From: Paracoccus mutanolyticus
Lineage (GTDB): Bacteria; Pseudomonadota; Alphaproteobacteria; Rhodobacterales; Rhodobacteraceae
Assembly: GCF_003285265.1 (NCBI RefSeq)
Contig: NZ_CP030239.1
Coordinates: 744,001-808,000, forward strand
Direction of reading: 5' to 3'
Length of the DNA: 64,000 nucleotides
The position numbers and the translations under genes are program-made. Shown in pieces: positions 1 through 64,000 of this stretch. The notes beneath the pieces were generated by a model. It did no database searches. It had not been told where the DNA came from and saw only the letters and a program-made list of their open reading frames with translations. How positions within the stretch are numbered: the first letter of the stretch is position 1; each line of letters begins with the position of its first letter.

Positions 1-1299
1 AACCTGCACAACGCCCGCCGCGCGCGCAGCGGCATGGTCAATATCGTCGGCGACCAGGCGACCTGGCACCGCCCGTTCGACGCACCGCTGACCGCAGACA
101 CCGAGTCGCTGGCCCGCACATCCTCGGATTGGGTGCGTACAAGCGCCGCCGCATCCGAAGTGGGTCGGGATGGCGCGATGGCGATGCAGATCGCCCGCCG
201 CCATGGTGGCGGCATCGCGACCCTGATCCTGCCTTCGGATGCGTCATGGGACGGGGGCGGACAGGTGGCACAGCCTTTCCCGGATCTTGCGCCGCCGCCG
301 GTCGATGCCAATGCCGTGGATGGCGCGGCACGCATCCTGCGCGATCACGCTGGGTCGACCCTCATCCTTTTGGGAAGCCGCGCCACTCTGGCGACCGCGC
401 AGGAAGCGGCCTATCGCGTGGCCGCGGCCACCGGCGCCGAGATCCTGGCCGAATATGTCTGCGCCCGCATGAGCCGCGGGCAGGGCCGCGTGCCGATCGA
501 GCGCGTGCCCTATACGCTGGCCGCAGCCAAGGCGCGGCTTGCGCGCTTCAGCCACATCATCCTCGTCGGCGCGCGGCCGCCGGTGGGCTTCTTCGGCTAT
601 CCCGGCCAACCTTCGATCCACCACGATCCGGCGGCGGTCTTCCATATACTCACCCGCCCCGAGCAGGACGAGGTGGCGGCGCTCACCGCGCTGGCCGAGG
701 CCCTTGGTGCGCCGAAAGCCGCGCCTCCCGCTGCCGCGCCGCGGCCCGATATCGCCACCGGCGCCCCCACCCCCGAAGGGCTGGCCCGTACGGTGGCGGC
801 GGTGATGCCCGAGAATGCGATCATTTCGGACGAAAGCATCTCTTATGGTCGGGGCTTCTACGCCGAAACGCATGGCGCGCCGCCGCATGACTGGCTGCAC
901 CTAACCGGCGGCGCCATCGGTGACGGCCTGCCGGTGGGCACAGGTGCCGCCGTGGCGGGCGGCGGACGCCGCGTGATCGGTCTTCAGGCGGACGGCTCGG
1001 CGATGTATTCGCTGCAATCGCTCTGGACCCAGGCGCGCGAGCGGCTTCCCGTCACCACCATCATTCTGTCAAATCGGAAGTACCAGATCCTGATAGGCGA
1101 ATATGGCGGCGTCGGGGCGGTGGCCGGGCCGACGGCGATGAACATGCTTGACCTGTCGAACCCATCGATCGACTGGCTGCACATCGCCAATGGCATGGGT
1201 GTCGAGGCCGCGCGCACCGAAACGCTGGAAGGCTGCGCGGACCTGATGCGCCAAAGCTTCGCGCAGCCCGGTCCGTTCCTGATCGAGCTTATGATCTGA
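1..1299 (+). CDS. Thiamine-diphosphate-dependent enzyme, acetolactate synthase/benzoylformate decarboxylase type (5' partial)
   Basis: The frame is open from base 1, so the N-terminus lies outside the window; about 432 codons remain. The visible start (VNIVGDQATWH) looks like the middle of the pyrimidine-binding domain, followed by a central domain and a C-terminal diphosphate-binding domain. The latter shows the ThDP/Mg motif as ADGSAMYSLQSLW, followed about 17 residues later by LSN. The family does ThDP-dependent carboligation or decarboxylation of 2-oxo acids; the substrate cannot be told. The stop is 4 nt before the ATG of the GMC oxidoreductase, so the two are probably co-transcribed. 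No frame break is seen in the visible part. Confidence 0.8.
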   Translation, partial: NLHNARRARSGMVNIVGDQATWHRPFDAPLTADTESLARTSSDWVRTSAAASEVGRDGAMAMQIARRHGGGIATLILPSDASWDGGGQVAQPFPDLAPPPVDANAVDGAARILRDHAGSTLILLGSRATLATAQEAAYRVAAATGAEILAEYVCARMSRGQGRVPIERVPYTLAAAKARLARFSHIILVGARPPVGFFGYPGQPSIHHDPAAVFHILTRPEQDEVAALTALAEALGAPKAAPPAAAPRPDIATGAPTPEGLARTVAAVMPENAIISDESISYGRGFYAETHGAPPHDWLHLTGGAIGDGLPVGTGAAVAGGGRRVIGLQADGSAMYSLQSLWTQARERLPVTTIILSNRKYQILIGEYGGVGAVAGPTAMNMLDLSNPSIDWLHIANGMGVEAARTETLEGCADLMRQSFAQPGPFLIELMI

Positions 1300-1303
1300 C
1301 GCC

Positions 1304-2955
1304 ATGGGAACTCCGCAGGACGAGGCCCGCGCCCTGATCGACCGCGTCTGGGATGCGGTGGTCGTAGGCACCGGGATCGGCGGCGCGACGCTGGGCCATG
1401 CGCTGGCGCAGGCCGGTCTGTCGGTCCTGTTCCTGGAGCGCGGACAGTTCAACGGAGCGGCCGGAAGCATCGCGGGCGACTGGCTGGAGGCCCTCGTCCC
1501 TGCGCGCCCCGAAGGCCCGAACTCCGAGGAGAGGCGTCGTGCCGGCCGCCTGGACGCGCCGATCTCGGATGTGTCCTCGGGTGAGGCAAAGCCGATCCTT
1601 CCCCTGCTGGGCATCGGAACCGGCGGCAGCAGCGCGCTTTACGGCATGGTGATGGAGCGCTTCTTTCCCTCGGACTTCACCCCCGGCGACTGGTTCTCGA
1701 AATCCGGCGGCGCAAACCTGCCAGAGCGCTGGCCGGTCAGTTATGACGAAATGGCACCCTTCTATGCCCGCGCCGAGGCGCTTTACGGCGTGCGCGCAAC
1801 GCCGGACCCGCTGCACGACTGCGCGGGCGCAAGGGGCATCAAGGAACCGCCGCCCCTTCATGCCGTCAGCCGCGAACTGGCCCAGGGACTGCGCGGGCGC
1901 GGCCTGCATCCCTATCATGTGCCGATGGCCTGCGAATACCGCGACGGCTGCCGCGAATGTCTGGGTTTTCTCTGCCCAATGGCGTGCAAGAACGACAGCG
2001 CGCGGGCCTGCCTGAAACCCGCGCTGGCCAGCGGCAAGGCGCATCTGCTGATCGGCTGCACCGTCGAGCGGATCCGCGCACGGGATGGAGAGGCGGTGGG
2101 CGTCGAAGCCAGCTGGCAGGGCGAAACGGTCTTCATCAAGGGCCGAATAGTCGCGCTTGCGGCAGGCGCTGTGCATTCGCCCGCGCTCCTTCTGCGGTCC
2201 GGCGGGGCGGGAGGGCTGGCAAACGGCTCGGGTCAGGTCGGGCGCAACCTGATGCGCCATCTGATCGACTACTATCTGGTGCGCACCCGTGCTCGGGCCG
2301 AGCCAGGGCCAGTCAAGCAGCTGGCCTTGAATGATTTCTACCATCACGAAGGCACCAAGCTGGGGACGCTCCAGGCCAATGGACGCATGCCACCAGCCCG
2401 TATCGTTGCCGCCGGCCTGCGCGCCGACTGGCGTCCGCATATCGGCCCGTTCGACGCGCTCTGGCCGCTGGCCCGCCCGGCGGTGGAATGGCAGGTGGCG
2501 CGGATGCTTCGGCGCAGCCACATTTTCGTCAGCTTCCTCGAAGACCTTCCCTATGCGGAAAACCGGATCACGTTGGGCGAGGATGGCCGGACCATCCGGC
2601 TTGCCTATAAGATCCCGCCGACCGATCCCGAGCGGCTTGCCCGTCAGCCGGTAATATTCCGCGGCGAGCGGCTTCCGATTTCCGGGTCCGCCCGATCCAT
2701 CGCGCGCATCTGATCGCCATGCTGGCCATGTCTGCGGCATCCTGCCGCTTTGGCGATGATCCGGCGACAAGCGTGCTGGACCGCAACAACCGGACCCATG
2801 AGGTGGCCAATCTCTATGTGGTGGACGGATCGTTCCTGCCCACGAGCGGCGGCACCAATCCCTCTCTTACCATTGCCGCCAACGCGCTGCGCGTCGCCGA
2901 CGCCATGCTGCGGACGGTTTTCGCCAGACCTGAGGAAACGCCTGCGACCCGCTGA
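1304..2955 (+). CDS. GMC-family FAD-dependent oxidoreductase (frame broken near the C-terminus)
   Basis: The N-terminus carries a Rossmann FAD motif (VVVGTGIGGATLGHALAQAG, residues about 18-37). The C-terminus, in another frame from about 2719, has GGTNPSLTIAANALR, the typical GMC end containing the conserved Asn. The frame changes between about 2640 and 2715. Around residues 210-235 there is a cysteine cluster (CEYRDGC, CLGFLC, MAC), which in some GMC enzymes marks an Fe-S or electron-transfer site; that role is inferred. No signal peptide is seen. It follows the ThDP enzyme by 4 nt. The substrate is unknown; oxidation of an alcohol or sugar is expected for the family. Confidence 0.8.
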
Positions 2956-3098
2956 ACGCGGGACGCCGGCATCAGGCGCGCGGACGGTTTATGCGCTTCG
3001 TTGCTGTCCATTTCGGTCCCACTCCGGGCCGCAACCCCGGCACTCCTGCAAATGCCCGTGCAACGTATCGACGCCATAGCGAGGGCGGAACAGGTCGA

Positions 3099-3275
3099 CC
3101 AGCTCCGCGCCGGGGCACACCAGTCGACCCCTTCCAGGAGCATCGACAGCTGCGCCGGTGTCAGCGCCACCTCGCCCTCCTTGGCCGAGGGCCAGACGAA
3201 CCGGCCCCGCTCAAGCCACTTCATGAACCTGCAGCCCGCCTGGCCGTCCCACCAGATAACCTTCACCAGATATTC
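3099..3275 (-). pseudogene. IS66-family TnpB (Orf2) fragment
   Basis: About 59 residues match the C-terminal half of IS66 TnpB: VKVIWWDGQAGCRF, LERGRFVWPSAKEGEVALT, then PAQLSMLLEGVDW. The N-terminal half is missing, and upstream codons do not resemble the family. The fragment begins within a few bases of where a second, oppositely oriented gene remnant ends (3273-3425), so the point near 3274 looks like an old insertion junction. No terminal inverted repeats or other IS66 genes are visible. It is a relic, not a functional element. Confidence 0.7.
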
Positions 3276-3425
3276 GTCGCCGTGAACCTCCGGCGCGAGG
3301 TGACGGCGCCGGTGCTTTGGCTCCTGAGCCGCGGGATCGAGGTAAAGTGCGTCAAGGTCACGCCCTTTGAGCTGGAACAGGGGTTGATCATCGACATCCA
3401 GCAGATCATCCCGACGCCCATCTGA
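3273..3425 (+). pseudogene. C-terminal fragment of a DUF4268/restriction-nuclease-like protein
   Basis: Fifty codons before a TGA read FVAVNLRREVTAPVLWLLSR, then GIEVKCVKVTPFELEQ and LIIDIQQIIPTP. From memory this resembles the segment after the catalytic core in PD-(D/E)XK-type proteins with DUF4268/DUF91-like domains, where strands of this kind precede a final IPLPE-type motif. Only this piece survives. Its left edge coincides with the IS66 TnpB fragment, which suggests an insertion cut the gene. The family name is a tentative recognition; the reading as a gene fragment is firmer. Confidence 0.45.
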
Positions 3426-3507
3426 TAGAGGGCAGGGATCAACCTGGGACCCTGCCATAGCCTCGCCCCAAGCAATTTGAGCGAAGGCGTCACGCTGGCC
3501 CTATCCC

Positions 3508-4884
3508 TTAATCCGGGATCAGCTTGCCCGGATTCATGATCCCGTGGGGATCGAGCGCCTGCTTGATGGCGCGCATCGGGCCCAGCGCCTCGCCGTGCTG
3601 GGCGGCCATCAGGGGGCGTTTGCCGATGCCGATGCCGTGTTCGCCGCTGATCGTGCCGCCGACCGCCAGCGCGCGCTCGGCCATGCGGACGGCGACGCGC
3701 TTGGCGGCGCCAAGCTCGGCCGCGTCGCCGGGCATCACCAGGATCTGGGAATGGAAGTTGCCGTCGCCGACATGGCCGACCATGGGGCCCAGAAGCCCCT
3801 CGGCGCGGATGTCGGCCGCCGCCGCGGCGACGGCTTCGGGCAGATGCGACATCGGCACGCAGACATCCGTCACCACCGCCGTCGCGCCCGGGCGCAGCGC
3901 CAGGCAGGCGCGATAGGCGCCGTGCCGCATCCGCCACAGTTGCGCGCGCTGTTCCGGCGCCGTCGCCCTGTCCACACTGCGGGAGCATTTCGGACCATGC
4001 TCCCGACAGCGGTACGACGTCCCCGGCCGATGTTCCTGCGCATGGGCGAGCCGTGGAAATCGTCTTGCAGGTGTCGCTGTTCGTGCAGGGCCGCGCCCGA
4101 GAAGGCGTTGAAGGCGCGTGCGGCGTCGGCATCGACGAATTCGATCCGCGCCATCGGGATGCCGGACTGGATGGTCATGGTCACGCATTCGACCGCCGCG
4201 TCGAGCGTCGGGAAGGCGCAGACGGCGGCGGCCACCTCCTCGGGCTGGCCATGCAGGCGCAGGGTCAGTTCTGTAATGATGCCCAACGTGCCCTCGGACC
4301 CGACGAAAAGGCCGGTCAGGTCATAGCCGGCGCTGGATTTCGCGGCCCGGGTGCCGGTGCGGATCACGCGGCCGTCGGCCAGCACGACCTGCAGCGCCAG
4401 CCGTTGTCGGCATGGTGCCGTAGCGCACCGCCGTCGTGCCGCTGGCGCGGGTCGCGGCCATGCCGCCGAGGCTGGCGTTGGCGCCGGGATCGACCGAGAA
4501 GAAAAGGCCGGTGGCGCGCAGGTCCTGATTCAACGCCTCGCGCGTGAGGCCGGGCTGGACATCGGCCTGCAGATCGCCCGGGCGGATGTCGAGCACGCGG
4601 TCCATGCGCATCAGGTCGAGGACCAGCCCGCCCTGGGTCGCCAGCGCATGGCCTTCGAGCGAGGTGCCGGTGCCCCAGCCGATGACCGGCACACGGTGTT
4701 CGTGGCAGAGGGCCAGGATGGCCGAGACCTCGTCGGTCGAGAGCGGCCAGGCGACGGCATCGGGCGGGGGCGCGGCATGGGCGGTTTCGGACTGGGCATG
4801 CAGGTCCCGGTCGGCCTGGGCCTGCGAGAAGCGCGGACCCAGCAGGCGAGCCAGGGCATCGCTGGCGGCGGCGGGAATCGGCAT
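3508..4884 (-). CDS. FAD-binding oxidase, D-lactate/glycolate dehydrogenase (GlcD) type, frame-broken
   Basis: Reading from 4884 the protein has the PCMH-type FAD domain (VIGWGTGTSLEGHA, SVDPGANASLGGMAATRASG), then GLFVGSEGTLGIITELTLRL, and a C-terminal half with VGHVGDGNFH and SGEHGIGIGKR, ending NPGKLIPD. Together these define the FAD-oxidase C family that oxidises D-2-hydroxyacids to 2-oxo acids. At least three frame changes are needed (near 4400, 4085 and 3965). The total length, about 458 codons, is normal for the family, so this may be an intact gene with sequence errors. It stands alone with no glcE or glcF beside it, which favours a GlcD/Dld-like single-subunit enzyme. Confidence 0.8.
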
Positions 4885-4977
4885 GGCTCTCCTCCAACTC
4901 GTATGGCAGAGGCTTAGGCCGCGGCGGGGCGAAGGGCAAGCGGGGCAGCGCCCGGCCCGGCGCCACCGGGTCGGGGT

Positions 4978-4998
4978 GGGTATTTGGAAAACGGTGAA
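4978..4998 (+). repeat. Intergenic repeat copy 1 (GGGTATTTGG family)
   Basis: GGGTATTTGGAAAACGGTGA followed by A. It lies just beyond the stop codon of the yedI-like gene, between it and the start of the FAD oxidase gene. Copies recur at 12533, 29437, 37163, 46513 (partial), 54217 and 58172. Confidence 0.7.
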
Positions 4999-5007
4999 AG
5001 CGCTGTC

Positions 5008-5973
5008 TCAGGCCCGGCCGAGGGCGCCGCGGACGGCGCCGATGGCGGGGGTGATGACGTGGTTCGCGACGGGGATCAGGACAAAGCCCAGCATGAGGCC
5101 CAAGATGCCGTCGAAGAAGGCCGTCGTCACCCAGGCAGCGACGCCCGGGGCGGCGGGAAGGGCCTGGGCCGCGGCCTCGGCCATGTGGTGGATCCATTCG
5201 TAGGGCTGGTGTTGGCCCAGGACATGGAGCCCGTGCACCACGATCTGGCCGCCGACCCAGATCATCGCGGCGGTGCCGACGATCGTCAGCACCTTCATGA
5301 AGCCGGGCATGAAGCGCACGATGCCGCGCCCGAGCCCTGCCGTCGCCCCGCCCCGCTGCGCGAGATGCAGGCCCACGTCGTCGGCCTTCACGATCAGCGC
5401 GACGAAGCCGTAGACCGCCACCGTGATGCCGATGGCCACGACCGCCAAGATCAGCGCCTTTTGCCAGATGGTGTCGTTGGTCGGGATCGTGGCCAGCGCG
5501 ATGGTCATGATCTCTGCCGACAGGATGAAGTCGGTCTTGATCGCGCCCTTGACGCGGGTTTCCTCGAGCCCGGCCGCGCCTTCGGGGGTGACGGTCAGGT
5601 GGGGTTCATTGACCTGGTGGTGACTGAGCGCGTGGAGGACCTTCTCGGCGCCCTCGAAGCACAGATAGGCGCCGCCGATCATCAGGAGCGGCGTGATCAG
5701 CCAGGGCGCGAAGGCCGAGAGCAGCAGCGCGATGGGCAGCAGGATCACCAGCTTGTTGAAGAACGAGCCGCGCGCGATCCGCCAGACGATGGGCAGCTCG
5801 CGCGCGGCGGTGAAGCCGTGAACGTATTTCGGCGTCACCGCCGCGTCGTCGATCACCGCGCCCGCCGCCTTGGCCCCGGCCTTGACCGCCTGCCCCGCAA
5901 CGTCGTCGACCGAGGCCGCCGCGATCTTGGCGATCCCCGCCACGTCATCCAGCAGCGCCAGCAATCCGCTCAT
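5008..5973 (-). CDS. yedI: YedI-like inner-membrane protein (DUF808)
   Basis: The 321-residue protein starts MSGLLALLDDVAGIAKIAA and contains ARELPIVWRIARGSFFNKLV, then hydrophobic stretches, then ITPLLMIGGAYLCFEGAEKV. This order and length fit the DUF808/YedI family of multi-pass inner-membrane proteins, whose function is not established. The frame is intact. It is transcribed alone; the next gene upstream, cobS, is divergent. A GGGTATTTGG-family repeat lies directly downstream of the stop. Confidence 0.85.
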   Translation of the reverse strand: MSGLLALLDDVAGIAKIAAASVDDVAGQAVKAGAKAAGAVIDDAAVTPKYVHGFTAARELPIVWRIARGSFFNKLVILLPIALLLSAFAPWLITPLLMIGGAYLCFEGAEKVLHALSHHQVNEPHLTVTPEGAAGLEETRVKGAIKTDFILSAEIMTIALATIPTNDTIWQKALILAVVAIGITVAVYGFVALIVKADDVGLHLAQRGGATAGLGRGIVRFMPGFMKVLTIVGTAAMIWVGGQIVVHGLHVLGQHQPYEWIHHMAEAAAQALPAAPGVAAWVTTAFFDGILGLMLGFVLIPVANHVITPAIGAVRGALGRA

Positions 5974-6111
5974 CCGTCACCTGTCCCGTTGTTTCCTGTT
6001 CCAGAGTGACCACGGAACGCGACGAGGGCAAGACGGGTTCATCCCTGCTGGCGCTTGCGCGCGCTGCCCGAATGCGCAATCAAGGGCCGGATGCGAGGAA
6101 AGGGCCCGACG

Positions 6112-7086
6112 ATGCTGGACGTGAACGCGAAACCGACCGAGGAAATCGACCTGCGCGAGGTCTTCGGCCTTGACAGCGACATGAAGGTCAAGGGCTTTGC
6201 CGAACGCGCCGACCGCGTGCCCGAGATCGACCCGACCTACAAGTTCGACCCGGACACGACCCTAGCGATTCTGGCGGGCTTTGCCTATAACCGCCGGGTG
6301 ATGATCCAGGGCTATCACGGCACCGGCAAGTCGACCCATATCGAGCAGGTCGCGGCGCGGCTGAACTGGCCCTGCGTGCGGGTGAACCTGGACAGCCACG
6401 TCAGCCGCATCGACCTGATCGGCAAGGATGCGATCAAGCTGGTCGACGGCAAGCAGGTCACGGTGTTTCACGAGGGCATCCTGCCCTGGGCGCTGCGCAA
6501 CCCGACCGCCATCGTCTTCGACGAATACGACGCCGGCCGCGCCGACGTGATGTTCGTGATCCAGCGCGTGCTGGAGGCCGAGGGCAAGCTGACGCTTCTG
6601 GACCAGAACGAGGTGATCTCTCCGAACCCGTATTTCCGGCTGTTCGCGACGGCGAACACGGTGGGCCTGGGCGACACCACGGGGCTTTATCATGGCACGC
6701 AGCAGATCAACCAGGGCCAGATGGACCGCTGGTCGCTGGTTTCGACGCTGAACTATCTGAGCCATGACGCCGAGGCCGCCATCGTGCTGGCTAAGAACCC
6801 GACCTACAACACCGAGAAGGGCCGCAAGATCATCAACCAGATGGTGACGCTGGCCGACCTGACGCGCACCGCCTTCATGCAGGGCGACCTGTCCACCGTC
6901 ATGTCGCCCCGCACGGTGATCGCCTGGGCGCAGAACGCCCGCATCTTCGGCGACAACGTGGGCTATGCCTTCCGCCTGACCTTCCTGAACAAATGCGACG
7001 AGCTGGAACGCCAGACGGTGGCCGAGTTCTATCAGCGCCTGTTCGACGAGGAACTGCCGGAAAGCGCGGCGGTCAAGGCGGGGTGA
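6112..7086 (+). CDS. cobS: Aerobic cobaltochelatase subunit CobS
   Basis: The 324-residue AAA+ ATPase has Walker [10 protein letters not shown] (about residue 66), Walker [14 protein letters not shown], and the family stretches [20 protein letters not shown] and [20 protein letters not shown]. CobS and CobT form the ATP-hydrolysing partners of CobN, which inserts cobalt into hydrogenobyrinate diamide in cobalamin synthesis. The ATG at 6112 is chosen because GAGGAAAGG lies 8 nt upstream; the in-frame ATG at 6055 lacks such a site. CobT lies 1.7 kb downstream instead of next door, and the last codons of cobS are duplicated in between. Confidence 0.95.
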
Positions 7087-7183
7087 TGGGGGCGCAGGAC
7101 CGAGCGCCAGCAATTCGAGCCATGCGAGCACGTCCTATGTTCGCCACGTGAAAGCAGGTGTCTTGATTCGTCTAGCCCCTCAC
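7049..7183 (+). repeat. Direct repeat, copy 1: 3' end of cobS plus downstream sequence
   Basis: The segment runs from AGGAACTGCC inside cobS, through its stop codon, to CTAGCCCCTCAC. A near-identical copy lies at 7318-7458. The coding tail (AAVKAG, stop) and the following ATGCGAGCACGTCCTATGTT are the best conserved parts; copies differ by small indels and substitutions. Confidence 0.8.
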
Positions 7184-7317
7184 ACAAGACGTTGCCCTCA
7201 CCATACCTTCATAGGAGCCAGCTGGATGGGAGCGACCGATGAAGTGCCACCATAGACGGCATTGGCCTCCATGTAGCGTCGGATTGTCTCATATGCATGT
7301 GCTCTTTCATATGCATA
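7184..7317. other. Spacer between the cobS-tail repeats; no gene recognised
   Basis: This 134-bp stretch is less GC-rich than its surroundings and includes ATATGCATGTGC followed by CATATGCATAAGG (two ATATGCAT copies). A minus-strand open stretch crosses it and ends in TSSVAPIQLAPMKVW and a stop, but I recognise no family. It may be the remainder of a small insertion that duplicated the cobS tail. Confidence 0.4.
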
Positions 7318-7458
7318 AGGAACTGCCAAAGCGCGGCGGTCAAGGCGGGGTGATGGGGGCGCAGGACCGTGCGGGAGCCGTGTTGCGAGCCATGCGAGCA
7401 CGTCCTATGTTCGCCACATGATTGCAACAGAAGGCCTTCGCGCGATCTAGCCCCTCAC
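7318..7458 (+). repeat. Direct repeat, copy 2: non-functional cobS tail
   Basis: Second copy of the cobS 3' end. It repeats the ELP, AAVKAG and stop region (with two bases missing after AACTGCC) and the downstream GGGGGCGCAGGACCG and CACGTCCTATGTTCGCCAC blocks, ending CTAGCCCCTCAC immediately before the rhodanese gene's stop. It has no start and is not a gene. Confidence 0.8.
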
Positions 7459-7970
7459 GCCCCCGCCCTGTTCCACGGCATCCGCTGCAACAGCAGCGCC
7501 ATGCCGCACCAGCCGGTGATGCCGGCCAGCGCCAGCATTGCGCCGATCAGCCCGGCCAGGGCAAAGAACGCAGGCGCGACCGCGAACCCTGCCAGCACCA
7601 GCGCCAGCACGATCAGCCCGACCGCGATCTGCACCTGGCGGAACAGCGGCAGCGCGCGCGAAGCGGTGACGACCGGCAGGCCGGCGGCCTTCCAGGCCTC
7701 GATGCCGCCCTCCAGATTGTAGCTCTCGCCTTCGCGGGCGCCCGCAAGCGCGCAGGCCGAGGCGCCGCGTGTCCCGCGCTGGCACTGGAACACCACCCGC
7801 CGCCCGGCCAGGGCGGGCAAGGCCGCCGGCAGGCTGTCCAGCGGCACCGACACCGCCAGCGCCACATGCTCGGCGCGGAATTCCTCGGCCGAGCGCACGT
7901 CGACCAGCACGGCGCTGCCCTCGGCCAGCCAGCGGGCGACCTGGGTTGCGGAAACAAGCGTCTGGGTCAT
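7455..7970 (-). CDS. Rhodanese-domain protein with C-terminal membrane anchor (DUF2892)
   Basis: Residues about 5-110 form a rhodanese domain with LVDVRSAEEFRAEHV and the active-site loop CQRGTRG, whose Cys would carry the persulfide. The C-terminal 60 residues (FRQVQIAVGLIVLALVLAG, then a second hydrophobic run) are a DUF2892-type two-helix anchor, so the domain probably sits at the membrane. The start codon overlaps the stop of the upstream ArsR-type regulator by 4 nt (ATGA), implying translational coupling. The pairing with a BigR/SqrR-like regulator points to sulfide or persulfide handling. The frame is intact at 171 residues. Confidence 0.88.
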   Translation of the reverse strand: MTQTLVSATQVARWLAEGSAVLVDVRSAEEFRAEHVALAVSVPLDSLPAALPALAGRRVVFQCQRGTRGASACALAGAREGESYNLEGGIEAWKAAGLPVVTASRALPLFRQVQIAVGLIVLALVLAGFAVAPAFFALAGLIGAMLALAGITGWCGMALLLQRMPWNRAGA

Positions 7971-8298
7971 TCGGATTTTCCCTCGCAGAAGTGGCGGTAA
8001 AGCACCTGCATGATCTCGGCCACCGCCGGATGCGCGATGCGATAGTAAAGCGTGCGGTGGTCGCGGCGGACGGCGACGATGCCCTCGGCCCTGAGCCGGG
8101 CGAGATGCTGCGACATCGAGGTCTGGCCGATGCCCGTCGCCTGAACCAGCGCGCCGACGTGGCGTTCGCCCTGCGCCAGGCAGCACAGCACCAGCAGGCG
8201 CTGCGGATGGCCGGCCCCTTGATGAAGGCCCGAGGCGCGCCCGAAGCGCTGGCCGCCATGGCGACGAGGTCGGAAAGAAGATCCGGTGGCAGGTTCAT
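7967..8298 (-). CDS. ArsR-family regulator, BigR/SqrR-like, with two conserved cysteines
   Basis: A winged-helix protein of about 110 residues. The N-terminus (MNLPPDLLSDLVAMAASASG) and the remainder (LAQGERHVGALVQATGIGQT, then SMSQHLARLRAEGIVAVRRD) are in different frames, with the break near 8200-8230. A Cys pair at LCC early and a Cys at YRHFC near the end sit where BigR and SqrR carry the two cysteines that form a tetrasulfide on reaction with sulfane sulfur. It overlaps the rhodanese gene (ATGA) and is divergent from the AhpD-like gene, with an inverted repeat between. Repression of both sides by this protein is inferred. Confidence 0.75.
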
Positions 8299-8310
8299 GG
8301 TCGGCCTTTA

Positions 8311-8348
8311 CAATTCATGATTTCCTTATATCAATGATTAATGAATTG
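8311..8348. promoter_or_regulatory. Candidate operator of the BigR/SqrR-like regulator
   Basis: CAATTCAT at 8311-8318 and ATGAATTG at 8341-8348 form a perfect 8-bp inverted repeat with a 22-bp AT-rich spacer. It fills the 67-bp divergent region between the regulator gene and the AhpD-like gene. AT-rich ATTC...GAAT-type sites are typical of this regulator group; binding here is inferred. Confidence 0.5.
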
Positions 8349-8365
8349 ACAAGAGGAGATTCGCC

Positions 8366-8729
8366 ATGACCCCGGACAAGGACTATCCCGCCATCATCGC
8401 CGGCATCGGCGCCTATACGGCCGAGCTGCGTCGCACAGTTCCGCCGGTCATGCAGGGCTTTGGCGCGCTGGCCCGCGCCGCGACCGCCCCGGGCAGCGTC
8501 GATGCCAAGACCAAGGAACTGATCGCCCTGGCGATCGGCGTCACCAGCGCTGCGATGGCTGCATCGGCTTTCACGGCAAGGCGCTGGCGAACTGGGCGCC
8601 AGCCGCGACGAGGTGGCCGAGGTTCTTGGCCGGTGCGTCTGCATGGGCGGCGGGCCAGCGCTGATGTATGCCGCCGACGCGCTGCGCGCCTATGACCAGT
8701 TCGCCGCCGCCTCCGCCCGCGCGGCCTGA
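8366..8729 (+). CDS. Carboxymuconolactone decarboxylase/AhpD-like protein (two frame breaks)
   Basis: After a clear site (AAGAGGAG, 7 nt before ATG), the protein reads MTPDKDYPAIIAGIGAYTAE and SVDAKTKELIALAIGVT. In a second frame follow RCDGCIGFHGKALA, and in a third DEVAEVLGRC and GGGPALMYAADALRAYDQFA. The CxxCxxxH motif (CDGCIGFH) is the redox centre of AhpD-like proteins. Both breaks are explained by one C missing from short C runs (near 8545 and 8595). About 121 residues would be normal for the family. It diverges from the BigR/SqrR-like regulator and probably belongs to the same thiol/persulfide response. Confidence 0.8.
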
Positions 8730-8795
8730 GCGGGACCGACACCGAGGGGCGACTGGCCCCTCGACAGCGGCGGGAATCTGGCCCAAAAACAGGGC

Positions 8796-10656
8796 ATGAA
8801 AAAATCCGACAACCCCGCCGATCCGTTCAAGAAGGCCCTGACCGAGGCCACCCGCGCCATGGCCGAGGAGCATGAGCTGAACGTGACCTTCAGCGCCGAT
8901 CCCTCGGGCGTCTCGGGCGACACCATGCGCCTGCCGCAGGTCAGCCGCCGCATGACCCGCGACGAGGTGCTGATGGCACGGGGCACGGCGGATGCGCTGG
9001 CGATGAAGCTGCGCCATCACGACGCGGCGACGCATGCGAAATACGTCCCCGCGGGCCCGATGGCGCGCGACCTTTACGAGGCGATGGAGACGGCGCGCTG
9101 CAGGCCTTGGGCGCGCGCGACAGGCTCGGCGCGCTATCCAACATCGACGCCAAGCTGGGTCAGGAAGCCGACCGCAAGGGCTATGGCCAGATCAAGGCGC
9201 CGGCCGATGCGCCGCTGGCGGTGGCCGCGGGCTATCTGGTGCGGCAGGCGGCAACTGGACGGGCGCTGCCGTCCTCGGCCCAGCATGTCGCCGACCTGTG
9301 GCGGCCCTTCGTCGAGGAGCAGGCGGGCGCGGACCTGGACCAGGTGAACGGCGTGCTGGGCGATCAGGCGGCCTTTGCGCGGCTGGCCCGCAAGGTGATT
9401 TCCGACCTCGGCTATGGCGACCAGCTGGGCGACGACCCGGACGAGCCGCAGGAGGACGAGGCCGACGAGAACGCCGAGCAGGACGAGGAGGCGGGCGACA
9501 ACCAGTCCCGCGACCAGAGCCAGGACGAGGAGGCCGAGGCCAGCCCCGAGCGCAGCCAGGACCAGACCCAGGACGAGCGCCAGGCCCAGGTCAGCATGGA
9601 CGACCAGTCCGACGAGGAGATGGCCGACGAGGCCGAGATGTCCGAGGCCGAGAGCCCGCCCGACCTGCCCCCCCGGTCAGCGAGGCGAGCGCCGATTACA
9701 AGGTCTATACCCAGGACTTCGACGAGGAGATCCGGGCCGAGGACCTGGCCGACCCGGCCGAGCTGCAGCGGCTGCGCGCCTATCTGGACACGCAGCTGGA
9801 GCCCCTGCGCGGCGCCGTCAGCCGGCTGGCCAACAAGCTGCAGCGCCGCCTGCAGGCGCAGCAGAGCCGCAGCTGGGAGTTCGACAAGGAGGAGGGCGTC
9901 CTGGACGCGGGCCGTCTGGCGCGCGTGGTGGCGAACCCGACCACGCCGCTGAGCTTCAAGGTCGAGAGGGACACCGAGTTCCGCGACACGGTGGTGACGC
10001 TGCTTCTGGACAACTCGGGCTCGATGCGGGGGCGGCCGATCAGCATCGCCGCGATCTGCGCCGACGTGCTGGCCCGCACGCTGGAGCGCAGCCAGGTCAA
10101 GGTCGAGATCCTGGGCTTTACCACTCGCGCCTGGAAGGGCGGCCAGAGCCGCGAGAAATGGCTGGCCGAGGGCCGGCCGGCGCATCCGGGGCGGCTGAAC
10201 GACCTGCGCCACATCATCTACAAGGCGGCGGACGCGCCCTGGCGGCGGGTGCGCCCGAACCTGGGGCTGATGATGAAGGAAGGCCTGCTCAAGGAAAACA
10301 TCGACGGCGAGGCGCTGGAATGGGCGCATCGCCGGCTGGTGCGCCGCCCCGAGCAGCGCCGCATCCTGATGGTGATCTCGGACGGGGCGCCGGTCGACGA
10401 TTCGACCCTTTCGGTCAACCCGGCGAACTATCTGGAAAAGCATCTGCGCGACGTGATCGCCATGATCGAGAAGAAGAAGCAGGTCGAGCTGCTGGCCATC
10501 GGCATCGGCCATGACGTGACGCGCTATTACCAGCGCGCGGTGACGATCACCGACGCCGAGCAACTGGCCGGCGCGATGACGGAACAGCTGGCCGCGCTGT
10601 TCGAAAGCGACCCGCGCAAGCGCGCCCGCGCCATGCACCAGCGCCGCGCCGGCTGA
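8796..10656 (+). CDS. cobT: Aerobic cobaltochelatase subunit CobT (two frame breaks)
   Basis: It starts [20 protein letters not shown]. The middle, in a second frame from about 9100, contains a long Asp/Glu/Gln-rich linker (9430-9660). The C-terminal part, in a third frame from about 9680, is a von Willebrand A domain with the MIDAS motif DNSGSMRG and later [12 protein letters not shown]. This is the CobT layout; it pairs with CobS to drive cobalt insertion by CobN. Breaks fall near 9102 and at a run of seven C (9668-9674). Total length, about 620 codons, matches full-length CobT. It is separated from cobS by the rhodanese/regulator/AhpD cassette. Confidence 0.92.
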
Positions 10657-10676
10657 GGGCGTCGAAAGGAAAAGCC

Positions 10677-12488
10677 ATGTTCCAGACCTACGACAGCCAT
10701 TCGGACCCGGCGGCGCATGGGCCGCGCCTGGCCGCGCTGCGGGCCGAGCTTGCCTCGCGCCGGCTGGACGGGTTCATCGTGCCGCGCGCCGACGCCCATC
10801 AGGGCGAATATGTCGCCGCCCGCGACGCGCGGCTGGCCTGGCTGACCGGGTTCTACCGGCAGCGCGGGCTTTGCATCGTGACCGGGGACCGCGCGGGCAT
10901 GTTCATCGACGGGCGCTATCGCGTGCAGGTCAAGGCCGAGATCGACGCGGCGCATTTCATCCCGGTGCCCTGGCCCGAGGTGCGCCCCTCGGCCTGGCTG
11001 GCCGAGGCGCTGCCGCAGGGCGGGCGCGTGGGCTATGACCCCTGGCTGCACACGCGGCGCGAGATCCGCGAGATGGAAAAGGGGCTGGCCGGGTCGGGCG
11101 TCGCGCTGATCGCGGTCGAGACGAACCCGATCGACGCGGTCTGGACCGACCAGCCGCCGGCCCCGGCCGGCGCGGTGCGGCTGTGGCCCGATGCCGTCGC
11201 CGGCGAGACGGCGGCCGAGAAGCGCGAGCGCATCGCGGCCGCCCTGCGCGCGGCCGAGCAGCGCGCCGCCGTGCTGACGCTGCCGGATTCGCTGTCCTGG
11301 CTGCTGAACATCCGGGGCACGGACGTGCCCAAGAACCCGGTCGTCCAGGGCTTTGCCATCATCGAGGACGACGCCCGCGTCGCCGTCTTTGCCGAGCCCG
11401 CCAAGTTCGGCCCCGAGGTTCGCGCGGCGCTGGGGAACGCCGTCACCATCCTGCCCCCCGAGGCGCTGACACCCGCGCTGACGAACCTGGGCGGCCCGGT
11501 GCGGCTGGACCCCGCCACCGCCCCCGATCAGGTGTTCCGGCTGGTCGAAAGCATGGGCGCGCGCATCGCCGAGGCGCCCGACCCCGTGATCCTGCCCAAG
11601 GCCGCCAAGAACCCCGCCGAGGTCGCCGGCATGCGCGCGGCGCATCTGCGCGACGGCGCCGCCGTGACCGAACTGCTGTGCTGGCTGGACCGGCGCGCGC
11701 CGCGGCTGGAGGACGAGCCGCTGACCGAGATCGGCGTCGCCCGAAAGCTCGAGGAACTGCGCATGGCGCGGGGGATCCTGGACATCAGCTTCGACACGAT
11801 CTCGGCCACCGGGCCGCATGGCGCGATCTGCCATTACCGGGTCAGCGCCGACAGCGACCTGCGCATCCTGCCGGGCCAGGTGCTGCTGGTCGATTCGGGC
11901 GGGCAATATCCGGACGGCACCACCGACATTACCCGCACCCTGCCGATGGGCGACCCTGATCCGGCGGTGCGCCGGCCCTATACCCGCGTACTGCAAGGCA
12001 TGATCGCGCTGTCGCGGGCGCAGTTCCCGCGCGGCGTCGCCGGCTGCCACCTGGACGCGCTGGCCCGCGCGCCCCTGTGGATGGAGGGGCTGGACTATGA
12101 CCACGGCACTGGCCATGGCGTCGGCGCCGGGCTTTCGGTGCATGAGGGGCCGGTCAGGATTTCCCGCGTGTCCGACATCCCGCTGGAGCCCGGGATGATC
12201 CTGTCGAACGAGCCCGGCTATTACCGCGAGGGCGCCTTCGGCATCCGCATCGAGAACCTGCTGGTGGTGCACCCGGTCGAAAGCCCGGACGGGCGCGCCA
12301 TGCTGGGCTTCGAGACGATGACCCTGGCCCCCATCGACCGACGGCTGATCGACCCGGCGCTGCTGTCGGGGGACGAGGTGGCCTGGCTTGACGCCTATCA
12401 CGCCCGGGTGCGGGACCAGATCGGCCCGCTGGTCGACCCCGAGGTGCAGGACTGGCTGAACCGGGCGACGCGCCCCCTGGCGGGCTGA
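10677..12488 (+). CDS. Aminopeptidase P family protein (Xaa-Pro aminopeptidase, M24B)
   Basis: 603 residues, intact, preceded by GGAAAGG 8 nt before the ATG. It has two creatinase-type N-terminal domains (starting about LAALRAELASRRLDGFIVPR) and a pita-bread catalytic domain. The metal ligands are visible: Asp in LLVDSGGQYPDGTTDITRT, His in GTGHGVGAGLSVHEG, and Glu in NEPGYYREGAFGIRIENL. The length fits the larger, three-domain aminopeptidase P type. It probably removes N-terminal residues preceding proline in cytosolic peptides. It follows cobT by 20 nt. Confidence 0.92.
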   Translation: MFQTYDSHSDPAAHGPRLAALRAELASRRLDGFIVPRADAHQGEYVAARDARLAWLTGFYRQRGLCIVTGDRAGMFIDGRYRVQVKAEIDAAHFIPVPWPEVRPSAWLAEALPQGGRVGYDPWLHTRREIREMEKGLAGSGVALIAVETNPIDAVWTDQPPAPAGAVRLWPDAVAGETAAEKRERIAAALRAAEQRAAVLTLPDSLSWLLNIRGTDVPKNPVVQGFAIIEDDARVAVFAEPAKFGPEVRAALGNAVTILPPEALTPALTNLGGPVRLDPATAPDQVFRLVESMGARIAEAPDPVILPKAAKNPAEVAGMRAAHLRDGAAVTELLCWLDRRAPRLEDEPLTEIGVARKLEELRMARGILDISFDTISATGPHGAICHYRVSADSDLRILPGQVLLVDSGGQYPDGTTDITRTLPMGDPDPAVRRPYTRVLQGMIALSRAQFPRGVAGCHLDALARAPLWMEGLDYDHGTGHGVGAGLSVHEGPVRISRVSDIPLEPGMILSNEPGYYREGAFGIRIENLLVVHPVESPDGRAMLGFETMTLAPIDRRLIDPALLSGDEVAWLDAYHARVRDQIGPLVDPEVQDWLNRATRPLAG

Positions 12489-12532
12489 ACGCCCCTGCTG
12501 CGGGCGGCGGTGCCCGTGGCGCGGGCGGCCTT

Positions 12533-12553
12533 GGGTATTTGGGAAACGGTGAA
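12533..12553 (+). repeat. Intergenic repeat copy 2 (GGGTATTTGG family)
   Basis: GGGTATTTGGGAAACGGTGA followed by A, one substitution from copy 1. It lies between the aminopeptidase stop and the DUF1045 start. Confidence 0.7.
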
Positions 12554-12578
12554 GAGCCGGGCGTCGGAAAGGGACGAG

Positions 12579-13258
12579 ATGGAATTTCGGCGCTATGCGA
12601 TCTATCATCTGCCCGAGGGCGCGCTGGGGCGGATGGGGACGGCCTGGCTGGGCTGGGACCCGCGCAGGGGGTCGCCGGCCGCCCGGCCCGTCGTCAGGGC
12701 GCTGCCGGGCGATGCCGAGGCGCTGACCCGCGCGCCTCGACCCTATGGCTTTCACGCGACGCTCAAGGCGCCGTTCCGGCTGGCCGCCGGGCATGGGCCG
12801 GACGAGTTGCTGCGCCGCGCGGCCCTGGTCGCGACCACCTGGCGCCCTTCGACCTGGCGCTGGAACTGGGTGCGTGGCACGGCTTCGTCGCGCTGCGCCC
12901 GCGCCAGCAGCCCTCCGCCCTGCTGGCGCTGGAGCAGGCGCTGGTCACGCGGCTTGACGATCTGCGCGCGCCCCTGACGGCCGAGGAGCGCGAGCGGCGG
13001 CGTCCCGAGACCCTGCCCGAGACGGCCCGCGCCCATCTGGACCATTGGGGCTACCCTTGGGTGCTGGGCCTGTTCGCCTATCACCTGACGCTGTCGGGAA
13101 GCCTGAAGGCCGAAGCGGCGGGGCAGCTGGTCCGCGCGCTGGAGCCGGTCTTTGCCCCTCTGATCCGGGCGCCGATGCCGGTGCGGGCGGTGTCGCTGCT
13201 GGGCGAGGACGCCGGGGGCCGCTTTCATCTGCTGGGCGAGGTCCCGCTGCGCGGCTAG
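12579..13258 (+). CDS. DUF1045 2H-phosphoesterase-like protein (phosphonate-associated family), one frame break
   Basis: The start at 12579 reads MEFRRYAIYHLPEG. The two signature H-x-T motifs of the 2H fold are present: YGFHATLKAPF (about residue 59) and FAYHLTLSG (about residue 168). The frame changes near 12838. Members of this family are named putative phosphonate metabolism proteins because they often sit in phn operons, but their reaction is unknown to me. Here a PhnM-like gene lies 1.1 kb downstream, beyond corA on the other strand, which supports the association. A GGGTATTTGG-family repeat precedes it. Confidence 0.82.
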
Positions 13259-14200
13259 ATCCAGTTCTTCCACCGCAAAAGCGCCAGCACGCCCGCGACC
13301 GAGGCCGCCATCATCCCCAGCGCCATGGGCATGCCCATCGACCATTCCAGCCCCGGGATGACGCGAAAGTTCATGCCGTAGATGCTGGCGATCAGCGTCG
13401 GCGGCAGGAACAGGGCCGTAACGACAGAGAGGATGCGGACGCGTTCGTTCTGCTGCAGCCCGATCATCCCCATGGTCGCGTCGATGGTCATGCCGATGCG
13501 CGAGGTCAGGAAATCGGCATGCACCTCGAGCGCCTGGATGTCGCGCTGGATGCCCTTCGCCAGGCCGCGCGGGGCCTGGTCGCGGGGCGTGACCGCCGCG
13601 TGATAGACGAGGATCCGGTCCAGGGACAGCAGCCCCATGCGCACATGGCCCAGAAGCTCGGCCTGCTGGCCGATCGTGACCAGCGCGTCCTGCAGGAACT
13701 CGGTTTCGCTGGTGGCGTCGCGCGACAGGACCCGGCCGGCGATGCGGTCCAGCACCTTGCCCACGCCCTCGGAGAGGTCGGCGAGCCGGCCCACGATTTC
13801 CTCGACCAGGCCCAGGAACACCCGTTCGGGCGTGTCGCAGCCGGTGCTGCCGCGGTCGGCGCGGCGGGGGAAGGTCTCGAACGGGCGGGGCGCGTGGTGG
13901 CGCACGGTGACCAGCCGGCGGGCGTTCAGGATGAAGGTCACCGGCATGGCGGCGCTGCCCCCCTCGGGCAGCTGGCCGGGCAGGACGGCAGTCATGTAGG
14001 CGGTGCCGCGGTCCATGTAGAGGCGGTTCGACAGCTCGATTTCCTCCATATCCGCCAGGGTGGGGATCTCATAGTCGAGGGCGGCGCGCCGTCGCCTGCG
14101 ACCCGAGCGGGCGATAGAGGCGCCAGATCGCCGGCGACAGCTCGGCCTGCGGTGCAAGAGGCACGCGCGCCGTGCCTGTCGTGGCATAGGCGTAAAGCAT
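13255..14200 (-). CDS. CorA-family magnesium/divalent metal transporter (one frame break)
   Basis: The protein starts MLYAYATTGTARVPLAPQAE and, after a frame change near 14090, continues YEIPTLADMEEIELSNRLYM. It has a long helical cytoplasmic domain and ends with two membrane helices. The first carries the pore signature YGMNF of CorA channels. The last residues (LRWKNWI) follow the second helix. About 315 residues is the normal length. It is convergent with DUF1045, and the stop codons overlap by 4 nt. The N-terminal cytoplasmic part resembles the ZntB/CorA group, so the metal preference (Mg, Ni or Zn) is open. Confidence 0.88.
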
Positions 14201-14373
14201 CCATTCCCCTTGCAGGCGATCCGGCGGGCAGCCTGCGCCGGGCGCGCGGGCGGCGTCAAGGGCCAGGCTGGTCCCCGGGACCGGACCGATCCGGCGCCGG
14301 AACCCGGCTTGATGTCACGGGCGTTTCACAACCATGGCGCATCATCGCCCGAACCATCGGCACGAGACGGACC

Positions 14374-15487
14374 ATGCCCCACCTGCCCCCGATCCGCCTG
14401 ACCGGCGCCACCATCCTGCGCGAGGGCGAACTGCGCCAGCGCTCGGTCGCCATTGCGCGGGGCCGCATCACCCGGGGGCCGCTGCCGGCGGTGGACCTGC
14501 AGGGCTATCTGGTGCTGCCGGGCATCGTGGACCTGCTGTTCGCGCCCCCTGCCCGGGGCTCCGCCGCCGAGAGGCTGCGGGCCTGCGCCCGGGTCGCGGC
14601 CCGCCACGGCATCACCACCGCCTGGCCCGCGCCGCTGTGGGGCTGGCAGGACGCCCCGAGCCCTGCGTCGCGCTGGTCCGCGCGCTGCGGCCCGGGGGGT
14701 GGCCGGACCTGCGCCCGGCGCTGCGGACGAAAGCTATCGCACCGATTGCACCGACGCGCTGGTCGCGCTGTGCCGCGAGGCGCGGCCGGAGCTCGCCTGG
14801 TTCGCCAGCGACTTCGGCCGGCTCGAGGACCTGCGCCAGCACGACCCCGCGGCGCTTGGGGCCGAGGCGCGGCGGCTGGCGCTGGACCCGGCGGCGCTGG
14901 CGCGCAGCTTGAGGCCGCCGCCCTGCGCCGGCGCGAGGTGCCGCGCCACCTGTGCCGCCTGGCCGAGGCGCTGGACGAGGCGCGCGCGCGCTATGGCTGC
15001 TCGGCGACACCGGCGGCGCCATGCGCGAGACGCATCCATGATCGGCGCGGGGCTGGCCGCCTGCCCGGCCGCCCCCTCGGCTGCCGCGGCGGCGCGGGCG
15101 ATGGGCGACCCGGTGCTGCTGTCGGCGCGCGAGGACGAGCGGCTGGTCGAGTTCCTGCGCGGCGGCTTCGGGGACGCCATCGTCTCGGACGGGGCGCCGG
15201 GGCGGCTGGTGACGCTGGCGCTGTCGCTGGCGGGGCCGGAACTGGCCGACCTGCCCCGGATCTGGGCGCTGCTGTCGCAGCACCCGGCCGAGATCATGCG
15301 GCTGCCCGACCGGGGCCGGCTGGACCAGGGATGCCGCGCCGATCTGGTGGTGGTGGCACGGGACAGCGGTGCGGTCGAGGCCACGATCAGCGCCGGCCGG
15401 CTGATCCACCTGACGGGGCAGGCGCGCGACCGTTTTGCCGCCGTGCTGCCGCGCGGCCGGGACGACATGGGGATCGCGGCCGAATAG
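14374..15487 (+). CDS. PhnM-like amidohydrolase, divergent, with several frame breaks
   Basis: The beginning (RLTGATILREGELRQRSVAI, then LQGYLVLPGIVDL) and later pieces (EVPRHLCRLAEALDE, MRETHPMIGAGLA, MGDPVLLSA, AIVSDGAPG, LDQGCRADLVVV) align in order with PhnM, the diphosphatase of the C-P lyase phosphonate pathway. However, the LHGDxxE metal site that normally follows LPGIVDL is absent, as is the internal ETH-type segment, so it is probably a degenerate paralogue. At least four frame changes occur between 14650 and 15040, more than in neighbouring genes. Function is uncertain. Confidence 0.6.
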
Positions 15488-15490
15488 GGC

Positions 15491-16441
15491 CTAGCGGTTC
15501 ACCCGGTCGGGCAGATCGCGTCCTTCGGCGAAGGCCAGCAGGTTCGACAGCGCACGCATCGCCATGTCGGTGCGCACCTCCTCGGCCGCGGTGCCCAGAT
15601 GGGGCAGCAGGGTCACGTTTTCCAGGTCGATCAGGCCGGGGGCCAGGACGGGTTCGCGTCAAAGACATCAAGGCCGGCGGCGGCGATGGTGCCGTCCCCA
15701 AGCGCGCGGATCAGCGCCGCCTCGTCCACCACGCGCCCCGGGCGATATTGACCAGGATGCCCTGGCGGCCCAGCTGCGCGAGTTCCGCCGCGCCGATCAG
15801 GTGGCGTGTGCCCGCGCCCCCCGGCACCGCGACAACCGCGAAATCGGCGGCCTTCAGCAGCGCCTCCAGCCCCTCGGCCTGGCGGGCGGGAAAATCGAGG
15901 CCGGTCACGCGCGAGCGGTTGTGGAACGCGACCGTCATGCCAAAGCCGAAATGGCAGCGGCGGGCGATGGCCTGGCCGATCCGGCCCATGCCGATGATGC
16001 CCACGGTCTTGCCGCTGACATGGCGCCCCAGCAGTTGCGTCGGCTGCCAGCCGATCCAGTCGCCCCGGCGCAGCAGCCGCTCGCCCTCGCCGGCGCGGCG
16101 GGCGGTCATCAGGATCAGCGTCAGGGCGATGTCGGCGGTCGCCTCGGTCACGGCGTCGGGGGTGTCGTCACAGCGATCCCGGCCGCCGCCGCCGCCGCCA
16201 CGTCGATGTGGTTGTAGCCCGCGCCGAAATTCGCCAGCAGCCGGCAGCGCAAGCCTTGGGAAAACGCCTCGGCGCTGAAACGGTCGCCCAGCGTCGGCAT
16301 CACCGCGTCATAGTCGCGCATCGCCTGCGCCGCCTCGGCAGGGGTCAGCCCCTGGGTGCGGTCCAAGAGGGTGGTGTCAAAGCGCGCGCGCAACGCGGCC
16401 TCGGCCCGTTCGGTCATGCGCCGTGTGACCAGAAGCTTCAT
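15491..16441 (-). CDS. D-isomer 2-hydroxyacid dehydrogenase, glyoxylate/hydroxypyruvate reductase type (three frame breaks)
   Basis: From 16441: MKLLVTRRMTERAEAALRAR, then RLLANFGAGYNHIDVAAAAA; after a frame change near 16165, EATADIALTLILMTARRAGE; then the NAD-binding motif GIIGMGRIGQAIARR; then LVNIARG. Two further changes near 15735 and 15660 lead to LLPHLGTA, which carries the catalytic His, and the end GRDLPDRVNR. The Arg, His and GxGxxG elements identify the D-2-hydroxyacid dehydrogenase family; the N-terminus resembles GyaR/glyoxylate reductases. It would reduce glyoxylate or hydroxypyruvate with NAD(P)H. Length fits the family (about 316). Confidence 0.85.
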
Positions 16442-16510
16442 CAGAACATCCTTGCGCCCAGGGGGACCGGCTGGTCGGGGCCGATCAGCACCACACGCCC
16501 GCCGCGTCGA

Positions 16511-17314
16511 TCATCGGCCCAGTTCCCGCCCGCGGGCCGCAGCGGCGGCGACGGTGCGGCGCATCAGGGGCGGCAGGCCATGGTCCGGGTCCATCAGCTC
16601 GGCCAGGCCGGCCGCCGTGGTCCCGCCGGGCGAGGTCACGTTTTCGCGCAGCCGGGCCGGATCCTCGTCCTGGGCGACCGCCAGAGCGCCCGCGCCAGCG
16701 ACCGTCGCGCGCGCCAGTTCCAGCGCCAGGGCCGGGGACAGGCCCTCGGCCACGCCGGCCGCCGCCATCGCCTCGATCAGGTGAAAGACATAGGCCGGAC
16801 CCGAACCCGACAACGCCGTCACCGCATCCATCTGGTCCTCGGAGTCCAGCCGCACGACGCGCCCGACGGCAGACAGCAGCGCCTGCGCCAGCGCCATCTG
16901 CGCCGCGCCCGCGCGGGCGTTGCCGATGATCGCGGTGATGCCGTGGCCGATGGCGGCGGGGGTGTTGGGCATGGCGCGCACGATGGGCGCCGCCGGAAAG
17001 GCCGCCTCATAGGCCGCGATGGTGACGCCCGCCGCGACCGAGATGACCAGCGTATCGCCGCCGACCGACAGGCGCGGCAGCACCTCGGCCATCATCTGCG
17101 GCTTGACCGCGATCAGCAGGACGGCGGGATCGCCGGGCAATGCACCGTTTACCGAAATACCCAGATCCGACAGCTCCGCCCGCGGATTGGGGTCGATCAC
17201 ATGCACCGCGCCCGCCGCCAGCCCGTTCTTCAGCCAGCCGTCCAGCAGCGCGCCGCCCATCCGCCCGCAGCCGACCAGCACCAGGCCGCGCGCGTTCACA
17301 TCCGAAAAATCCAT
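16511..17314 (-). CDS. proC: Pyrroline-5-carboxylate reductase ProC
   Basis: 267 residues, intact. The N-terminal Rossmann domain has LVLVGCGRMGGALLDGWL. The signature of the family is present as SGSGPAYVFHLIEAMAAAGV, followed by TSPGGTTAAGL near the C-terminus. It catalyses the last step of proline synthesis, NAD(P)H reduction of pyrroline-5-carboxylate. It lies 45 nt downstream of the YbjN-domain gene on the same strand and probably shares its transcript. Confidence 0.95.
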   Translation of the reverse strand: MDFSDVNARGLVLVGCGRMGGALLDGWLKNGLAAGAVHVIDPNPRAELSDLGISVNGALPGDPAVLLIAVKPQMMAEVLPRLSVGGDTLVISVAAGVTIAAYEAAFPAAPIVRAMPNTPAAIGHGITAIIGNARAGAAQMALAQALLSAVGRVVRLDSEDQMDAVTALSGSGPAYVFHLIEAMAAAGVAEGLSPALALELARATVAGAGALAVAQDEDPARLRENVTSPGGTTAAGLAELMDPDHGLPPLMRRTVAAAAARGRELGR

Positions 17315-17359
17315 GCTGCCCCCTCGGCTTGCGCCCCTGCCCGGTCCTCCCGGGCGGGT

Positions 17360-17863
17360 TCAGGCGCGACCGTAAGCCTCGGCCAGGGCGATGTCCATTG
17401 CCGCCTCGGGCGAGGCGTCACCCCAGCAGGCCAGCTGGAAGCAGGGATAGAAGCGTTCGCAATTCTCGATGGCGTTGCGGATCATCTGGTTGATCTGCGA
17501 GGGCGCGGCGATGGCCTCGCCCGACAGCACCAGCCCATAGCGCCAGACCATCAGCTTCTGCGCCGCCCAGAAGGTGAAGCCGCCGTCCCAGACCTGGTCG
17601 TTGGCCAGGTTCAGCACATGATACAGCGCCGGCAGCCGGTCGGCGGGCGGGTCCATGTCGAAGGTGCAGATCAGGCGCAGCACCTCCTCGCGCGGCGACC
17701 AGGCAAGGGTCAGCGAATAGGTCCGCCACTGGCCTTCGACGGCCATGGCGATCTGGTCCTCGGCCAGCCGGTCGAAGTCCCATTCGTGATGGGCCGCGAC
17801 CGTCTCGACGATGTCGATGGGATGGATTTCGTCGCTGTGGATGAAGTCGCCAAGCTGCGTCAT
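17360..17863 (-). CDS. YbjN domain-containing protein
   Basis: The 167-residue protein has the two-part YbjN pattern: an N-terminal half with VETVAAHHEWDFDRLAEDQI and WSPREEVLRLICTFDM, and a C-terminal helical part with LYHVLNLANDQVWDGGFTFW. The family is structurally related to type III secretion chaperones; its role here is unknown. It is intact and located just upstream of proC, a pairing common in this bacterial family by my recollection. Confidence 0.85.
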   Translation of the reverse strand: MTQLGDFIHSDEIHPIDIVETVAAHHEWDFDRLAEDQIAMAVEGQWRTYSLTLAWSPREEVLRLICTFDMDPPADRLPALYHVLNLANDQVWDGGFTFWAAQKLMVWRYGLVLSGEAIAAPSQINQMIRNAIENCERFYPCFQLACWGDASPEAAMDIALAEAYGRA

Positions 17864-17957
17864 CTTCCTGCCTTTCGAAACAGGGCCAGCCCGCCATATG
17901 GTGGGCGCCGACTACACCCGGCGTAGTTGCCGGAATGTGCTTACTAGATATCGTGTT

Positions 17958-18048
17958 CCGGTTCCATGAGGGTGTAAAGAGAAAATTCCGTTACCACCCC
18001 CTCCGATTGCTGCATGTGCACAACGATGGGCGCGACAGGCGGAACCGG
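17958..18048 (+). other. Candidate structured 5' leader of cobC
   Basis: CCGGTTCC at 17958-17965 can pair perfectly with GGAACCGG at 18041-18048. Inside this closing stem, GGTGTAA at 17971 and TTACCACC at 17991 can form a smaller imperfect hairpin. The element ends 25 nt before the cobC start. I could not find the B12 box of cobalamin riboswitches, so no class is assigned. Confidence 0.3.
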
Positions 18049-18073
18049 TCAGGCGCCCACAGGGGCAGGAGGA

Positions 18074-19042
18074 ATGATGCGCGACCACGGCGGCGATCTG
18101 GACAGGGCGGCACGCGACTTCGGCGGTGCGGCATGGATCGACCTGTCCACCGGGATCAACCGGCGGCCCTATGTCCCGGCGCCGCTGTCGGCCCATGCGC
18201 TGAGTGCCCTGCCGACGCGCGCCGACCAGGCGCGGCTGGTGGCGGCGGCTTCGGCCCGCTACGGCGCTGCGCCCGAGGCCATCCTGCCGCTGGCAGGGGC
18301 GTCGGCGGGGATCCAGCTTTTGCCCCATGCGGTGCCGGGCCGGCGGGCGGCGGTGCTGTCGCCGACCTACAACGAACACGCGGCCAGCCTTGCCGCCGCC
18401 GGCTGGCGGGTCGAGACGCCCGAGACCCCCGAGGCGCTGGCGGGCGCCGACCTGGGGGTGATCGTCAATCCCAACAACCCCTGCGGGCGGTCGTTCGAGC
18501 CCGGGCAGATCGCCCGGATCGCCGCGACCGTGGGGCACCTGCTGGTCGACGAAAGCTTCGCCGACCCCCGGCCCGATCTTTCGGTGGCCGGCGCGCCGCC
18601 GCCGAACGTCACCGTGCTGCGGTCCTTCGGCAAGTTCTGGGGGTTGGCGGGGCTGCGGCTGGGCTTTGCCATCGGCGCCCCGGCGCTGCTGGCCCGCATG
18701 GCCGAGCGCGCGGGCCCCTGGCCCGTGTCGGGCCCCGCGCTGGAGATCGGCACGGCGGCGCTGGCCGATGAGGCGTGGAGCGAGGCAACCGTGACCTGGC
18801 TGGCCGAGGCGGCGCTGCATCTGGACCAGATCGTCCTGGCGGCGGGCTGGAACCTGGCCGGGGGCACGCATCTGTTCCGGCTGTACGACACGCCGGACGC
18901 TCGGGCGGCGCAGGCCCGGCTGGCCCGCGCCGGCATCTGGAGCCGGATCTTTCCCTGGCACCCGCGCTGGGTCCGCCTGGGCATCCCCGGCGGGCGCGAG
19001 GAATTCGCGCGGGTGGCAACGGCGCTTACAGCACCCGGTTGA
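18074..19042 (+). CDS. cobC: Threonine-phosphate decarboxylase (CobC; CobD in Salmonella naming)
   Basis: A PLP-dependent aminotransferase-fold enzyme of about 322 residues: DLSTGINRRPY, LPLAGASAGIQLLP, VIVNPNNPCGRSF, LLVDESFADPRPD and the PLP-lysine region RSFGKFWGLAGLRLGF. It makes (R)-1-amino-2-propanol phosphate for the cobalamin nucleotide loop. The start is one of the tandem ATG codons at 18074 and 18077 behind AGGAGG; an in-frame ATG at 18014 is possible but has no comparable site. No other cobalamin genes are adjacent, although cobS/cobT are in the window. It overlaps the end of purK by 17 nt, tail to tail. Confidence 0.9.
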   Translation: MMRDHGGDLDRAARDFGGAAWIDLSTGINRRPYVPAPLSAHALSALPTRADQARLVAAASARYGAAPEAILPLAGASAGIQLLPHAVPGRRAAVLSPTYNEHAASLAAAGWRVETPETPEALAGADLGVIVNPNNPCGRSFEPGQIARIAATVGHLLVDESFADPRPDLSVAGAPPPNVTVLRSFGKFWGLAGLRLGFAIGAPALLARMAERAGPWPVSGPALEIGTAALADEAWSEATVTWLAEAALHLDQIVLAAGWNLAGGTHLFRLYDTPDARAAQARLARAGIWSRIFPWHPRWVRLGIPGGREEFARVATALTAPG

Positions 19043-20049
19043 CGTGGCCCATCTTGCGGCCCGGCCGCGCCTCGCCCTTGCCATACAGATGGATCTGGGT
19101 GCGGGGGCGCCGCAGAGTGGGATGCGGTCGATGGCTGCCGCATTCCCACGTGTCGGGCGGTGGTTGTCGCCCGGGGCAGGCCGGCGACGGCACGGATGTG
19201 CTGCTCGAACTGGTCGACCGCGCAGCCCGCCTGGGTCCAGTGCCCCGAGTTGTGGACGCGCGGCGCGATCTCGTTCACGATCAGCCCTTGGGGCGTCACG
19301 AACAGTTCGACCCCCATGACACCGACATAATCCAGCGCATTGACGATGCGAGCCGCGATCAGCACCGCGTCGGTCAGCAGGCTGGCCGGCAGCCCGCAAG
19401 GCACGGTCGTGGTGCGCAGGATGCCGCCCCGATGCACGTTCAGCCCCGGGTCATAGGCGGCCACCTGCCCGTCCGCGCCGCGCGCCACGATGACGCTGAC
19501 CTCGGCCGAGAACGCGACGAAGCCCTCCAGGACCGAGGGCGCGCCCGTCCAGTCGAGCTGTCCCGCGTCGGAAAAGCGGATCTGCCCCTTGCCGTCATAG
19601 CCCATGCGCCGGGTCTTGAGGATCGCGGGCGCCCCAAGGTCGGCCAGCGCGGCGGGCAGGTCGGCCTCGGTCTCGACGTTGCGATAGGGCGCGGTGGTCA
19701 GCCCGATGCCCGTCAGGAAGTCCTTTTCGGTCAGCCGGTCCTGCGACACGGCCAGCGCCCGCCGGTTCGGGCGGATCGGGCGCAGCGATTCCAGCAGGTC
19801 CAGCGCCGAGGTCGGCACGTTCTCGAATTCGTATGTGATCACATCGACCGATTCGGCGAAGGCGCGCAGGGCCTGGTGATCCTCATAGGGGGCGTTCGTC
19901 ACCGCATGGGCCACGTCGCCCGCCGGCGCCGCGCCCGGTTCATAGACATGGCAGCGATAGCCCAGCCGGCTGGCCGCGACCGACAGCATCCGCCCCAGCT
20001 GGCCCCCGCCCAGGATGCCGATGGCGGCGCCGGGTTTCAGTTCAGTCAT
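19026..20049 (-). CDS. purK: N5-carboxyaminoimidazole ribonucleotide synthase PurK (frame-broken near C-terminus)
   Basis: ATP-grasp enzyme starting [20 protein letters not shown]. Visible family blocks are [63 protein letters not shown] and [18 protein letters not shown]. The frame changes after AVAGLP (near 19180) and returns by about 19100 to end [20 protein letters not shown], a standard PurK terminus. It converts AIR, ATP and bicarbonate to N5-CAIR in purine synthesis. Its start overlaps the purE stop by 8 nt, so purE-purK form an operon. The roughly 30 residues in the broken zone cannot be read reliably. Confidence 0.92.
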
Positions 20050-20527
20050 CCTTGGGCTCCTCGGGGATGGAATCGGACAGGGCCTGGCGCCAGGCATCCA
20101 GCCGCGCGGCAAGATCGGGGTCGGAAATCGCCAGGATCCCGGCGGCCATCAGCCCGGCATTCGCCGCCCCCGCCGCCCCGATCGCCATGGTCGCGACCGG
20201 ATAGCCCTTGGGCATCTGCAGGATGGAATAAAGCGAATCGACGCCCGACAGCGCCTTGGTCTGGACCGGCACGCCGATCACCGGCACCCGCGTCTTGCTG
20301 GCCATCATGCCGGGCAGATGCGCCGCCCCGCCCGCGCCGGCGATGATGACCTTGAGGCCCCTTTCGACCGCCGTCTTGCCATAGTCCCACAGCCGGTCGG
20401 GCGTGCGGTGGGCGCTGACGATGCGCGCCTGATAGCCGATGCCCAGTTCGTCCAGAATGGCCGCAGCCTCGCGCATGGTGGGCCAGTCCGACTGGCTGCC
20501 CATGATGATTCCGACGGGTCTTTCCAT
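20042..20527 (-). CDS. purE: N5-carboxyaminoimidazole ribonucleotide mutase PurE
   Basis: 161 residues, intact. It opens [20 protein letters not shown], with the substrate loop GSQSDW, then [32 protein letters not shown] and [20 protein letters not shown], all signatures of class I PurE. It converts N5-CAIR to CAIR, the step after PurK. It is first in the purE-purK operon and overlaps purK by 8 nt. Confidence 0.95.
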
Positions 20528-20576
20528 CCGTGCCCCCTTTTCGCCCCGCCCTAGCGCGCAGGGGCGCGCGATGCAA

Positions 20577-20795
20577 TCAGGCGATGATGTCCGGGGTCAG
20601 CTCATCCTCCAGCCGGGCGATCCGGTCCTTCAGCGCAAGCTTCTGCTTCTTCAGGCGCTGGAGGGTCAGCGAATGGGTCAGGCTCTGGCTGGCGAGCGCC
20701 TCGATCGCCTCGTCCAGGTCCCGATGCTCGCGCCTGAGCACCTCGAGCCGGGCGCGCGCGATCTCGTCATGGGACATTTCGTACTGGGCGTTCAT
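20577..20795 (-). CDS. YdcH-family small coiled-coil protein (DUF465)
   Basis: 72 residues, [20 protein letters not shown] then [14 protein letters not shown] and [20 protein letters not shown]. This is the short antiparallel coiled-coil hairpin typical of DUF465/YdcH, in which a central His-x-x-Leu turn links two helices. The function is unknown. It lies 49 nt upstream of purE on the same strand and could be co-transcribed. The frame is intact. Confidence 0.85.
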
Positions 20796-20884
20796 GATCG
20801 GGCCTCGGGCTGGACTGCCCCGTTATAACCCGCGGTTTCCGCGGTGTTAATGGCCTTGCTGGAATTGGTTAACGAATGCCGCCC

Positions 20885-20914
20885 CTTGTCTCGGGGCGGG
20901 GCGCTGCCCATATT
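20885..20914 (+). promoter_or_regulatory. Sigma-32 (RpoH)-like promoter of the Hsp20 gene
   Basis: CTTGTCT at 20885-20891, 15 nt, then CCCATATT at 20907-20914. This resembles the RpoH consensus (CTTGAAA, 13-15 nt, CCCCATNT) and lies 62 nt before the Hsp20 start codon. The heat-shock product supports the assignment. Confidence 0.5.
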
Positions 20915-20976
20915 GCCATCAAGCGGGTCGCCGCATCGGGGCCCGTCCGTAACAGTCGCTGCACGATGGGCTGAAC

Positions 20977-21387
20977 ATGACCAAGATTTCGCTGGCCGCA
21001 CATCCGTTCCTGCTGGGGTTCGATCAGCTGGAGCGTCTGGCCGAACGGGCCGCCAAGGGCGCTGAGGGCTATCCGCCCTACAATATCGAGCATCAGGGCC
21101 CGGACGGGTTCCGCATCACCTTGGCGGTTGCCGGTTTTTCCGAGGAAGATCTGGCGCTTACGCTTGAGGACCGGCAGTTGGTGGTGCGCGGCCGCCAGAC
21201 CGAGCCGGAGGAGGAGCGGGTGTTCCTGCACCGGGGCATCGCCTCGCGCGCGTTCCAGCGCAGCTTCGTCCTGGCGGACGGGGTCGAGGTGGTCGCGGCG
21301 AAGCTGGAAAACGGCTTGCTTAACATAGACTTGCGCCGCTCGACACCCGAGACCGTCGTACAGACCATACCGATCAGCCGCAAGTGA
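20977..21387 (+). CDS. Hsp20/IbpA-type small heat-shock protein
   Basis: 136 residues, intact. The alpha-crystallin domain spans about residues 28-125: YPPYNIEHQGPDGFRITLAV, AGFSEEDLALTLEDRQLVV, RVFLHRGIASRAFQRSFVL, then KLENGLLNIDLRR, which contains the conserved G-x-L. The pattern is the IbpA-like class A of proteobacteria. It would act as an ATP-independent holdase. A likely heat-shock promoter lies upstream, and DUF1150 follows 13 nt downstream, a neighbour pair common in this group by my recollection. Confidence 0.93.
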   Translation: MTKISLAAHPFLLGFDQLERLAERAAKGAEGYPPYNIEHQGPDGFRITLAVAGFSEEDLALTLEDRQLVVRGRQTEPEEERVFLHRGIASRAFQRSFVLADGVEVVAAKLENGLLNIDLRRSTPETVVQTIPISRK

Positions 21388-21400
21388 AAGGGGATCGCAA

Positions 21401-21628
21401 ATGAACGAGAAATTCGATTTCGGCCCGGAAACCTCGGGCAACACCGTCTATATCCGCCGCGTGGCGATGGACACGCTTCCCGACGAGGTTCGCCGGCAAG
21501 TGCCTGATGTGGATGCGCTTTATGCCGTCCACGGCGCGGATGGCGAACGCCTTGCGCTGGTCAAGGACCGCAGCCTGGCTTTCATGCTGGCGCGCCAGAA
21601 CGAGTTGGAGCCGGTCAGCGTCCACTGA
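21401..21628 (+). CDS. DUF1150 family protein
   Basis: 75 residues: MNEKFDFGPETSGNTVYIRR, VDALYAVHGADGERLALVKD and SLAFMLARQNELEPVSVH. This length and the pattern of a small protein ending in an AFxxARQNELxPVSVH motif fit DUF1150, which in alphaproteobacteria often follows a small heat-shock gene. AAAGGGGA lies 6 nt before the ATG. A rho-independent terminator follows, so the Hsp20-DUF1150 pair is probably one transcript. Confidence 0.85.
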   Translation: MNEKFDFGPETSGNTVYIRRVAMDTLPDEVRRQVPDVDALYAVHGADGERLALVKDRSLAFMLARQNELEPVSVH

Positions 21629-21655
21629 CCCCAGATCCGGCCCCCAGGGTCACGG

Positions 21656-21690
21656 ACCGGCCTTCCCCGAAGGGGGAGCGCCGGTTTTTT
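21656..21690 (+). terminator. Rho-independent terminator after Hsp20-DUF1150
   Basis: ACCGG, then CTTCCCC-GAA-GGGGGAG, then CCGGT form a GC-rich hairpin followed directly by TTTTT. It lies 28 nt after the DUF1150 stop. Confidence 0.75.
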
Positions 21691-21835
21691 CATGCCCGTT
21701 TCCGCGCCGCACCAGGCGTCCCCCGGCCGTGCACGGGGCGTACACCGCGCGTACACCGGCAACGCGCGCCGCGTTACGGTTTCGTTAACCCGCCCGAACC
21801 GATCATGGCCTTTGGTCCTGGACGGAGGGTGCGCG

Positions 21836-22327
21836 ATGGCGAAGGCGGACGAGCAGCGGCGGATGAACTATCACTACATGGCCGACGCCATGCGGATGCT
21901 GGAATGGGACCTGCACCAGCGGCTGATGGAGGAGCTGCGCATCCCCGCCGAATGGCACGAGATCGCGCGCGAAAAGGGGCAGTCGAAAAAGACCCGCGTG
22001 ACGATCCGGCTGGACGAGGAGATCGTGCGGTTCTTTCGCTCGACCGGGGCGGACTGGCAGCCGCGGCTGAACCGGGTGCTGTCGGTCTGGATGCACGCGC
22101 GGCTGGCGGGGATGATCCGGGGCGCCGAGACGATGGATTACATGAAACGGCGGGTCGAGGAGGGTTTCGACGGACGGCGGCCGCGCTGGGGGGATTTGCA
22201 GCGGATGGAGGAGGAGGTGCTGGGGGATGCCGCGACGCGGTTTGGTGAGCCGGGGGTGCCGGTGGGGGAGGAGCGGGTGGCCTCGGCGGTGCTGAAGGTG
22301 GAGTTGGATGGGAGGCGGGGGCGGTGA
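21836..22327 (+). CDS. BrnA-antitoxin-domain-like DNA-binding protein
   Basis: 163 residues. The middle (KTRVTIRLDEEIVRFFRSTG, then DWQPRLNRVLSVWMHARLA) is a ribbon-helix-helix region like that of BrnA antitoxins. No BrnT toxin gene is adjacent, so it may be a solitary regulator rather than half of a toxin-antitoxin pair. Start chosen at 21836 behind GGAGGGTG. The C-terminal third (FDGRRPRWGDLQRMEEEVLG onward) is charged and probably poorly ordered. It is the last intact gene before the AT-rich scar. Confidence 0.7.
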   Translation: MAKADEQRRMNYHYMADAMRMLEWDLHQRLMEELRIPAEWHEIAREKGQSKKTRVTIRLDEEIVRFFRSTGADWQPRLNRVLSVWMHARLAGMIRGAETMDYMKRRVEEGFDGRRPRWGDLQRMEEEVLGDAATRFGEPGVPVGEERVASAVLKVELDGRRGR

Positions 22328-22388
22328 GGGAATGCTTTGGGCGGAAAGCGGCCTAACGGTGTCGTAGGATGGCAAACTCTGCACTGAG

Positions 22389-22412
22389 CGGGAGTGTCAG
22401 GAACTCTGTGTA
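22389..22412. repeat. Possible relic IS256-type terminal sequence
   Basis: GGGAGTGTCAGGAACTCTGT followed by GTA resembles the terminal inverted repeats of IS256-family elements (GGGAAGTGTCAAGAACTTTGTG type, from memory). No partner repeat or transposase of that family is seen. It lies at the GC-to-AT transition that begins the scar. Confidence 0.3.
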
Positions 22413-22508
22413 TCTGAGAGCGGGCCCATGCGGTTTTCAGATACTACATATTATACAACCACATGCTTGCTTTGATAAAGTCAAAAAGACTGATAAACTG
22501 AGGCGTAC

Positions 22509-22826
22509 GTGCAAGACCCGCGCAGCGGACTCGACGGATACATCGATCACATGACAAGCGCACATCCGTCGCCGGCAAGCCAAACCAAGCCCATCTGGTT
22601 CGATGCAATTGGGAAGACCGACGCTCAGCTGCAAAGCATACTTAACGAGATGTATGTCGCCTATGATCACGGCGCCAATATTCTCACTGCCGTTGGCCTG
22701 AGAACCGCATTAGATCGAGCTACCGAGGTTATCGGCATCGATCCGGCAATGACCTTCGAGGAAAAGCTGACTGAATTGAAGAACGGCACAAAAAAACTAA
22801 ATCGTCCCTCTCTTTCTTTTTCCTAA
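22509..22826 (+). CDS. Truncated DUF4145-like protein
   Basis: 105 codons. The stretch DHGANILTAVGLRTALDRAT then EVIGIDPAMTFEEKLTELKN matches the core helices of DUF4145, a domain found in or near restriction and defence genes. Full DUF4145 proteins continue well beyond this with more helices, but here the frame ends 30 codons later in low-complexity sequence (SLSFS), exactly where an IS5-type relic begins. The start is GTG at 22509 (GAGG 5 nt upstream) or ATG at 22551. It is probably a 3'-truncated remnant. Codon use is less GC-rich than in surrounding genes. Confidence 0.5.
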   Translation: MQDPRSGLDGYIDHMTSAHPSPASQTKPIWFDAIGKTDAQLQSILNEMYVAYDHGANILTAVGLRTALDRATEVIGIDPAMTFEEKLTELKNGTKKLNRPSLSFS

Positions 22827-22829
22827 ATA

Positions 22830-24181
22830 GACAGATTAATGACTATACGAGAAAGAAAAAATTGATAAAATATTTGTGACATCAATCTGAATCCGGTCTG
22901 ACCAACCTTCCAGGCGGCGATTGTGACGCTGATGCCGGGATTTTCCTGTCCAAGGATCGCGGCGACCCGCTGAAGCAACACGGACAAAAGCGCCCTGAGA
23001 TGGGCGAGGATCTTTCGGATATTGTGGCCGCAGGCGCAGAGGACAGAAAAGACCGCGTCAGCCGATACGGCCCTTCGATGGTTGCCAGGGCCTCGCCCCA
23101 TCATGATGGCCGATATGTTAAGCGCAGAACCCCGTCCGGAATAGCCGGACGGGGATTGATGATATCGCAATCAGTCGGTTCTGAACGACCTTTCAGGCGA
23201 CGATTGTGTCCCTGATGACCTTGGTGCCGAATCCGTAGCGGACCTGCGCCCTGCCCTTCGAGATGCAATCGATCTCGGGTTCGTACAGGCAATTGATCTG
23301 TCCTTGCTCTTCGGGGTCTGCTTGAGCAGGCGACCGACCAGCCAGAGCGCCTCCAAGACCCTGTCTCGCAATTCTCCCCCGGGAATGTCCTGCAAGTGGC
23401 GGTGCAGATCGCGGCGGATCCGGCCAACATAGCCCTTGAGTTGGCGCAGGGCCTTGCGCATGCGCTTGAACTGCCGGGCATGGGCATACCGCCCCACCTG
23501 GGCGGCCAGCCGCGGGGCAAGGCGCGCGTAGTTCTGGCGCAGATCGACCCCCGCTTCCTTCGCCAAGCCGACCAACAGCGCGCGGGCGCGCTCGTAAAGC
23601 CGCGCATCCGTGGGATGGGCGATGGTCTTTTCCATCACGGTCGTATCCAACACCCGCTTCAGGCGCTAAATCGTTGACCGGGACGAGTCGGCCGACCTCA
23701 AGCAGTCCCGGTCAGCAGCCACTCCACTCCATCACTCCGCGATCCGCTTGCGCCAGAGCACCAGTCTGCCGAGGGTTCAGATCGGGGACGGTGCTACAAG
23801 AACATCTCCCGGTGAATGCCGGCACTCGGCGCTCTCGACCCACCGGGGAAAGTAGTGCGCTCGGCTGAGAGCTTGAAGGCGATCTCGAGACGAGAGCCCC
23901 GCCACCAGGCGTGGAGATGTCGCTGGCCGTCCCTGGCGAGACGGAAAGAAGCTCGCCCACTCCCGTTCAAAGAAATCCCAGTCGATCAGTGCCGCAAGCT
24001 TCACCAACTCATGGCGGGCGTCGATCATGTCGACCAGTCTCGGGCGGAGCAGGTCATCCTGTTCAGGGGCGCGGGAATGGGGCTTCATCGGCGACCGGAA
24101 ATTGCAGGGTTTCTGGCAAAAGCAGACGGTCGCCTGCGATTCCATGTACAGACAAAACCTCATCTTCAGTTGACGTACCAA
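22830..24181 (-). mobile_element. Decayed IS5-family insertion sequence (transposase in fragments)
   Basis: Minus-strand pieces line up with an IS5-type transposase: LLRPRLVDMIDARHELVKLA then LIDWDFFEREWASFFPSRQG (about 24080-23950), RWVESAECRHSPGDVL, VLDTTVMEKTIAHPTDARLY and the following region (23660-23380), YEPEIDCISKGRAQVRYGFG (about 23285-23225), and CACGHNIRKILAHLRALLSV (about 23050-22980). The frame changes repeatedly, and the catalytic middle between about 23220 and 23110 appears deleted. Stops inside the remnant and the missing segment show true decay, unlike the single-base breaks elsewhere. Terminal repeats could not be fixed; the ends given are approximate. Confidence 0.75.
23130..23154. 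repeat. Perfect hairpin inside the IS5 relic
   Basis: CCCCGTCCGG at 23130-23139 and CCGGACGGGG at 23145-23154 are perfect 10-bp arms with a 5-nt loop (AATAG). It lies in the non-coding gap between two transposase pieces; there is no T-tract on either side. Confidence 0.6.
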
Positions 24182-25913
24182 ATCTACGCGCTAACGCTCG
24201 TGTTTCTAAAAAGGAACTGCGAAAAATGCGAAGTAAAATGACTGTAACAATATTTGACAACAAGTAGAAAATTATTAAATCAGTTCGCAGTTGCCAGCCT
24301 TAGTTAGAACAATCCTGCCACCAAATGTCGGAACATCCGGAGGATTAATTACCAATTATTATTAGAATATTATCATCATCACTACTTGATGCCAGCATAG
24401 TATACTTTAGATTCGAAATATTTACTACATCTAACCATCCGACAAATCATCACAAGATGACAGATACCTGACCATCATATCAGCGCTGATCGCGACTATT
24501 AGCTATAATTGGTTCATTTATATTAAGCAAGCAGATATTCCGATATAATTTTAGCATATAATTTCACAGGATTAATTGTAGAAATTCTAAAGCAAAAAAA
24601 TCAAACGAACATTCACACAGAAACGAACAACAAACATTACGCAAACTAAAAATTACATCTCGCAATGAACCTTCAAGGACAATCGAGTGCAGCCTCCATG
24701 AAAAAAAACGGCCGGAATCGTTGCAATCGCGCGCGCAGGCGTGGCTGGGCAGGCCAGTCATCATCTCGCGCATTCCGATCATGGCTTTCGCGGTATTCTC
24801 AGTCACGTTTGTGGCCACACTCATCTTTTTCGCGTGTCCTTTGCCGATTATACGAACCTTTTCGTAGTCGAGGATGTTCGGATGTTTTTGCGTCCAGCAT
24901 ACTTGATTCTTGTAGGGGCATTCAAGATCCAGGCAGAATTGAATTCTATTATTTTATCCTTACCCGATTTATCTGCTTATTAAAAATCGATGCCTTGCCA
25001 AGATCATCTTAGATTACATGTCCGCATCTCGGCACCCGAGAACGAACAGACGGACCTAAAACGACCAGTGCCCACTAAAATTCCCCACAACCCAAATCCC
25101 CAAAACAACACCAACTAAGCGACAAATTTTGGTATATTAGAGACAATCTACTAACACAGTCCGATACGGAAGCAATTCTCTAGGCCATACGAGAAGTCGG
25201 TACCTGTCAGGAAGGGAGACACCAATGAAAAAATCGAACGCTTCAGCATGAAAACACTTTTGCAATTTCGTTTCTATATTGCAAGATTGTTCTGACTTGT
25301 GCAATCCGCCTTGTCCTCCTCTGCGGTGCGGCAGATCGACAGATTTTTCCTAATCCGCTCTGACGGTCCGGAACTATGACACATATGCTGACATGGTCCT
25401 ATTTGCCATTGGTGATCCTCTCTGTCCAATACTCAAGATCATTTATATCACTAGAAGTAAAAGACCCATTTGCATCAGGGAATCCGGCTTCCACTTCGCG
25501 CAACTCGACCCATCTTAGGCCTTTTCGGCCTTGTCATAGCCGACAGATTCAGCCGAAATGATCATGGTCTTGACGAGGGCTCGATCGATTCTTTCGGCGG
25601 ATGCGTGGGGTCGCACGGCGAAGGAGTTCCCGTTTCGTTTCAGAAATAGTGGAAGACATTACGATGTGCCAGAATGTCTGGCCTTTCGCGATTCTCGTCT
25701 TTCCCTTCTCGATGGGTCACATTGCGAGCCCTTTCTCAAAGACTCCCTCCAAAAACCTCGATAATCGTAGTTATTGTAGCAGCTTATGTGCAAGCGATTA
25801 ATAGACAGATTTTTTCAATGGTCAAGTCTATTTGCGCCGAATGGCAAATCGGTAAGCTAATTTTCCATCGAAAGCATTGCAGCCACTGGTCGAGGCGGCA
25901 GGCGGCCGAGGGC
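24182..25913. other. AT-rich stretch without a recognisable gene
   Basis: About 1.7 kb, strongly AT-rich compared with the rest of the window. No open frame has both a credible start and a recognisable family. On the minus strand, about 25655-25375, two stop-free pieces in different frames read FAVRPHASAERIDRALVKTM, then ISAESVGYDKAEK, then LRWVELREVEAGFPDANGSF, then TSSDINDLEYWTERITNGK and a stop; they look like a decayed gene of unknown family. A second short minus-strand piece near 24340-24270 reads NPPDVPTFGGRIVLTKAGNC. At 25225 an 8-codon frame (MKKSNASA) follows GGAAGGGAG. The region is probably the remains of an acquired segment. Confidence 0.5.
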
Positions 25914-25943
25914 CAAAACGACAAGGCCGCCCACTGGGCGACC
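25914..25943 (-). terminator. Rho-independent terminator of carB
   Basis: On the minus strand GGTCGCCCA-G-TGGGCGGCC forms a hairpin followed by TTGTCGTTTT, about 30 nt after the carB stop. Confidence 0.6.
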
Positions 25944-25973
25944 TCCTTTTATATGAGACTATACTGCTTAGCA

Positions 25974-29304
<3,331 letters not shown>

Positions 29305-29436
29305 GGCGGCGTCCTCGGGCTGGCGGCGGGTAAATCGACCGGGGTTATAGCCATGGCGGGCAAAGTCGCAAGGGTGCGCGGCCCCCCCGTCCGGCAAAAA
29401 AGCCGGCACGCCGCCGCGATGCGCCGCGCCCTGCCC

Positions 29437-29457
29437 TTCACCGTTTTTCAAATACCC
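29437..29457 (-). repeat. Intergenic repeat copy 3 (GGGTATTTGG family)
   Basis: Minus-strand GGGTATTTGAAAAACGGTGA followed by A, one substitution from copy 1, between the yqhA-like stop and carB. Confidence 0.7.
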
Positions 29458-29485
29458 ATGCGACGGGGCCGGCGGGGCCGCCCCC

Positions 29486-30007
29486 TCAGCCCTGGGCGGG
29501 TTTCTTCTTCAGGCTCTTGCCGTGGTTCGAGATCCAGTCCATCGCCGCCAGCAGCACGCCCGAGACGACGAAGACCAGGTGGATCACCACCATCCAGCGG
29601 ATGTGCTCGGGGGCATACTTGCCGACATCCATGAACACCTTCAGCAGGTGGATGCCGGAAATCGCGACGATCGAGGCCACGAGCTTGAGCTTCAGCCCCG
29701 AGAAGTCGACCTCGCCCTGCCAGTTCGGCCGGTCCTCGTGGTCGTGCAGGTCCATGCGGCTGACGAAGTTCTCGTATCCCGAAAAGATCACGATCAGCAG
29801 AAGGTTGGCGGCCAGGCTCAGGTCGATCAGCGCCAGCACCCCAAGCACCGCGTCGTTGACGGTCATCACCGGCAGGATCTGGATCAGGTGCCACAGTTCC
29901 AGCCCGAAGACCCACAAGAGGATCAAGAGCGACAGCGCAAGGCCGATATACATCGGCGCCATCATCCAGCGGCTGGCGAAAAGGCTGCGTTCGATCAGGC
30001 GTTCCAT
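29486..30007 (-). CDS. YqhA-like inner-membrane protein (UPF0114)
   Basis: 173 residues, intact: [60 protein letters not shown] then YENFVSRM, and [20 protein letters not shown]. The charged start, the [11 protein letters not shown] turn and the GYENFVSR motif identify the UPF0114/YqhA family, multi-pass membrane proteins without an established role. It probably forms a short transcript with the membrane-protein gene upstream (67-nt gap). Confidence 0.87.
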
Positions 30008-30073
30008 GCGTTCTCCTGTTGCATCAGACAGGCCCGATCTAGGCATGCCGCGCCGCAGCGAAAACCCCTGCCG

Positions 30074-30643
30074 TCAATTCAGCACGTCATAGCGCCGCAG
30101 GATCCAGAACAGGTCATAGGCCAGCCAGCCCAGGCCCAACCACATCAGCGTCCGGGCGCGCATGCTACGCATGGCCGTCAGACCGATGGCGATGCCCAGC
30201 ACCATCCGCCACGGGTATTCGCGCCCAAGCGAGGCCCAGTGATCGGCCCCCTTCATCCAGGTGTCGCCCATGTCAAAGACGAAGGACAGCGCGAAAAGCC
30301 CAAAGAACAGGCGACGTCGGCGCAAAAAGAACCGCTCGGTTTCCACATGGTCCGAAATGTTGTCGGGATAGATCAGCGTCGCCATCAGAAAGAACAGCGC
30401 CGTATAGGCCAGGACAAAGACATAGATGCCGAAATGCCAGTCGGCGATCAGGCGCAGGTTGAATTCCCACCACCAGAAATGCACCGCGCCAAGCAGCAGG
30501 ACCAAAGCCCAGACGATCTGGGCATACATGGCTTCGGTTCGGTCAGGGGATTGGATGCGCCGGGACAGGCCTGAAAGCACACGGGTGATGGACAGCCCCA
30601 GGATCAGGCTGATCAGAACCTTCAGATGCCCGTAAGCCTCCAT
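30074..30643 (-). CDS. Membrane protein of unknown function
   Basis: 189 residues, intact, starting MEAYGHLKVLISLILGLSIT. Five to six hydrophobic helices are visible, with aromatic-rich segments (GAVHFWWWEFNLRLIADWHF, GIYVFVLAYTALFFLMATLI) and a basic loop FFLRRRR. I do not recognise the family. It is followed on the same strand by the YqhA-like gene and precedes the sulfate transporter genes in the opposite reading order. Confidence 0.7.
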   Translation of the reverse strand: MEAYGHLKVLISLILGLSITRVLSGLSRRIQSPDRTEAMYAQIVWALVLLLGAVHFWWWEFNLRLIADWHFGIYVFVLAYTALFFLMATLIYPDNISDHVETERFFLRRRRLFFGLFALSFVFDMGDTWMKGADHWASLGREYPWRMVLGIAIGLTAMRSMRARTLMWLGLGWLAYDLFWILRRYDVLN

Positions 30644-30729
30644 GCCGTCCCCGCAGCCGCCGCGCGCACCCGCCAGCCTGGACCGGGGCGGGGCGCGGGG
30701 TCAAGGCCAAGGCGCGCAGACCCGGCTCC

Positions 30730-31447
30730 TCAAGCCTCGATGAATTCGCGCACGAAGGGCGTCGCGGGCCGGGCCCGGATGTCCTGCGGGCGGCCGACCT
30801 GCTCGATCCGGCCCATGGACATCACCACCACCAGGTCGGCCAGTTCCATCGCCTCGTCCTGGTCGTGGGTCACGAAAACCGTGGTCAGGCCGGTGGTGTC
30901 GTGGATCTCGCGCAGGCCCTGGCGCAGTTCCTTGCGGACCCGGGCGTCGAGCGCGCCGAAGGGTTCGTCCAGCAGCAGCATGCGCGGCTCGATCGCCAAG
31001 GCGCGCGCCAGGGCGACGCGCTGGCGCTGGCCGCCCGACAGCTGGCTGGGGAAGCGCGTGGCGATCTGGGGCAGCTGGATCAGGTCCAGAAGCTTCAGGA
31101 CGCGGCGCTGGATCTCGGCCTCGGGCGGGCGGGTGGCCGGGGGCGCGCGCGCAGGCCATAGGCGATGTTTTCGAACACCGTCATGTGCTTGAACAGCGCG
31201 TAGCTTTGGAACACGAAGCCGGCGCGGCGGTCCTGCACGGTCAGGCCGGTGGCGTCCTGGCCGTCGAACAGCACCCGGCCCGAGGTCGGGATTCCAGCCC
31301 GCCCAGGATGCGCAGCAGCGTCGTCTTGCCCGAGCCCGAGGGCCCCAGCAGCGCCACCAGCGCCCCCGAGGGGATGGCCAGGCTGACCGGGTGCAGCGCC
31401 GTGGTCTGGCCGAAGGACTTGGCGATTTCGTCGATCTCGATATGCAT
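30730..31447 (-). CDS. cysA: Sulfate/thiosulfate import ATP-binding protein CysA, short form (two frame breaks)
   Basis: Starts [20 protein letters not shown]. Walker A is [17 protein letters not shown]-loop [20 protein letters not shown], signature [18 protein letters not shown] and Walker [17 protein letters not shown]. Frame changes occur near 31293 and 31145. It ends [20 protein letters not shown] at about 239 residues, whereas typical CysA proteins run to about 350 with a C-terminal TOBE/regulatory domain; that domain is missing here. It powers the CysT/CysW permease for sulfate uptake. It follows cysW by 14 nt. Confidence 0.88.
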
Positions 31448-31461
31448 GGGAACCTCGGAAC

Positions 31462-32361
31462 TCAGTGACGGCGGGTTGCGGCAAGCTGGTCGGCGTGGCG
31501 CCATTCCAGCATGGATTTCAGCGCAAGCGTCAGCAGCGCCAGAGCCGCCAGCACCGCTGCCAGGCTGAAGGCCGCGACAGAAAGGTATTCGTTGTACATC
31601 ATCTCGATGGTGATCGGCATGGTGGCGGTCTGGCCGCGGATCTTGCCCGAAACGACTGCGACGGCGCCGAATTCGCCCATGGCGCGGGCGTTGCACAGCA
31701 GGACGCCGTAAAGCAGCGCCCATTTGATATTGGGCAGCGTCACCGTGCGGAACACCCGCCAGCCCGAGGCGCCCAGCGTCAGCGCGGCCTCTTCCTCGGA
31801 CCGGCCCTGCTCGATCATCACCGGGATCAGTTCGCGGGCGACGAAGGGGAAGGTCACGAAGATCGAGGCGAGCACGATCCCCGGCAGCGCGAAGATGATC
31901 GGAAAGCCCTGCGCGACCAGCCAGCCGCCGACCAGGCTGTTGGTGCCGAACAAGAGCACCAGCGCCAGCCCCGCCACCACCGGCGAGACCGAGAACGGCA
32001 GGTCGATCAGCGTGATCAGGAACGCCTTGCCGCGAAAGTCGAACTTGGTGATGGTCCAGGCCGCCGCGATGCCGAAGACGGCGTTGACCGGCACCGCGAT
32101 CGCCGCCACCAGCAGCGTCAGCTGGATGGCCGAGCGCGCGTCGGGCTGCGCGAGCGAGGCGATGGCCGCCCCCGCGCCCTTGGCCAGCGCCTCGGCAAAG
32201 ACCACCGCCAGGGGGCCCAGGACCAGCACCGCCAGCCCCAGCAGCGCGACGCCGATCAGGACGCGGCGCACGGCCGGGCTTTCGTCGGTCACCGGGCGCC
32301 ACGCCTTCGCGGGGCGTTCGGCCGGGCTCAGCAGCGGTTCCTGCAGGGTGCTGTCAAACAT
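31462..32361 (-). CDS. cysW: Sulfate ABC transporter permease CysW
   Basis: 299 residues, intact, with six hydrophobic helices and the ABC permease EAA loop ([31 protein letters not shown]). The family pattern [19 protein letters not shown] and [17 protein letters not shown] is typical of CysW. It forms the inner-membrane channel with CysT. Its start overlaps the cysT stop by 8 nt. Confidence 0.93.
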
Positions 32362-33188
32362 GGCCGATTCTCCTGCGGCTCCAGATCTGGATCAGGTTGA
32401 TGACGAGCAGCATCGAGAAGGCGATCAGCAGCATGGCGATGCCGATGGCCGCCGCGCCGTCATAGTCGAACTCCTCGAGCTTGATGACGATCAGCAGGGG
32501 GGCGATCTCGGTCTTCATGGGCAGGTTGCCGGCGATGAAGATGACCGAGCCGTATTCGCCGACCGCGCGCGCGAGCGACAGCGCGAAGCCGGTCAGCGCG
32601 GCGGGCGCGAGCGCGGGCAGGATCACCCGGCGCAGGGTATAGAAGCGGCCCGCGCCCAGCGTGGCGCTGGCCTCCTCGACCTCGGTCTCGATCTCGGCGA
32701 TGACGGGCTGGACGGTGCGGGTGACAAAGGGCAGGCCGACGAAGATCAGCGCGATCAGGATGCCCCATTCGGTATAGGCGATCTTGAAGCCCAGCGATTT
32801 CGCGATGCCGCCCAGCACGCCGTTCGGGGCGTAAAGCGCGGTCAGCGCGATCCCCGCCACCGCCGTCGGCAGGGCGAAGGGCAGGTCCACGATGGCATCG
32901 ACCAGCCGCCGGCCGGGGAATTCATAGCGCGCCAGCACCCAGGCCAGCAGCGTGCCGACACCCGGCACAGCCGGCCAGGAAGGCCAGCCGGAAGCGACAG
33001 GACCGCGCCGCCCAGACGCGCGGCGTGTTCACCGTGTCCCAGACCCCCGCAGGGCCATAGCTGACCCCCTTGGCCAGCAATGCGCCGACCGGCAGGATGA
33101 CGATCAGCGACAGCATGGTCAGGGTGATGCCCATGCCAAGCCCGAAGCCTGGCATGGGGGACCTTTGCGTTTGCAGCGCAAGACCCAT
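32354..33188 (-). CDS. cysT: Sulfate ABC transporter permease CysT (one frame break)
   Basis: N-terminus MGLALQTQRSPMPGFGLGMG and the first helix (ITLTMLSLIVILPVGALLAK) are in one frame; after a change near 32990, the rest (LLAWVLARYEFPGRRLVDAI, DLPFALPTAVAGIALTALYA) continues. The EAA loop is VEEASATLGAGRFYTLRRVI, and VGEYGSVIFIAGNLPMKTEI is typical of CysT. It is the partner permease of CysW and starts just downstream of the binding-protein gene. Confidence 0.92.
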
Positions 33189-33191
33189 GGA

Positions 33192-34334
33192 TCACATCCC
33201 CGTATAGATCTGGTCGAAGGTGCCGCCGTCGCCGAAGTGCTCGGGCTGGGCCTTCTTCCAGCCGCCGAAGTCGGCGATGGTCACCAGGTCCAGTTTCGGG
33301 AACCGGGCCACGTCCTCGGGGTTGGCGGCGCTGGTGTCCCAGGCGCGGTAATAGTGCTTGAAGGCCAGCGCCTGACCCTCGGGCGAATAGAGGAAGTTCA
33401 GATAGGCGTCGGCCAGGGTCTTCTGTTCGTCGTCGACGATGTTCTTGTCCACCACGGCGACCGGCGGCTCGGCCAGGATCGAGACCGAGGGCACCACGAT
33501 GTCGAACCGATCCTCGCCCAGTTCGTTCAGGGCCAGATAGGCCTCGTTTTCCCAGGCCAGCAGCACGTCGCCGATCTCGCGCTGGGTGAAGGTCGTGGTC
33601 GAGCCGCGCGCGCCCGAGTCAAGCACCGGAACGTGCTGGAACAGGGTGTGGACGAACTCCTTGGGATCCTGGCCGTTCTTTTGCGCCCAGGCCCAGGCGG
33701 CCAGATAGTTCCAGCGCGCCCCGCCCGAGGTCTTGGGGTTGGGGGTGATGACCTCGACCCCGTCCTTGATCAGATCGCCCCAGTCCTTGATCCCCTTGGG
33801 ATTGCCCTCGCGCACCAGGAACACGATGGTCGAGGTATAGGGCGACGAGTTGTGCGGCAGGCGCGACTGCCAGTCCTCGGGCAGAAGGCCCTTTTCGGCG
33901 ATCTTGTCGATGTCCGAGGCGAGCGCCAGCGTCACCACCTGGGCCTTGAGCCCGTCGATCACCGCGCGCGCCTGCGCGCCCGAGCCGCCATGCGAGGATT
34001 CGACCACCGGCGCCTTGTGGCCCTGGGCCTCCCACGCCTTGGTGAAGGCGGCGTTCACGTCGCGGTAAAGTTCGCGGGTCGGGTCGTAGCTGACGTTCAG
34101 CAGGCTGTTGTCGGCCTGCGCCTGCCCGGCCGCCAGGCCAAGCCCGCCGACGGTCACGGCCACGGCCAGCAGTCGGGCGCCCATGCCAAGGCAGCGGTCC
34201 AGAAGGCTGGGGCGAAGCGGATAGCCGGTCATGCGCTTGGTCCCGTCGACGACCGTCATGCGGCCATCCAGATGACGGCGAACGACGCGGCCATGGGCCA
34301 GCTGGCTGTCGGTGACGCGGATGGTGCGGATCAT
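33192..34334 (-). CDS. sbp: Sulfate-binding periplasmic protein
   Basis: Mature-type sequence begins [20 protein letters not shown] and contains [40 protein letters not shown] and [20 protein letters not shown], all typical of the Sbp/CysP family. The start at 34334 is preferred because AGGGGAAGG lies 5 nt upstream; the frame then has about 40 extra residues before the signal peptide ([23 protein letters not shown] cleavage). An in-frame ATG at MTGYPLRP would give a normal signal peptide directly. The gene is first in the sbp-cysT-cysW-cysA operon; a palindrome lies upstream. Confidence 0.92.
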
Positions 34335-34381
34335 GATGCCTTCCCCTGTAACGGCCTGTGCGGCTGTCTTCATGTCCGTAA

Positions 34382-34402
34382 TAACGACAGTCTTTGTCGT
34401 TA
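34382..34402. promoter_or_regulatory. Inverted repeat upstream of the sulfate transport operon
   Basis: TAACGACA at 34382-34389 and TGTCGTTA at 34395-34402 are perfect 8-bp arms with a 5-nt spacer, 48 nt before the sbp start. Position and symmetry suggest a dimeric regulator site controlling sulfate uptake; the regulator is not known. Confidence 0.5.
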
Positions 34403-34612
34403 ATTTCAAGAAAAAAGACGCTTTCAACTATCGTTTTTATTATTTTTAGATTTCAAATACTTGATAGGATAATTTCAAGAAAAGCGCGCCATTTCCCAGC
34501 CCAGGAAAGGCTCGAATCGCGGCTTTTAGGCGTGTTTTTCGGGGAAGGCTGCCGCCCCCGGCCGGGTAGGAGGTGGCAGGCCTGCGGACCGGCCCGGCAC
34601 GCGTACGGGTGA
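34403..34612. other. Gap between the sulfate operon and zapA; no gene seen
   Basis: The part next to sbp is AT-rich (likely promoter); the rest is GC-rich with several self-complementary stretches (GGCCGGTCCGCAGGCC on the minus strand). In many proteobacteria a 6S RNA gene follows zapA, so this is where one would lie, but I could not fold a convincing 6S structure. Confidence 0.3.
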
Positions 34613-34644
34613 GAAAAAATGCCTGGCGCCCCGGGGCACCAGGC
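34613..34644 (-). terminator. Rho-independent terminator downstream of zapA
   Basis: On the minus strand GCCTGGTGCCCC-GGGGCGCCAGGC forms a 12-bp near-perfect hairpin followed by ATTTTTTC. It closes the coiled-coil/zapA operon, about 50 nt after the zapA stop. Confidence 0.8.
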
Positions 34645-34696
34645 CGGGGCGCGGCCGGGACAGCCGGCGTCTCGCGCCAGGGGGACGGCGGCCGGC

Positions 34697-35056
34697 CTAG
34701 CCGGCCAGCTTGTCCCGGCCTTCTGGGCCAGGGCCTCGGCGCGGGCGGCAAGCTCGGCCAGCGCCTCGGACAGGGTCGGCGGCAGCACCGGCACCTCGAC
34801 GCGCGGCGGATTGGCCTTGCGCGGGCCAGTTCCCGTTCGGTCGAGGCCAGCCGATCCTCGAGCGCCGAGGTGCGGTCGGCCAGCATCAGCCCCGCCAGCA
34901 GCAGCAGCCGCTGTTCGGGCATCCGCCCGGCTGTTCCAGGATCACCCGCGCCTCGGCGTCCAGCAGCGAGGCGGCGCGCTTGAGCAGCCGCTCCTCGCCC
35001 TCCTGGCAGCTGAGCGTATAGGATTTGTGCCCGATCGAGAAATCGACTTCGGCCAT
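34697..35056 (-). CDS. zapA: Cell division protein ZapA (two or three frame breaks)
   Basis: MAEVDFSIGHKSYTLSCQEG then ERLLKRAASLLDAEARVILE is the ZapA globular head; after a frame change near 34935 the helix MPEQRLLLLAGLMLADRTSA then LEDRLASTERELARA follows, and another change near 34820 leads to LSEALAELAARAEALAQ. The stop at 34697 needs a further shift. ZapA bundles FtsZ filaments at the division site. It follows the coiled-coil gene by 3 nt. Length, about 120 residues, fits. Confidence 0.85.
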
Positions 35057-35059
35057 GGT

Positions 35060-35704
35060 TCAGCCCCTTTCCTGATCCGTTTCGTCCGCCATCTGCGCAT
35101 CGCCGCCCTGCCCGACCTGCGCGGTCGAGGCGGGCGACATGGTCACCGGCGTTTCGATCACAGCGGGGCCCGTGTCGGCAGGGGCAAGCGGATCGGCCTC
35201 GGAGCCGGGCTGGTCATCCGCCCCGCCCTGGTCGCCGATCATCCGGTCCAGGGTGTCCACGATATCCCCGATCTGGCCGATCTCGGCGGCGCGCGCCTGG
35301 CGCAGGGCGTCCACCTCGGCCTCGAGCGCGCGGCGGATCTCGTCGGGCTCGGGGCCCGGGGGGCCGATCAGCCTGCGGTTCGCCTCGGCCAGGGCCTCGT
35401 TGGCCATGGCGAGGCGCGCGGCCTCCTCGCCGGCGGCGGCAAGGCGGTCGTTGGCGTGGGACAGCGCGTCCTCGGACGCGGCCAGCCGCGCCTCGAGCTC
35501 GGCCAGGGCGGCGGCGTGGCTGTCGCGCAGCGCGGCCAGTTCCGTGGCCAGGCGCTGGGCCTCCTCCTCGGCCTCGGCCGCAGCGGCGTCGGCGGCGGCA
35601 TCGGGGGGAGCCTGACGGGCCGCGCCCGCCCGGTCAATGAACTGGTCGATGCGGTCAAGCGCGGCGATCAGCCGTTTCTCGCTGGCGGTCAGGTCGGCGT
35701 TCAT
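35060..35704 (-). CDS. Alanine/glutamate-rich coiled-coil protein upstream of zapA
   Basis: 214 residues, intact. MNADLTASEKRLIAALDRID then QFIDRAG is followed by about 110 residues of heptad-type Ala/Glu/Leu sequence (AEEEAQRLATELAALRDSHA, LEARLAASEDALSHANDRLA), a second helix (EIRRALEAEVDALRQARAAE) and a disordered acidic tail. No membrane segment is seen. It sits 3 nt upstream of zapA, so it may work with the division machinery, as ZapB does, but no sequence match to ZapB is claimed. Confidence 0.7.
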   Translation of the reverse strand: MNADLTASEKRLIAALDRIDQFIDRAGAARQAPPDAAADAAAAEAEEEAQRLATELAALRDSHAAALAELEARLAASEDALSHANDRLAAAGEEAARLAMANEALAEANRRLIGPPGPEPDEIRRALEAEVDALRQARAAEIGQIGDIVDTLDRMIGDQGGADDQPGSEADPLAPADTGPAVIETPVTMSPASTAQVGQGGDAQMADETDQERG

Positions 35705-35902
35705 CGGCCAGGGTTCCTTTCGGTCGTCGTCCAGGTCATGAACTTTTCTGGCATCGCAGCGGCCATATGACAAGGACGTGCTGGCATGGCAGCCGCAATG
35801 GCCTGTCTGCGGCGGGCCCCTGCCGCGGCTTTTCACCCCGCCCCGCCCCGCGTATAAGGCGCCCGAGCCAGAACCAGGGCCAGAACCACGGAGAGACGCG
35901 AC

Positions 35903-36488
35903 ATGCGCAGCGCATCCATCACCCGCGAGACGGCCGAGACCCGGATCGAGGTCACGGTGAACCTTGACGGGACCGGGCGGTACGACAACCAGACCGGCGT
36001 CGGCTTCTTCGACCACATGCTGGCCAGCTGTCGCGCCATTCGCTGATCGACCTGACGGTGCGGGCCAAGGGCGACCTGCCATCGACGACCACCACACGGT
36101 CGAGGACACCGGCATCGCGCTGGGCCAGGCGCTGGTGCGCGCCCTGGGCGACAAGACCGGCATCCGCCGCTATGGCCGCTTTCACCTGGCGATGGACGAT
36201 GCGCAGGTCGCGGCGGCGCTGGACCTGTCGGGGCGGCCCTATCTGGTCTGGAACGTGGAGTTCCCGCGCGAAAAGATCGGCAGCTTCGACACCGAACTGG
36301 TGCGCGAGTTCTTTCAGGCGCTGTCCACGCATGGCGGGATCACGCTGCATGTGGACCGCATCCACGGACTGAACGCCCATCACATCGCCGAAGCCGCCTT
36401 CAAGGCCGTGGCCCGCGCGCTGCGCGAGGCGGTCGAGCCCGACCCGCGCATGGCGGGCGTGCTGCCCTCGACCAAGGGGGCGCTGTGA
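35903..36488 (+). CDS. hisB: Imidazoleglycerol-phosphate dehydratase HisB (two frame breaks)
   Basis: Starts [20 protein letters not shown], then [11 protein letters not shown]; frame changes near 36028 and 36082 lead to [39 protein letters not shown] and [20 protein letters not shown]. The paired Mn-binding His/Glu motifs ([14 protein letters not shown] after correction, [11 protein letters not shown]) mark the dehydratase. Length is about 195 residues without a phosphatase domain, normal outside enterics. Its stop overlaps the hisH start. Confidence 0.93.
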
Positions 36489-37117
36489 TGCGGGTGGCGC
36501 TGGTCGATTACGACAGCGGCAACCTGCATTCGGCGGAGAAGGCCTTCGCCCTGATGGGGCGCGAGACCGGGGCCGAGGTGGTGGTGACCTCGGACCCCGA
36601 TGTCGTGGCCCGGGCCGACCGTGTGGTGCTGCCCGGCGACGGGGCCTTCCCGGCCTGCCGCGCGGCGCTGGACGCCGTGCCGGGCATGGTCGAGGCGCTG
36701 CAGGCGGCGGTCGCGGCCCGCGCCGTGCCCTTCATGGGGATCTGCGTCGGCATGCAGATGCTGGCCGAGGTCGGACACGAATACCGCGACACTCCGGGCC
36801 TGGGCTGGATCGGCGGCGAGATCGAGGCGATCGACGCGCCGGGGCTGAAGGTGCCGCACATGGGCTGGAACGACCTGGCCATTCTGCGCCCCCACCCGGT
36901 GCTGGAAGGCGTAGCGACGGGCGATCACGCCTATTTCGTGCACAGCTGGCAGTTCCGGGTGACGGATCCCGCCGACCTGCTGGCGACCGCCGATTACGGC
37001 GGGCCGGTGACGGCGGTGGTCGGCCGGGGCAATATCGTGGGCTGCCAGTTCCACCCCGAGAAGTCGCAGGCCGTCGGCCTGCGGATCATCGGCAATTTCC
37101 TGCGCTGGCGCCCCTGA
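36488..37117 (+). CDS. hisH: Imidazole glycerol phosphate synthase glutamine amidotransferase HisH
   Basis: About 209 residues, intact. The catalytic triad is visible: nucleophile Cys in PFMGICVGMQMLAE, and His and Glu in GCQFHPEKSQAVGL. VALVDYDSGNLHSAEKAFAL is the standard N-terminus. It supplies ammonia to HisF. Start ATG 36488 overlaps the hisB stop (TGATG); a GTG at 36485 is also possible. Confidence 0.94.
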   Translation: MRVALVDYDSGNLHSAEKAFALMGRETGAEVVVTSDPDVVARADRVVLPGDGAFPACRAALDAVPGMVEALQAAVAARAVPFMGICVGMQMLAEVGHEYRDTPGLGWIGGEIEAIDAPGLKVPHMGWNDLAILRPHPVLEGVATGDHAYFVHSWQFRVTDPADLLATADYGGPVTAVVGRGNIVGCQFHPEKSQAVGLRIIGNFLRWRP

Positions 37118-37131
37118 GTCTTGCCCTGGCG

Positions 37132-37152
37132 CCGGGGGCTTTCCGCCCCCGG
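37132..37152 (+). terminator. GC hairpin between hisH and the DUF2147 gene
   Basis: CCGGGGGC-TTTCC-GCCCCCGG, 8-bp perfect arms, 15 nt after hisH and immediately before intergenic repeat copy 4. No T-tract, so termination is only suggested; it may be part of the repeat module. Confidence 0.4.
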
Positions 37153-37162
37153 ACCCCCGGTA

Positions 37163-37183
37163 GGGTATTTGGAAAACGGTGAA
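37163..37183 (+). repeat. Intergenic repeat copy 4 (GGGTATTTGG family)
   Basis: GGGTATTTGGAAAACGGTGA followed by A, identical to copy 1, between the convergent hisH and DUF2147 genes. Confidence 0.7.
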
Positions 37184-37185
37184 TG

Positions 37186-37572
37186 CTACTTGAGCCGCTT
37201 CCAGGTCTGGGTGCGGCAAAACACCGAGATGCAGCCCGAGACCTTGAGCACCTTGCCCTCGAGCGTCATCTTGGACTTGTAGGTCTTGTCCGCGCCCGGG
37301 TCCCAGATCGTGCCGCCCGAAAAGCTGCCGCCGCCGTCGTCGATCATGTTTGCGACGATGTTCTTGCCGGCGTGGGGCGAGGCGATCTCCTTGCCTGCCC
37401 TGTCGTAGCTTTTCAGCAGCTTGCCGCAGTAGCGGCCGCCGCAATCATAGAACTGGACGGTGCCGAAATTGCCTTCGTCATTGGCCTGGGTCTGGAAGAT
37501 GCCCGAGATGCCCTGCGCGCCCGCGGCGCCGGCGGCCAGCGCCAGCAGGGCGGCCATTGCCAGTGATTTCAT
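37186..37572 (-). CDS. Secreted DUF2147 protein
   Basis: 128 residues, intact. A signal peptide (MKSLAMAALLALAAGAAGAQ) precedes GISGIFQTQANDEGNFGTVQ, then YDCGGRYCGKLLKSYDRAGK, the characteristic DUF2147 strand pattern, and a C-terminal CISVFCRTQTWKRL. Four cysteines suggest disulfides in the periplasm. It is inserted on the opposite strand between hisH and hisA. Role unknown. Confidence 0.85.
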   Translation of the reverse strand: MKSLAMAALLALAAGAAGAQGISGIFQTQANDEGNFGTVQFYDCGGRYCGKLLKSYDRAGKEIASPHAGKNIVANMIDDGGGSFSGGTIWDPGADKTYKSKMTLEGKVLKVSGCISVFCRTQTWKRLK

Positions 37573-37710
37573 GTGATTCCTCCGCTTCCCTGCCGCCGAG
37601 GATGGCGGGCGCACGGGGCCGCGATCAAGCCTGACGTGGCGTGAGGGCCCCGCCCCTTTCGGATCGGGCCGGGCTGTGGCAAAGGGGCCGCAGACACGAG
37701 GAGTAAGACG

Positions 37711-38427
37711 ATGATCCTGTACCCCGCCATCGACCTCAAGGACGGCAACTGCGTGCGGCTGCTGCGCGGCGACATGGAGGCGGCGACCGTCTTTGGCGAC
37801 GACCCCGCAGCGCAGGCGCGGGCGTTCCAGGACGCGGGCGCGGAATGGCTGCATCTGGTCGACCTGAACGGCGCATTCGCCGGCCATCCGGTCAATGCCG
37901 AAGCGGTCGGGGCGATCCTGGCCGCCGTCACCGTGCCCGCCCAGCGGGCGGCGGCATCCGCGACATGGCGATCATCGAGGGCTGGCTGGAGCGCGGGCCG
38001 TCGCGGGTGATCCTGGGCACGTCGCGGTCGAGAAGCCGTCGCTGGTTCGCGAGGCGGCGCGGCCTTCCCCGGCAAGATCGCGGTCGGGATCGACGCGCGC
38101 GGGGGCCGCGTCGCCACACGCGGCTGGGCCGAGGAGACGGACGTGATGGCCGTCGACCTGGCGCGGCAGTTCGAGGACGCGGGCGTCGCCGCGATCATCT
38201 ATACCGACATCGACCGCGACGGCGCCATGCAGGGCCCCAACATCGCCGCGACCGAGGCGCTGGCGCGGGCGGTGACGATCCCGGTCATCGCCTCGGGCGG
38301 GGTCAGTTCGATGCAGGACCTGCTGGCCCTGCGCGGGACGCGGGCGATTGCGGGTGCGATCTCGGGCCGGGCGCTTTATGATGGGGCGATCAATCTGTCC
38401 GAGGCGCTGCGCGCGCTGAAGGGGTGA
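37711..38427 (+). CDS. hisA: ProFAR isomerase HisA (frame-broken in the middle)
   Basis: [20 protein letters not shown] and [19 protein letters not shown] open a TIM barrel; after frame changes near 37950 and 38025-38075 it continues to [39 protein letters not shown] and [20 protein letters not shown]. The catalytic Asp residues lie in PAIDLKDG and YTDIDRDG. It isomerises ProFAR to PRFAR in histidine synthesis, and hisF follows 4 nt downstream. Total length matches the family (about 239). Confidence 0.93.
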
Positions 38428-38431
38428 CGGC

Positions 38432-39193
38432 ATGCTGAAGATCCGGGTGATCCCCTGCCTGGACGTGGCCGACGGCCGCGTGGTCAAGGGCGTGAATTTC
38501 GTGGACCTGCGCGACGCGGGCGATCCGGTCGAGGCGGCGCGCGCCTATGACGCGGCCGGCGCGGACGAGATCTGCTTTCTGGACATCCACGCCACGCATG
38601 AGAACCGCGGCACCATGTTCGACCTGGTCACACGCACGGCCGAGGCCTGTTTCGTGCCGCTGACGGTGGGCGGGGGCGTGCGCAGCCACCAGGACGTGCG
38701 CGCCCTGCTGCTGGCCGGCGCCGACAAGGTCAGCTTCAACTCGGCCGCCGTGGCGAATCCGGACGTCATCGCCGAGGCCGCCGACCGTTTCGGCAGCCAG
38801 TGTATCGTCTGCGCCATCGACGCCAAGACCGTTGCCCCCGGCAAATGGGAGATCTTTACCCATGGCGGCCGCAAGCCCACCGGCATCGACGCCGTGGAAT
38901 TCGCCCGCACCGTCGCGGCCAAGGGCGCGGGCGAGATCCTGCTGACCAGCATGGACCGCGACGGCACCAAGGCCGGCTTCAACATTCCCCTGACCCGCGC
39001 CGTGGCCGATGCGGTCAATGTGCCGGTCATCGCCTCGGGTGGGGTCGGGACTCTGGACCACCTGGCCGAGGGCGTGACACTGGGCCATGCCAGCGCCGTG
39101 CTGGCGGCATCCATCTTTCACTTCGGCACCTTCACCGTGCGCGAGGCCAAGGAGCACATGGCCGCCGCGGGCATCCCGATGAGGCTGACATGA
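38432..39193 (+). CDS. hisF: Imidazole glycerol phosphate synthase cyclase HisF
   Basis: 253 residues, intact TIM barrel: [79 protein letters not shown] and [19 protein letters not shown]. The catalytic Asp pair lies in CLDVADGR and SMDRDGTK. It forms the synthase with HisH. Its stop overlaps the hisE ATG (ATGA). Confidence 0.96.
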
Positions 39194-39498
39194 GCATTCA
39201 CCGTCTGGCCGAAACCATCGCCGCACGCGGGGATGCCGATCCCGACACCAGCTGGACCGCCAAGCTCTTGTCGAAGGGCCCCGAGAAATGCGCCGAGAAA
39301 TTCGGCGAGGAGGCCGTCGAGGCCATCATCGAGGCCGTCAGGGGCGACCGCGACAAGCTGGTCGCCGAGGCGGCGGACGTGCTGTACCACCTGCTGGTGA
39401 TGCTGGCCGCGCGCGGCGTGACGCTGGCCGATGTCGAGAGTGAACTGGACCGCCGCGAGGGGCGTTCGGGCATTGACGAAAAAGCGTCACGAAAGTGA
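39190..39498 (+). CDS. hisE: Phosphoribosyl-ATP diphosphatase HisE
   Basis: 102 residues, intact all-alpha protein: [40 protein letters not shown] and [20 protein letters not shown]. The EKxGEEAxE and EAADxLYH Glu/Asp clusters bind Mg. It hydrolyses phosphoribosyl-ATP, the second step of the pathway. It overlaps hisF (ATGA) and ends the his cluster. Confidence 0.95.
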
Positions 39499-39502
39499 TA
39501 CG

Positions 39503-39994
39503 ATGCTGCAAGCCCTGGCCGAGGAGTTTTCCCGCCCCATCACCCTGCCCCTGCCCATCGTCGCCCTGCGGCTGAGCATGGCGGTGCTGCTGGGCGGCAT
39601 CATCGGCTGGGAACGCGAGATCAAGGCCCGCGCCGCCGGGCTGCGCACCCATATGCTGATTTCGCTGGCGGCGGCCGTGTTCACGCTGGTCGCCATGGAG
39701 TTGGTCGACTTCAGCCATGTCAACGAGGACCAGCAGCGCACCGACCCCCTGCGCCTGATCGAGGCGGTGACCGCGGGCGTGGCCTTTCTGGCCGCGGGGT
39801 CCATCGTCATCAACAAGGGCAGCGTGCGCGGCATCACCACGGGCGCCTCGATGTGGCTTTGCGGCGCCATCGGGCTGTGCTGCGGCACGGGCGACCTGCT
39901 GCTGGGCATCATGGCCACCGGCATGGCGATGGTGGTGCTGGTGCTGATCCGGCTGCTGGTGACGCCGGTGCTGCGCGACGCGCGGGACGACTAG
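39503..39994 (+). CDS. MgtC/SapB family membrane protein
   Basis: 163 residues with five hydrophobic helices: LRLSMAVLLGGIIGWEREIK, RTHMLISLAAAVFTLVAMEL, VTAGVAFLAAGSIVINKGSV, GITTGASMWLCGAIGLCCG. The GxxIGWEREIKxRAAGLRTH motif is the MgtC N-terminal domain signature. MgtC proteins modulate the membrane ATP synthase in some pathogens; in environmental bacteria the role is unclear. The start at 39503 lies 4 nt after the hisE stop. Confidence 0.87.
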   Translation: MLQALAEEFSRPITLPLPIVALRLSMAVLLGGIIGWEREIKARAAGLRTHMLISLAAAVFTLVAMELVDFSHVNEDQQRTDPLRLIEAVTAGVAFLAAGSIVINKGSVRGITTGASMWLCGAIGLCCGTGDLLLGIMATGMAMVVLVLIRLLVTPVLRDARDD

Positions 39995-40003
39995 CGGGGC
40001 CGC

Positions 40004-41209
40004 TCAGCCCCCGACCGGCACCACCCGTACCGCGCCGCCTACGGCCGACAGCGCGATTTCCCCCGAGGCCAGCCGCAGCGCGTCGTGGCCAAAGACCTCG
40101 GCCCGCCAGCCGGTCAGAGCCGGCAGGTCGCGCGCGCCCGATGCGATGGCGTCCAGCTCGGCCGCCGAGGCGATCAGGCGCGGCGCGACGCCCGTCTCGT
40201 CGGACTTGGCCTTCAGCAGCACGCGCAGCAGGTCGGCCAGCGCGGCATTGCCGGGGCGGCCGGGTTCCTCGGGCGCGGGACGGGGCAGGTCCTTGGCCTC
40301 AGCCCGGCCTTGACGGCGGCGAGGATGCCGTTCGCGATGTCGCCACGGCGCGCGTCGCGCAGCAGCAGGCGCGACTTGGCCAGGTCAGCCTCGGTCAGGG
40401 GCTTGGTCGAGGCGAGCTCCACCAGCGCGTCGTCCTTGAACACGCGCGAACGGGGAATGTCGCGTTCCTGCGCATAGGTTTCGCGGAACCGCGCCAGTTC
40501 GCGCACCACCGCCAGGAAACGCGGCGACCCCGAGCGGGTGCGCACCCGTTCCCACGCCTCTTCGGGGCGGGTGATGTAGGTTTCGGGGTTCAGCAGGACC
40601 GCGACCTCTTCCTGAAGCCAGGGGGCGCGGCCGGTCTTTTGCAACTGGCCGTCCAGGAATTCGAAGATGGCGCGCAGATGCGTCACGTCGGCCAGCGCAT
40701 AGGCCGCCTGCGCGTCCGACAGCGGCCGGTGCGACCAGTCGGTGAAGCGCGAGGACTTGTCCAGCGGCTGGCGCGCGATCTTTTTCACCAGCGTCTCGTA
40801 TCCGACCTGTTCGCCGAAGCCGCAGACCATGGCCGCGATCTGGGTGTCGAACAGCGGATCGGGCAGGACGCCCGCGTCGTGATAGAAGATCTCAAGATCC
40901 TGGCGGGCGGCGTGGAACACCTTGACCGTGGCCTTGTGGCGGAAGAGGTCGTAGAGCGGTTCCAGCGACAGGTCGGTGCCGACGATCGGGTCGATCAGCA
41001 CGGCGCGCCCGCCTTCGGCCTTGGCGCCGGATGCGGGGGGCAGCGCGGCCTGGATCAGGCACAGCTTGGAATAATAGGTCCGTTCGCGCAGGAATTCGGT
41101 GTCGAGCGTGACATAGGGTTGCGCCTTGGAGGTCGAGAATGCTGGCCAGTTCGGCCGTGGTCGTGATGGTCTGGATGTCTTCGGGGCGCGGTTGGCTGGC
41201 AGTGGGCAT
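40004..41209 (-). CDS. rnd: Ribonuclease D (two frame breaks)
   Basis: DEDD 3'-5' exonuclease domain: YVTLDTEFLRERTYYSKLCL holds the first Asp/Glu pair, KVFHAARQDLEIFYHDAGVL the second Asp, and AAYALADVTHLRAIFEFLDG the last Asp. An HRDC domain (LARFRETYAQERDIPRSRVF, TEADLAKSRLLL) and a second helical domain (LKAKSDETGVAPRLIASAAE, LTGWRAEVFGHDALRL) follow. Frame changes lie near 41135 and 40300. It trims tRNA 3' ends. Length, about 400 residues, is normal. Confidence 0.92.
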
Positions 41210-41302
41210 CTGGTTCTTTCGGGCACGGGCGGGGCATCCGCCGAATCTCGTCCTTCGGCCATGAGACAGAGGACGCGAAAAATCAAGGCGCTGGACCCAG
41301 CG

Positions 41303-42433
41303 TCACAGCGGTTCTATGTCGCCCTGTGCTCGCATTGCCTCGAAGCCGGCGACGAAGCCCGCCAGTTCGCCCGCCGCAATGGCCCCGCGCAGGCCCGCCA
41401 TCAGCTCCTGGAAGTAATGCAGGTTGTGCCAGGTCAGCAGCATCCCCGAGATCATCTCGCCCGAGCGGAAGACATGGTGCAGATAGGCGCGGGAATAGCC
41501 GGTACAGGCCGGGCAGGTGCAATGTTCGTCCAGCGGGCGCGGATCGTCGGCATGGCGCGCGTTCTTGATGTTGACCTGTCCGCGCCGGGTCCAGGCCTGC
41601 CCCGTGCGCCCGGAACGCGAGGGCAGCACGCAATCCATCATGTCGACGCCGCGCAGCACGGCGCCGACGATGTCGTCGGGCTTGCCCACGCCCATCAGGT
41701 AGCGCGGCTTGTCTTCGGGCAGGAAACCGGGGGCATAGTCGAGCACGCCGAACATCGCCTCTTGCCCCTCGCCGACCGCCAGCCCGCCGATGGCATAGCC
41801 GTCGAAGCCGATGGATTTCAGCGCCTCGGCGCTTTCCTGGCGCAGCTCGCGGGTGACGCCGCCCTGCATGATGCCGAACAGCGCGTGCCCCGGCCGGTCG
41901 CCGAAGGCGTCGCGCGACCGCTGGGCCCAGCGCATCGACATGCGCATGGACTTGGCCACCGCCTCGTCGGTCGCGGGCAGGGCCGGGCATTCGTCGAAGG
42001 CCATGACGATGTCGCTGCCCAGCAGGCGCTGGATTTCCATGCTGGTTTCCGGCGAGAGGTGATGGCGCGCCCCGTCCACATGGCTGGAAAAGGTCACGCC
42101 CTCTTCGGTCAGCTTGCGCAGGCTGGACAGCGACATGACCTGGAACCCGCCCGAATCGGTCAGGATCGGCCGATCCCAGTTCATGAAGCGGTGCAGGCCG
42201 CCCAGGCGCGCGATGCGTTCGGCCCCGGGGCGCAGCATCAGGTGATAGGTGTTGCCCAGAAGGATGTCGGCCCCGGTGGCGCGCACCGATTCCGGCAGCA
42301 TGGCCTTGACCGTGGCGGCGGTACCCACGGGCATGAAGGCGGGGGTGCGGATCTCGCCCCGAGGGGTCTGGATCACGCCGGTGCGGGCGCGGCCGTCGGT
42401 GGCCTGGACGTGGAACTGGAATCTCTCGCTCAT
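41303..42433 (-). CDS. tgt: tRNA-guanine transglycosylase Tgt (queuine)
   Basis: 376 residues, intact. The active-site Asp lies in [13 protein letters not shown] and the nucleophile region is [40 protein letters not shown] is typical of bacterial Tgt. The zinc site is [16 protein letters not shown]. It exchanges the wobble guanine of GUN anticodons for preQ1. The two tRNA-Asp genes in this window have GTC anticodons and are natural substrates. Start chosen at [10 protein letters not shown]. Confidence 0.96.
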
Positions 42434-42476
42434 GCCGCCGCACATAGGCGGTTCCGTGGCGGGATGCAAAGCCGGC

Positions 42477-43229
42477 CTATGCCCCGGCGGCGCGCAACAG
42501 TCTTGCCCGTCCGGGGGGAATGGCGCTGATCTCGAGCCCGGTGAAGACATGCAGCGTATCCATCTGGCTGTCGACCACCGCATGGTCGCTGACCCAGCCG
42601 CCCATCGCCAGATAGGACCGCAACAGGGGCGGCATCTCGGCCATGGCGGCGCGGGGATCGGGCTTGCGCAGCTTCAGCGCGCGGGCAAAGCGGAACACCT
42701 TGGGCGCCTTGACGCGCGGCAGCCAGCGCTTGGGCGCCAGGTGGCGTTCGCGCAGCATGGCGAAGGCGTCCTCGTAGCCATGGGTGTCGGTGCCCATGAA
42801 GCTGGAGCAGCCGAACAGCATCTCGACCCCCTGCCGGTCCACATGCTGCGCCAGCGCCCCCCAGGCCAGCCGCAGGATGTCGGGGTCGTGCCATTCGGGA
42901 TGGATGCAGAAGCGCCCGATCTCGACCATGCGACCAGTGAAATCGTGCAGCCGCGACAGGTTGTAGTAGCGCGCCGAATAGCTGTCGCCGATCTCGGCCC
43001 CGCCGGACAGGGTCAGCATGCGAAAGCAGGCGACCAGCCGCCCCGAGGCGATGTCGCGAATCAGCACATGCGTGCAGCGGCCGTCGTAATCGTCGGCGTC
43101 ACGCGCGTCGGGCGGCCCGTCCCGGCCCCGACCCACGAAACACAGCCACCGCAGGCGCTGCGCCTCGGCGATCTCGTCGGCCGAGGTGGCGGTTGCGGCT
43201 TCGTAGCGACCCTTGCGCAATGCCATCAT
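42477..43229 (-). CDS. olsB: L-ornithine N-acyltransferase OlsB
   Basis: 250 residues, intact GNAT-type acyltransferase: [60 protein letters not shown] and [20 protein letters not shown]. These blocks, especially EIGRFCIHP and GCSSFxGT, mark OlsB, which acylates ornithine to make the lyso-form of ornithine lipid. OlsA is not adjacent. The start is at the tandem ATG behind AGGGG; a longer frame upstream has no such site. Confidence 0.9.
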
Positions 43230-43339
43230 GGCACCCCTGCCCATTCCTCGGGAAGACGGCGGCGCAGGGGCTGCCGTCTTGTTCCAGTCCTCCCTGCACC
43301 TATCTTGTAACAGCAGCGCAACGGGAATGAAGGCCAAAG

Positions 43340-43726
43340 ATGACCGATCGAGTGACGAAATCCGATGCCGAGTGGCGGGCCGAGCTGGACCCCGAGACCT
43401 ATCGCGTGACGCGCCAGGCCGGGACCGAGCGGCCGTTTTCCCATCCGGGCTTTCCGGCGGTGCCTGGGCATTACGAATGCGTCTGTTGCGGCGCGCGCCT
43501 GTTCGACGGCGATGCCAAGTTCGAAAGCCATTGCGGTTGGCCCAGCTTTTCCAAGCCCGGCGGCGCCATCGACGAACACCGCGACACCAGCCACGGCATG
43601 ATCCGCACCGAGGTGCGCTGCCACCGCTGCGACGCCCACCTGGGCCATGTCTTCCCCGACGGCCCGCCGCCGACCGGGCTGCGCTACTGCATCAACGGCG
43701 TGGCGCTGCGCTTCGTGCCAGACTGA
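43340..43726 (+). CDS. msrB: Peptide-methionine (R)-S-oxide reductase MsrB
   Basis: 128 residues, intact. [20 protein letters not shown] leads to ERPFSHPG; zinc ligands are in [10 protein letters not shown] and [12 protein letters not shown], and the catalytic Cys in [13 protein letters not shown]. It repairs methionine-R-sulfoxide. It diverges from olsB with a 110-bp promoter region between them. Confidence 0.95.
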
Positions 43727-43744
43727 TCGGCGCGGCGTGCCGGC

Positions 43745-44199
43745 TCAGTCGGCCAGGATGTCGGCGGCGTCGACCCGGCCCACGTTGCCCATCAGCTGGC
43801 GCGCCAGGCCCAGGCTGGCGACGCCGGTGTCGTCACGCGGCGCGACAGAACGACGACGCGGCCCCGCTCAAGCCCGAACCGCTCGACATTGGTCACGGTG
43901 CCCGAGGGATCGAAGCTGATCGCCACGACCTGCCTGTCGATCTCGCGCGGTTCGCGGAGGCCATAGAACTGCCAGCGCGAGCCGACGTAATACCAGGCCG
44001 ATCCGGTCAGCAGACCCTGCGCCGAAGGACGCCCGATCAGCCCCTCCAGATCCGCCTGCTTGGTCTGGCCCACGACCACCTGGGCCAGCTGGTCATCGGG
44101 CGGAACATAGCCATGGTTGCGATAGGTGGCCTGGCAGCCGGCCAGGGCCGCGGGCAGAACCAGCGTGAAAGCCATGATCTGACGGCGGGAAATCTTCAT
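43745..44199 (-). CDS. bamE: Outer-membrane assembly lipoprotein BamE/OmlA family (one frame break)
   Basis: A lipoprotein signal peptide ends LAGC (about residue 22), followed by VPPDDQLAQVVVGQTKQADL, EGLIGRPSAQGLLTGSAWYY and VGSRWQFYG, the SmpA/OmlA fold. A frame change near 43830 is needed to reach the end NVGRVDAADILAD. It would support BamA-driven insertion of outer-membrane proteins. It is divergent from yceD (115-nt gap). Confidence 0.85.
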
Positions 44200-44313
44200 C
44201 GTGCACCTGTCCCCTGCGCGGCTGTTGACGTCGCGGGACCGACTTAGCAAACTCGTGCCCCGCGCTCAAGAATGTCCCAATAGCGGGGAAAATCCCCGGA
44301 AAGGCAACCCGCC

Positions 44314-44844
44314 ATGACCACGCCCCATCCCCAGCCGCGCGCGCAGTCCCGTTACCGGGTCGCGCAGCTCAACCCCCGCCAGCCCACGGCCTTCGCGCTG
44401 GCGCCCGACACGCAGGCCCGCGCGGCCATCGCGGACGAACTGGGGCTGTCGGCCCTGCCCGCGCTGCGGTTTGCCGGCGAAATCCGCCCCGCGCCCAGTG
44501 ACGCATGGGAGGTGACGGCCCAGCTTTCGGCCAAGGTGGTCCAGCCCTGCGTGGTCAGCCTGGCCCCGGTTTCGACCGCGCTGAGCGAAGAGGTCCACCG
44601 CGTCTTCTCGCCCCACGCCGCAGCCCCCCAGGGCGACGAGGTCGAGATGGGCGATGACGAGCTGGAGCCCTTGGGCGCCTTCATCGACATCGAGGCGATG
44701 ATGGTCGAGGCCCTGACCCTGGCCCTGCCGCTTTATCCCAGGGCCGAGGGCGCCAGCCTCGACCCCACCCCCGACACCCCCGAGGAAGAGACCCGCAAGC
44801 CCTTCGCCGACCTGGCCGAGCTGATGAAAAAGCGCGACGGCTAG
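44314..44844 (+). CDS. YceD family protein (DUF177)
   Basis: 176 residues, intact. [37 protein letters not shown] and [16 protein letters not shown], then [20 protein letters not shown] with [11 protein letters not shown], are the YceD/DUF177 pattern that accompanies 23S rRNA accumulation. The usual neighbours rpmF and plsX are not downstream; instead the convergent betA follows, overlapping the stop by 4 nt. Confidence 0.88.
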
Positions 44845-46487
44845 CGCTGGCTTTCGGCCCAGGCCGGGCTCAGTTCCGGGCCCAGGTTCAGCGCCGGCAG
44901 CAGGCCTTGCCCCAGCACATGATCGGCCGCCTTCTCGCCCGTCATGATCGAGGGGGCGTTCAGGTTGCCGTTGGTGATGCGCGGAAAGATCGAGCTGTCG
45001 GCAATGCGCAGCCCCTCGACCCCGATCACCCGCAGGTCCGGGTCCACCACGGCCATCGGGTCGTCGGCCCGCCCGATCCGGCAGGTGCCGCAGGGATGGA
45101 ACGCCGATTCGGCATGCTCGCGGATGAAGGCGTCGATCTGGTCGTCGCTTTGCACCGCGTCGCCCGGCTGGATCTCGTGGCCCTTGTAGTCGGCGAAGGC
45201 GGGCTGCTGAAAGATCTCGCGCGTCAGCCGCACGCAGGCGCGGAACTCGGTCCAGTCGTCGGGATGGGACATGTAGTTGAAGCGGATCTCGGGCGCCTCG
45301 CGCGGGTCGGTCGACCGCAATCGCACCGTCCCGCGCGATTTCGACCGCATCGGCCCGACATGGACCTGGAAGCCGTGCCCCTCGGCCGCGGCCTTGCCGT
45401 CGTAGCGCACCGCCAGCGGCAGAAAATGATACTGGATGTCGGGATATTCCACCCCCGCGCGCGACCGGATGAAGCCGCAGCTTTCGAACTGGTTCGAAGC
45501 GCCAAGCCCCGTCCCCGTCGCCATCCACTGCGCTCCGATCGACCCCTTGCCCCACAGGTTCCAGTGCTTGTACAGCGTGATCGGCTTGGTCGCCGTATAC
45601 TGCATGTAGATTTCCAGGTGGTCCTGCAGGTTCGCGCCGACGCCCTGCCGGTCCGCCCGGACCTCGATGCCATGCGCGCGCAGGTGGTCCGCCGGCCCGA
45701 TCCCCGACAGCATCAGAAGCTTCGGCGTGTTGATCGAACTGGCCGACAGGATCACCTCGTGCTTCGCGCGGAACACGTTGACGCCGCGCGTGTTCCTGAC
45801 CTCGACGCCGACCGCGCGCCCGTCCTCGAACACCACCCGCTGCGCCAGGCCGCGCCGCAGCCGCAGCAGGCCGGTTTCCTGCGCCGGGCGCAGATAGGCA
45901 TTGGCGGCCGACCAGCGGCGGCCCTCCCAGATCGTCGCCTCCATGGCGCCGAAGCCCTCCTGCCGGGCCCCGTTGTAATCCTCGGTCGTGGGATAGCCCG
46001 CCTCGCGTCCGGCGCGGATGAAGGCGTTGAACAGCGGGTTCTTGCGCGACCCCCGGGTGACGTGCAGCGGCCCTTCGGTGCCGCGGTAATCGCTGACCGC
46101 GCCATGCGAGGTCTCCATGCGCTTGAAATAGGGCAGCACATCGGCATAGCCCCAGCCGTCCGCGCCGCTTTCCGCCCAGAAATCAAAGTCCCGGGCATGG
46201 CCGCGCACGAAGACCATGCCGTTGATCGAGGACGACCCGCCCAGCACCTTGCCGCGCGGCGTCACCAGCCGCCGCCCGCCCAGATGCGCCTCGGGTTCCG
46301 AGGAAAACCCCCAGTCATAGCGGCGCATGTTCATCGGATAGCTCAGCGCCGCCGGCATCTGGATGAAGGGCCCCACGTCCGAGCCGCCGTATTCGATGAT
46401 ATCGACGCGCTTGCCGGCCATCACCAGCCGGTAAGCCAGCGCGCAACCGGCCGAACCGGCACCCACGATCACATAATCCGGCGTCAT
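44841..46487 (-). CDS. betA: Choline dehydrogenase BetA
   Basis: About 548 residues, intact GMC oxidoreductase: FAD motif [20 protein letters not shown], signature [20 protein letters not shown], and the C-terminal [14 protein letters not shown] and [20 protein letters not shown]. It oxidises choline to betaine aldehyde at the membrane. The ATG at 46487 is chosen because GGAGG lies 6 nt upstream; the ATG at 46493 overlaps that site. It is third in betI-betB-betA; a partial intergenic repeat lies between betB and betA. Confidence 0.94.
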
Positions 46488-46512
46488 GCCCATCCTCCGC
46501 CCGGCTTCCTTG

Positions 46513-46526
46513 TTGTCCAAATACCC
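46513..46526 (-). repeat. Intergenic repeat, partial copy 5 (GGGTATTTGG family)
   Basis: Minus-strand GGGTATTTGGACAA, only the left part of the repeat, between betB and betA. Confidence 0.5.
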
Positions 46527-46556
46527 ACGCCGGCGATGCCACTCGCGCGGCGCCGC

Positions 46557-48010
46557 TCAATAGGGCGCATCGACGCCACCCATGCCGACATAGACCGATT
46601 TCAGCTGCGAATAATGCTCGATGGCGGCGGCCGAGTTCTCGCGCCCGATGCCCGACAGCTTGACCCCGCCGAAGGGCGCCTCGACCGGGGTCAGGTTATA
46701 GGCGTTGATCCAGGTCGTCCCGGCCTGCAGCGCCGCCGCCACGCGATGCCCGCGCGCCAGATCCCGGGTGAACACCCCGGCCGCCAGCCCGTAGGGCGAG
46801 GCATTGGCGCGCCCGACCGCCTCGGCCTCGTCGGCAAACGCCAGCACCGACATCACGGGGCCAAAGATCTCCTCGCGCACGATCTCCATGGCGTCGGTCG
46901 CGTCGGCAAAGACCGTGGGCGGCACGAAGGGTCCCTCGCCCGGGCCGCCGCAGACCAGCCGCGCGCCCTCGGCCTCGCCCCGGGCGATGGCGGCGCGGAT
47001 CTTCCCGGCCTGGGCCGGGCTGACGATGGGGCCGTGCTGGGTCGCCTCGTCCAGCGGATCGCCGATCTTCACCGCCTCCAGCCGGGCCGACAGCCGCTCG
47101 AGGAAGGCGGGCAGGATGCCCTGCTGCACAAAGACCCGCGTGCCGTTCGAGCAGACCTGGCCCGAGGAATAGAAATTCGCCAGGATCGCCGCGCCCACCG
47201 CGTCCTCGAGGCTGGCATCGGCAAAGATGATGTTGGGCGACTTGCCGCCCAGTTCCATCGAGGCGTGGCGCATGCCCTCGGCCGCCGCGGCATAGACCCT
47301 TTGCCCGGTCGCGACCGAGCCGGTCAGCGACACCTTGGCGACGCGCGGGTCCGTCACCAGCGCCGCGCCGACCGCGCCGCGCCCCTGCACGACGTTGAAG
47401 ATGCCCGGCGGCAGCCCGGCCTCGGTCAGGATCTCGGCCAGCTTCAGCGCGCCCAGCGGCGTTTCCTCGCTGGGCTTGATGACCATGGCATTGCCCATGG
47501 CCAGCGCCGGCGCCGCCTTCCAGCAGGCGATCTGGCTTGGATAGTTCCAGGCGCCGATGCCGGCGCAGACCCCCAGCGCCTCGCGGATGGTATAGACGAA
47601 ATCGCCGCCCAGCGGGATCGTCTGCCCGGTCACGGTGGGCGCGAGCCCGCCGAAGAACTCCAGCGCATCGGCGCCCGAGCGCCAGTCGGCGACCCGGGTT
47701 TCCTGGATCGGCTTGCCGGTGTCCATGGTTTCCAGCACCGCCAGTCCGCGGCCCGCCGCGGATGATCGCGGCCGCGCGGATCAGCACCCGGCCGCGCCGA
47801 CCGGGCGCAGGCCGGGACGGCGGGCAGGGCGGCGGCGGCGGCGGCGGTCGCCTCGGCCACCTGGTCGGGGCTCGCCTCGTGCAGGGTGGCGATCACCTCG
47901 CCGGTATAGGGGTAATGGACCGGCAGCGCCGGGCCTTGGCCCTCGACAAGGGCACCGTTCAGGTAAAGGCTGGCGGCAGGCTGGGCCTGGGGCCGGGCGA
48001 TCAGGCTCAT
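46557..48010 (-). CDS. betB: Betaine aldehyde dehydrogenase BetB (two frame breaks)
   Basis: Starts [20 protein letters not shown]; frame changes near 47800 and 47750 lead into [20 protein letters not shown]. Catalytic residues are Glu in [12 protein letters not shown] and Cys in [28 protein letters not shown] is the NAD-binding loop. It oxidises betaine aldehyde to glycine betaine. It overlaps the betI stop by 4 nt (ATGA). Length, about 484 codons, is normal. Confidence 0.93.
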
Positions 48011-48576
48011 GGCAGGACTTTCCCAAGATAATCAAGAATCAGGGTTTCGGCCGCGTGGGCGTCGATGTCATCGGACAGGGCGGCGCGCAGGTAGACCCCG
48101 TCGATCAGCGCGCCCAGGGTTCGGGCGATGCCGGCGGCCTCGGCACCGACCAGCGGGCGCAGCGCCACCATCAGGTTCGACCGCAGCCGGCGGTGATAGA
48201 TGCGCAGCAGGCGCCCCGCCTCGGGCTCGACCAGGGCCAGGGCATAGAAGTTCAGCCAGGCCGCGATGGTCTCGCGGGCAAAGTTCTCGGCCCCGAAGCT
48301 GGCGCGGACGACGGCGAACAGCCGGTCGCGCGGCGCCTCCGCCCCCTTCAGCGCGACCGAGGCGGTGTCGCGGTACTGCGTCAGGATATGGCGCATCGCG
48401 GCCAGAAAGATCCGCTCTTTCGAGCCGAAGTAGTGATGCGCCAGCGCCGTGGACATGCCCGCCTCGCGCGCGATCTGCGCCACGGTCACGTCAAGCGAGC
48501 CCTTGCGGCCCACGGTCGCGATCGTTGCGTTGATTAAGGCCGCCTTTCGGATAGGCTCTGCGCCAAGCTTGGGCAT
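48007..48576 (-). CDS. betI: Choline-responsive repressor BetI
   Basis: 189-residue TetR-type regulator: MPKLGAEPIRKAALINATIA, the helix-turn-helix VTVAQIAREAGMSTALAHHY then FGSKERIFLAAMRHIL, and a ligand domain with AWLNFYALALVEPEAGRLL and GLIDGVYLR, typical of BetI. It represses bet genes until choline is present. It is first in betI-betB-betA and diverges from choX; a perfect palindrome lies between them. Confidence 0.93.
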   Translation of the reverse strand: MPKLGAEPIRKAALINATIATVGRKGSLDVTVAQIAREAGMSTALAHHYFGSKERIFLAAMRHILTQYRDTASVALKGAEAPRDRLFAVVRASFGAENFARETIAAWLNFYALALVEPEAGRLLRIYHRRLRSNLMVALRPLVGAEAAGIARTLGALIDGVYLRAALSDDIDAHAAETLILDYLGKVLP

Positions 48577-48630
48577 ATAAGGACACCGTTCCGTATGAAC
48601 CGCTGCGGGAAAACCGAAGCTGACCATCTT

Positions 48631-48650
48631 TTGATTGACTCGTCAATCAA
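48631..48650. promoter_or_regulatory. BetI operator palindrome
   Basis: TTGATTGAC, TC, GTCAATCAA: a perfect 20-bp palindrome (9-bp arms) 55 nt before the betI start and 47 nt before choX. Its position between the two divergent units suggests that one site controls choline import and oxidation. Confidence 0.75.
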
Positions 48651-48696
48651 CGAAAGCCTTAATTGGCACAACCGACAACAAACCTGGGAGAACAAT

Positions 48697-49644
48697 ATGA
48701 CATCTTGCCGCACCGCCGCCCTTGTTGCCGCAGGTCTTGCCATCGGGTTGAGCAGCGCGGCCGCCCAGGCCGCCGAGCCCGCCGCCTGCCGCGATGTCGT
48801 GTTCTCGGACGTGGGCTGGACGGACATCACCTCGACCACGGCGCTCGCCTCGACGGTGCTGCAGGCCCTGGGCTACAACACCGAGACCAAGATCCTGTCG
48901 CTGCCGGTGACCTACACCGCCATGGCCAAGAACGACGTGGACGTGTTTCTGGGCAACTGGATGCCCAGTCAGGAAAACGACCTGAAGCCCTATCGCGATT
49001 CCGGCACGGTCGAGGTGCTGCGCACCAACCTGACCGGCGCGAAATACACGCTGGCCACCAATGAGGCCGGCGCCAAGCTGGGCATCGACGACTTCGGCAA
49101 GATCGCCGCGCACAAGGACATCTGGACGGCAAGATCTATGGCATCGAGCCCGGCAGCGAGGCAACCGACGCTGCTGGAGATGGTCGCCGACAACAAGTTC
49201 GACCTTGGCACCTTCGAGATCGTGGAAAGCAGCGAACAGGGCATGCTGGCCCAGGTCGCGCGCGCCGATGGCGCGGGCAAGCCGGTGGTGTTCCTGGGCT
49301 GGGAGCCGCATCCGATGAACACGCGTTCAAGATGACCTATCTGGCGGGCGGCGACGACGTGTTCGGCCCCGACTTCGGCGGCGCGCGGGTTGATACCAAT
49401 ATCCGTGCGGGTTATGCGCAAGGACTGCCCGAACCTCGGCAAGTTCCTGTCGAACCTGGCCTTCACCCTGCCGATGGAAACCGAGGTCATGGGCAAGATC
49501 CTGAACGACGGGATGGACGGCCCCTCGGCCGCCAGGGAATGGCTGCAGGCCAATCCCGACGCCGCCAAGCCCTGGCTGGCGGGGGTGACGACCTTCGACG
49601 GCGGCGACGCGGTCGCGGCCCTGGACAAGGCCCTAGCCGATTGA
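48697..49644 (+). CDS. choX: Choline ABC transporter substrate-binding protein ChoX (three frame breaks)
   Basis: Signal peptide (MTSCRTAALVAAGLAIGLSS, AAAQA) is followed by ACRDVVFSDVGWTDITSTTA, AKNDVDVFLGNWMPSQENDL, ADNKFDLGTFEIVESSEQGM and VVFLGWEPHPMNT. Aromatic residues in WTDITST, NWMPS and FLGWEPH match the quaternary-amine box of ChoX/ProX. Frame changes lie near 49125, 49325 and 49425. It diverges from betI and leads choX-choW-choV. Confidence 0.9.
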
Positions 49645-49696
49645 GCCGCGCGCGCCTGTCCCGGCCAGCCCGCCGCGGATGGTCCGGTGCCGGATC

Positions 49697-49748
49697 GGGG
49701 GGCTCTGCCCCCCACACCGCATCCGCCCCCTGGCGGGGCGGACGCGGT
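49697..49748 (+). terminator. Double GC hairpin after choX
   Basis: GGGGGGC-TCT-GCCCCCC (49697-49713), then an outer CACCGC...GCGGTG stem enclosing TCCGCCCC-CTGGC-GGGGCGGA (49714-49748). No T-tract follows; it may attenuate the transcript between choX and choW or be part of a repeated intergenic module. Confidence 0.4.
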
Positions 49749-49755
49749 GCCCCCC

Positions 49756-49777
49756 GGGATATTTGACCACGAAAGAA
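49756..49777 (+). repeat. Diverged intergenic repeat (GGGATATTTG form)
   Basis: GGGATATTTGACCACGAAAG followed by AA. It aligns with the GGGTATTTGG family with a few substitutions and small indels, and lies 67 nt before choW after a double hairpin. Confidence 0.5.
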
Positions 49778-49843
49778 CGACGACTTCGGCCAACATGAGC
49801 AAACCGGGCCCGGGCCGCCCGTCAGAACGGTAGCAAAGGACGC

Positions 49844-50695
49844 ATGGACCAGATCACCGCGATACTGACCGATACCAAGATCCCCGTGGGCAAGACGGCC
49901 AAGGCGATCTTCGACTGGCTGAACGCCCATGCCGCGTTCGTCTTCAACGCCATTTCCAAGGGGCTAGACTGGCTGATCGGGATGATCCTGACGGTGCTTG
50001 AGTTCCCGCACCCGCTGGTCTTCACCCTGCTGATGGTCGCCCTGACCTGGGCCCTGCAGCGCAGCTGGAAGACCTGCCTGCTGATCCTGCTGGGGTTCCT
50101 GTTCGTCCTGAACCAGGGCTATTGGGACGAGATGATGCAGTCCCTGACCCTGGTCCTGTCGGCCTGCGTGGTCTGCATGGCGATCGGTGTGCCCCTGGGC
50201 ATCGCCGCCGCCCACAGGCCCCGGCTTTACGCCTGGATGCGGCCGGTTCTGGACCTGATGCAGACCCTGCCGACCTTCGTCTATCTGATCCCGGCCATCG
50301 TGTTCTTCGGCATCGGCATGGTGCCCGGCCTGATCGCCACCGTGATCTTCGTGCTGCCCGCGCCGATCCGGCTGACGCATCTGGGCATCAGCTCGACCCC
50401 GCAAGCGCTGGTCGAGGCGGCCATCGCCTTTGGCGCCACCCCGCGCCAGCTGCTGTGGAAGGTGGAACTGCCCAGCGCCACGCCGCAGATCATGGCGGGG
50501 CTGAACCAGACCATCATGCTGTCCCTGTCCATGGTCGTCATCGCGGCGCTGGTCGGCGCCTCGGGCCTGGGGGTGCCGGTGGTCCGCGCGCTGAACAGCG
50601 TCAACACCGCCCTGGGATTCGAAAGCGGCTTCATCATCGTGATCGTCGCCATCATGCTGGACCGGATGCTGCGCGTGGGGAAACATAATGACTGA
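49844..50695 (+). CDS. choW: Choline ABC transporter permease ChoW
   Basis: 283 residues, intact. Amphipathic N-terminus, then helices and the EAA loop region (LTHLGISSTPQALVEAAIAF, GATPRQLLWKVELPSATPQI). VLDLMQTLPTFVYLIPAIVF and SLSMVVIAALVGASGLGVPV are typical of ProW-type permeases. It forms the choline channel. Its stop overlaps choV by 8 nt. Confidence 0.93.
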   Translation: MDQITAILTDTKIPVGKTAKAIFDWLNAHAAFVFNAISKGLDWLIGMILTVLEFPHPLVFTLLMVALTWALQRSWKTCLLILLGFLFVLNQGYWDEMMQSLTLVLSACVVCMAIGVPLGIAAAHRPRLYAWMRPVLDLMQTLPTFVYLIPAIVFFGIGMVPGLIATVIFVLPAPIRLTHLGISSTPQALVEAAIAFGATPRQLLWKVELPSATPQIMAGLNQTIMLSLSMVVIAALVGASGLGVPVVRALNSVNTALGFESGFIIVIVAIMLDRMLRVGKHND

Positions 50696-51820
50696 ACGCA
50701 ATGCCGTCGAGTTCGACAACGTCAACATCGTCTTCGGCGACGACCCCAAGGCCGCCCTGCCGCTGATGGACCAGGGCCTGGCGCGCGGCCCGATCAAGGC
50801 CGAAACCGGCCAGGTGCTGGGCGTGCACAACTGCTCGCTGACCGTCAGGGAGGGCGAGATCCTGGTCCTGATGGGCCTTTCCGGGTCGGGCAAGTCCACG
50901 CTGCTGCGCGCGGTGAACGGGCTCAATGCCGTCTGCCGGGGCGAGGTGCGGATCTGGGACGGGGACCGCATGGCCTCGGTCAGCAAGGCGCGCGGCGCCG
51001 AACTGCGCCGCCTGCGCCGCGAGCGGGTCGCGATGGTGTTCCAGCAATTCGGCCTGCTGCCCTGGCGCACGGTGCGCGAGAACGTGGGGCTTGGGCTGGA
51101 ACTGGCCGGCGTCCCCGCGGCCGAGCGCGCCAAGCGCGTGGATGGCCAGCTTGCGACCGTCGGCCTGACCGAATGGGCCGAGCGCAAGGTGGGCGACCTG
51201 TCGGGCGGCATGCAGCAGCGCGTGGGCCTGGCCCGCGCCTTCGCGACCGAGGCGCCGATCCTGCTGATGGACGAGCCCTTCAGCGCGCTCGACCCGCTGA
51301 TCCGCACGCGGCTGCAGGACGAATTGCTGGAATTGCAGCAGCGCTTCCAGCGCACCATCGCTTTGTCAGCCACGACCTGGACGAGGCCTTTCGCATCGGC
51401 AACCGCATCGCCCTGATGGAGGGCGGCCGCATCGTCCAGGTCGGCACCGCGCGCGAGATCATCGCCAATCCGGTCGATGCCTATGTCGAGGATTTCGTGG
51501 CCCACATGAACCCCCTGGGCGTGCTGACCGCCGAGGACATGGCCGAGCCGGGCGACGTCCCGGCCGAGGCGGCGGGCGCGCCCATCGACCGCGACACGCC
51601 GATCCGCGAGGTGATGCGCATGATGACCGAAACCGGGGCCGAGGTGCTGCCTCTGACCGGCGGCGGGCGGGTGACGCGCCAGGGGATCATGCTGCGGCTG
51701 GTCGCGCCCGGCGCCCGCAAGGGCGGCGCGGTCGAGATTGGCCCCGCCCCGGCCCTCGCACGGCAGCGCGCTGCGGCGGGGGACGGGCGGCGCAGATGCG
51801 CCTCGCGCCAGGTGATATAG
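50688..51820 (+). CDS. choV: Choline ABC transporter ATP-binding protein ChoV (one frame break)
   Basis: Starts MTERNAVEFDNVNIVFGDDP, with Walker A LMGLSGSGKSTLLRAVNGL, Q-loop MVFQQFGLLPWRTVRENVG, signature DLSGGMQQRVGLARAFATEA and Walker B ILLMDEPFSALDPLI; after a frame change near 51362, FVSHDLDEAFRIGNRIALME follows. A C-terminal region resembling a CBS-type regulatory part is present, but the last 40 residues (after LRLVAPGAR) look non-native and run into the convergent EamA gene, so the true end may be near 51720. Confidence 0.9.
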
Positions 51821-52656
51821 CTGATCGCCCCGATCATGACCGCGCCGCCGGCCAGCACCCACAGGTCGACCGGCTCGGCAAAGACCAGGGCGCCCAGAAG
51901 GCTGGCCCAGATGAGTTGCAGGAACACCACCGGCTGCGTGACGGTCAGGGGCGCGGCGGCAAAGGCCCGCGTCATGGCGTAATGCCCGGCGGTTGCGCAC
52001 AGGGCCGTGCAGGCCAGCACCGCCAGTTGCACCGCCGTGGGCGCAACCCAGTCCAGCGCGGCGACGGGGGCAAGCCCCAGGCAGACCGTCAGCGACATCA
52101 TCGCCACCACGACCGAAGGGGCCACCCGTTCGGACAGGCGCTTGGCCACCAGATAGGACGCCCCGAAGCAGACCGAGGCGCTCAGCTGCGCCAGATGCCC
52201 GGGCTCGAGCACCCGCAATCCGGGACGCAGCACGATCATCGCCCCCGCCAGCGCCACCCCGATGGCAGCCGCTCGCCGCCACGAGATGCGTTCGCCCATC
52301 AGCAGCGTGGCGCCGATGGTCACGACGATGGGGTTCAGAAAGCCGATGGCCGTGACCTCGGCCACGGTGATGCGGGCCATGGCATAGAACCACAGGATCA
52401 CGGCCAGGCAATGCAGCGCCCCGCGCCACACAAACAGCTGCCAGACCTGAGCCGGAAATCCTCGCCGCAGCGCCGGCAGCAGCAGCGGGATCATGAACAG
52501 CAACCCGAAGGCAAAGCGGATGAAGGCGCTTTCGGCGGCGGGCAGCGCCAGCCCCAGCCAGCGCACGGTTCCGTTGACGCCCACAAAGCACAGCCCCGCG
52601 GTCAGCATCCAGGCGATGCCGACAAGATCCGCGCGGGTATGGGGCGACAGGCTCAT
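51687..52656 (-). CDS. EamA/DMT-family transporter (C-terminus uncertain)
   Basis: Ten hydrophobic helices in two EamA repeats: VGIAWMLTAGLCFVGVNGTV, MARITVAEVTAIGFLNPIVV, then LSASVCFGASYLVAKRLSER and VVFLQLIWASLLGALVFAEP. The fold ends at ISYITWREAHLRR (about 51795). In frame it would run on to 51481, too long for the family and overlapping choV; a single shift would give the stop at 51687 used here. It would export a small metabolite. Confidence 0.75.
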
Positions 52657-52693
52657 GCGCCAGACTTGCCCCGGCCGGCGCGCGGGCGCAAGG

Positions 52694-53290
52694 TCAGCCC
52701 CGCAGCACAAGCCCCAAGGCGATGGTCCACATGACCAGCCCCACGCACAGGTCAAGGACCCGCCAGGCGCCGGGCCGGGCAAAGACCGGCGACAGCCAGC
52801 GCGCGCCATAGCCCAAGGCGGCAAAGAACAGGACCGATCCGGTCACCGCACCCAGGGCAAAGGCGCCCCTGTCCCCGAACCCTGCCGACACCCCGCCCAG
52901 CAGCACCACCGTGTCCAGCCAGACATGCGGGTTCAGCCAGGTCAGCGCCGCCAGCACCGCCAGCGTGGCGCGCAGGCTGGTCGCCCCCTCGCCCGCGCGC
53001 AGCACCGCGCCGCCCCGCCAGGCCGCGCGCAGCGACCGCGCGCCATAGGCCAGCAGGAACGCCGCCCCGCCCCAGCGCATGGTGTCCAGAAACCAGGGTG
53101 CGCGGGCGGCGATGGCCCCTGCCCCCAGGACGCCCGCAACGATCAGGACCGCGTCGGACAGGGCGCAGAACGCCACCGTGGCCAGCACATGGCGCCGCAT
53201 CAATCCCTGCTTCAGCACGAAGGCGTTCTGCGCCCCGATGGCCACGATCAGCGAAAGCCCGGTCCCAAGACCGGCAAGATAGGCGTGCAT
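52694..53290 (-). CDS. argO: LysE/ArgO-type amino-acid exporter
   Basis: 198 residues, intact, six hydrophobic helices: LSLIVAIGAQNAFVLKQGLM is the LysE-family N-terminal signature, then AALTWLNPHVWLDTVVLLGG. ArgO exports arginine (LysE, lysine). It diverges from argP, its usual regulator in gamma- and alphaproteobacteria, which supports the arginine/lysine exporter call. Confidence 0.92.
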   Translation of the reverse strand: MHAYLAGLGTGLSLIVAIGAQNAFVLKQGLMRRHVLATVAFCALSDAVLIVAGVLGAGAIAARAPWFLDTMRWGGAAFLLAYGARSLRAAWRGGAVLRAGEGATSLRATLAVLAALTWLNPHVWLDTVVLLGGVSAGFGDRGAFALGAVTGSVLFFAALGYGARWLSPVFARPGAWRVLDLCVGLVMWTIALGLVLRG

Positions 53291-53374
53291 GGCATCCCTC
53301 CGTTCGAACACCGGCTTGCCCCGCAGACCATCACAAGGCAAACTCAAAATCATGAAGCAGATTAAGTTTTCCTG

Positions 53375-54214
53375 ATGCTTGACTATCCCGCCCTGGCCGC
53401 GCTGGCCCAGATCATCCGGCGCGGCAGCTTCGAGGCGGCGGCCGCCAGCCTCGGCGTCACCCCCTCGGCCATCTCGCAGCGCATCAAGGCGCTCGAGGAG
53501 CGCATGGGCGAGGTGCTGGTCCATCGCGGCCCGCCGGCACGCGGCACCGACCGGGCCCTGCGGCTGGTCCAGCACCTGGATCAGGTGCTTATGCTGGAAC
53601 GGGCGCTGACCGGCGAAACGGGCCCGGTCCACCTGCGGCTGGCCGTCAATGCCGACAGCCTGGCGACCTGGTTCCCGCCGGCGATGACGGCGCTCGATGC
53701 GCTCTATGACCTGGTGGTGGACGACCAGGACCACGCGCGCGACTGGCTGCGCCAGGGGCAGGTCGCGGCCGCGCTCAGCTCGGACCCGCAGCCGGTGCCG
53801 GGTTGCGACGCCATCGCCCTGGGCAAGATGCGCTACAGGGCCATGGCCGCGCCCGCCTTCGCCGCCCGCCACTTCCCCGACGGCCCTACGGCCGAGGCGC
53901 TTGCGGCCGCCCCGGCGGTCATCTTCAACCACAAGGACGCGGCCCAGGCCCGCTGGGCGCAGAGTGTCACCGGCCAGCGCCTGCATCTGACCGGCCACAT
54001 GGTCCCCTCCTCCGAAGCCTTTGCCCGGGCGGTTGAACTGGGTCTGGGCTGGGGCATGATCCCGCAGGCGATGATCCGTCCGGGCATCGTCCCGCTTGCC
54101 GCCCTGCCGCTGGACATACCGCTTTACTGGCATGTCCAGCGCGCCCTGAAACCGGCGCTCTCGCCCCTGACCGCGGCCATACGAAAAAGGGCCGCGGCGG
54201 AACTGCGGCCCTGA
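53375..54214 (+). CDS. argP: LysR-family regulator ArgP (IciA)
   Basis: 279 residues, intact. The helix-turn-helix is IRRGSFEAAAASLGVTPSAI then SQRIKALEERMGEVLVHRGP; VHRGPPAR is a hallmark of ArgP. The effector domain contains LRLAVNADSLATWFPPAM and GLGWGMIPQAMI. In E. coli it activates argO with arginine and is held by lysine. It faces argO across an 84-bp AT-rich gap. Confidence 0.92.
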   Translation: MLDYPALAALAQIIRRGSFEAAAASLGVTPSAISQRIKALEERMGEVLVHRGPPARGTDRALRLVQHLDQVLMLERALTGETGPVHLRLAVNADSLATWFPPAMTALDALYDLVVDDQDHARDWLRQGQVAAALSSDPQPVPGCDAIALGKMRYRAMAAPAFAARHFPDGPTAEALAAAPAVIFNHKDAAQARWAQSVTGQRLHLTGHMVPSSEAFARAVELGLGWGMIPQAMIRPGIVPLAALPLDIPLYWHVQRALKPALSPLTAAIRKRAAAELRP

Positions 54215-54216
54215 CT

Positions 54217-54237
54217 TTCACTGTTTCCCAAATACCC
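54217..54237 (-). repeat. Intergenic repeat copy 6 (GGGTATTTGG family)
   Basis: Minus-strand GGGTATTTGGGAAACAGTGA followed by A, two substitutions from copy 1, in the 35-nt gap between convergent argP and yebC. Confidence 0.7.
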
Positions 54238-54249
54238 CCGCCGGAGGCG

Positions 54250-54993
54250 TCACTCCAGCTGGGCCGCGACGTCCTCGGGAATGTCGAAGTTGCCGGTGAC
54301 GTTCTGCACGTCGTCGTCTTCCTCCAGCGCGTCCAGCAGCTTCATCAGCTTCGTGGCGGTCTCAAGGTCGATTTCGGTCGGGGCCTGCGGCTTCCAGATC
54401 AGCTTGGCGTGCTCGGATTCGCCCAGGGTCGCTTCCAGCGCGCTCGACACCTCGGCCAGGTCGGTGTCGGCGGTATAGATCCAGTGCCCGTCCTCGTCGC
54501 TTTCCACGTCCTCGGCGCCGGCCTCGATGGCAGCCATCATCACCGTGTCGGCGTCGCCGGCGCTGGCGGGATACAGGATCTCGCCCTTGCGGTCGAACAT
54601 GAAGCTGACGCTGCCGGTCTGCCCCAGGTCGCCGCCGTATTTGGTGAAATAGCTGCGCACGTTCGATGCAGTGCGGTTGCGGTTGTCGGTCATCGCCTCG
54701 ACGATGATCGCGATGCCATTCGGGCCGTAGCCCTCATAGCGGATCTCGTCATAGTTCTCGGCGTCGCCGCCCTGCGATTTCTTGATGGCGCGGTCGATCA
54801 CGTCCTTGGGGACGGAATTCGACTTGGCCTCCTTGACCGCCAGGCGCAGGCGCGGGTTCTTGTCGCATCAGGGGTCGCCCATCATGGCGGCGACGGTGAT
54901 CTCTTTGGCCAGCTTCGAAAACAGCTTCGAGCGCAGCTTGTCCTGCTTGCCCTTCCGGTGCTGGATGTTGGCCCATTTGCTATGGCCTGCCAT
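54250..54993 (-). CDS. YebC/PmpR-family DNA-binding protein (one frame break)
   Basis: [20 protein letters not shown] then [20 protein letters not shown] is the YebC start; an apparent stop follows at 54868 because of a frame change, after which [40 protein letters not shown] and the acidic C-terminus ([17 protein letters not shown]) continue. The family binds nascent peptides at ribosomes or DNA depending on the member. Length, about 248, is normal. Confidence 0.92.
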
Positions 54994-55061
54994 GGTTCTT
55001 CCCAATGTTCATATGGAATATCGCAGGCGCTTTTAGGCGCCGAAGGCCGAAATCGCAAGCG

Positions 55062-55301
55062 TTAGCCCTGATGCCGGCCCAGTTCGGACAGGACGAACAG
55101 CCGCAACGCGGTCGCCAGCCCCACCTCGGGCGGGCGCCTGCTGTCGATGGCGGCGATCAGGCTGGCAGCGGTCTGGCCGCGCGCACGGGCGATGCCGCGC
55201 AATTCCTTCCAGAACGCGTCCTCCAGACTGACCGAGGTGCGGTGTCCGCCGATGGTTACCGATCGCTTGACCGGGGGGGTCATCGGCGGCAGGTCAGGCA
55301 T
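55062..55301 (-). CDS. Ribbon-helix-helix domain protein
   Basis: 79 residues: VKRSVTIGGHRTSVSLEDAF, then WKELRGIARARGQTAASLIA and AIDSRRP. The strand-helix-helix pattern RTSVSLEDAFWxxLxxIA fits the RHH_4 family of small DNA-binding proteins. It overlaps the DUF4169 gene by 8 nt; the two small genes precede fumC in the reverse direction and follow it on the same transcript. Confidence 0.75.
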   Translation of the reverse strand: MPDLPPMTPPVKRSVTIGGHRTSVSLEDAFWKELRGIARARGQTAASLIAAIDSRRPPEVGLATALRLFVLSELGRHQG

Positions 55302-55512
55302 CGCCGTCCCCGTCGTCGCGCCGGTCCGGACCAAGCATGTGCTGGTCCAGATGGCGGGCGGCGCGGGCGGCGGCATCGTCCTCGGCCTGGCGCTGCGCCT
55401 TGCTGCGGCCGAATTTCGCCGCATTCTGGTCGCCCTGCCTGCGGGCGGCATCGCGGGCGGCGCTCTTGCGCGCCGCCCGCAGGTTGATCACCTTGGGTCC
55501 GGACCCGATCAC
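55294..55512 (-). CDS. DUF4169 family protein
   Basis: 72 residues from a GTG with GAGGA 5 nt upstream: VINLRAARKSAARDAARRQG, NAAKFGRSKAQRQAEDDAAA, RAARHLDQHMLG. The N-L-R-xx-RK and ARFGRxKA pattern of a short basic protein is DUF4169. Function unknown. It begins 1-2 nt from the fumC stop and overlaps the RHH gene by 8 nt, so fumC, DUF4169 and RHH form an operon. Confidence 0.7.
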   Translation of the reverse strand: MIGSGPKVINLRAARKSAARDAARRQGDQNAAKFGRSKAQRQAEDDAAARAARHLDQHMLGPDRRDDGDGDA

Positions 55513-55513
55513 A

Positions 55514-56906
55514 TCAGTCCTCGGGACCGACCATCTGCTCGGGGCGCACGATGCGGTCGAAGGTCTCGCCATCGACGAAGCCAAGGGCAATCGCCTCCTC
55601 GCGCAGGGTGGTGCCGTTCTTGTGCGCGGTCTTGGCGACCTTGGTCGCGTTGTCATAGCCGATGGTCGGCGCCAGCGCGGTCACCAGCATCAGCGATTCC
55701 TTCATCAGCTTCTCGAGCGCGGAATGTTGGCCAGCCAGCCACGACCATGTTGTCGGTGAACGACCCCGCCGCATCGCCCAGCAGCTGCATGGATTGCAGC
55801 ACGTTATAGGACATCATCGGATTATAGACGTTCAGCTCGAAATGGCCCTGCGAACCGGCAAAGCCGACGGCCGCGTCATTGCCCATGACATGGGCGCAGA
55901 CCATGGTCAGCGCCTCGGCCTGGGTCGGGTTCACCTTGCCCGGCATGATCGACGAGCCCGGCTCGTTTTCCGGCAGGATCAGTTCGCCCAGACCCGAACG
56001 CGGCCCCGAGCCCAGCAGCCGCATGTCGTTGGCGATCTTGAACAGCGAGCCTGCCACCGTCTTCAGCGCGCCCGAGAAGAACACCATCGCGTCATGCGCC
56101 GCCAGCGCCTCGAACTTGTTCGGCGCGGTGACGAAGGGCAGCCCGGTGATCTTGGCGATTTCCGCCGCAATGGCCGTGTCCCAGCCCTTCTTGGTGTTCA
56201 GCCCGGTGCCGACGGCGGTGCCGCCCTGAGCCAGTTCATAGATGTCGGACAGGGCCAGCTTCACCCGCTCGATGCCCTTCTGGACCTGGTGGGCGTAGCC
56301 GCCGAACTCCTGGCCCAGGGTCAGGGGCGTCGCATCCTGAGTATGGGTGCGGCCGATCTTGATGATGTCCTTGAATTCCTCCGACTTCGCGACCAGCGCC
56401 TTGTGCAGCTTTTCCAGTCCCGGGATCAGCACGTCGCGGGCCTGCATGGCGATCGCCACATGCATCGCGGTCGGGAAGGTGTCGTTCGAGGACTGCCCCA
56501 TGTTCACATGGTCGTTCGGATGCACCGGCTTCTTCGAGCCCATCTCGCCGCCCAGGATCTCGATGGCGCGGTTCGAGATGACCTCGTTCGCGTTCATGTT
56601 CGACTGGGTGCCGGACCCGGTCTGCCACACGACCAGCGGGAAGTTGTCGTCGAACTTGCCTGCCGCCACTTCCTGCGCGGCCTGCACCATCGCCTGGCCC
56701 AGGGTGGAATCCAGGTTGCCCGTCGCCATGTTCACCTGGGCGGCGGCCTGCTTGATGATGCCCAGCGCGCGGATGATGGGCACGGGCTGCTTTTCCCAGC
56801 CGATGGGGAAGTTCTGGATCGAGCGCTGCGTCTGCGCCCCCCAATACTTGTCGGCGGGAACCTCGAGCGGGCCGAAGCTGTCGGTTTCGGTGCGGGTCTT
56901 GGTCAT
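55514..56906 (-). CDS. fumC: Class II fumarate hydratase FumC (one frame break)
   Basis: Starts [60 protein letters not shown] and the superfamily signature [17 protein letters not shown] are intact. After a frame change near 55735 it continues [20 protein letters not shown] and ends [13 protein letters not shown]. It hydrates fumarate in the TCA cycle without Fe-S. Length, about 463 residues, is normal. Confidence 0.95.
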
Positions 56907-56984
56907 GTCATCATCCCTCACGGTTTTGCCGAGGGTTGTAGCCGCCAGCGGCCGGATTCGCAAATGGTATGCGAAAGTATGCCG

Positions 56985-57545
56985 TTAGCGATCACGGCCC
57001 TGGCAAAAGACATAGACCTGCGCCGGCGGCAGATTGGCCCAGATCCGGCGGCTTTTTTCGTGGACCAGGCCAAAGCGGGCGCGCACCGCCCCGGACAGGG
57101 GCGGCAGGGCGCCATAGGTGATCTGGACGAAGGGCGCGCCGGGCTTCATCATCGCCAGCGCGGCCCCGACGATGGCCGCCTGCAGTTCGTCCGGCATCGG
57201 CAATGTCGGCACGCCCGAGACGACCGCATCCAGGTCGCCCCGCCCGACATTCACCATCTCCTGCGCCGGCAGGTTGTGGACCCGCGCGCCGGGAAAGCGC
57301 TGGCGCAGCCGGTCGCAGAAGGCGGCGTTCAGCTCGTAAAGCTCCAGCCGCTCGGGCGGCAGGCCCCGCGCCAGGATGGCCTGGGTGATGGTGCCGGTGC
57401 CGGCGCCGATCTCGGCCACCGCCTGCATGTCGGGCGTGACGGGCCGCGCCATCTCGCGCGCGGCCGAACGGCCGGTGGGGGCGACGGCGCGGATTTCTCC
57501 GGGCCGGCGCAGAAACTGGCCAAGAAACAACGACAGATCGGACAA
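56985..57545 (-). CDS. Class I SAM-dependent methyltransferase, PmtA-like
   Basis: 186 residues, intact. AVAEIGAGTGTITQAILARG is motif I (ExGxGxG), LELYELNAAFCDRLRQRFPG is motif II, and VVSGVPTLPMPDEL sits at the motif IV position. The arrangement, with RPGEIRAVAPTGRSAAREMA before motif I, resembles the alphaproteobacterial phospholipid N-methyltransferases (PmtA) and RsmA-like enzymes. Phosphatidylethanolamine as substrate is a reasonable guess only. Confidence 0.75.
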   Translation of the reverse strand: MSDLSLFLGQFLRRPGEIRAVAPTGRSAAREMARPVTPDMQAVAEIGAGTGTITQAILARGLPPERLELYELNAAFCDRLRQRFPGARVHNLPAQEMVNVGRGDLDAVVSGVPTLPMPDELQAAIVGAALAMMKPGAPFVQITYGALPPLSGAVRARFGLVHEKSRRIWANLPPAQVYVFCQGRDR

Positions 57546-57605
57546 GGCGGCCTCCAGCTATGCGAAGACCGCCCTATTGCTTGCCGGTGACAGGGATATG
57601 ACCGC

Positions 57606-58079
57606 CTACTTGCGCCACTTGTCCAGACTGACGACCTCGCCCCCGCCCTTGGGGGCATCCTCGGCGCCTTCGCCGCCGTCCGAGGCGTCGTCCGCCTCGT
57701 CCTCATCCTCGTCCTCGTCATCTTCGACCTGGGTCTCGAACCGCAGGCCGAATTCGACCGAGGGATCGACGAAGGTGCGCAGCGCATCGAAGGGGATGTA
57801 CAGCGGCTCGGGCGAATCGCCAAAGTTCAGGGTGATGGCAAAACCCTCCGGCCGGACCTCCAAGCTGTCGAACCAGTGCTGGATGACGATGGTCATCTCC
57901 TCGGGATAGCGCTCCCGCAGCCAGTCGGCCATCTCCACGTCCGGGTCGCGGGTATCGAAGGTGATGAAGAAATGATGATCGCCCGGCAGGCCCTCCCGGG
58001 CGACGGCATCCAGGACATCCGCGATCAGCCGCTGCATGGCACGGTGCATCATCCCGCCGTAATCAATTCCGCGCGCCAT
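57606..58079 (-). CDS. sspB: SspB-type ClpXP adaptor
   Basis: 157 residues, intact: MARGIDYGGMMHRAMQRLIA, GDHHFFITFDTRDPDVEMAD and EGFAITLNFGDSPEPLYIPF, DALRTFVDPS, followed by an acidic linker (EDDEDEDEDEADD) and a short tail VVSLDKWRK, which would dock ClpX. This is the alphaproteobacterial SspB layout; it delivers tagged proteins to ClpXP. Confidence 0.9.
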   Translation of the reverse strand: MARGIDYGGMMHRAMQRLIADVLDAVAREGLPGDHHFFITFDTRDPDVEMADWLRERYPEEMTIVIQHWFDSLEVRPEGFAITLNFGDSPEPLYIPFDALRTFVDPSVEFGLRFETQVEDDEDEDEDEADDASDGGEGAEDAPKGGGEVVSLDKWRK

Positions 58080-58171
58080 CAGCGTCTCCCCTGCTTTCTT
58101 GGGCCAAGCATAGGGTTTTGCGCCCCGATGAAAAGCCCCCTAGCGCCCGCATTCGGGCACCCCCGCAGGGT

Positions 58172-58192
58172 TTCACCGTTTTCCAAATACCC
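58172..58192 (-). repeat. Intergenic repeat copy 7 (GGGTATTTGG family)
   Basis: Minus-strand GGGTATTTGGAAAACGGTGA followed by A, identical to copy 1, between sspB and the tRNA-Asp pair. Confidence 0.7.
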
Positions 58193-58248
58193 ATGCAACG
58201 GCCCGAGCCAAGGCCGGCGCCGCCTGTCGGAAAGGGGGAAAAGGAAAA

Positions 58249-58325
58249 TGGCGCGGTTGACGGGGCTCGAACCCGCGACCCCCGGCGTGACAGGCCGGTA
58301 CTCTAACCAACTGAGCTACAACCGC
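58249..58325 (-). tRNA. tRNA-Asp (GTC), copy 2 in transcription order
   Basis: 77 nt including encoded CCA. Acceptor GCGGTTG pairs with CAACCGC; anticodon loop CTGTCAC gives GTC; T-arm GCGGGTTCGAGCCCCGT is intact. Identical to the gene at 58353-58429, 27 nt away. Confidence 0.95.
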
Positions 58326-58352
58326 GCTTTTCGTGACGATAACTGGAAATGG

Positions 58353-58429
58353 TGGCGCGGTTGACGGGGCTCGAACCCGCGACCCCCGGCGTGACAGGCC
58401 GGTACTCTAACCAACTGAGCTACAACCGC
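58353..58429 (-). tRNA. tRNA-Asp (GTC), copy 1 in transcription order
   Basis: 77 nt including encoded CCA, identical in sequence to the neighbouring copy. The tandem pair is probably one transcript read from the right. Confidence 0.95.
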
Positions 58430-58511
58430 GCAGACCATTTCCCCGGATCGTCGTCCGGGGTGCGAGGGGGTTTACGCATGCCCGCCGGCCCCGTCAAGGC
58501 CGATCTTGCCT

Positions 58512-58546
58512 AAAAAAGCCAAAGGGGCGCCCGAAAGGACGCCCCC
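58512..58546 (-). terminator. Rho-independent terminator of the PRC-barrel gene
   Basis: Minus strand: GGGGCGTCC-TTTC-GGGCGCCCC hairpin, then TTTGGCTTTTTT. It lies about 24 nt after the stop at 58570. Confidence 0.8.
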
Positions 58547-58569
58547 GTCAGCCTTGCCTTCGGACCGGG

Positions 58570-59329
58570 TCAGCGGCGCACGGTCTTTTCGTCGAAATCG
58601 GGCAGCGCCTGCAGTTCCTCCTTGGTGTAGTTCGTGGCAAAGAACGTGTCGTTGCCCACGGTCACCAGGTGGATCGCGTCGACGCCCAGCAGCACCTTTT
58701 CGCACCGATGCCCAGGAAGCCGCCGATATCGGCGACATAGCCCACGACATTGCCCGATCGTCCAGCACGATGTCGTTGACCTTGGCGATGTCCTGCCATT
58801 CGGCGGGACGCTGATCCAGCGCGGGATCGACCCATTCCGTGGACGAAGGCTGGTTCGTCGTCCAGATCCGGCGGCTGGTCAGCCACGAGCCCAACAGCCC
58901 CGGCTCGGTCTCCGAGATCGCGGGCGCGTTCACGTCGGGGGGCGTCACCGGCGTCTCGGCGGCCGCATCCACCGCCGCATCGGCGGCGTCCGAGGCGGAG
59001 TCCTGCGCATCCTCGGCCGCCGCGGCCGCATCGTCGGCGGCCTCGCTGTCCATGTCGGCGGCGGTGGCCGCGTCATCGGTCGCGGTCGCGGCGGCGTCAG
59101 CCGCGCTGTCGGCCGCGGCGGCGGCCTCATCCGCGGCCTGTTCGGCCGCCGCTCCGGCCTGGTCGGCGGCCTTGTCGGCGGCATCCTCGGCCTGTTGCGC
59201 CGCGTTCTCGGCGGCGTCGGCCGCGTTCTCGGCCGCCTGCTCGGCAGTCGGGGCCGGCGTGGCGGTCTGGGCATGAGCAGCCGGCGCAACAAGGGCCAGG
59301 GCGGTCGCTGCGATCACAAGCGGTTTCAT
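58570..59329 (-). CDS. Secreted PRC-barrel protein with long Ala/Asp-rich repeat (two frame breaks)
   Basis: A signal peptide (MKPLVIAATALALVAPAAHA) is followed by about 105 residues dominated by Ala, Asp, Glu and Gln in heptad-like blocks (AEQAAENAADAAENAAQQAE, DAADKAADQAGAAAEQAADE). Then comes a PRC-barrel-like domain: SWLTSRRIWTTNQPSSTEWV, WQDIAKVNDIVLDDRA and, after frame changes near 58755 and 58700, GNVVGYVADIGGFLGIG and FDEKTVRR. The repeat probably forms a helical spacer in the periplasm. Function unknown. Confidence 0.75.
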
Positions 59330-59447
59330 CAAGAGGTCCTCCGATTATCGTCATCCGCGACGGCCAAGCCGCCGCGCTGGGGGGCAAACGCCGGAATTTG
59401 TATCATCGTTCCCGACAGTTGGCGCTTTTGCGGCAGACCGGGCGCGG

Positions 59448-60548
59448 TCAGCGCCGGGGATGGCTGATCCGGCCGCCGCAGACCGGCCCGGGCGCGCCCG
59501 TCGTTCCGGGGCCAGAGGTCGGCAGGCCCCGCAAGACCCGCACGGCAAGCCAGCCGAAGGCCTGCGCCTCGAGCATGTCGCCATCGAGGCCGGCCCGCTC
59601 GACCGGGGCGACGGCGCAGGGCAGGCGCCGCTCCAGCGCGGCCATCATCGCGCCATTGTGCCGCCCGCCGCCGCAGACCAGCACCAGCGCCGGGACCTGC
59701 GGCACCAGCGCCAGCCCCGCCGCGACCGCCGCCGCCGCCGCATGGGTCAATGTCGCCGCCGCATCGGCATCGCCCAGATGCGCCACGTCCAGCACGCCGG
59801 CGAAGGCATCGCGGTCCAGCGACTTCGGCAGGGGCCGCGCGAAATGGGGGTGGCGCAGGAAGGCCGCGATCACCGCCTCGTCCGGGATGCCCTGCGCGGC
59901 CAGCGCCCCGCCCTGGTCCCGCGCCAGCCCCAGGCGCGCGCGCATCAGATCGTTCAGCGGCGCATTGGCCGGGCCGGTGTCGAAGGCGACGCAGGCGCCC
60001 GGCGCCTCGGGCGCGGGGGCGGCGGGATCGGCGACGGTCAGGTTGCCGACCCCGCCCAGGTTCAGAAAGCCCACAGGCCGGGGCGCAAGCAGGTCCTGCG
60101 CCACCGCCCATTCCGCGCAGGCCCAATGAAAGAAGGGCGCCAGCGGCGCGCCCTCGCCACCCTGGCGCAGGTCCTCGGAGCGGAAATCCCAGACCACCGG
60201 GCGGCCGAGCCGGCGGGCCAGCGCCGCCCCGTTCCCCGCCTGATGCGTGCCGCGCCCGCCGGGGTCATGCGCCAGGGTCTGGCCATGATAGCCGACCAGT
60301 TCCGCCTCGGGGAACCCCGCGGCCAGATCGGCATGGGCCGCGACCGAAAGCGCCGCCGCCTCGGCCACGTCAGGCCCGCCGGGCCACTGGCCCAGCGCGC
60401 CGTGCAGCAGCCCCGATTCATTGCCCGAATAGGCGCGAAAGGCGCTGCGGCCAAAGCCTGCGATGCGCAGGCCGTCCGTCTCGATCAGCGCCGCGTCCAC
60501 CCCGTCCAGCGAGGTTCCCGACATCATCCCCAGGGCCTGGATCATCAT
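59448..60548 (-). CDS. anmK: Anhydro-N-acetylmuramic acid kinase AnmK
   Basis: 366 residues, intact. [20 protein letters not shown] holds the ATP-binding GTSxDG motif, followed by [69 protein letters not shown] and VCGGGRHN. It phosphorylates and opens anhydroMurNAc in peptidoglycan recycling. It diverges from tyrS by 55 nt, a conserved neighbourhood in this family. Confidence 0.94.
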
Positions 60549-60603
60549 GCTTTCCCTTTTTCCGCCCGAACGGTATATCCGCGCCATTCGAAAGGAACAG
60601 CCC

Positions 60604-61842
60604 ATGACATACCGTGCCAAATCCGACTTTCTGCATGTGATGATCGAACGCGGCTATCTGGCGGACTGCACCGACCTGCAGGCGCTGGACGAGGCGCTGA
60701 TCGAAGGTTCGATGACGGCCTATATCGGGTATGACGCGACGGCAGCCAGCCTGCATGTCGGGCACCTTCTGAACATCATGATGCTGCGCTGGTTCCAAAG
60801 GACCGGCAACCGGCCGATCACGCTGATGGGCGGCGGCACGACCAAGGTGGGCGACCCCAGCTTCCGCAGCGAGGAGCGCCCGCTGCTGACCCCGGATGCG
60901 ATCCAGGCGAACATCGACGGCATGCAGCAGGTCTTTGCCCGCTACCTCGATTACGGCGAGGGGCGCGCGATGATGCTCAACAACGCCGAATGGCTGGACA
61001 GCCTGAACTACCTCGATTTCCTGCGCGACATCGGCCGGCATTTCAGCGTCAACCGGATGCTGAGCTTTGAATCGGTCAAGTCGCGGCTGGACCGCGAGCA
61101 ATCGCTCAGCTTCCTCGAATTCAACTACATGATCCTGCAGGCCTATGACTTCCTGGAACTGTACCGGCGCTACGACTGCCGGCTGCAGATGGGCGGCTCG
61201 GACCAGTGGGGCAATATCGTCAACGGCATCGACCTGACCCGCCGCGTGCTGGATGGCGAGATCTGGGGCCTGACTTCGCCGCTGCTGACGACCAGCGACG
61301 GGCGCAAGATGGGCAAGTCGGCGGGCGGCGCGGTCTGGCTGAACGGCGCGATGCTGTCGCCTTATGAATTCTGGCAGTTCTGGCGCAACACCACAGACGC
61401 CGACGTCGGCCGGTTCCTGAAGCTTTACACCGACCTGCCGGTCGCGGAATGCAACCGCCTGGGCGCGCTGTCGGGATCCGAGATCAACGCCGCCAAGATC
61501 ATCCTGGCCAACGAGGTGACGACGCTTCTGCACGGCGCCGAGGCGGCGGCGTCGGCCGAGGCCACCGCGCGCGAGGTCTTCGAGCAGGGCGGCGCCGGCG
61601 GCGATCTCGAGGTGGTGACGATCGGCGCCGATGCGCTGCCCGTCTCGGTGGTGCAGATGCTGGCCCAGACCGGCATCGCGGCCTCGGGGAAAGAGGCCAA
61701 GCGCCTGATCGCCGAGGGTGGCCTGCGGCTGAACAACGAGGCGGTCAGCGACCCGCAGCTTGCGGTCGATGCCGGGCTGATCGGCGACGGGCTGAAGGTC
61801 TCGGTCGGGAAAAAGAAGCACCGCATGGTGCGGGTGGGTTAA
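60604..61842 (+). CDS. tyrS: Tyrosyl-tRNA synthetase TyrS
   Basis: 412 residues, intact. The HIGH motif appears as [13 protein letters not shown], the KMSKS loop as [14 protein letters not shown], and tyrosine recognition in [20 protein letters not shown] then [16 protein letters not shown]-terminal S4 domain follows ([34 protein letters not shown]). Start at [10 protein letters not shown]. Confidence 0.96.
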
Positions 61843-61848
61843 GGCGGC

Positions 61849-61874
61849 AAGGCCGGGGGCGACCCCGGCCTTTT
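61849..61874 (+). terminator. Terminator between tyrS and the outer-membrane protein gene
   Basis: AAGGCCGGGG and CCCCGGCCTT form 10-bp arms, followed by TTTT-type sequence on the + strand (TTTTCG) and AA/TT at the other base; it could serve both convergent genes. Confidence 0.7.
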
Positions 61875-61876
61875 CG

Positions 61877-62607
61877 TCAGAAGCGCCAGGTGGCGCCCAG
61901 GATCGGCCCGGCCATGGTCACGTCCAGCCGTGTGCCGCCATCGCGATAATCGACGTTCAGCTGGCGATAGCCGGCCGAGACGTAAAGCTGGTCGGTGACC
62001 TGATAATTCACCGTGGCCAGGAACTGGCTGGTATGCTCGGACCCCGCGCCGAAGCCGCCGACATCGGCATAGAGGATCGCCGACCACTGCGGCGCCAGCG
62101 TGACATTGGCCCGCAGCGCGACGATGGGATCGACGAAATCCTTGCTGGGCGAGGCCGAGCGCGCGCCGCCCGCGACCGAATCCGGCCCTTGACCCGCCAG
62201 GCGCGGGCACCGGCCAGCGCATCCAGCGTCATGCGGTCGTTCGAGACCGCCCGCCAGCCGGCCAGCAGCGTCAGCGAGCGCTGCGTGACCTTGCCCTCGG
62301 CCGGCAGGCCCGGCGGCAGGGTGCCGGCCTTGGAACTTGTCGACCAGCTCAGATCGCCCATCAGCACCAGCCGGTCGCGCCGGGCGAAGCCCGACAGGAA
62401 GAAGGCGCCGTCGGTATCCTCGAGCACTTCGGACAGCGACTTGTCGAAGGACAGCGTCGGCGCCCCGGCAAACGGCGTCACGTCGCCGCCCAGGCCCGCG
62501 CCCCAGACATAGGGCGTGATCTGCCCCGACCAGTCCTGCGCCATGGCGGGGGCAAGCCCCGTGGAAAGCACCGCCGCGGCGGCCGCCAGGAATTTGCGCA
62601 TCCTCAT
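61877..62607 (-). CDS. Outer-membrane beta-barrel protein (one frame break)
   Basis: Signal peptide MRMRKFLAAAAAVLSTGLAP, AMA, then DWSGQITPYVWGAGLGGDVT, LVLMGDLSWSTSSKAGTLPP and LTLLAGWRAVSNDRMTLDAL; after a frame change near 62170 it ends with VNYQVTDQLYVSAGYRQLNV and GPILGATWRF. Alternating strands, WG/GYR turns and a terminal Phe mark an outer-membrane barrel; the GATWRF end is the usual BAM signal. Its start overlaps the amidohydrolase stop (ATGA), so the two are one operon. Confidence 0.8.
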
Positions 62608-63977
62608 CCCCCCTGCAACTCGTTCTTGAACAGCCGGCCGTTCTTCATGATCAGCCGCAGATTGGCCGTATCGGCCAGCCAGTCGAGGCTCGCCTCGGTG
62701 TCGCCGTCGATGACCAGAAGGTCGGCCAGCGCATCCTCGGCGATCACCCCCAGCCGCCCGTCATAGGGCGCGCGCCCGCCCGACAGCGCCAGCAGCGCGC
62801 CGGCCGCGCCGGTCGCGCGATGCAGCGCCGCCAGCGGCGACATGAAGCGCGCGAGCTTCGCCAGCTGCCGACCCTGCGATTCGCCGCCGCCATACAGGAT
62901 GTCGGTGCCGAAGGCCCAGTTGACCTTGTGCTTCTCGGCCCATTCGAAGGCCTGCACCGTGCCCTCGGCCACCGCCTTTTGCGCGGCGACGGCCTTGGGG
63001 TCGGTGTAGGTATTGGCGTCCTCGTCCTGGAGGAACGGCTGGATCGACCACCAGGTGCCGCGGTCGGCCATCATGCGCACGGTATCCTCGTCGGCCAGCT
63101 GGCCATGCTCGATGGACTTCACCCCGGCCTCGATGCAGCGGCGGATGCCGGGCGCGGTATAGACATGGGCGCAGACATAGGTGCCCCAATCGGCGGCCGC
63201 ATCCACGGCCGCCCGCATCTCGTCCAGGGTGAACTGAAGCGATTCCAACGGGTCGTATTGCGAGGCGACGCCGCCGCCGGCGCTGATCTTGATCTGGCTC
63301 GCGCCCTTCATCAGCTGCTCGCGCGTGCGGCGCAGCACCTCGGGCACGCCGTCGGCCAGCGCGGTCATGCCCTGCCGGGTCGCGTAATCCGCCGGATCCG
63401 AGGGCATCATCGGCAGCGCGTTCGAAAAGCGGAAATCGCCATGACCCGAGGTCTGCGACAGGATCGCGCCCGAGGGGAAGATCCGCGGCCCGGTCACCAC
63501 GCCGCGGTCGATGGCCGCCTGCAGCCCGAAGGCCGGGCCGCCGACGTCGCGGACCGTGGTGAAGCCGCGCATCAGCGTCGCGCCAGCCTGCTGGCCGGCG
63601 ATCAGGTGGACAAAGCCGATGTCCTGGGTCATCGCGGCGATCTGGCTGATGCCGCACAGCGTCGCATGCCAATGGGTGTCGATCAGGCCGGGGATGACCG
63701 TGCGTCCGCCGCAGTCGATGCGCTCGGCGTCCTGCGGCCCCTGCCCGGCCCCCGGCAGCGCGGCGATGCGGCCGGAATCGACCAGGATCTCGACCCCCTC
63801 GCGCAGGGACAGGGCCTGGCCGTCGAACAGCCGCAGGTTGGTCAGCAGCAGCGGCCTGGCCGGGGTCTGGGCGCGCAGTTCGCGCGGCGCCAGGCCGAAG
63901 CCCGCGAACATGCCGACCACCGCGGCCATGCCGCCGATCATCTGCCGGCGCGAGATGTCGGCCTCGATCCGGGCCAT
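62604..63977 (-). CDS. Tat-exported metal-dependent amidohydrolase
   Basis: 457 residues, intact. A twin-arginine signal (SRRQMIGGMAAVVGMFAGFG) directs periplasmic export. The amidohydrolase metal site is PGLIDTHWHATLCG (HxH), Lys in ASQIKISAGGGVASQ, His in YVCAHVYTAPGIRR and SIEHGQLADEDT, and Asp in WAFGTDILYGG. Subtype III imidazolonepropionase-like (prolidase/dipeptidase-like) members share this pattern. Substrate unknown. It is co-transcribed with the outer-membrane protein downstream. Confidence 0.88.
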   Translation of the reverse strand: MARIEADISRRQMIGGMAAVVGMFAGFGLAPRELRAQTPARPLLLTNLRLFDGQALSLREGVEILVDSGRIAALPGAGQGPQDAERIDCGGRTVIPGLIDTHWHATLCGISQIAAMTQDIGFVHLIAGQQAGATLMRGFTTVRDVGGPAFGLQAAIDRGVVTGPRIFPSGAILSQTSGHGDFRFSNALPMMPSDPADYATRQGMTALADGVPEVLRRTREQLMKGASQIKISAGGGVASQYDPLESLQFTLDEMRAAVDAAADWGTYVCAHVYTAPGIRRCIEAGVKSIEHGQLADEDTVRMMADRGTWWSIQPFLQDEDANTYTDPKAVAAQKAVAEGTVQAFEWAEKHKVNWAFGTDILYGGGESQGRQLAKLARFMSPLAALHRATGAAGALLALSGGRAPYDGRLGVIAEDALADLLVIDGDTEASLDWLADTANLRLIMKNGRLFKNELQGG

Positions 63978-64000
63978 GGCGGCCAGTGTCTGGGGGCTGC

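Follow-up and report, generated by a model that had tools for sequence, protein, structure and literature searches.

An AhpD-like gene divergent from a ygaVP-type regulator-rhodanese pair in Paracoccus, in a slot held by a persulfide dioxygenase homologue in most relatives examined

What does an AhpD-like gene do when it lies opposite a regulator-rhodanese pair of the kind that responds to sulfide? The question is raised by a 64,000-nt stretch of the Paracoccus mutanolyticus genome (NZ_CP030239.1, positions 744,001 to 808,000; hereafter the window), in which an initial annotation had proposed a possible persulfide-sensing cassette. The layout is real (Table 1), and the content and order of its genes exceed chance. 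However, its regulator and membrane rhodanese are of the known ygaVP type rather than a new cassette. Judged from sequence comparison, the notable feature is the AhpD-like gene in the slot usually held by a dioxygenase homologue. The flanking genes are presumably cobS and cobT.

Table 1. Features of the cassette and its flanks, in window coordinates
Feature	Position	Strand	Basis
cobS-like AAA ATPase gene, flanks the cassette, not part of it	6055..7086	+	context
YgaP-like membrane rhodanese: rhodanese domain, then YgaP-type anchor	7455..7970	-	PF00581, PF11127, YgaP chains 2mpn/2moi
ArsR-family regulator, SqrR/BigR/YgaV type	7967..8298	-	PF01022, solved relatives, sensor cysteines, intact frame in P. 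yeei ATCC BAA-599
Candidate operator CAATTCAT-N22-ATGAATTG	8311..8348		sequence, gap comparison, shuffles (3.5%)
AhpD-like CMD-family protein with CDGCIGFH	8366..8729	+	PF02627, TIGR00778, 5dik/5dip, conserved residues
cobT-like gene, flanks the cassette, not part of it, frameshifted in the window	8796..10656	+	context

In the window, the regulator and the AhpD-like gene are frameshifted, the latter twice; relative to P. yeei ATCC BAA-599, the indels lie near 8209, 8223, 8244, 8545, and 8588. Both the regulator (109 aa) and the AhpD-like protein (121 aa) are intact in that strain, as are the copies of the cassette genes in P. shanxieyensis. From 2187 to 12967 the window differs from the P. yeei type strain by 34 indels, which also break cobT. 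Given this wider damage, sequencing error is the likely cause of the frameshifts in the cassette. The cassette is present in just 3 of 125 Paracoccus genomes and is thus dispensable. No plasmid match was found for an extra stretch near it.

The regulator scores above the cut-off for PF01022 (for both the regulator and the AhpD-like protein, profile scores refer to the window proteins read across the frame breaks with X). Its best solved relatives are an ArsR structure set (13ct/6o8k-6o8o), which we take to be SqrR, together with BigR (3pqj) and YgaV (3cuo). In the intact, frame-corrected protein, C38 and C104 align with the cysteines of all three. This is the sensor pair that the initial annotation had proposed, and it is indeed kept in 64 of 66 regulator sequences, P. 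yeei's own included, with L110 and L251 as the exceptions. Another cysteine, C39, is confined to the two Paracoccus sequences of the 66. By predicted fold and cysteine pair, the regulator belongs to the SqrR/BigR/YgaV sensor type. Its 72.6 bits against the NCBIfam BigR equivalog (NF040642) fall below the cut-off of 155, and thus it is not classed as BigR proper; nor did any of the 14 genomes used as controls, among them E. coli, yield a protein over this cut-off. BigR itself is reported to recognise the -10 region and to leave DNA upon oxidation of Cys42 and Cys108 (excerpts of PMC5823870). The BigR operon of Xylella/Agrobacterium and the BigR system of Acinetobacter (BigR, Blh/PDO, TauE, YeeE/YedE) resemble the P. 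yeei cassette in having a BigR-type two-cysteine switch over a sulfide-handling operon. They differ from it in that the P. yeei cassette has no dioxygenase, TauE, or YeeE/YedE genes and in that its regulator lies under the equivalog cut-off.

The start codon of the rhodanese gene overlaps the regulator stop codon by 4 nt (ATGA) in the window sequence, in keeping with the translational coupling noted earlier. Both PF00581 and PF11127 score above cut-off, so that the two domains of YgaP are recognised, and the E. coli YgaP chains 2mpn and 2moi match the protein. A candidate active cysteine, Cys63, lies in an FQCQRG loop that aligns with FHCQAG of YgaP. In E. coli, ygaVP is reported to be sulfide-responsive, with YgaV repressing ygaVP and sulfide relieving this repression through the two cysteines of YgaV (excerpts of PMC9774250). 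The Paracoccus locus has the same gene pair in the same order, its two cysteines lie at aligned places, and its repressor is likewise predicted to be autoregulated. It differs in the AhpD-like gene on the divergent side and in the dyad of 38 bp that separates this gene from the pair. At the two enterobacterial loci surveyed, L065 and L071, no recognised sulfur gene was found in the divergent slot.

A survey of 49 regulator-rhodanese loci indicates what this slot usually holds. An MBL gene is divergent in 38 of them and an AhpD-like gene in 4, including P. yeei; none has both, 6 have neither, and 1 is anomalous. Five of these MBL proteins were compared with the Blh model; each aligns with its dioxygenase portion but scores under the cut-off set for the full length. 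In most relatives examined, then, the divergent slot contains a homologue of the Blh-type persulfide dioxygenase, and the AhpD-like gene found there in the P. yeei cassette stands out. The 38 alphaproteobacterial PDO-like cassettes likewise combine a divergent enzyme, a BigR-like regulator, and an adjoining YgaP-like rhodanese, but their enzyme is the MBL dioxygenase homologue and their dyad is TTGCTAATTTAGCAA-like. Within the rhodanese-recruited set, a regulator of at least 55% identity seemed always to come with an AhpD-like gene (4 of 4, P. yeei included, versus 0 of 46); this rule was weakened by two close regulators, those of L323 and Rhizobium binae, with no AhpD-like gene nearby. The cassette contains no MBL dioxygenase gene. 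In its own genome, the MBL query from a P. denitrificans plasmid (E<=1e-4) gave a single match, GloB (258.7 bits, cut-off 200.8), and a 150-aa SQR-like query gave no match.

The AhpD-like protein scores 67.4 bits for PF02627 (cut-off 23) and 41.6 for TIGR00778 (cut-off 27.8). Its nearest solved chain is 5dik/5dip, which we assume to be Lpg0406 of Legionella, and 5dik covers the fold by sequence. M. tuberculosis AhpD has a five-residue relay of Glu, Cys, His, Cys, and His. By spacing, E51, C63, C66, and H70 of the E-x11-C-xx-C-xxx-H site correspond to four of these, and position 65 is Gly. The relay residue at the place equivalent to Gly65 is described as not absolutely conserved among AhpDs (excerpts of PMC3141380). 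The four residues are conserved in 40 of 40 AhpD-like relatives and equally in 20 of 20 control paralogues, and an R. leguminosarum copy has Tyr in place of the His. The site alone is therefore no pointer to persulfides. Of the earlier proposal that the protein could be a persulfide or disulfide reductase, a thiol-redox role is plausible. At the cysteine pair, 27 of 40 relatives have CDGC, and 16 of 20 controls have CxPC. Other AhpD-like CMD proteins (5dik/5dip, PA0269, RclX, and the AhpD of PfAR-1) share the family and the site; what differs is the genomic setting.

Members of the AhpD-like subfamily recurrently have BigR-like, SQR-like, YeeE/YedE, and rhodanese genes as neighbours. A sulfur gene (BigR-like, rhodanese, SQR-like, DUF2892, YeeE/YedE, or dioxygenase-like) lies within 7 kb at 25 of 40 AhpD-like loci versus 2 of 20 controls (Fisher p = 1e-4), the relatives being partly and the controls wholly hand-picked; at the other 15 of 40 loci, no recognised sulfur gene was found. 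By these counts, AhpD-like genes are indeed present in gene neighbourhoods of the sulfide type. A limited literature search found no paper placing them there. The searchable papers accord with the earlier remark that such a gene is no standard part of the sulfide regulons described, but in genomes the subfamily repeatedly adjoins genes of this kind. On an Acinetobacter plasmid, for example, the genes running divergently from a bigR-like gene are yeeE, yedE, a Blh-type MBL gene, tauE, a rhodanese gene, and then an AhpD-like gene. Nine loci group together in both trees, with SH-aLRT support of 97 for the regulator and 92 for the AhpD-like protein. Across the AhpD-like tree the sulfur-neighbour label switches 15 times (shuffled mean, 25), and a clean split of the tree by sulfur neighbours was rejected on this count.

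The 67-bp gap between the regulator and the AhpD-like gene contains the perfect repeat that the initial annotation had described. On the + strand of the window, CAATTCAT and ATGAATTG each have a single occurrence, at 8311 and 8341, respectively; the spaced repeat occupies a single place in the 3.59-Mb genome. Allowing up to 3 mismatches adds two unconvincing places, versus one for the backwards control, and a search for a wider regulon by this operator gave nothing convincing elsewhere in the genome. The repeat was also rejected as stand-alone proof of regulation, since it is near chance: 3.5% of dinucleotide shuffles of the gap yield such a repeat, and the window contains 117. Recurrence in other genomes supports the candidate operator. 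Of the 13 other divergent gaps of AhpD type, 4 contain an exact ATTC-N26-GAAT core (those of P. yeei, P. shanxieyensis, R. leguminosarum, and R. rhizogenes, the last two on Rhizobium plasmids), and 9 lack it. The reported RcSqrR operator consensus is ATTC-N8-GAAT (excerpts of PMC9774250). Its halves lie within the arms here, but the spacing is N26, not N8, and the N8 form was not found in the window gap, in the 13 other AhpD-type gaps, or in the 24 PDO-type gaps inspected of 38. The PDO-type gaps have a dyad of their own, as noted above, so operator knowledge is not simply transferable. Promoter-like -35/-10 elements for both directions, picked by eye from the alignment, overlap the repeat; a sigma70 promoter scan called neither of them and gave one unrelated 9-of-12 match alone. 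The repeat is thus best regarded as a candidate operator whose dyad is partly conserved and, taken alone, barely beyond chance.

We consider it reasonably probable that the cassette is a locally acting, bidirectional operon derepressed by persulfide or polysulfide, in which persulfides or disulfides are reduced by the AhpD-like enzyme, alongside a dioxygenase or in its place. Without sulfide stress, a dimer of the BigR/YgaV type on the candidate operator would block both promoters. When sulfane sulfur rises, C38 and C104 would be joined by a disulfide or polysulfide, the kind of bridge that has been reported for BigR and YgaV, and the repressor would leave the DNA. Expression of the regulator and the YgaP-like rhodanese to the left, and of the AhpD-like protein to the right, would follow. 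The rhodanese may shuttle sulfane sulfur at the membrane, and the AhpD-like protein may use thiol-disulfide chemistry at its CDGC...H site to clear it, with persulfides, polysulfides, or mixed disulfides as substrates for reduction.

It is rather unlikely that the AhpD-like protein is instead an ordinary peroxidase or peroxiredoxin partner against sulfide-linked oxidative stress, co-regulated but with no action on persulfides. Such a role would suit the relay residues, which the controls share, and both M. tuberculosis AhpD and PA0269 reportedly act as peroxidases (excerpts of PMC3141380), while the AhpD-like RclX of P. aeruginosa is reported to guard against HOCl and HOSCN (excerpts of PMC7950407). 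However, the gene occupies the slot of a persulfide-dioxygenase homologue, and its relatives adjoin SQR-like, YeeE/YedE, and rhodanese genes. We judge it improbable that the regulator responds to some other thiol-active signal, be it thiosulfinates, electrophiles, tributyltin-like compounds, heme, or disulfide stress in general, which would make the cassette a general thiol-stress operon. Tributyltin is reported to derepress ygaVP, and YgaV to bind heme (excerpts of PMC9774250); an overexpressed AhpD-family gene alone is reported to confer strong allicin resistance by an unclear mechanism (excerpts of PMC7119367); and thioredoxins account for 2 of the 77 neighbours in one set. Yet the commonest recognised neighbours of both the regulator and the AhpD-like gene are sulfide-handling genes. 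That the cassette is decaying in the window strain, a pseudogene remnant with real frameshifts, is very improbable: its five indels strike two of three genes and few Paracoccus genomes have the locus, but indels of this kind also affect cobT, and P. yeei and P. shanxieyensis have intact copies.

Beyond persulfide-derepressed control of this one locus, we raise tentatively, as a minority expectation, that CDGC-type AhpD-like proteins are the persulfide/polysulfide-handling enzymes of BigR-type sulfide regulons, a subfamily unrecognised in the literature searched. In some lineages, an O2-independent thiol reductase would then replace the O2-dependent persulfide dioxygenase, and the P. yeei cassette would be the minimal form. 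What YgaP acts on in vivo and which substrates AhpD-like proteins use are both described as open questions (excerpts of PMC9774250, PMC7119367, and PMC3141380). The exchange of enzymes in one slot, beside the same type of regulator and the same rhodanese, provides a concrete, testable substrate hypothesis for a widespread AhpD-like redox family and, if true, would mean an oxygen-free route for persulfide clearance.

The window, 744001-808000 of a 3.59-Mb genome in a single contig, matches the type strain of Paracoccus yeei, ATCC BAA-599, with 97-98% DNA identity at the cassette region, and the rhodanese proteins of the two are 99% identical. The gene content and arrangement described in the initial annotation hold: an ArsR-family regulator, a rhodanese whose start codon overlaps the regulator stop, and a divergent AhpD-like gene are all present. 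Because both frameshifted genes, regulator and AhpD-like, have intact copies in the type strain, and the adjoining cobT is likewise broken in the window, the frameshifts are read as sequencing error. Relative to the type strain, 34 small indels lie between 2187 and 12967, including the cobT breaks and a dense cluster at 3973-4043, and the assembly seems error-prone over this stretch. Type-strain proteins served as queries in later searches, except that the window's own rhodanese was used in the YgaP comparison.

Coordinates of the cassette and its flanking genes in the window
Feature	Position	Strand	Remarks
cobS-like	6055-7086		one flank of the three-gene cassette
rhodanese	7970-7455	minus	start codon overlaps regulator stop (ATGA)
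regulator	8298-7967	minus	frameshifted in the window; 109 aa, intact in the type strain
AhpD-like gene	8366-8729	plus	frameshifted in the window; 121 aa, intact in the type strain
cobT-like	8796-10656		other flank of the three-gene cassette

Downstream of the rhodanese, about 166 bp (7152-7317) have no match in ATCC BAA-599. Direct repeats (7061-7111/7328-7378 and 7116-7156/7386-7426) lie on either side of them and align to a single place in the type strain; from the sequence, 7061-7426 resembles a small insertion accompanied by duplication. A plasmid search with this extra DNA gave no match.

The regulator matches PF01022 above the cut-off, and its closest solved relatives are a set of ArsR proteins (13ct/6o8k-6o8o), which we take to be SqrR, together with BigR (3pqj) and E. 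coli YgaV (3cuo). The first Cys of an LCC motif and the Cys of an HFC motif (C38 and C104 of the intact protein) align with cysteines of these relatives. The proposed sensor pair survives frame correction; both residues are kept in 64 of 66 regulator rows, P. yeei's own counted, the exceptions being L251 and L110, a locus with a poor open frame. C39 occurs in only two rows, both from Paracoccus. The regulator scores 72.6 bits against the NCBIfam BigR equivalog and does not reach its cut-off of 155; a search of 14 control genomes, among them E. coli, found nothing above it either. Since the regulator has YgaV/BigR-type relatives and the rhodanese contains both YgaP domains, this half of the cassette is, by sequence, of the ygaVP type. 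In E. coli, YgaV is reported to repress ygaVP; upon sulfide treatment, a tetrasulfide link joins its Cys31 and Cys98, and repression is lifted, while the in vivo substrates of YgaP are described there as unknown (PMC9774250). The sulfide-cassette reading is largely right, but half of it was already known. Two further loci point to possible additional targets of regulators of this kind: in L327 (48-1794) a close homologue adjoins a gene like cytochrome bd oxidase subunit I, which scores below the equivalog cut-offs, and in L325 (1375-3315) one adjoins a sulP transporter gene, which exceeds its subfamily cut-off.

The unexpected part is the gene that faces the regulator. A pattern-based scan of genome contigs with the rhodanese gave 138 relatives; among the best 80, a regulator lies within 600 bp in 49 and farther away in 1, and 30 have no regulator hit. 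In these 49 loci the divergent slot holds a metallo-β-lactamase (MBL) protein in 38, an AhpD-like gene in four (P. yeei, P. shanxieyensis, a Xanthobacter MAG and a Pseudomonadota MAG), no recognised gene in six, and an anomalous arrangement in one (L110). All five MBL proteins checked of the 38 match best the dioxygenase half of the Blh model (369-392 bits; full-length cut-off, 625). These counts and matches indicate that the examined loci usually combine a persulfide-dioxygenase homologue, the regulator and a membrane rhodanese, and that the P. yeei type carries an AhpD-like gene in exchange for the dioxygenase homologue; 38:4 is not a natural frequency, since many loci are mutually related and only the best 80 of 138 were used. 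In the window genome, the only match (E<=1e-4) to an MBL query from a P. denitrificans plasmid is GloB, above the GloB cut-off. The first 150 residues of an SQR-like flavoprotein, representing one SQR type, found no match there, an empty result that shows little. On plasmid 1 of P. denitrificans PD1222, a BigR-like regulator sits within a larger cluster (190727-198978) of cytochrome b and c, two DUF2892, YeeE/YedE, MBL, sulfur transferase and RND efflux genes.

As the initial annotation had supposed, the AhpD-like partner does not appear to be a standard member of described sulfide regulons: no association of AhpD/carboxymuconolactone decarboxylase with sulfide regulators, SQR or rhodanese is described among the literature matches listed (titles and abstract openings, mostly outside the subscription literature). 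A selenoproteome review places CMD/AhpD-like and type III SQR proteins in separate table rows (PMC13188914), and section 8 of an A. baumannii BigR paper names yeeE/yedE/pdo2, with no AhpD-like gene among them (PMC7315123).

Of 125 Paracoccus genomes, three have close matches to both regulator and AhpD-like gene: that of the window, a second from the same species, and a third that by identity matches P. shanxieyensis. At 15 other Paracoccus cobT loci, no sulfur-gene query hits the 1.5-kb flanks, and where cobS is within reach (8 of 15), the gap varies from 33 to 1123 bp. On these comparisons, the cassette is accessory and its insertion site variable. Across the class, a regulator search matched 36 of 385 genomes; besides the window's own, 29 loci were examined, and one (L324) has an AhpD-like gene within 1.5 kb. 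In quick trees of few columns, the same nine loci (L032, the type strain, with L033, L034, L042, L169, L171, L237, L257 and L258) form one group for both regulator (SH-aLRT 97) and AhpD-like protein (92), so the pair looks co-inherited. On the regulator tree, the AhpD label requires three changes (shuffled mean, 12); L241+L259 and L265 stand apart, and placement of L243 is unsure.

AhpD-like relatives were collected from the class (26 of 385 genomes matched at E<=1e-25; best match in each of the top 20 genomes, the window's own excluded) and the phylum (57 of 398 at E<=1e-28; 20 loci hand-picked, many hits of family f188 being skipped and four lower-scoring ones included); 8 of the 40 stretches end early at contig ends. 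Controls were 20 hand-picked paralogue loci of the same family and genus, taxonomically narrower than the relatives and with identities of 41-55%, overlapping the 47-72% of the foreground. A BigR-like, rhodanese, SQR-like, DUF2892, YeeE/YedE or PDO-like gene lies within 7 kb of 25/40 relatives versus 2/20 controls, both of the latter SQR-like (Fisher p = 1e-4, with loci that are not independent); among the relatives, rhodanese (17), BigR-like (13) and SQR-like (12) genes are found. A caveat is that the neighbour queries came from P. yeei and from plasmid loci that this AhpD-like query had itself retrieved. A Pfam count free of these queries agrees: the 157 nearest called neighbours of the relatives include 7 rhodaneses and 7 ArsR proteins, while among 80 control neighbours both fall outside the 25 listed of 68 families, and hence number at most one each; Pyr_redox_2 appears twice. 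On the AhpD-like tree, the sulfur-neighbour label changes 15 times (shuffled mean, 25), an imperfect association.

Nine plasmid loci, three lacking usable gene annotation, were inspected for the AhpD-like gene. On Rhizobium plasmids, the regulator diverges from the AhpD-like gene, which is followed by an SQR-like flavoprotein gene (in R. rhizogenes alone) and by DUF2892 and RND efflux genes. In R. binae, a close regulator is accompanied by SQR-like, DUF2892 and RND genes, and no AhpD-like gene is annotated within 4 kb. On Acinetobacter sp. plasmid pANC7951.1 (L176, 448-4974), a BigR-like regulator diverges from yeeE, followed by yedE, a Blh-type MBL dioxygenase, tauE, rhodanese, AhpD-like and methyltransferase genes, all bounded by transposase genes; this is possibly a mobile sulfide-handling operon.

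Residues E51, C63, C66 and H70 are present in 40/40 relatives and 20/20 controls, and their spacing matches Glu118, Cys130, Cys133 and His137 reported for M. tuberculosis AhpD, whose fifth relay residue is replaced here by Gly (PMC3141380). The closest solved structure is 5dik/5dip. DG lies between the cysteines in 27/40 relatives versus 0/20 controls, 16 of which have Pro as the second inter-cysteine residue; in the plasmid copy of R. leguminosarum, Tyr replaces the His. Judging by the exchange of genes in the slot, by its neighbours and by its CxxC site, we think that the AhpD-like protein would reduce persulfides, polysulfides or mixed disulfides. Indirect support comes from an AhpD-family gene reported to confer, by itself, strong allicin resistance, by a mechanism called unclear (PMC7119367), and from RclX, reported to protect against HOCl and HOSCN (PMC7950407).

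The 67-bp gap between regulator and AhpD-like gene contains the repeat CAATTCAT-N22-ATGAATTG. By itself the repeat is weak evidence for an operator, since 3.5% of shuffles of the gap hold one and the window has 117. Among 13 further gaps in which regulator and AhpD-like gene diverge, its ATTC-N26-GAAT core recurs in four (P. yeei, P. shanxieyensis, and the R. leguminosarum and R. rhizogenes plasmids, the last with one letter changed in the right arm and the core kept) and is lacking in nine. In P. shanxieyensis the arms reach 12 bp (0.02% of its own gap's shuffles). When the window is aligned with eight of the 13 (all but L241, L243, L258, L259 and L265), 18 columns are invariant, including CTTnACA and ATATnA. 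By eye, these are a putative -35/-10 of the AhpD-like gene, whose -35 falls on the left arm, and TTGTCA-N16-TATAAG on the window's reverse strand is a putative regulator promoter; both remain inference, as a promoter tool called neither. For BigR, recognition of its operon's -10 region has been reported (PMC5823870). The dyad occurs at one place in the genome, which suggests that the predicted switch acts locally. The regulator-MBL gaps of L036-L093, of which 24 of 38 were read, have in common an operator-like dyad, TTGCTAATTTAGCAA, often followed by TCTAATATA; it is distinct from the CAATTCAT type, and TTAGCAA is found on either strand in 21 of the 24. By eye, TTGCTAA or TCTAAT elements also precede the AhpD-like genes of L241, L265 and L243.

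Thus, the regulator-rhodanese half of the cassette is known, and the exchange of the dioxygenase homologue for an AhpD-like enzyme offers a testable role for the AhpD-like family.
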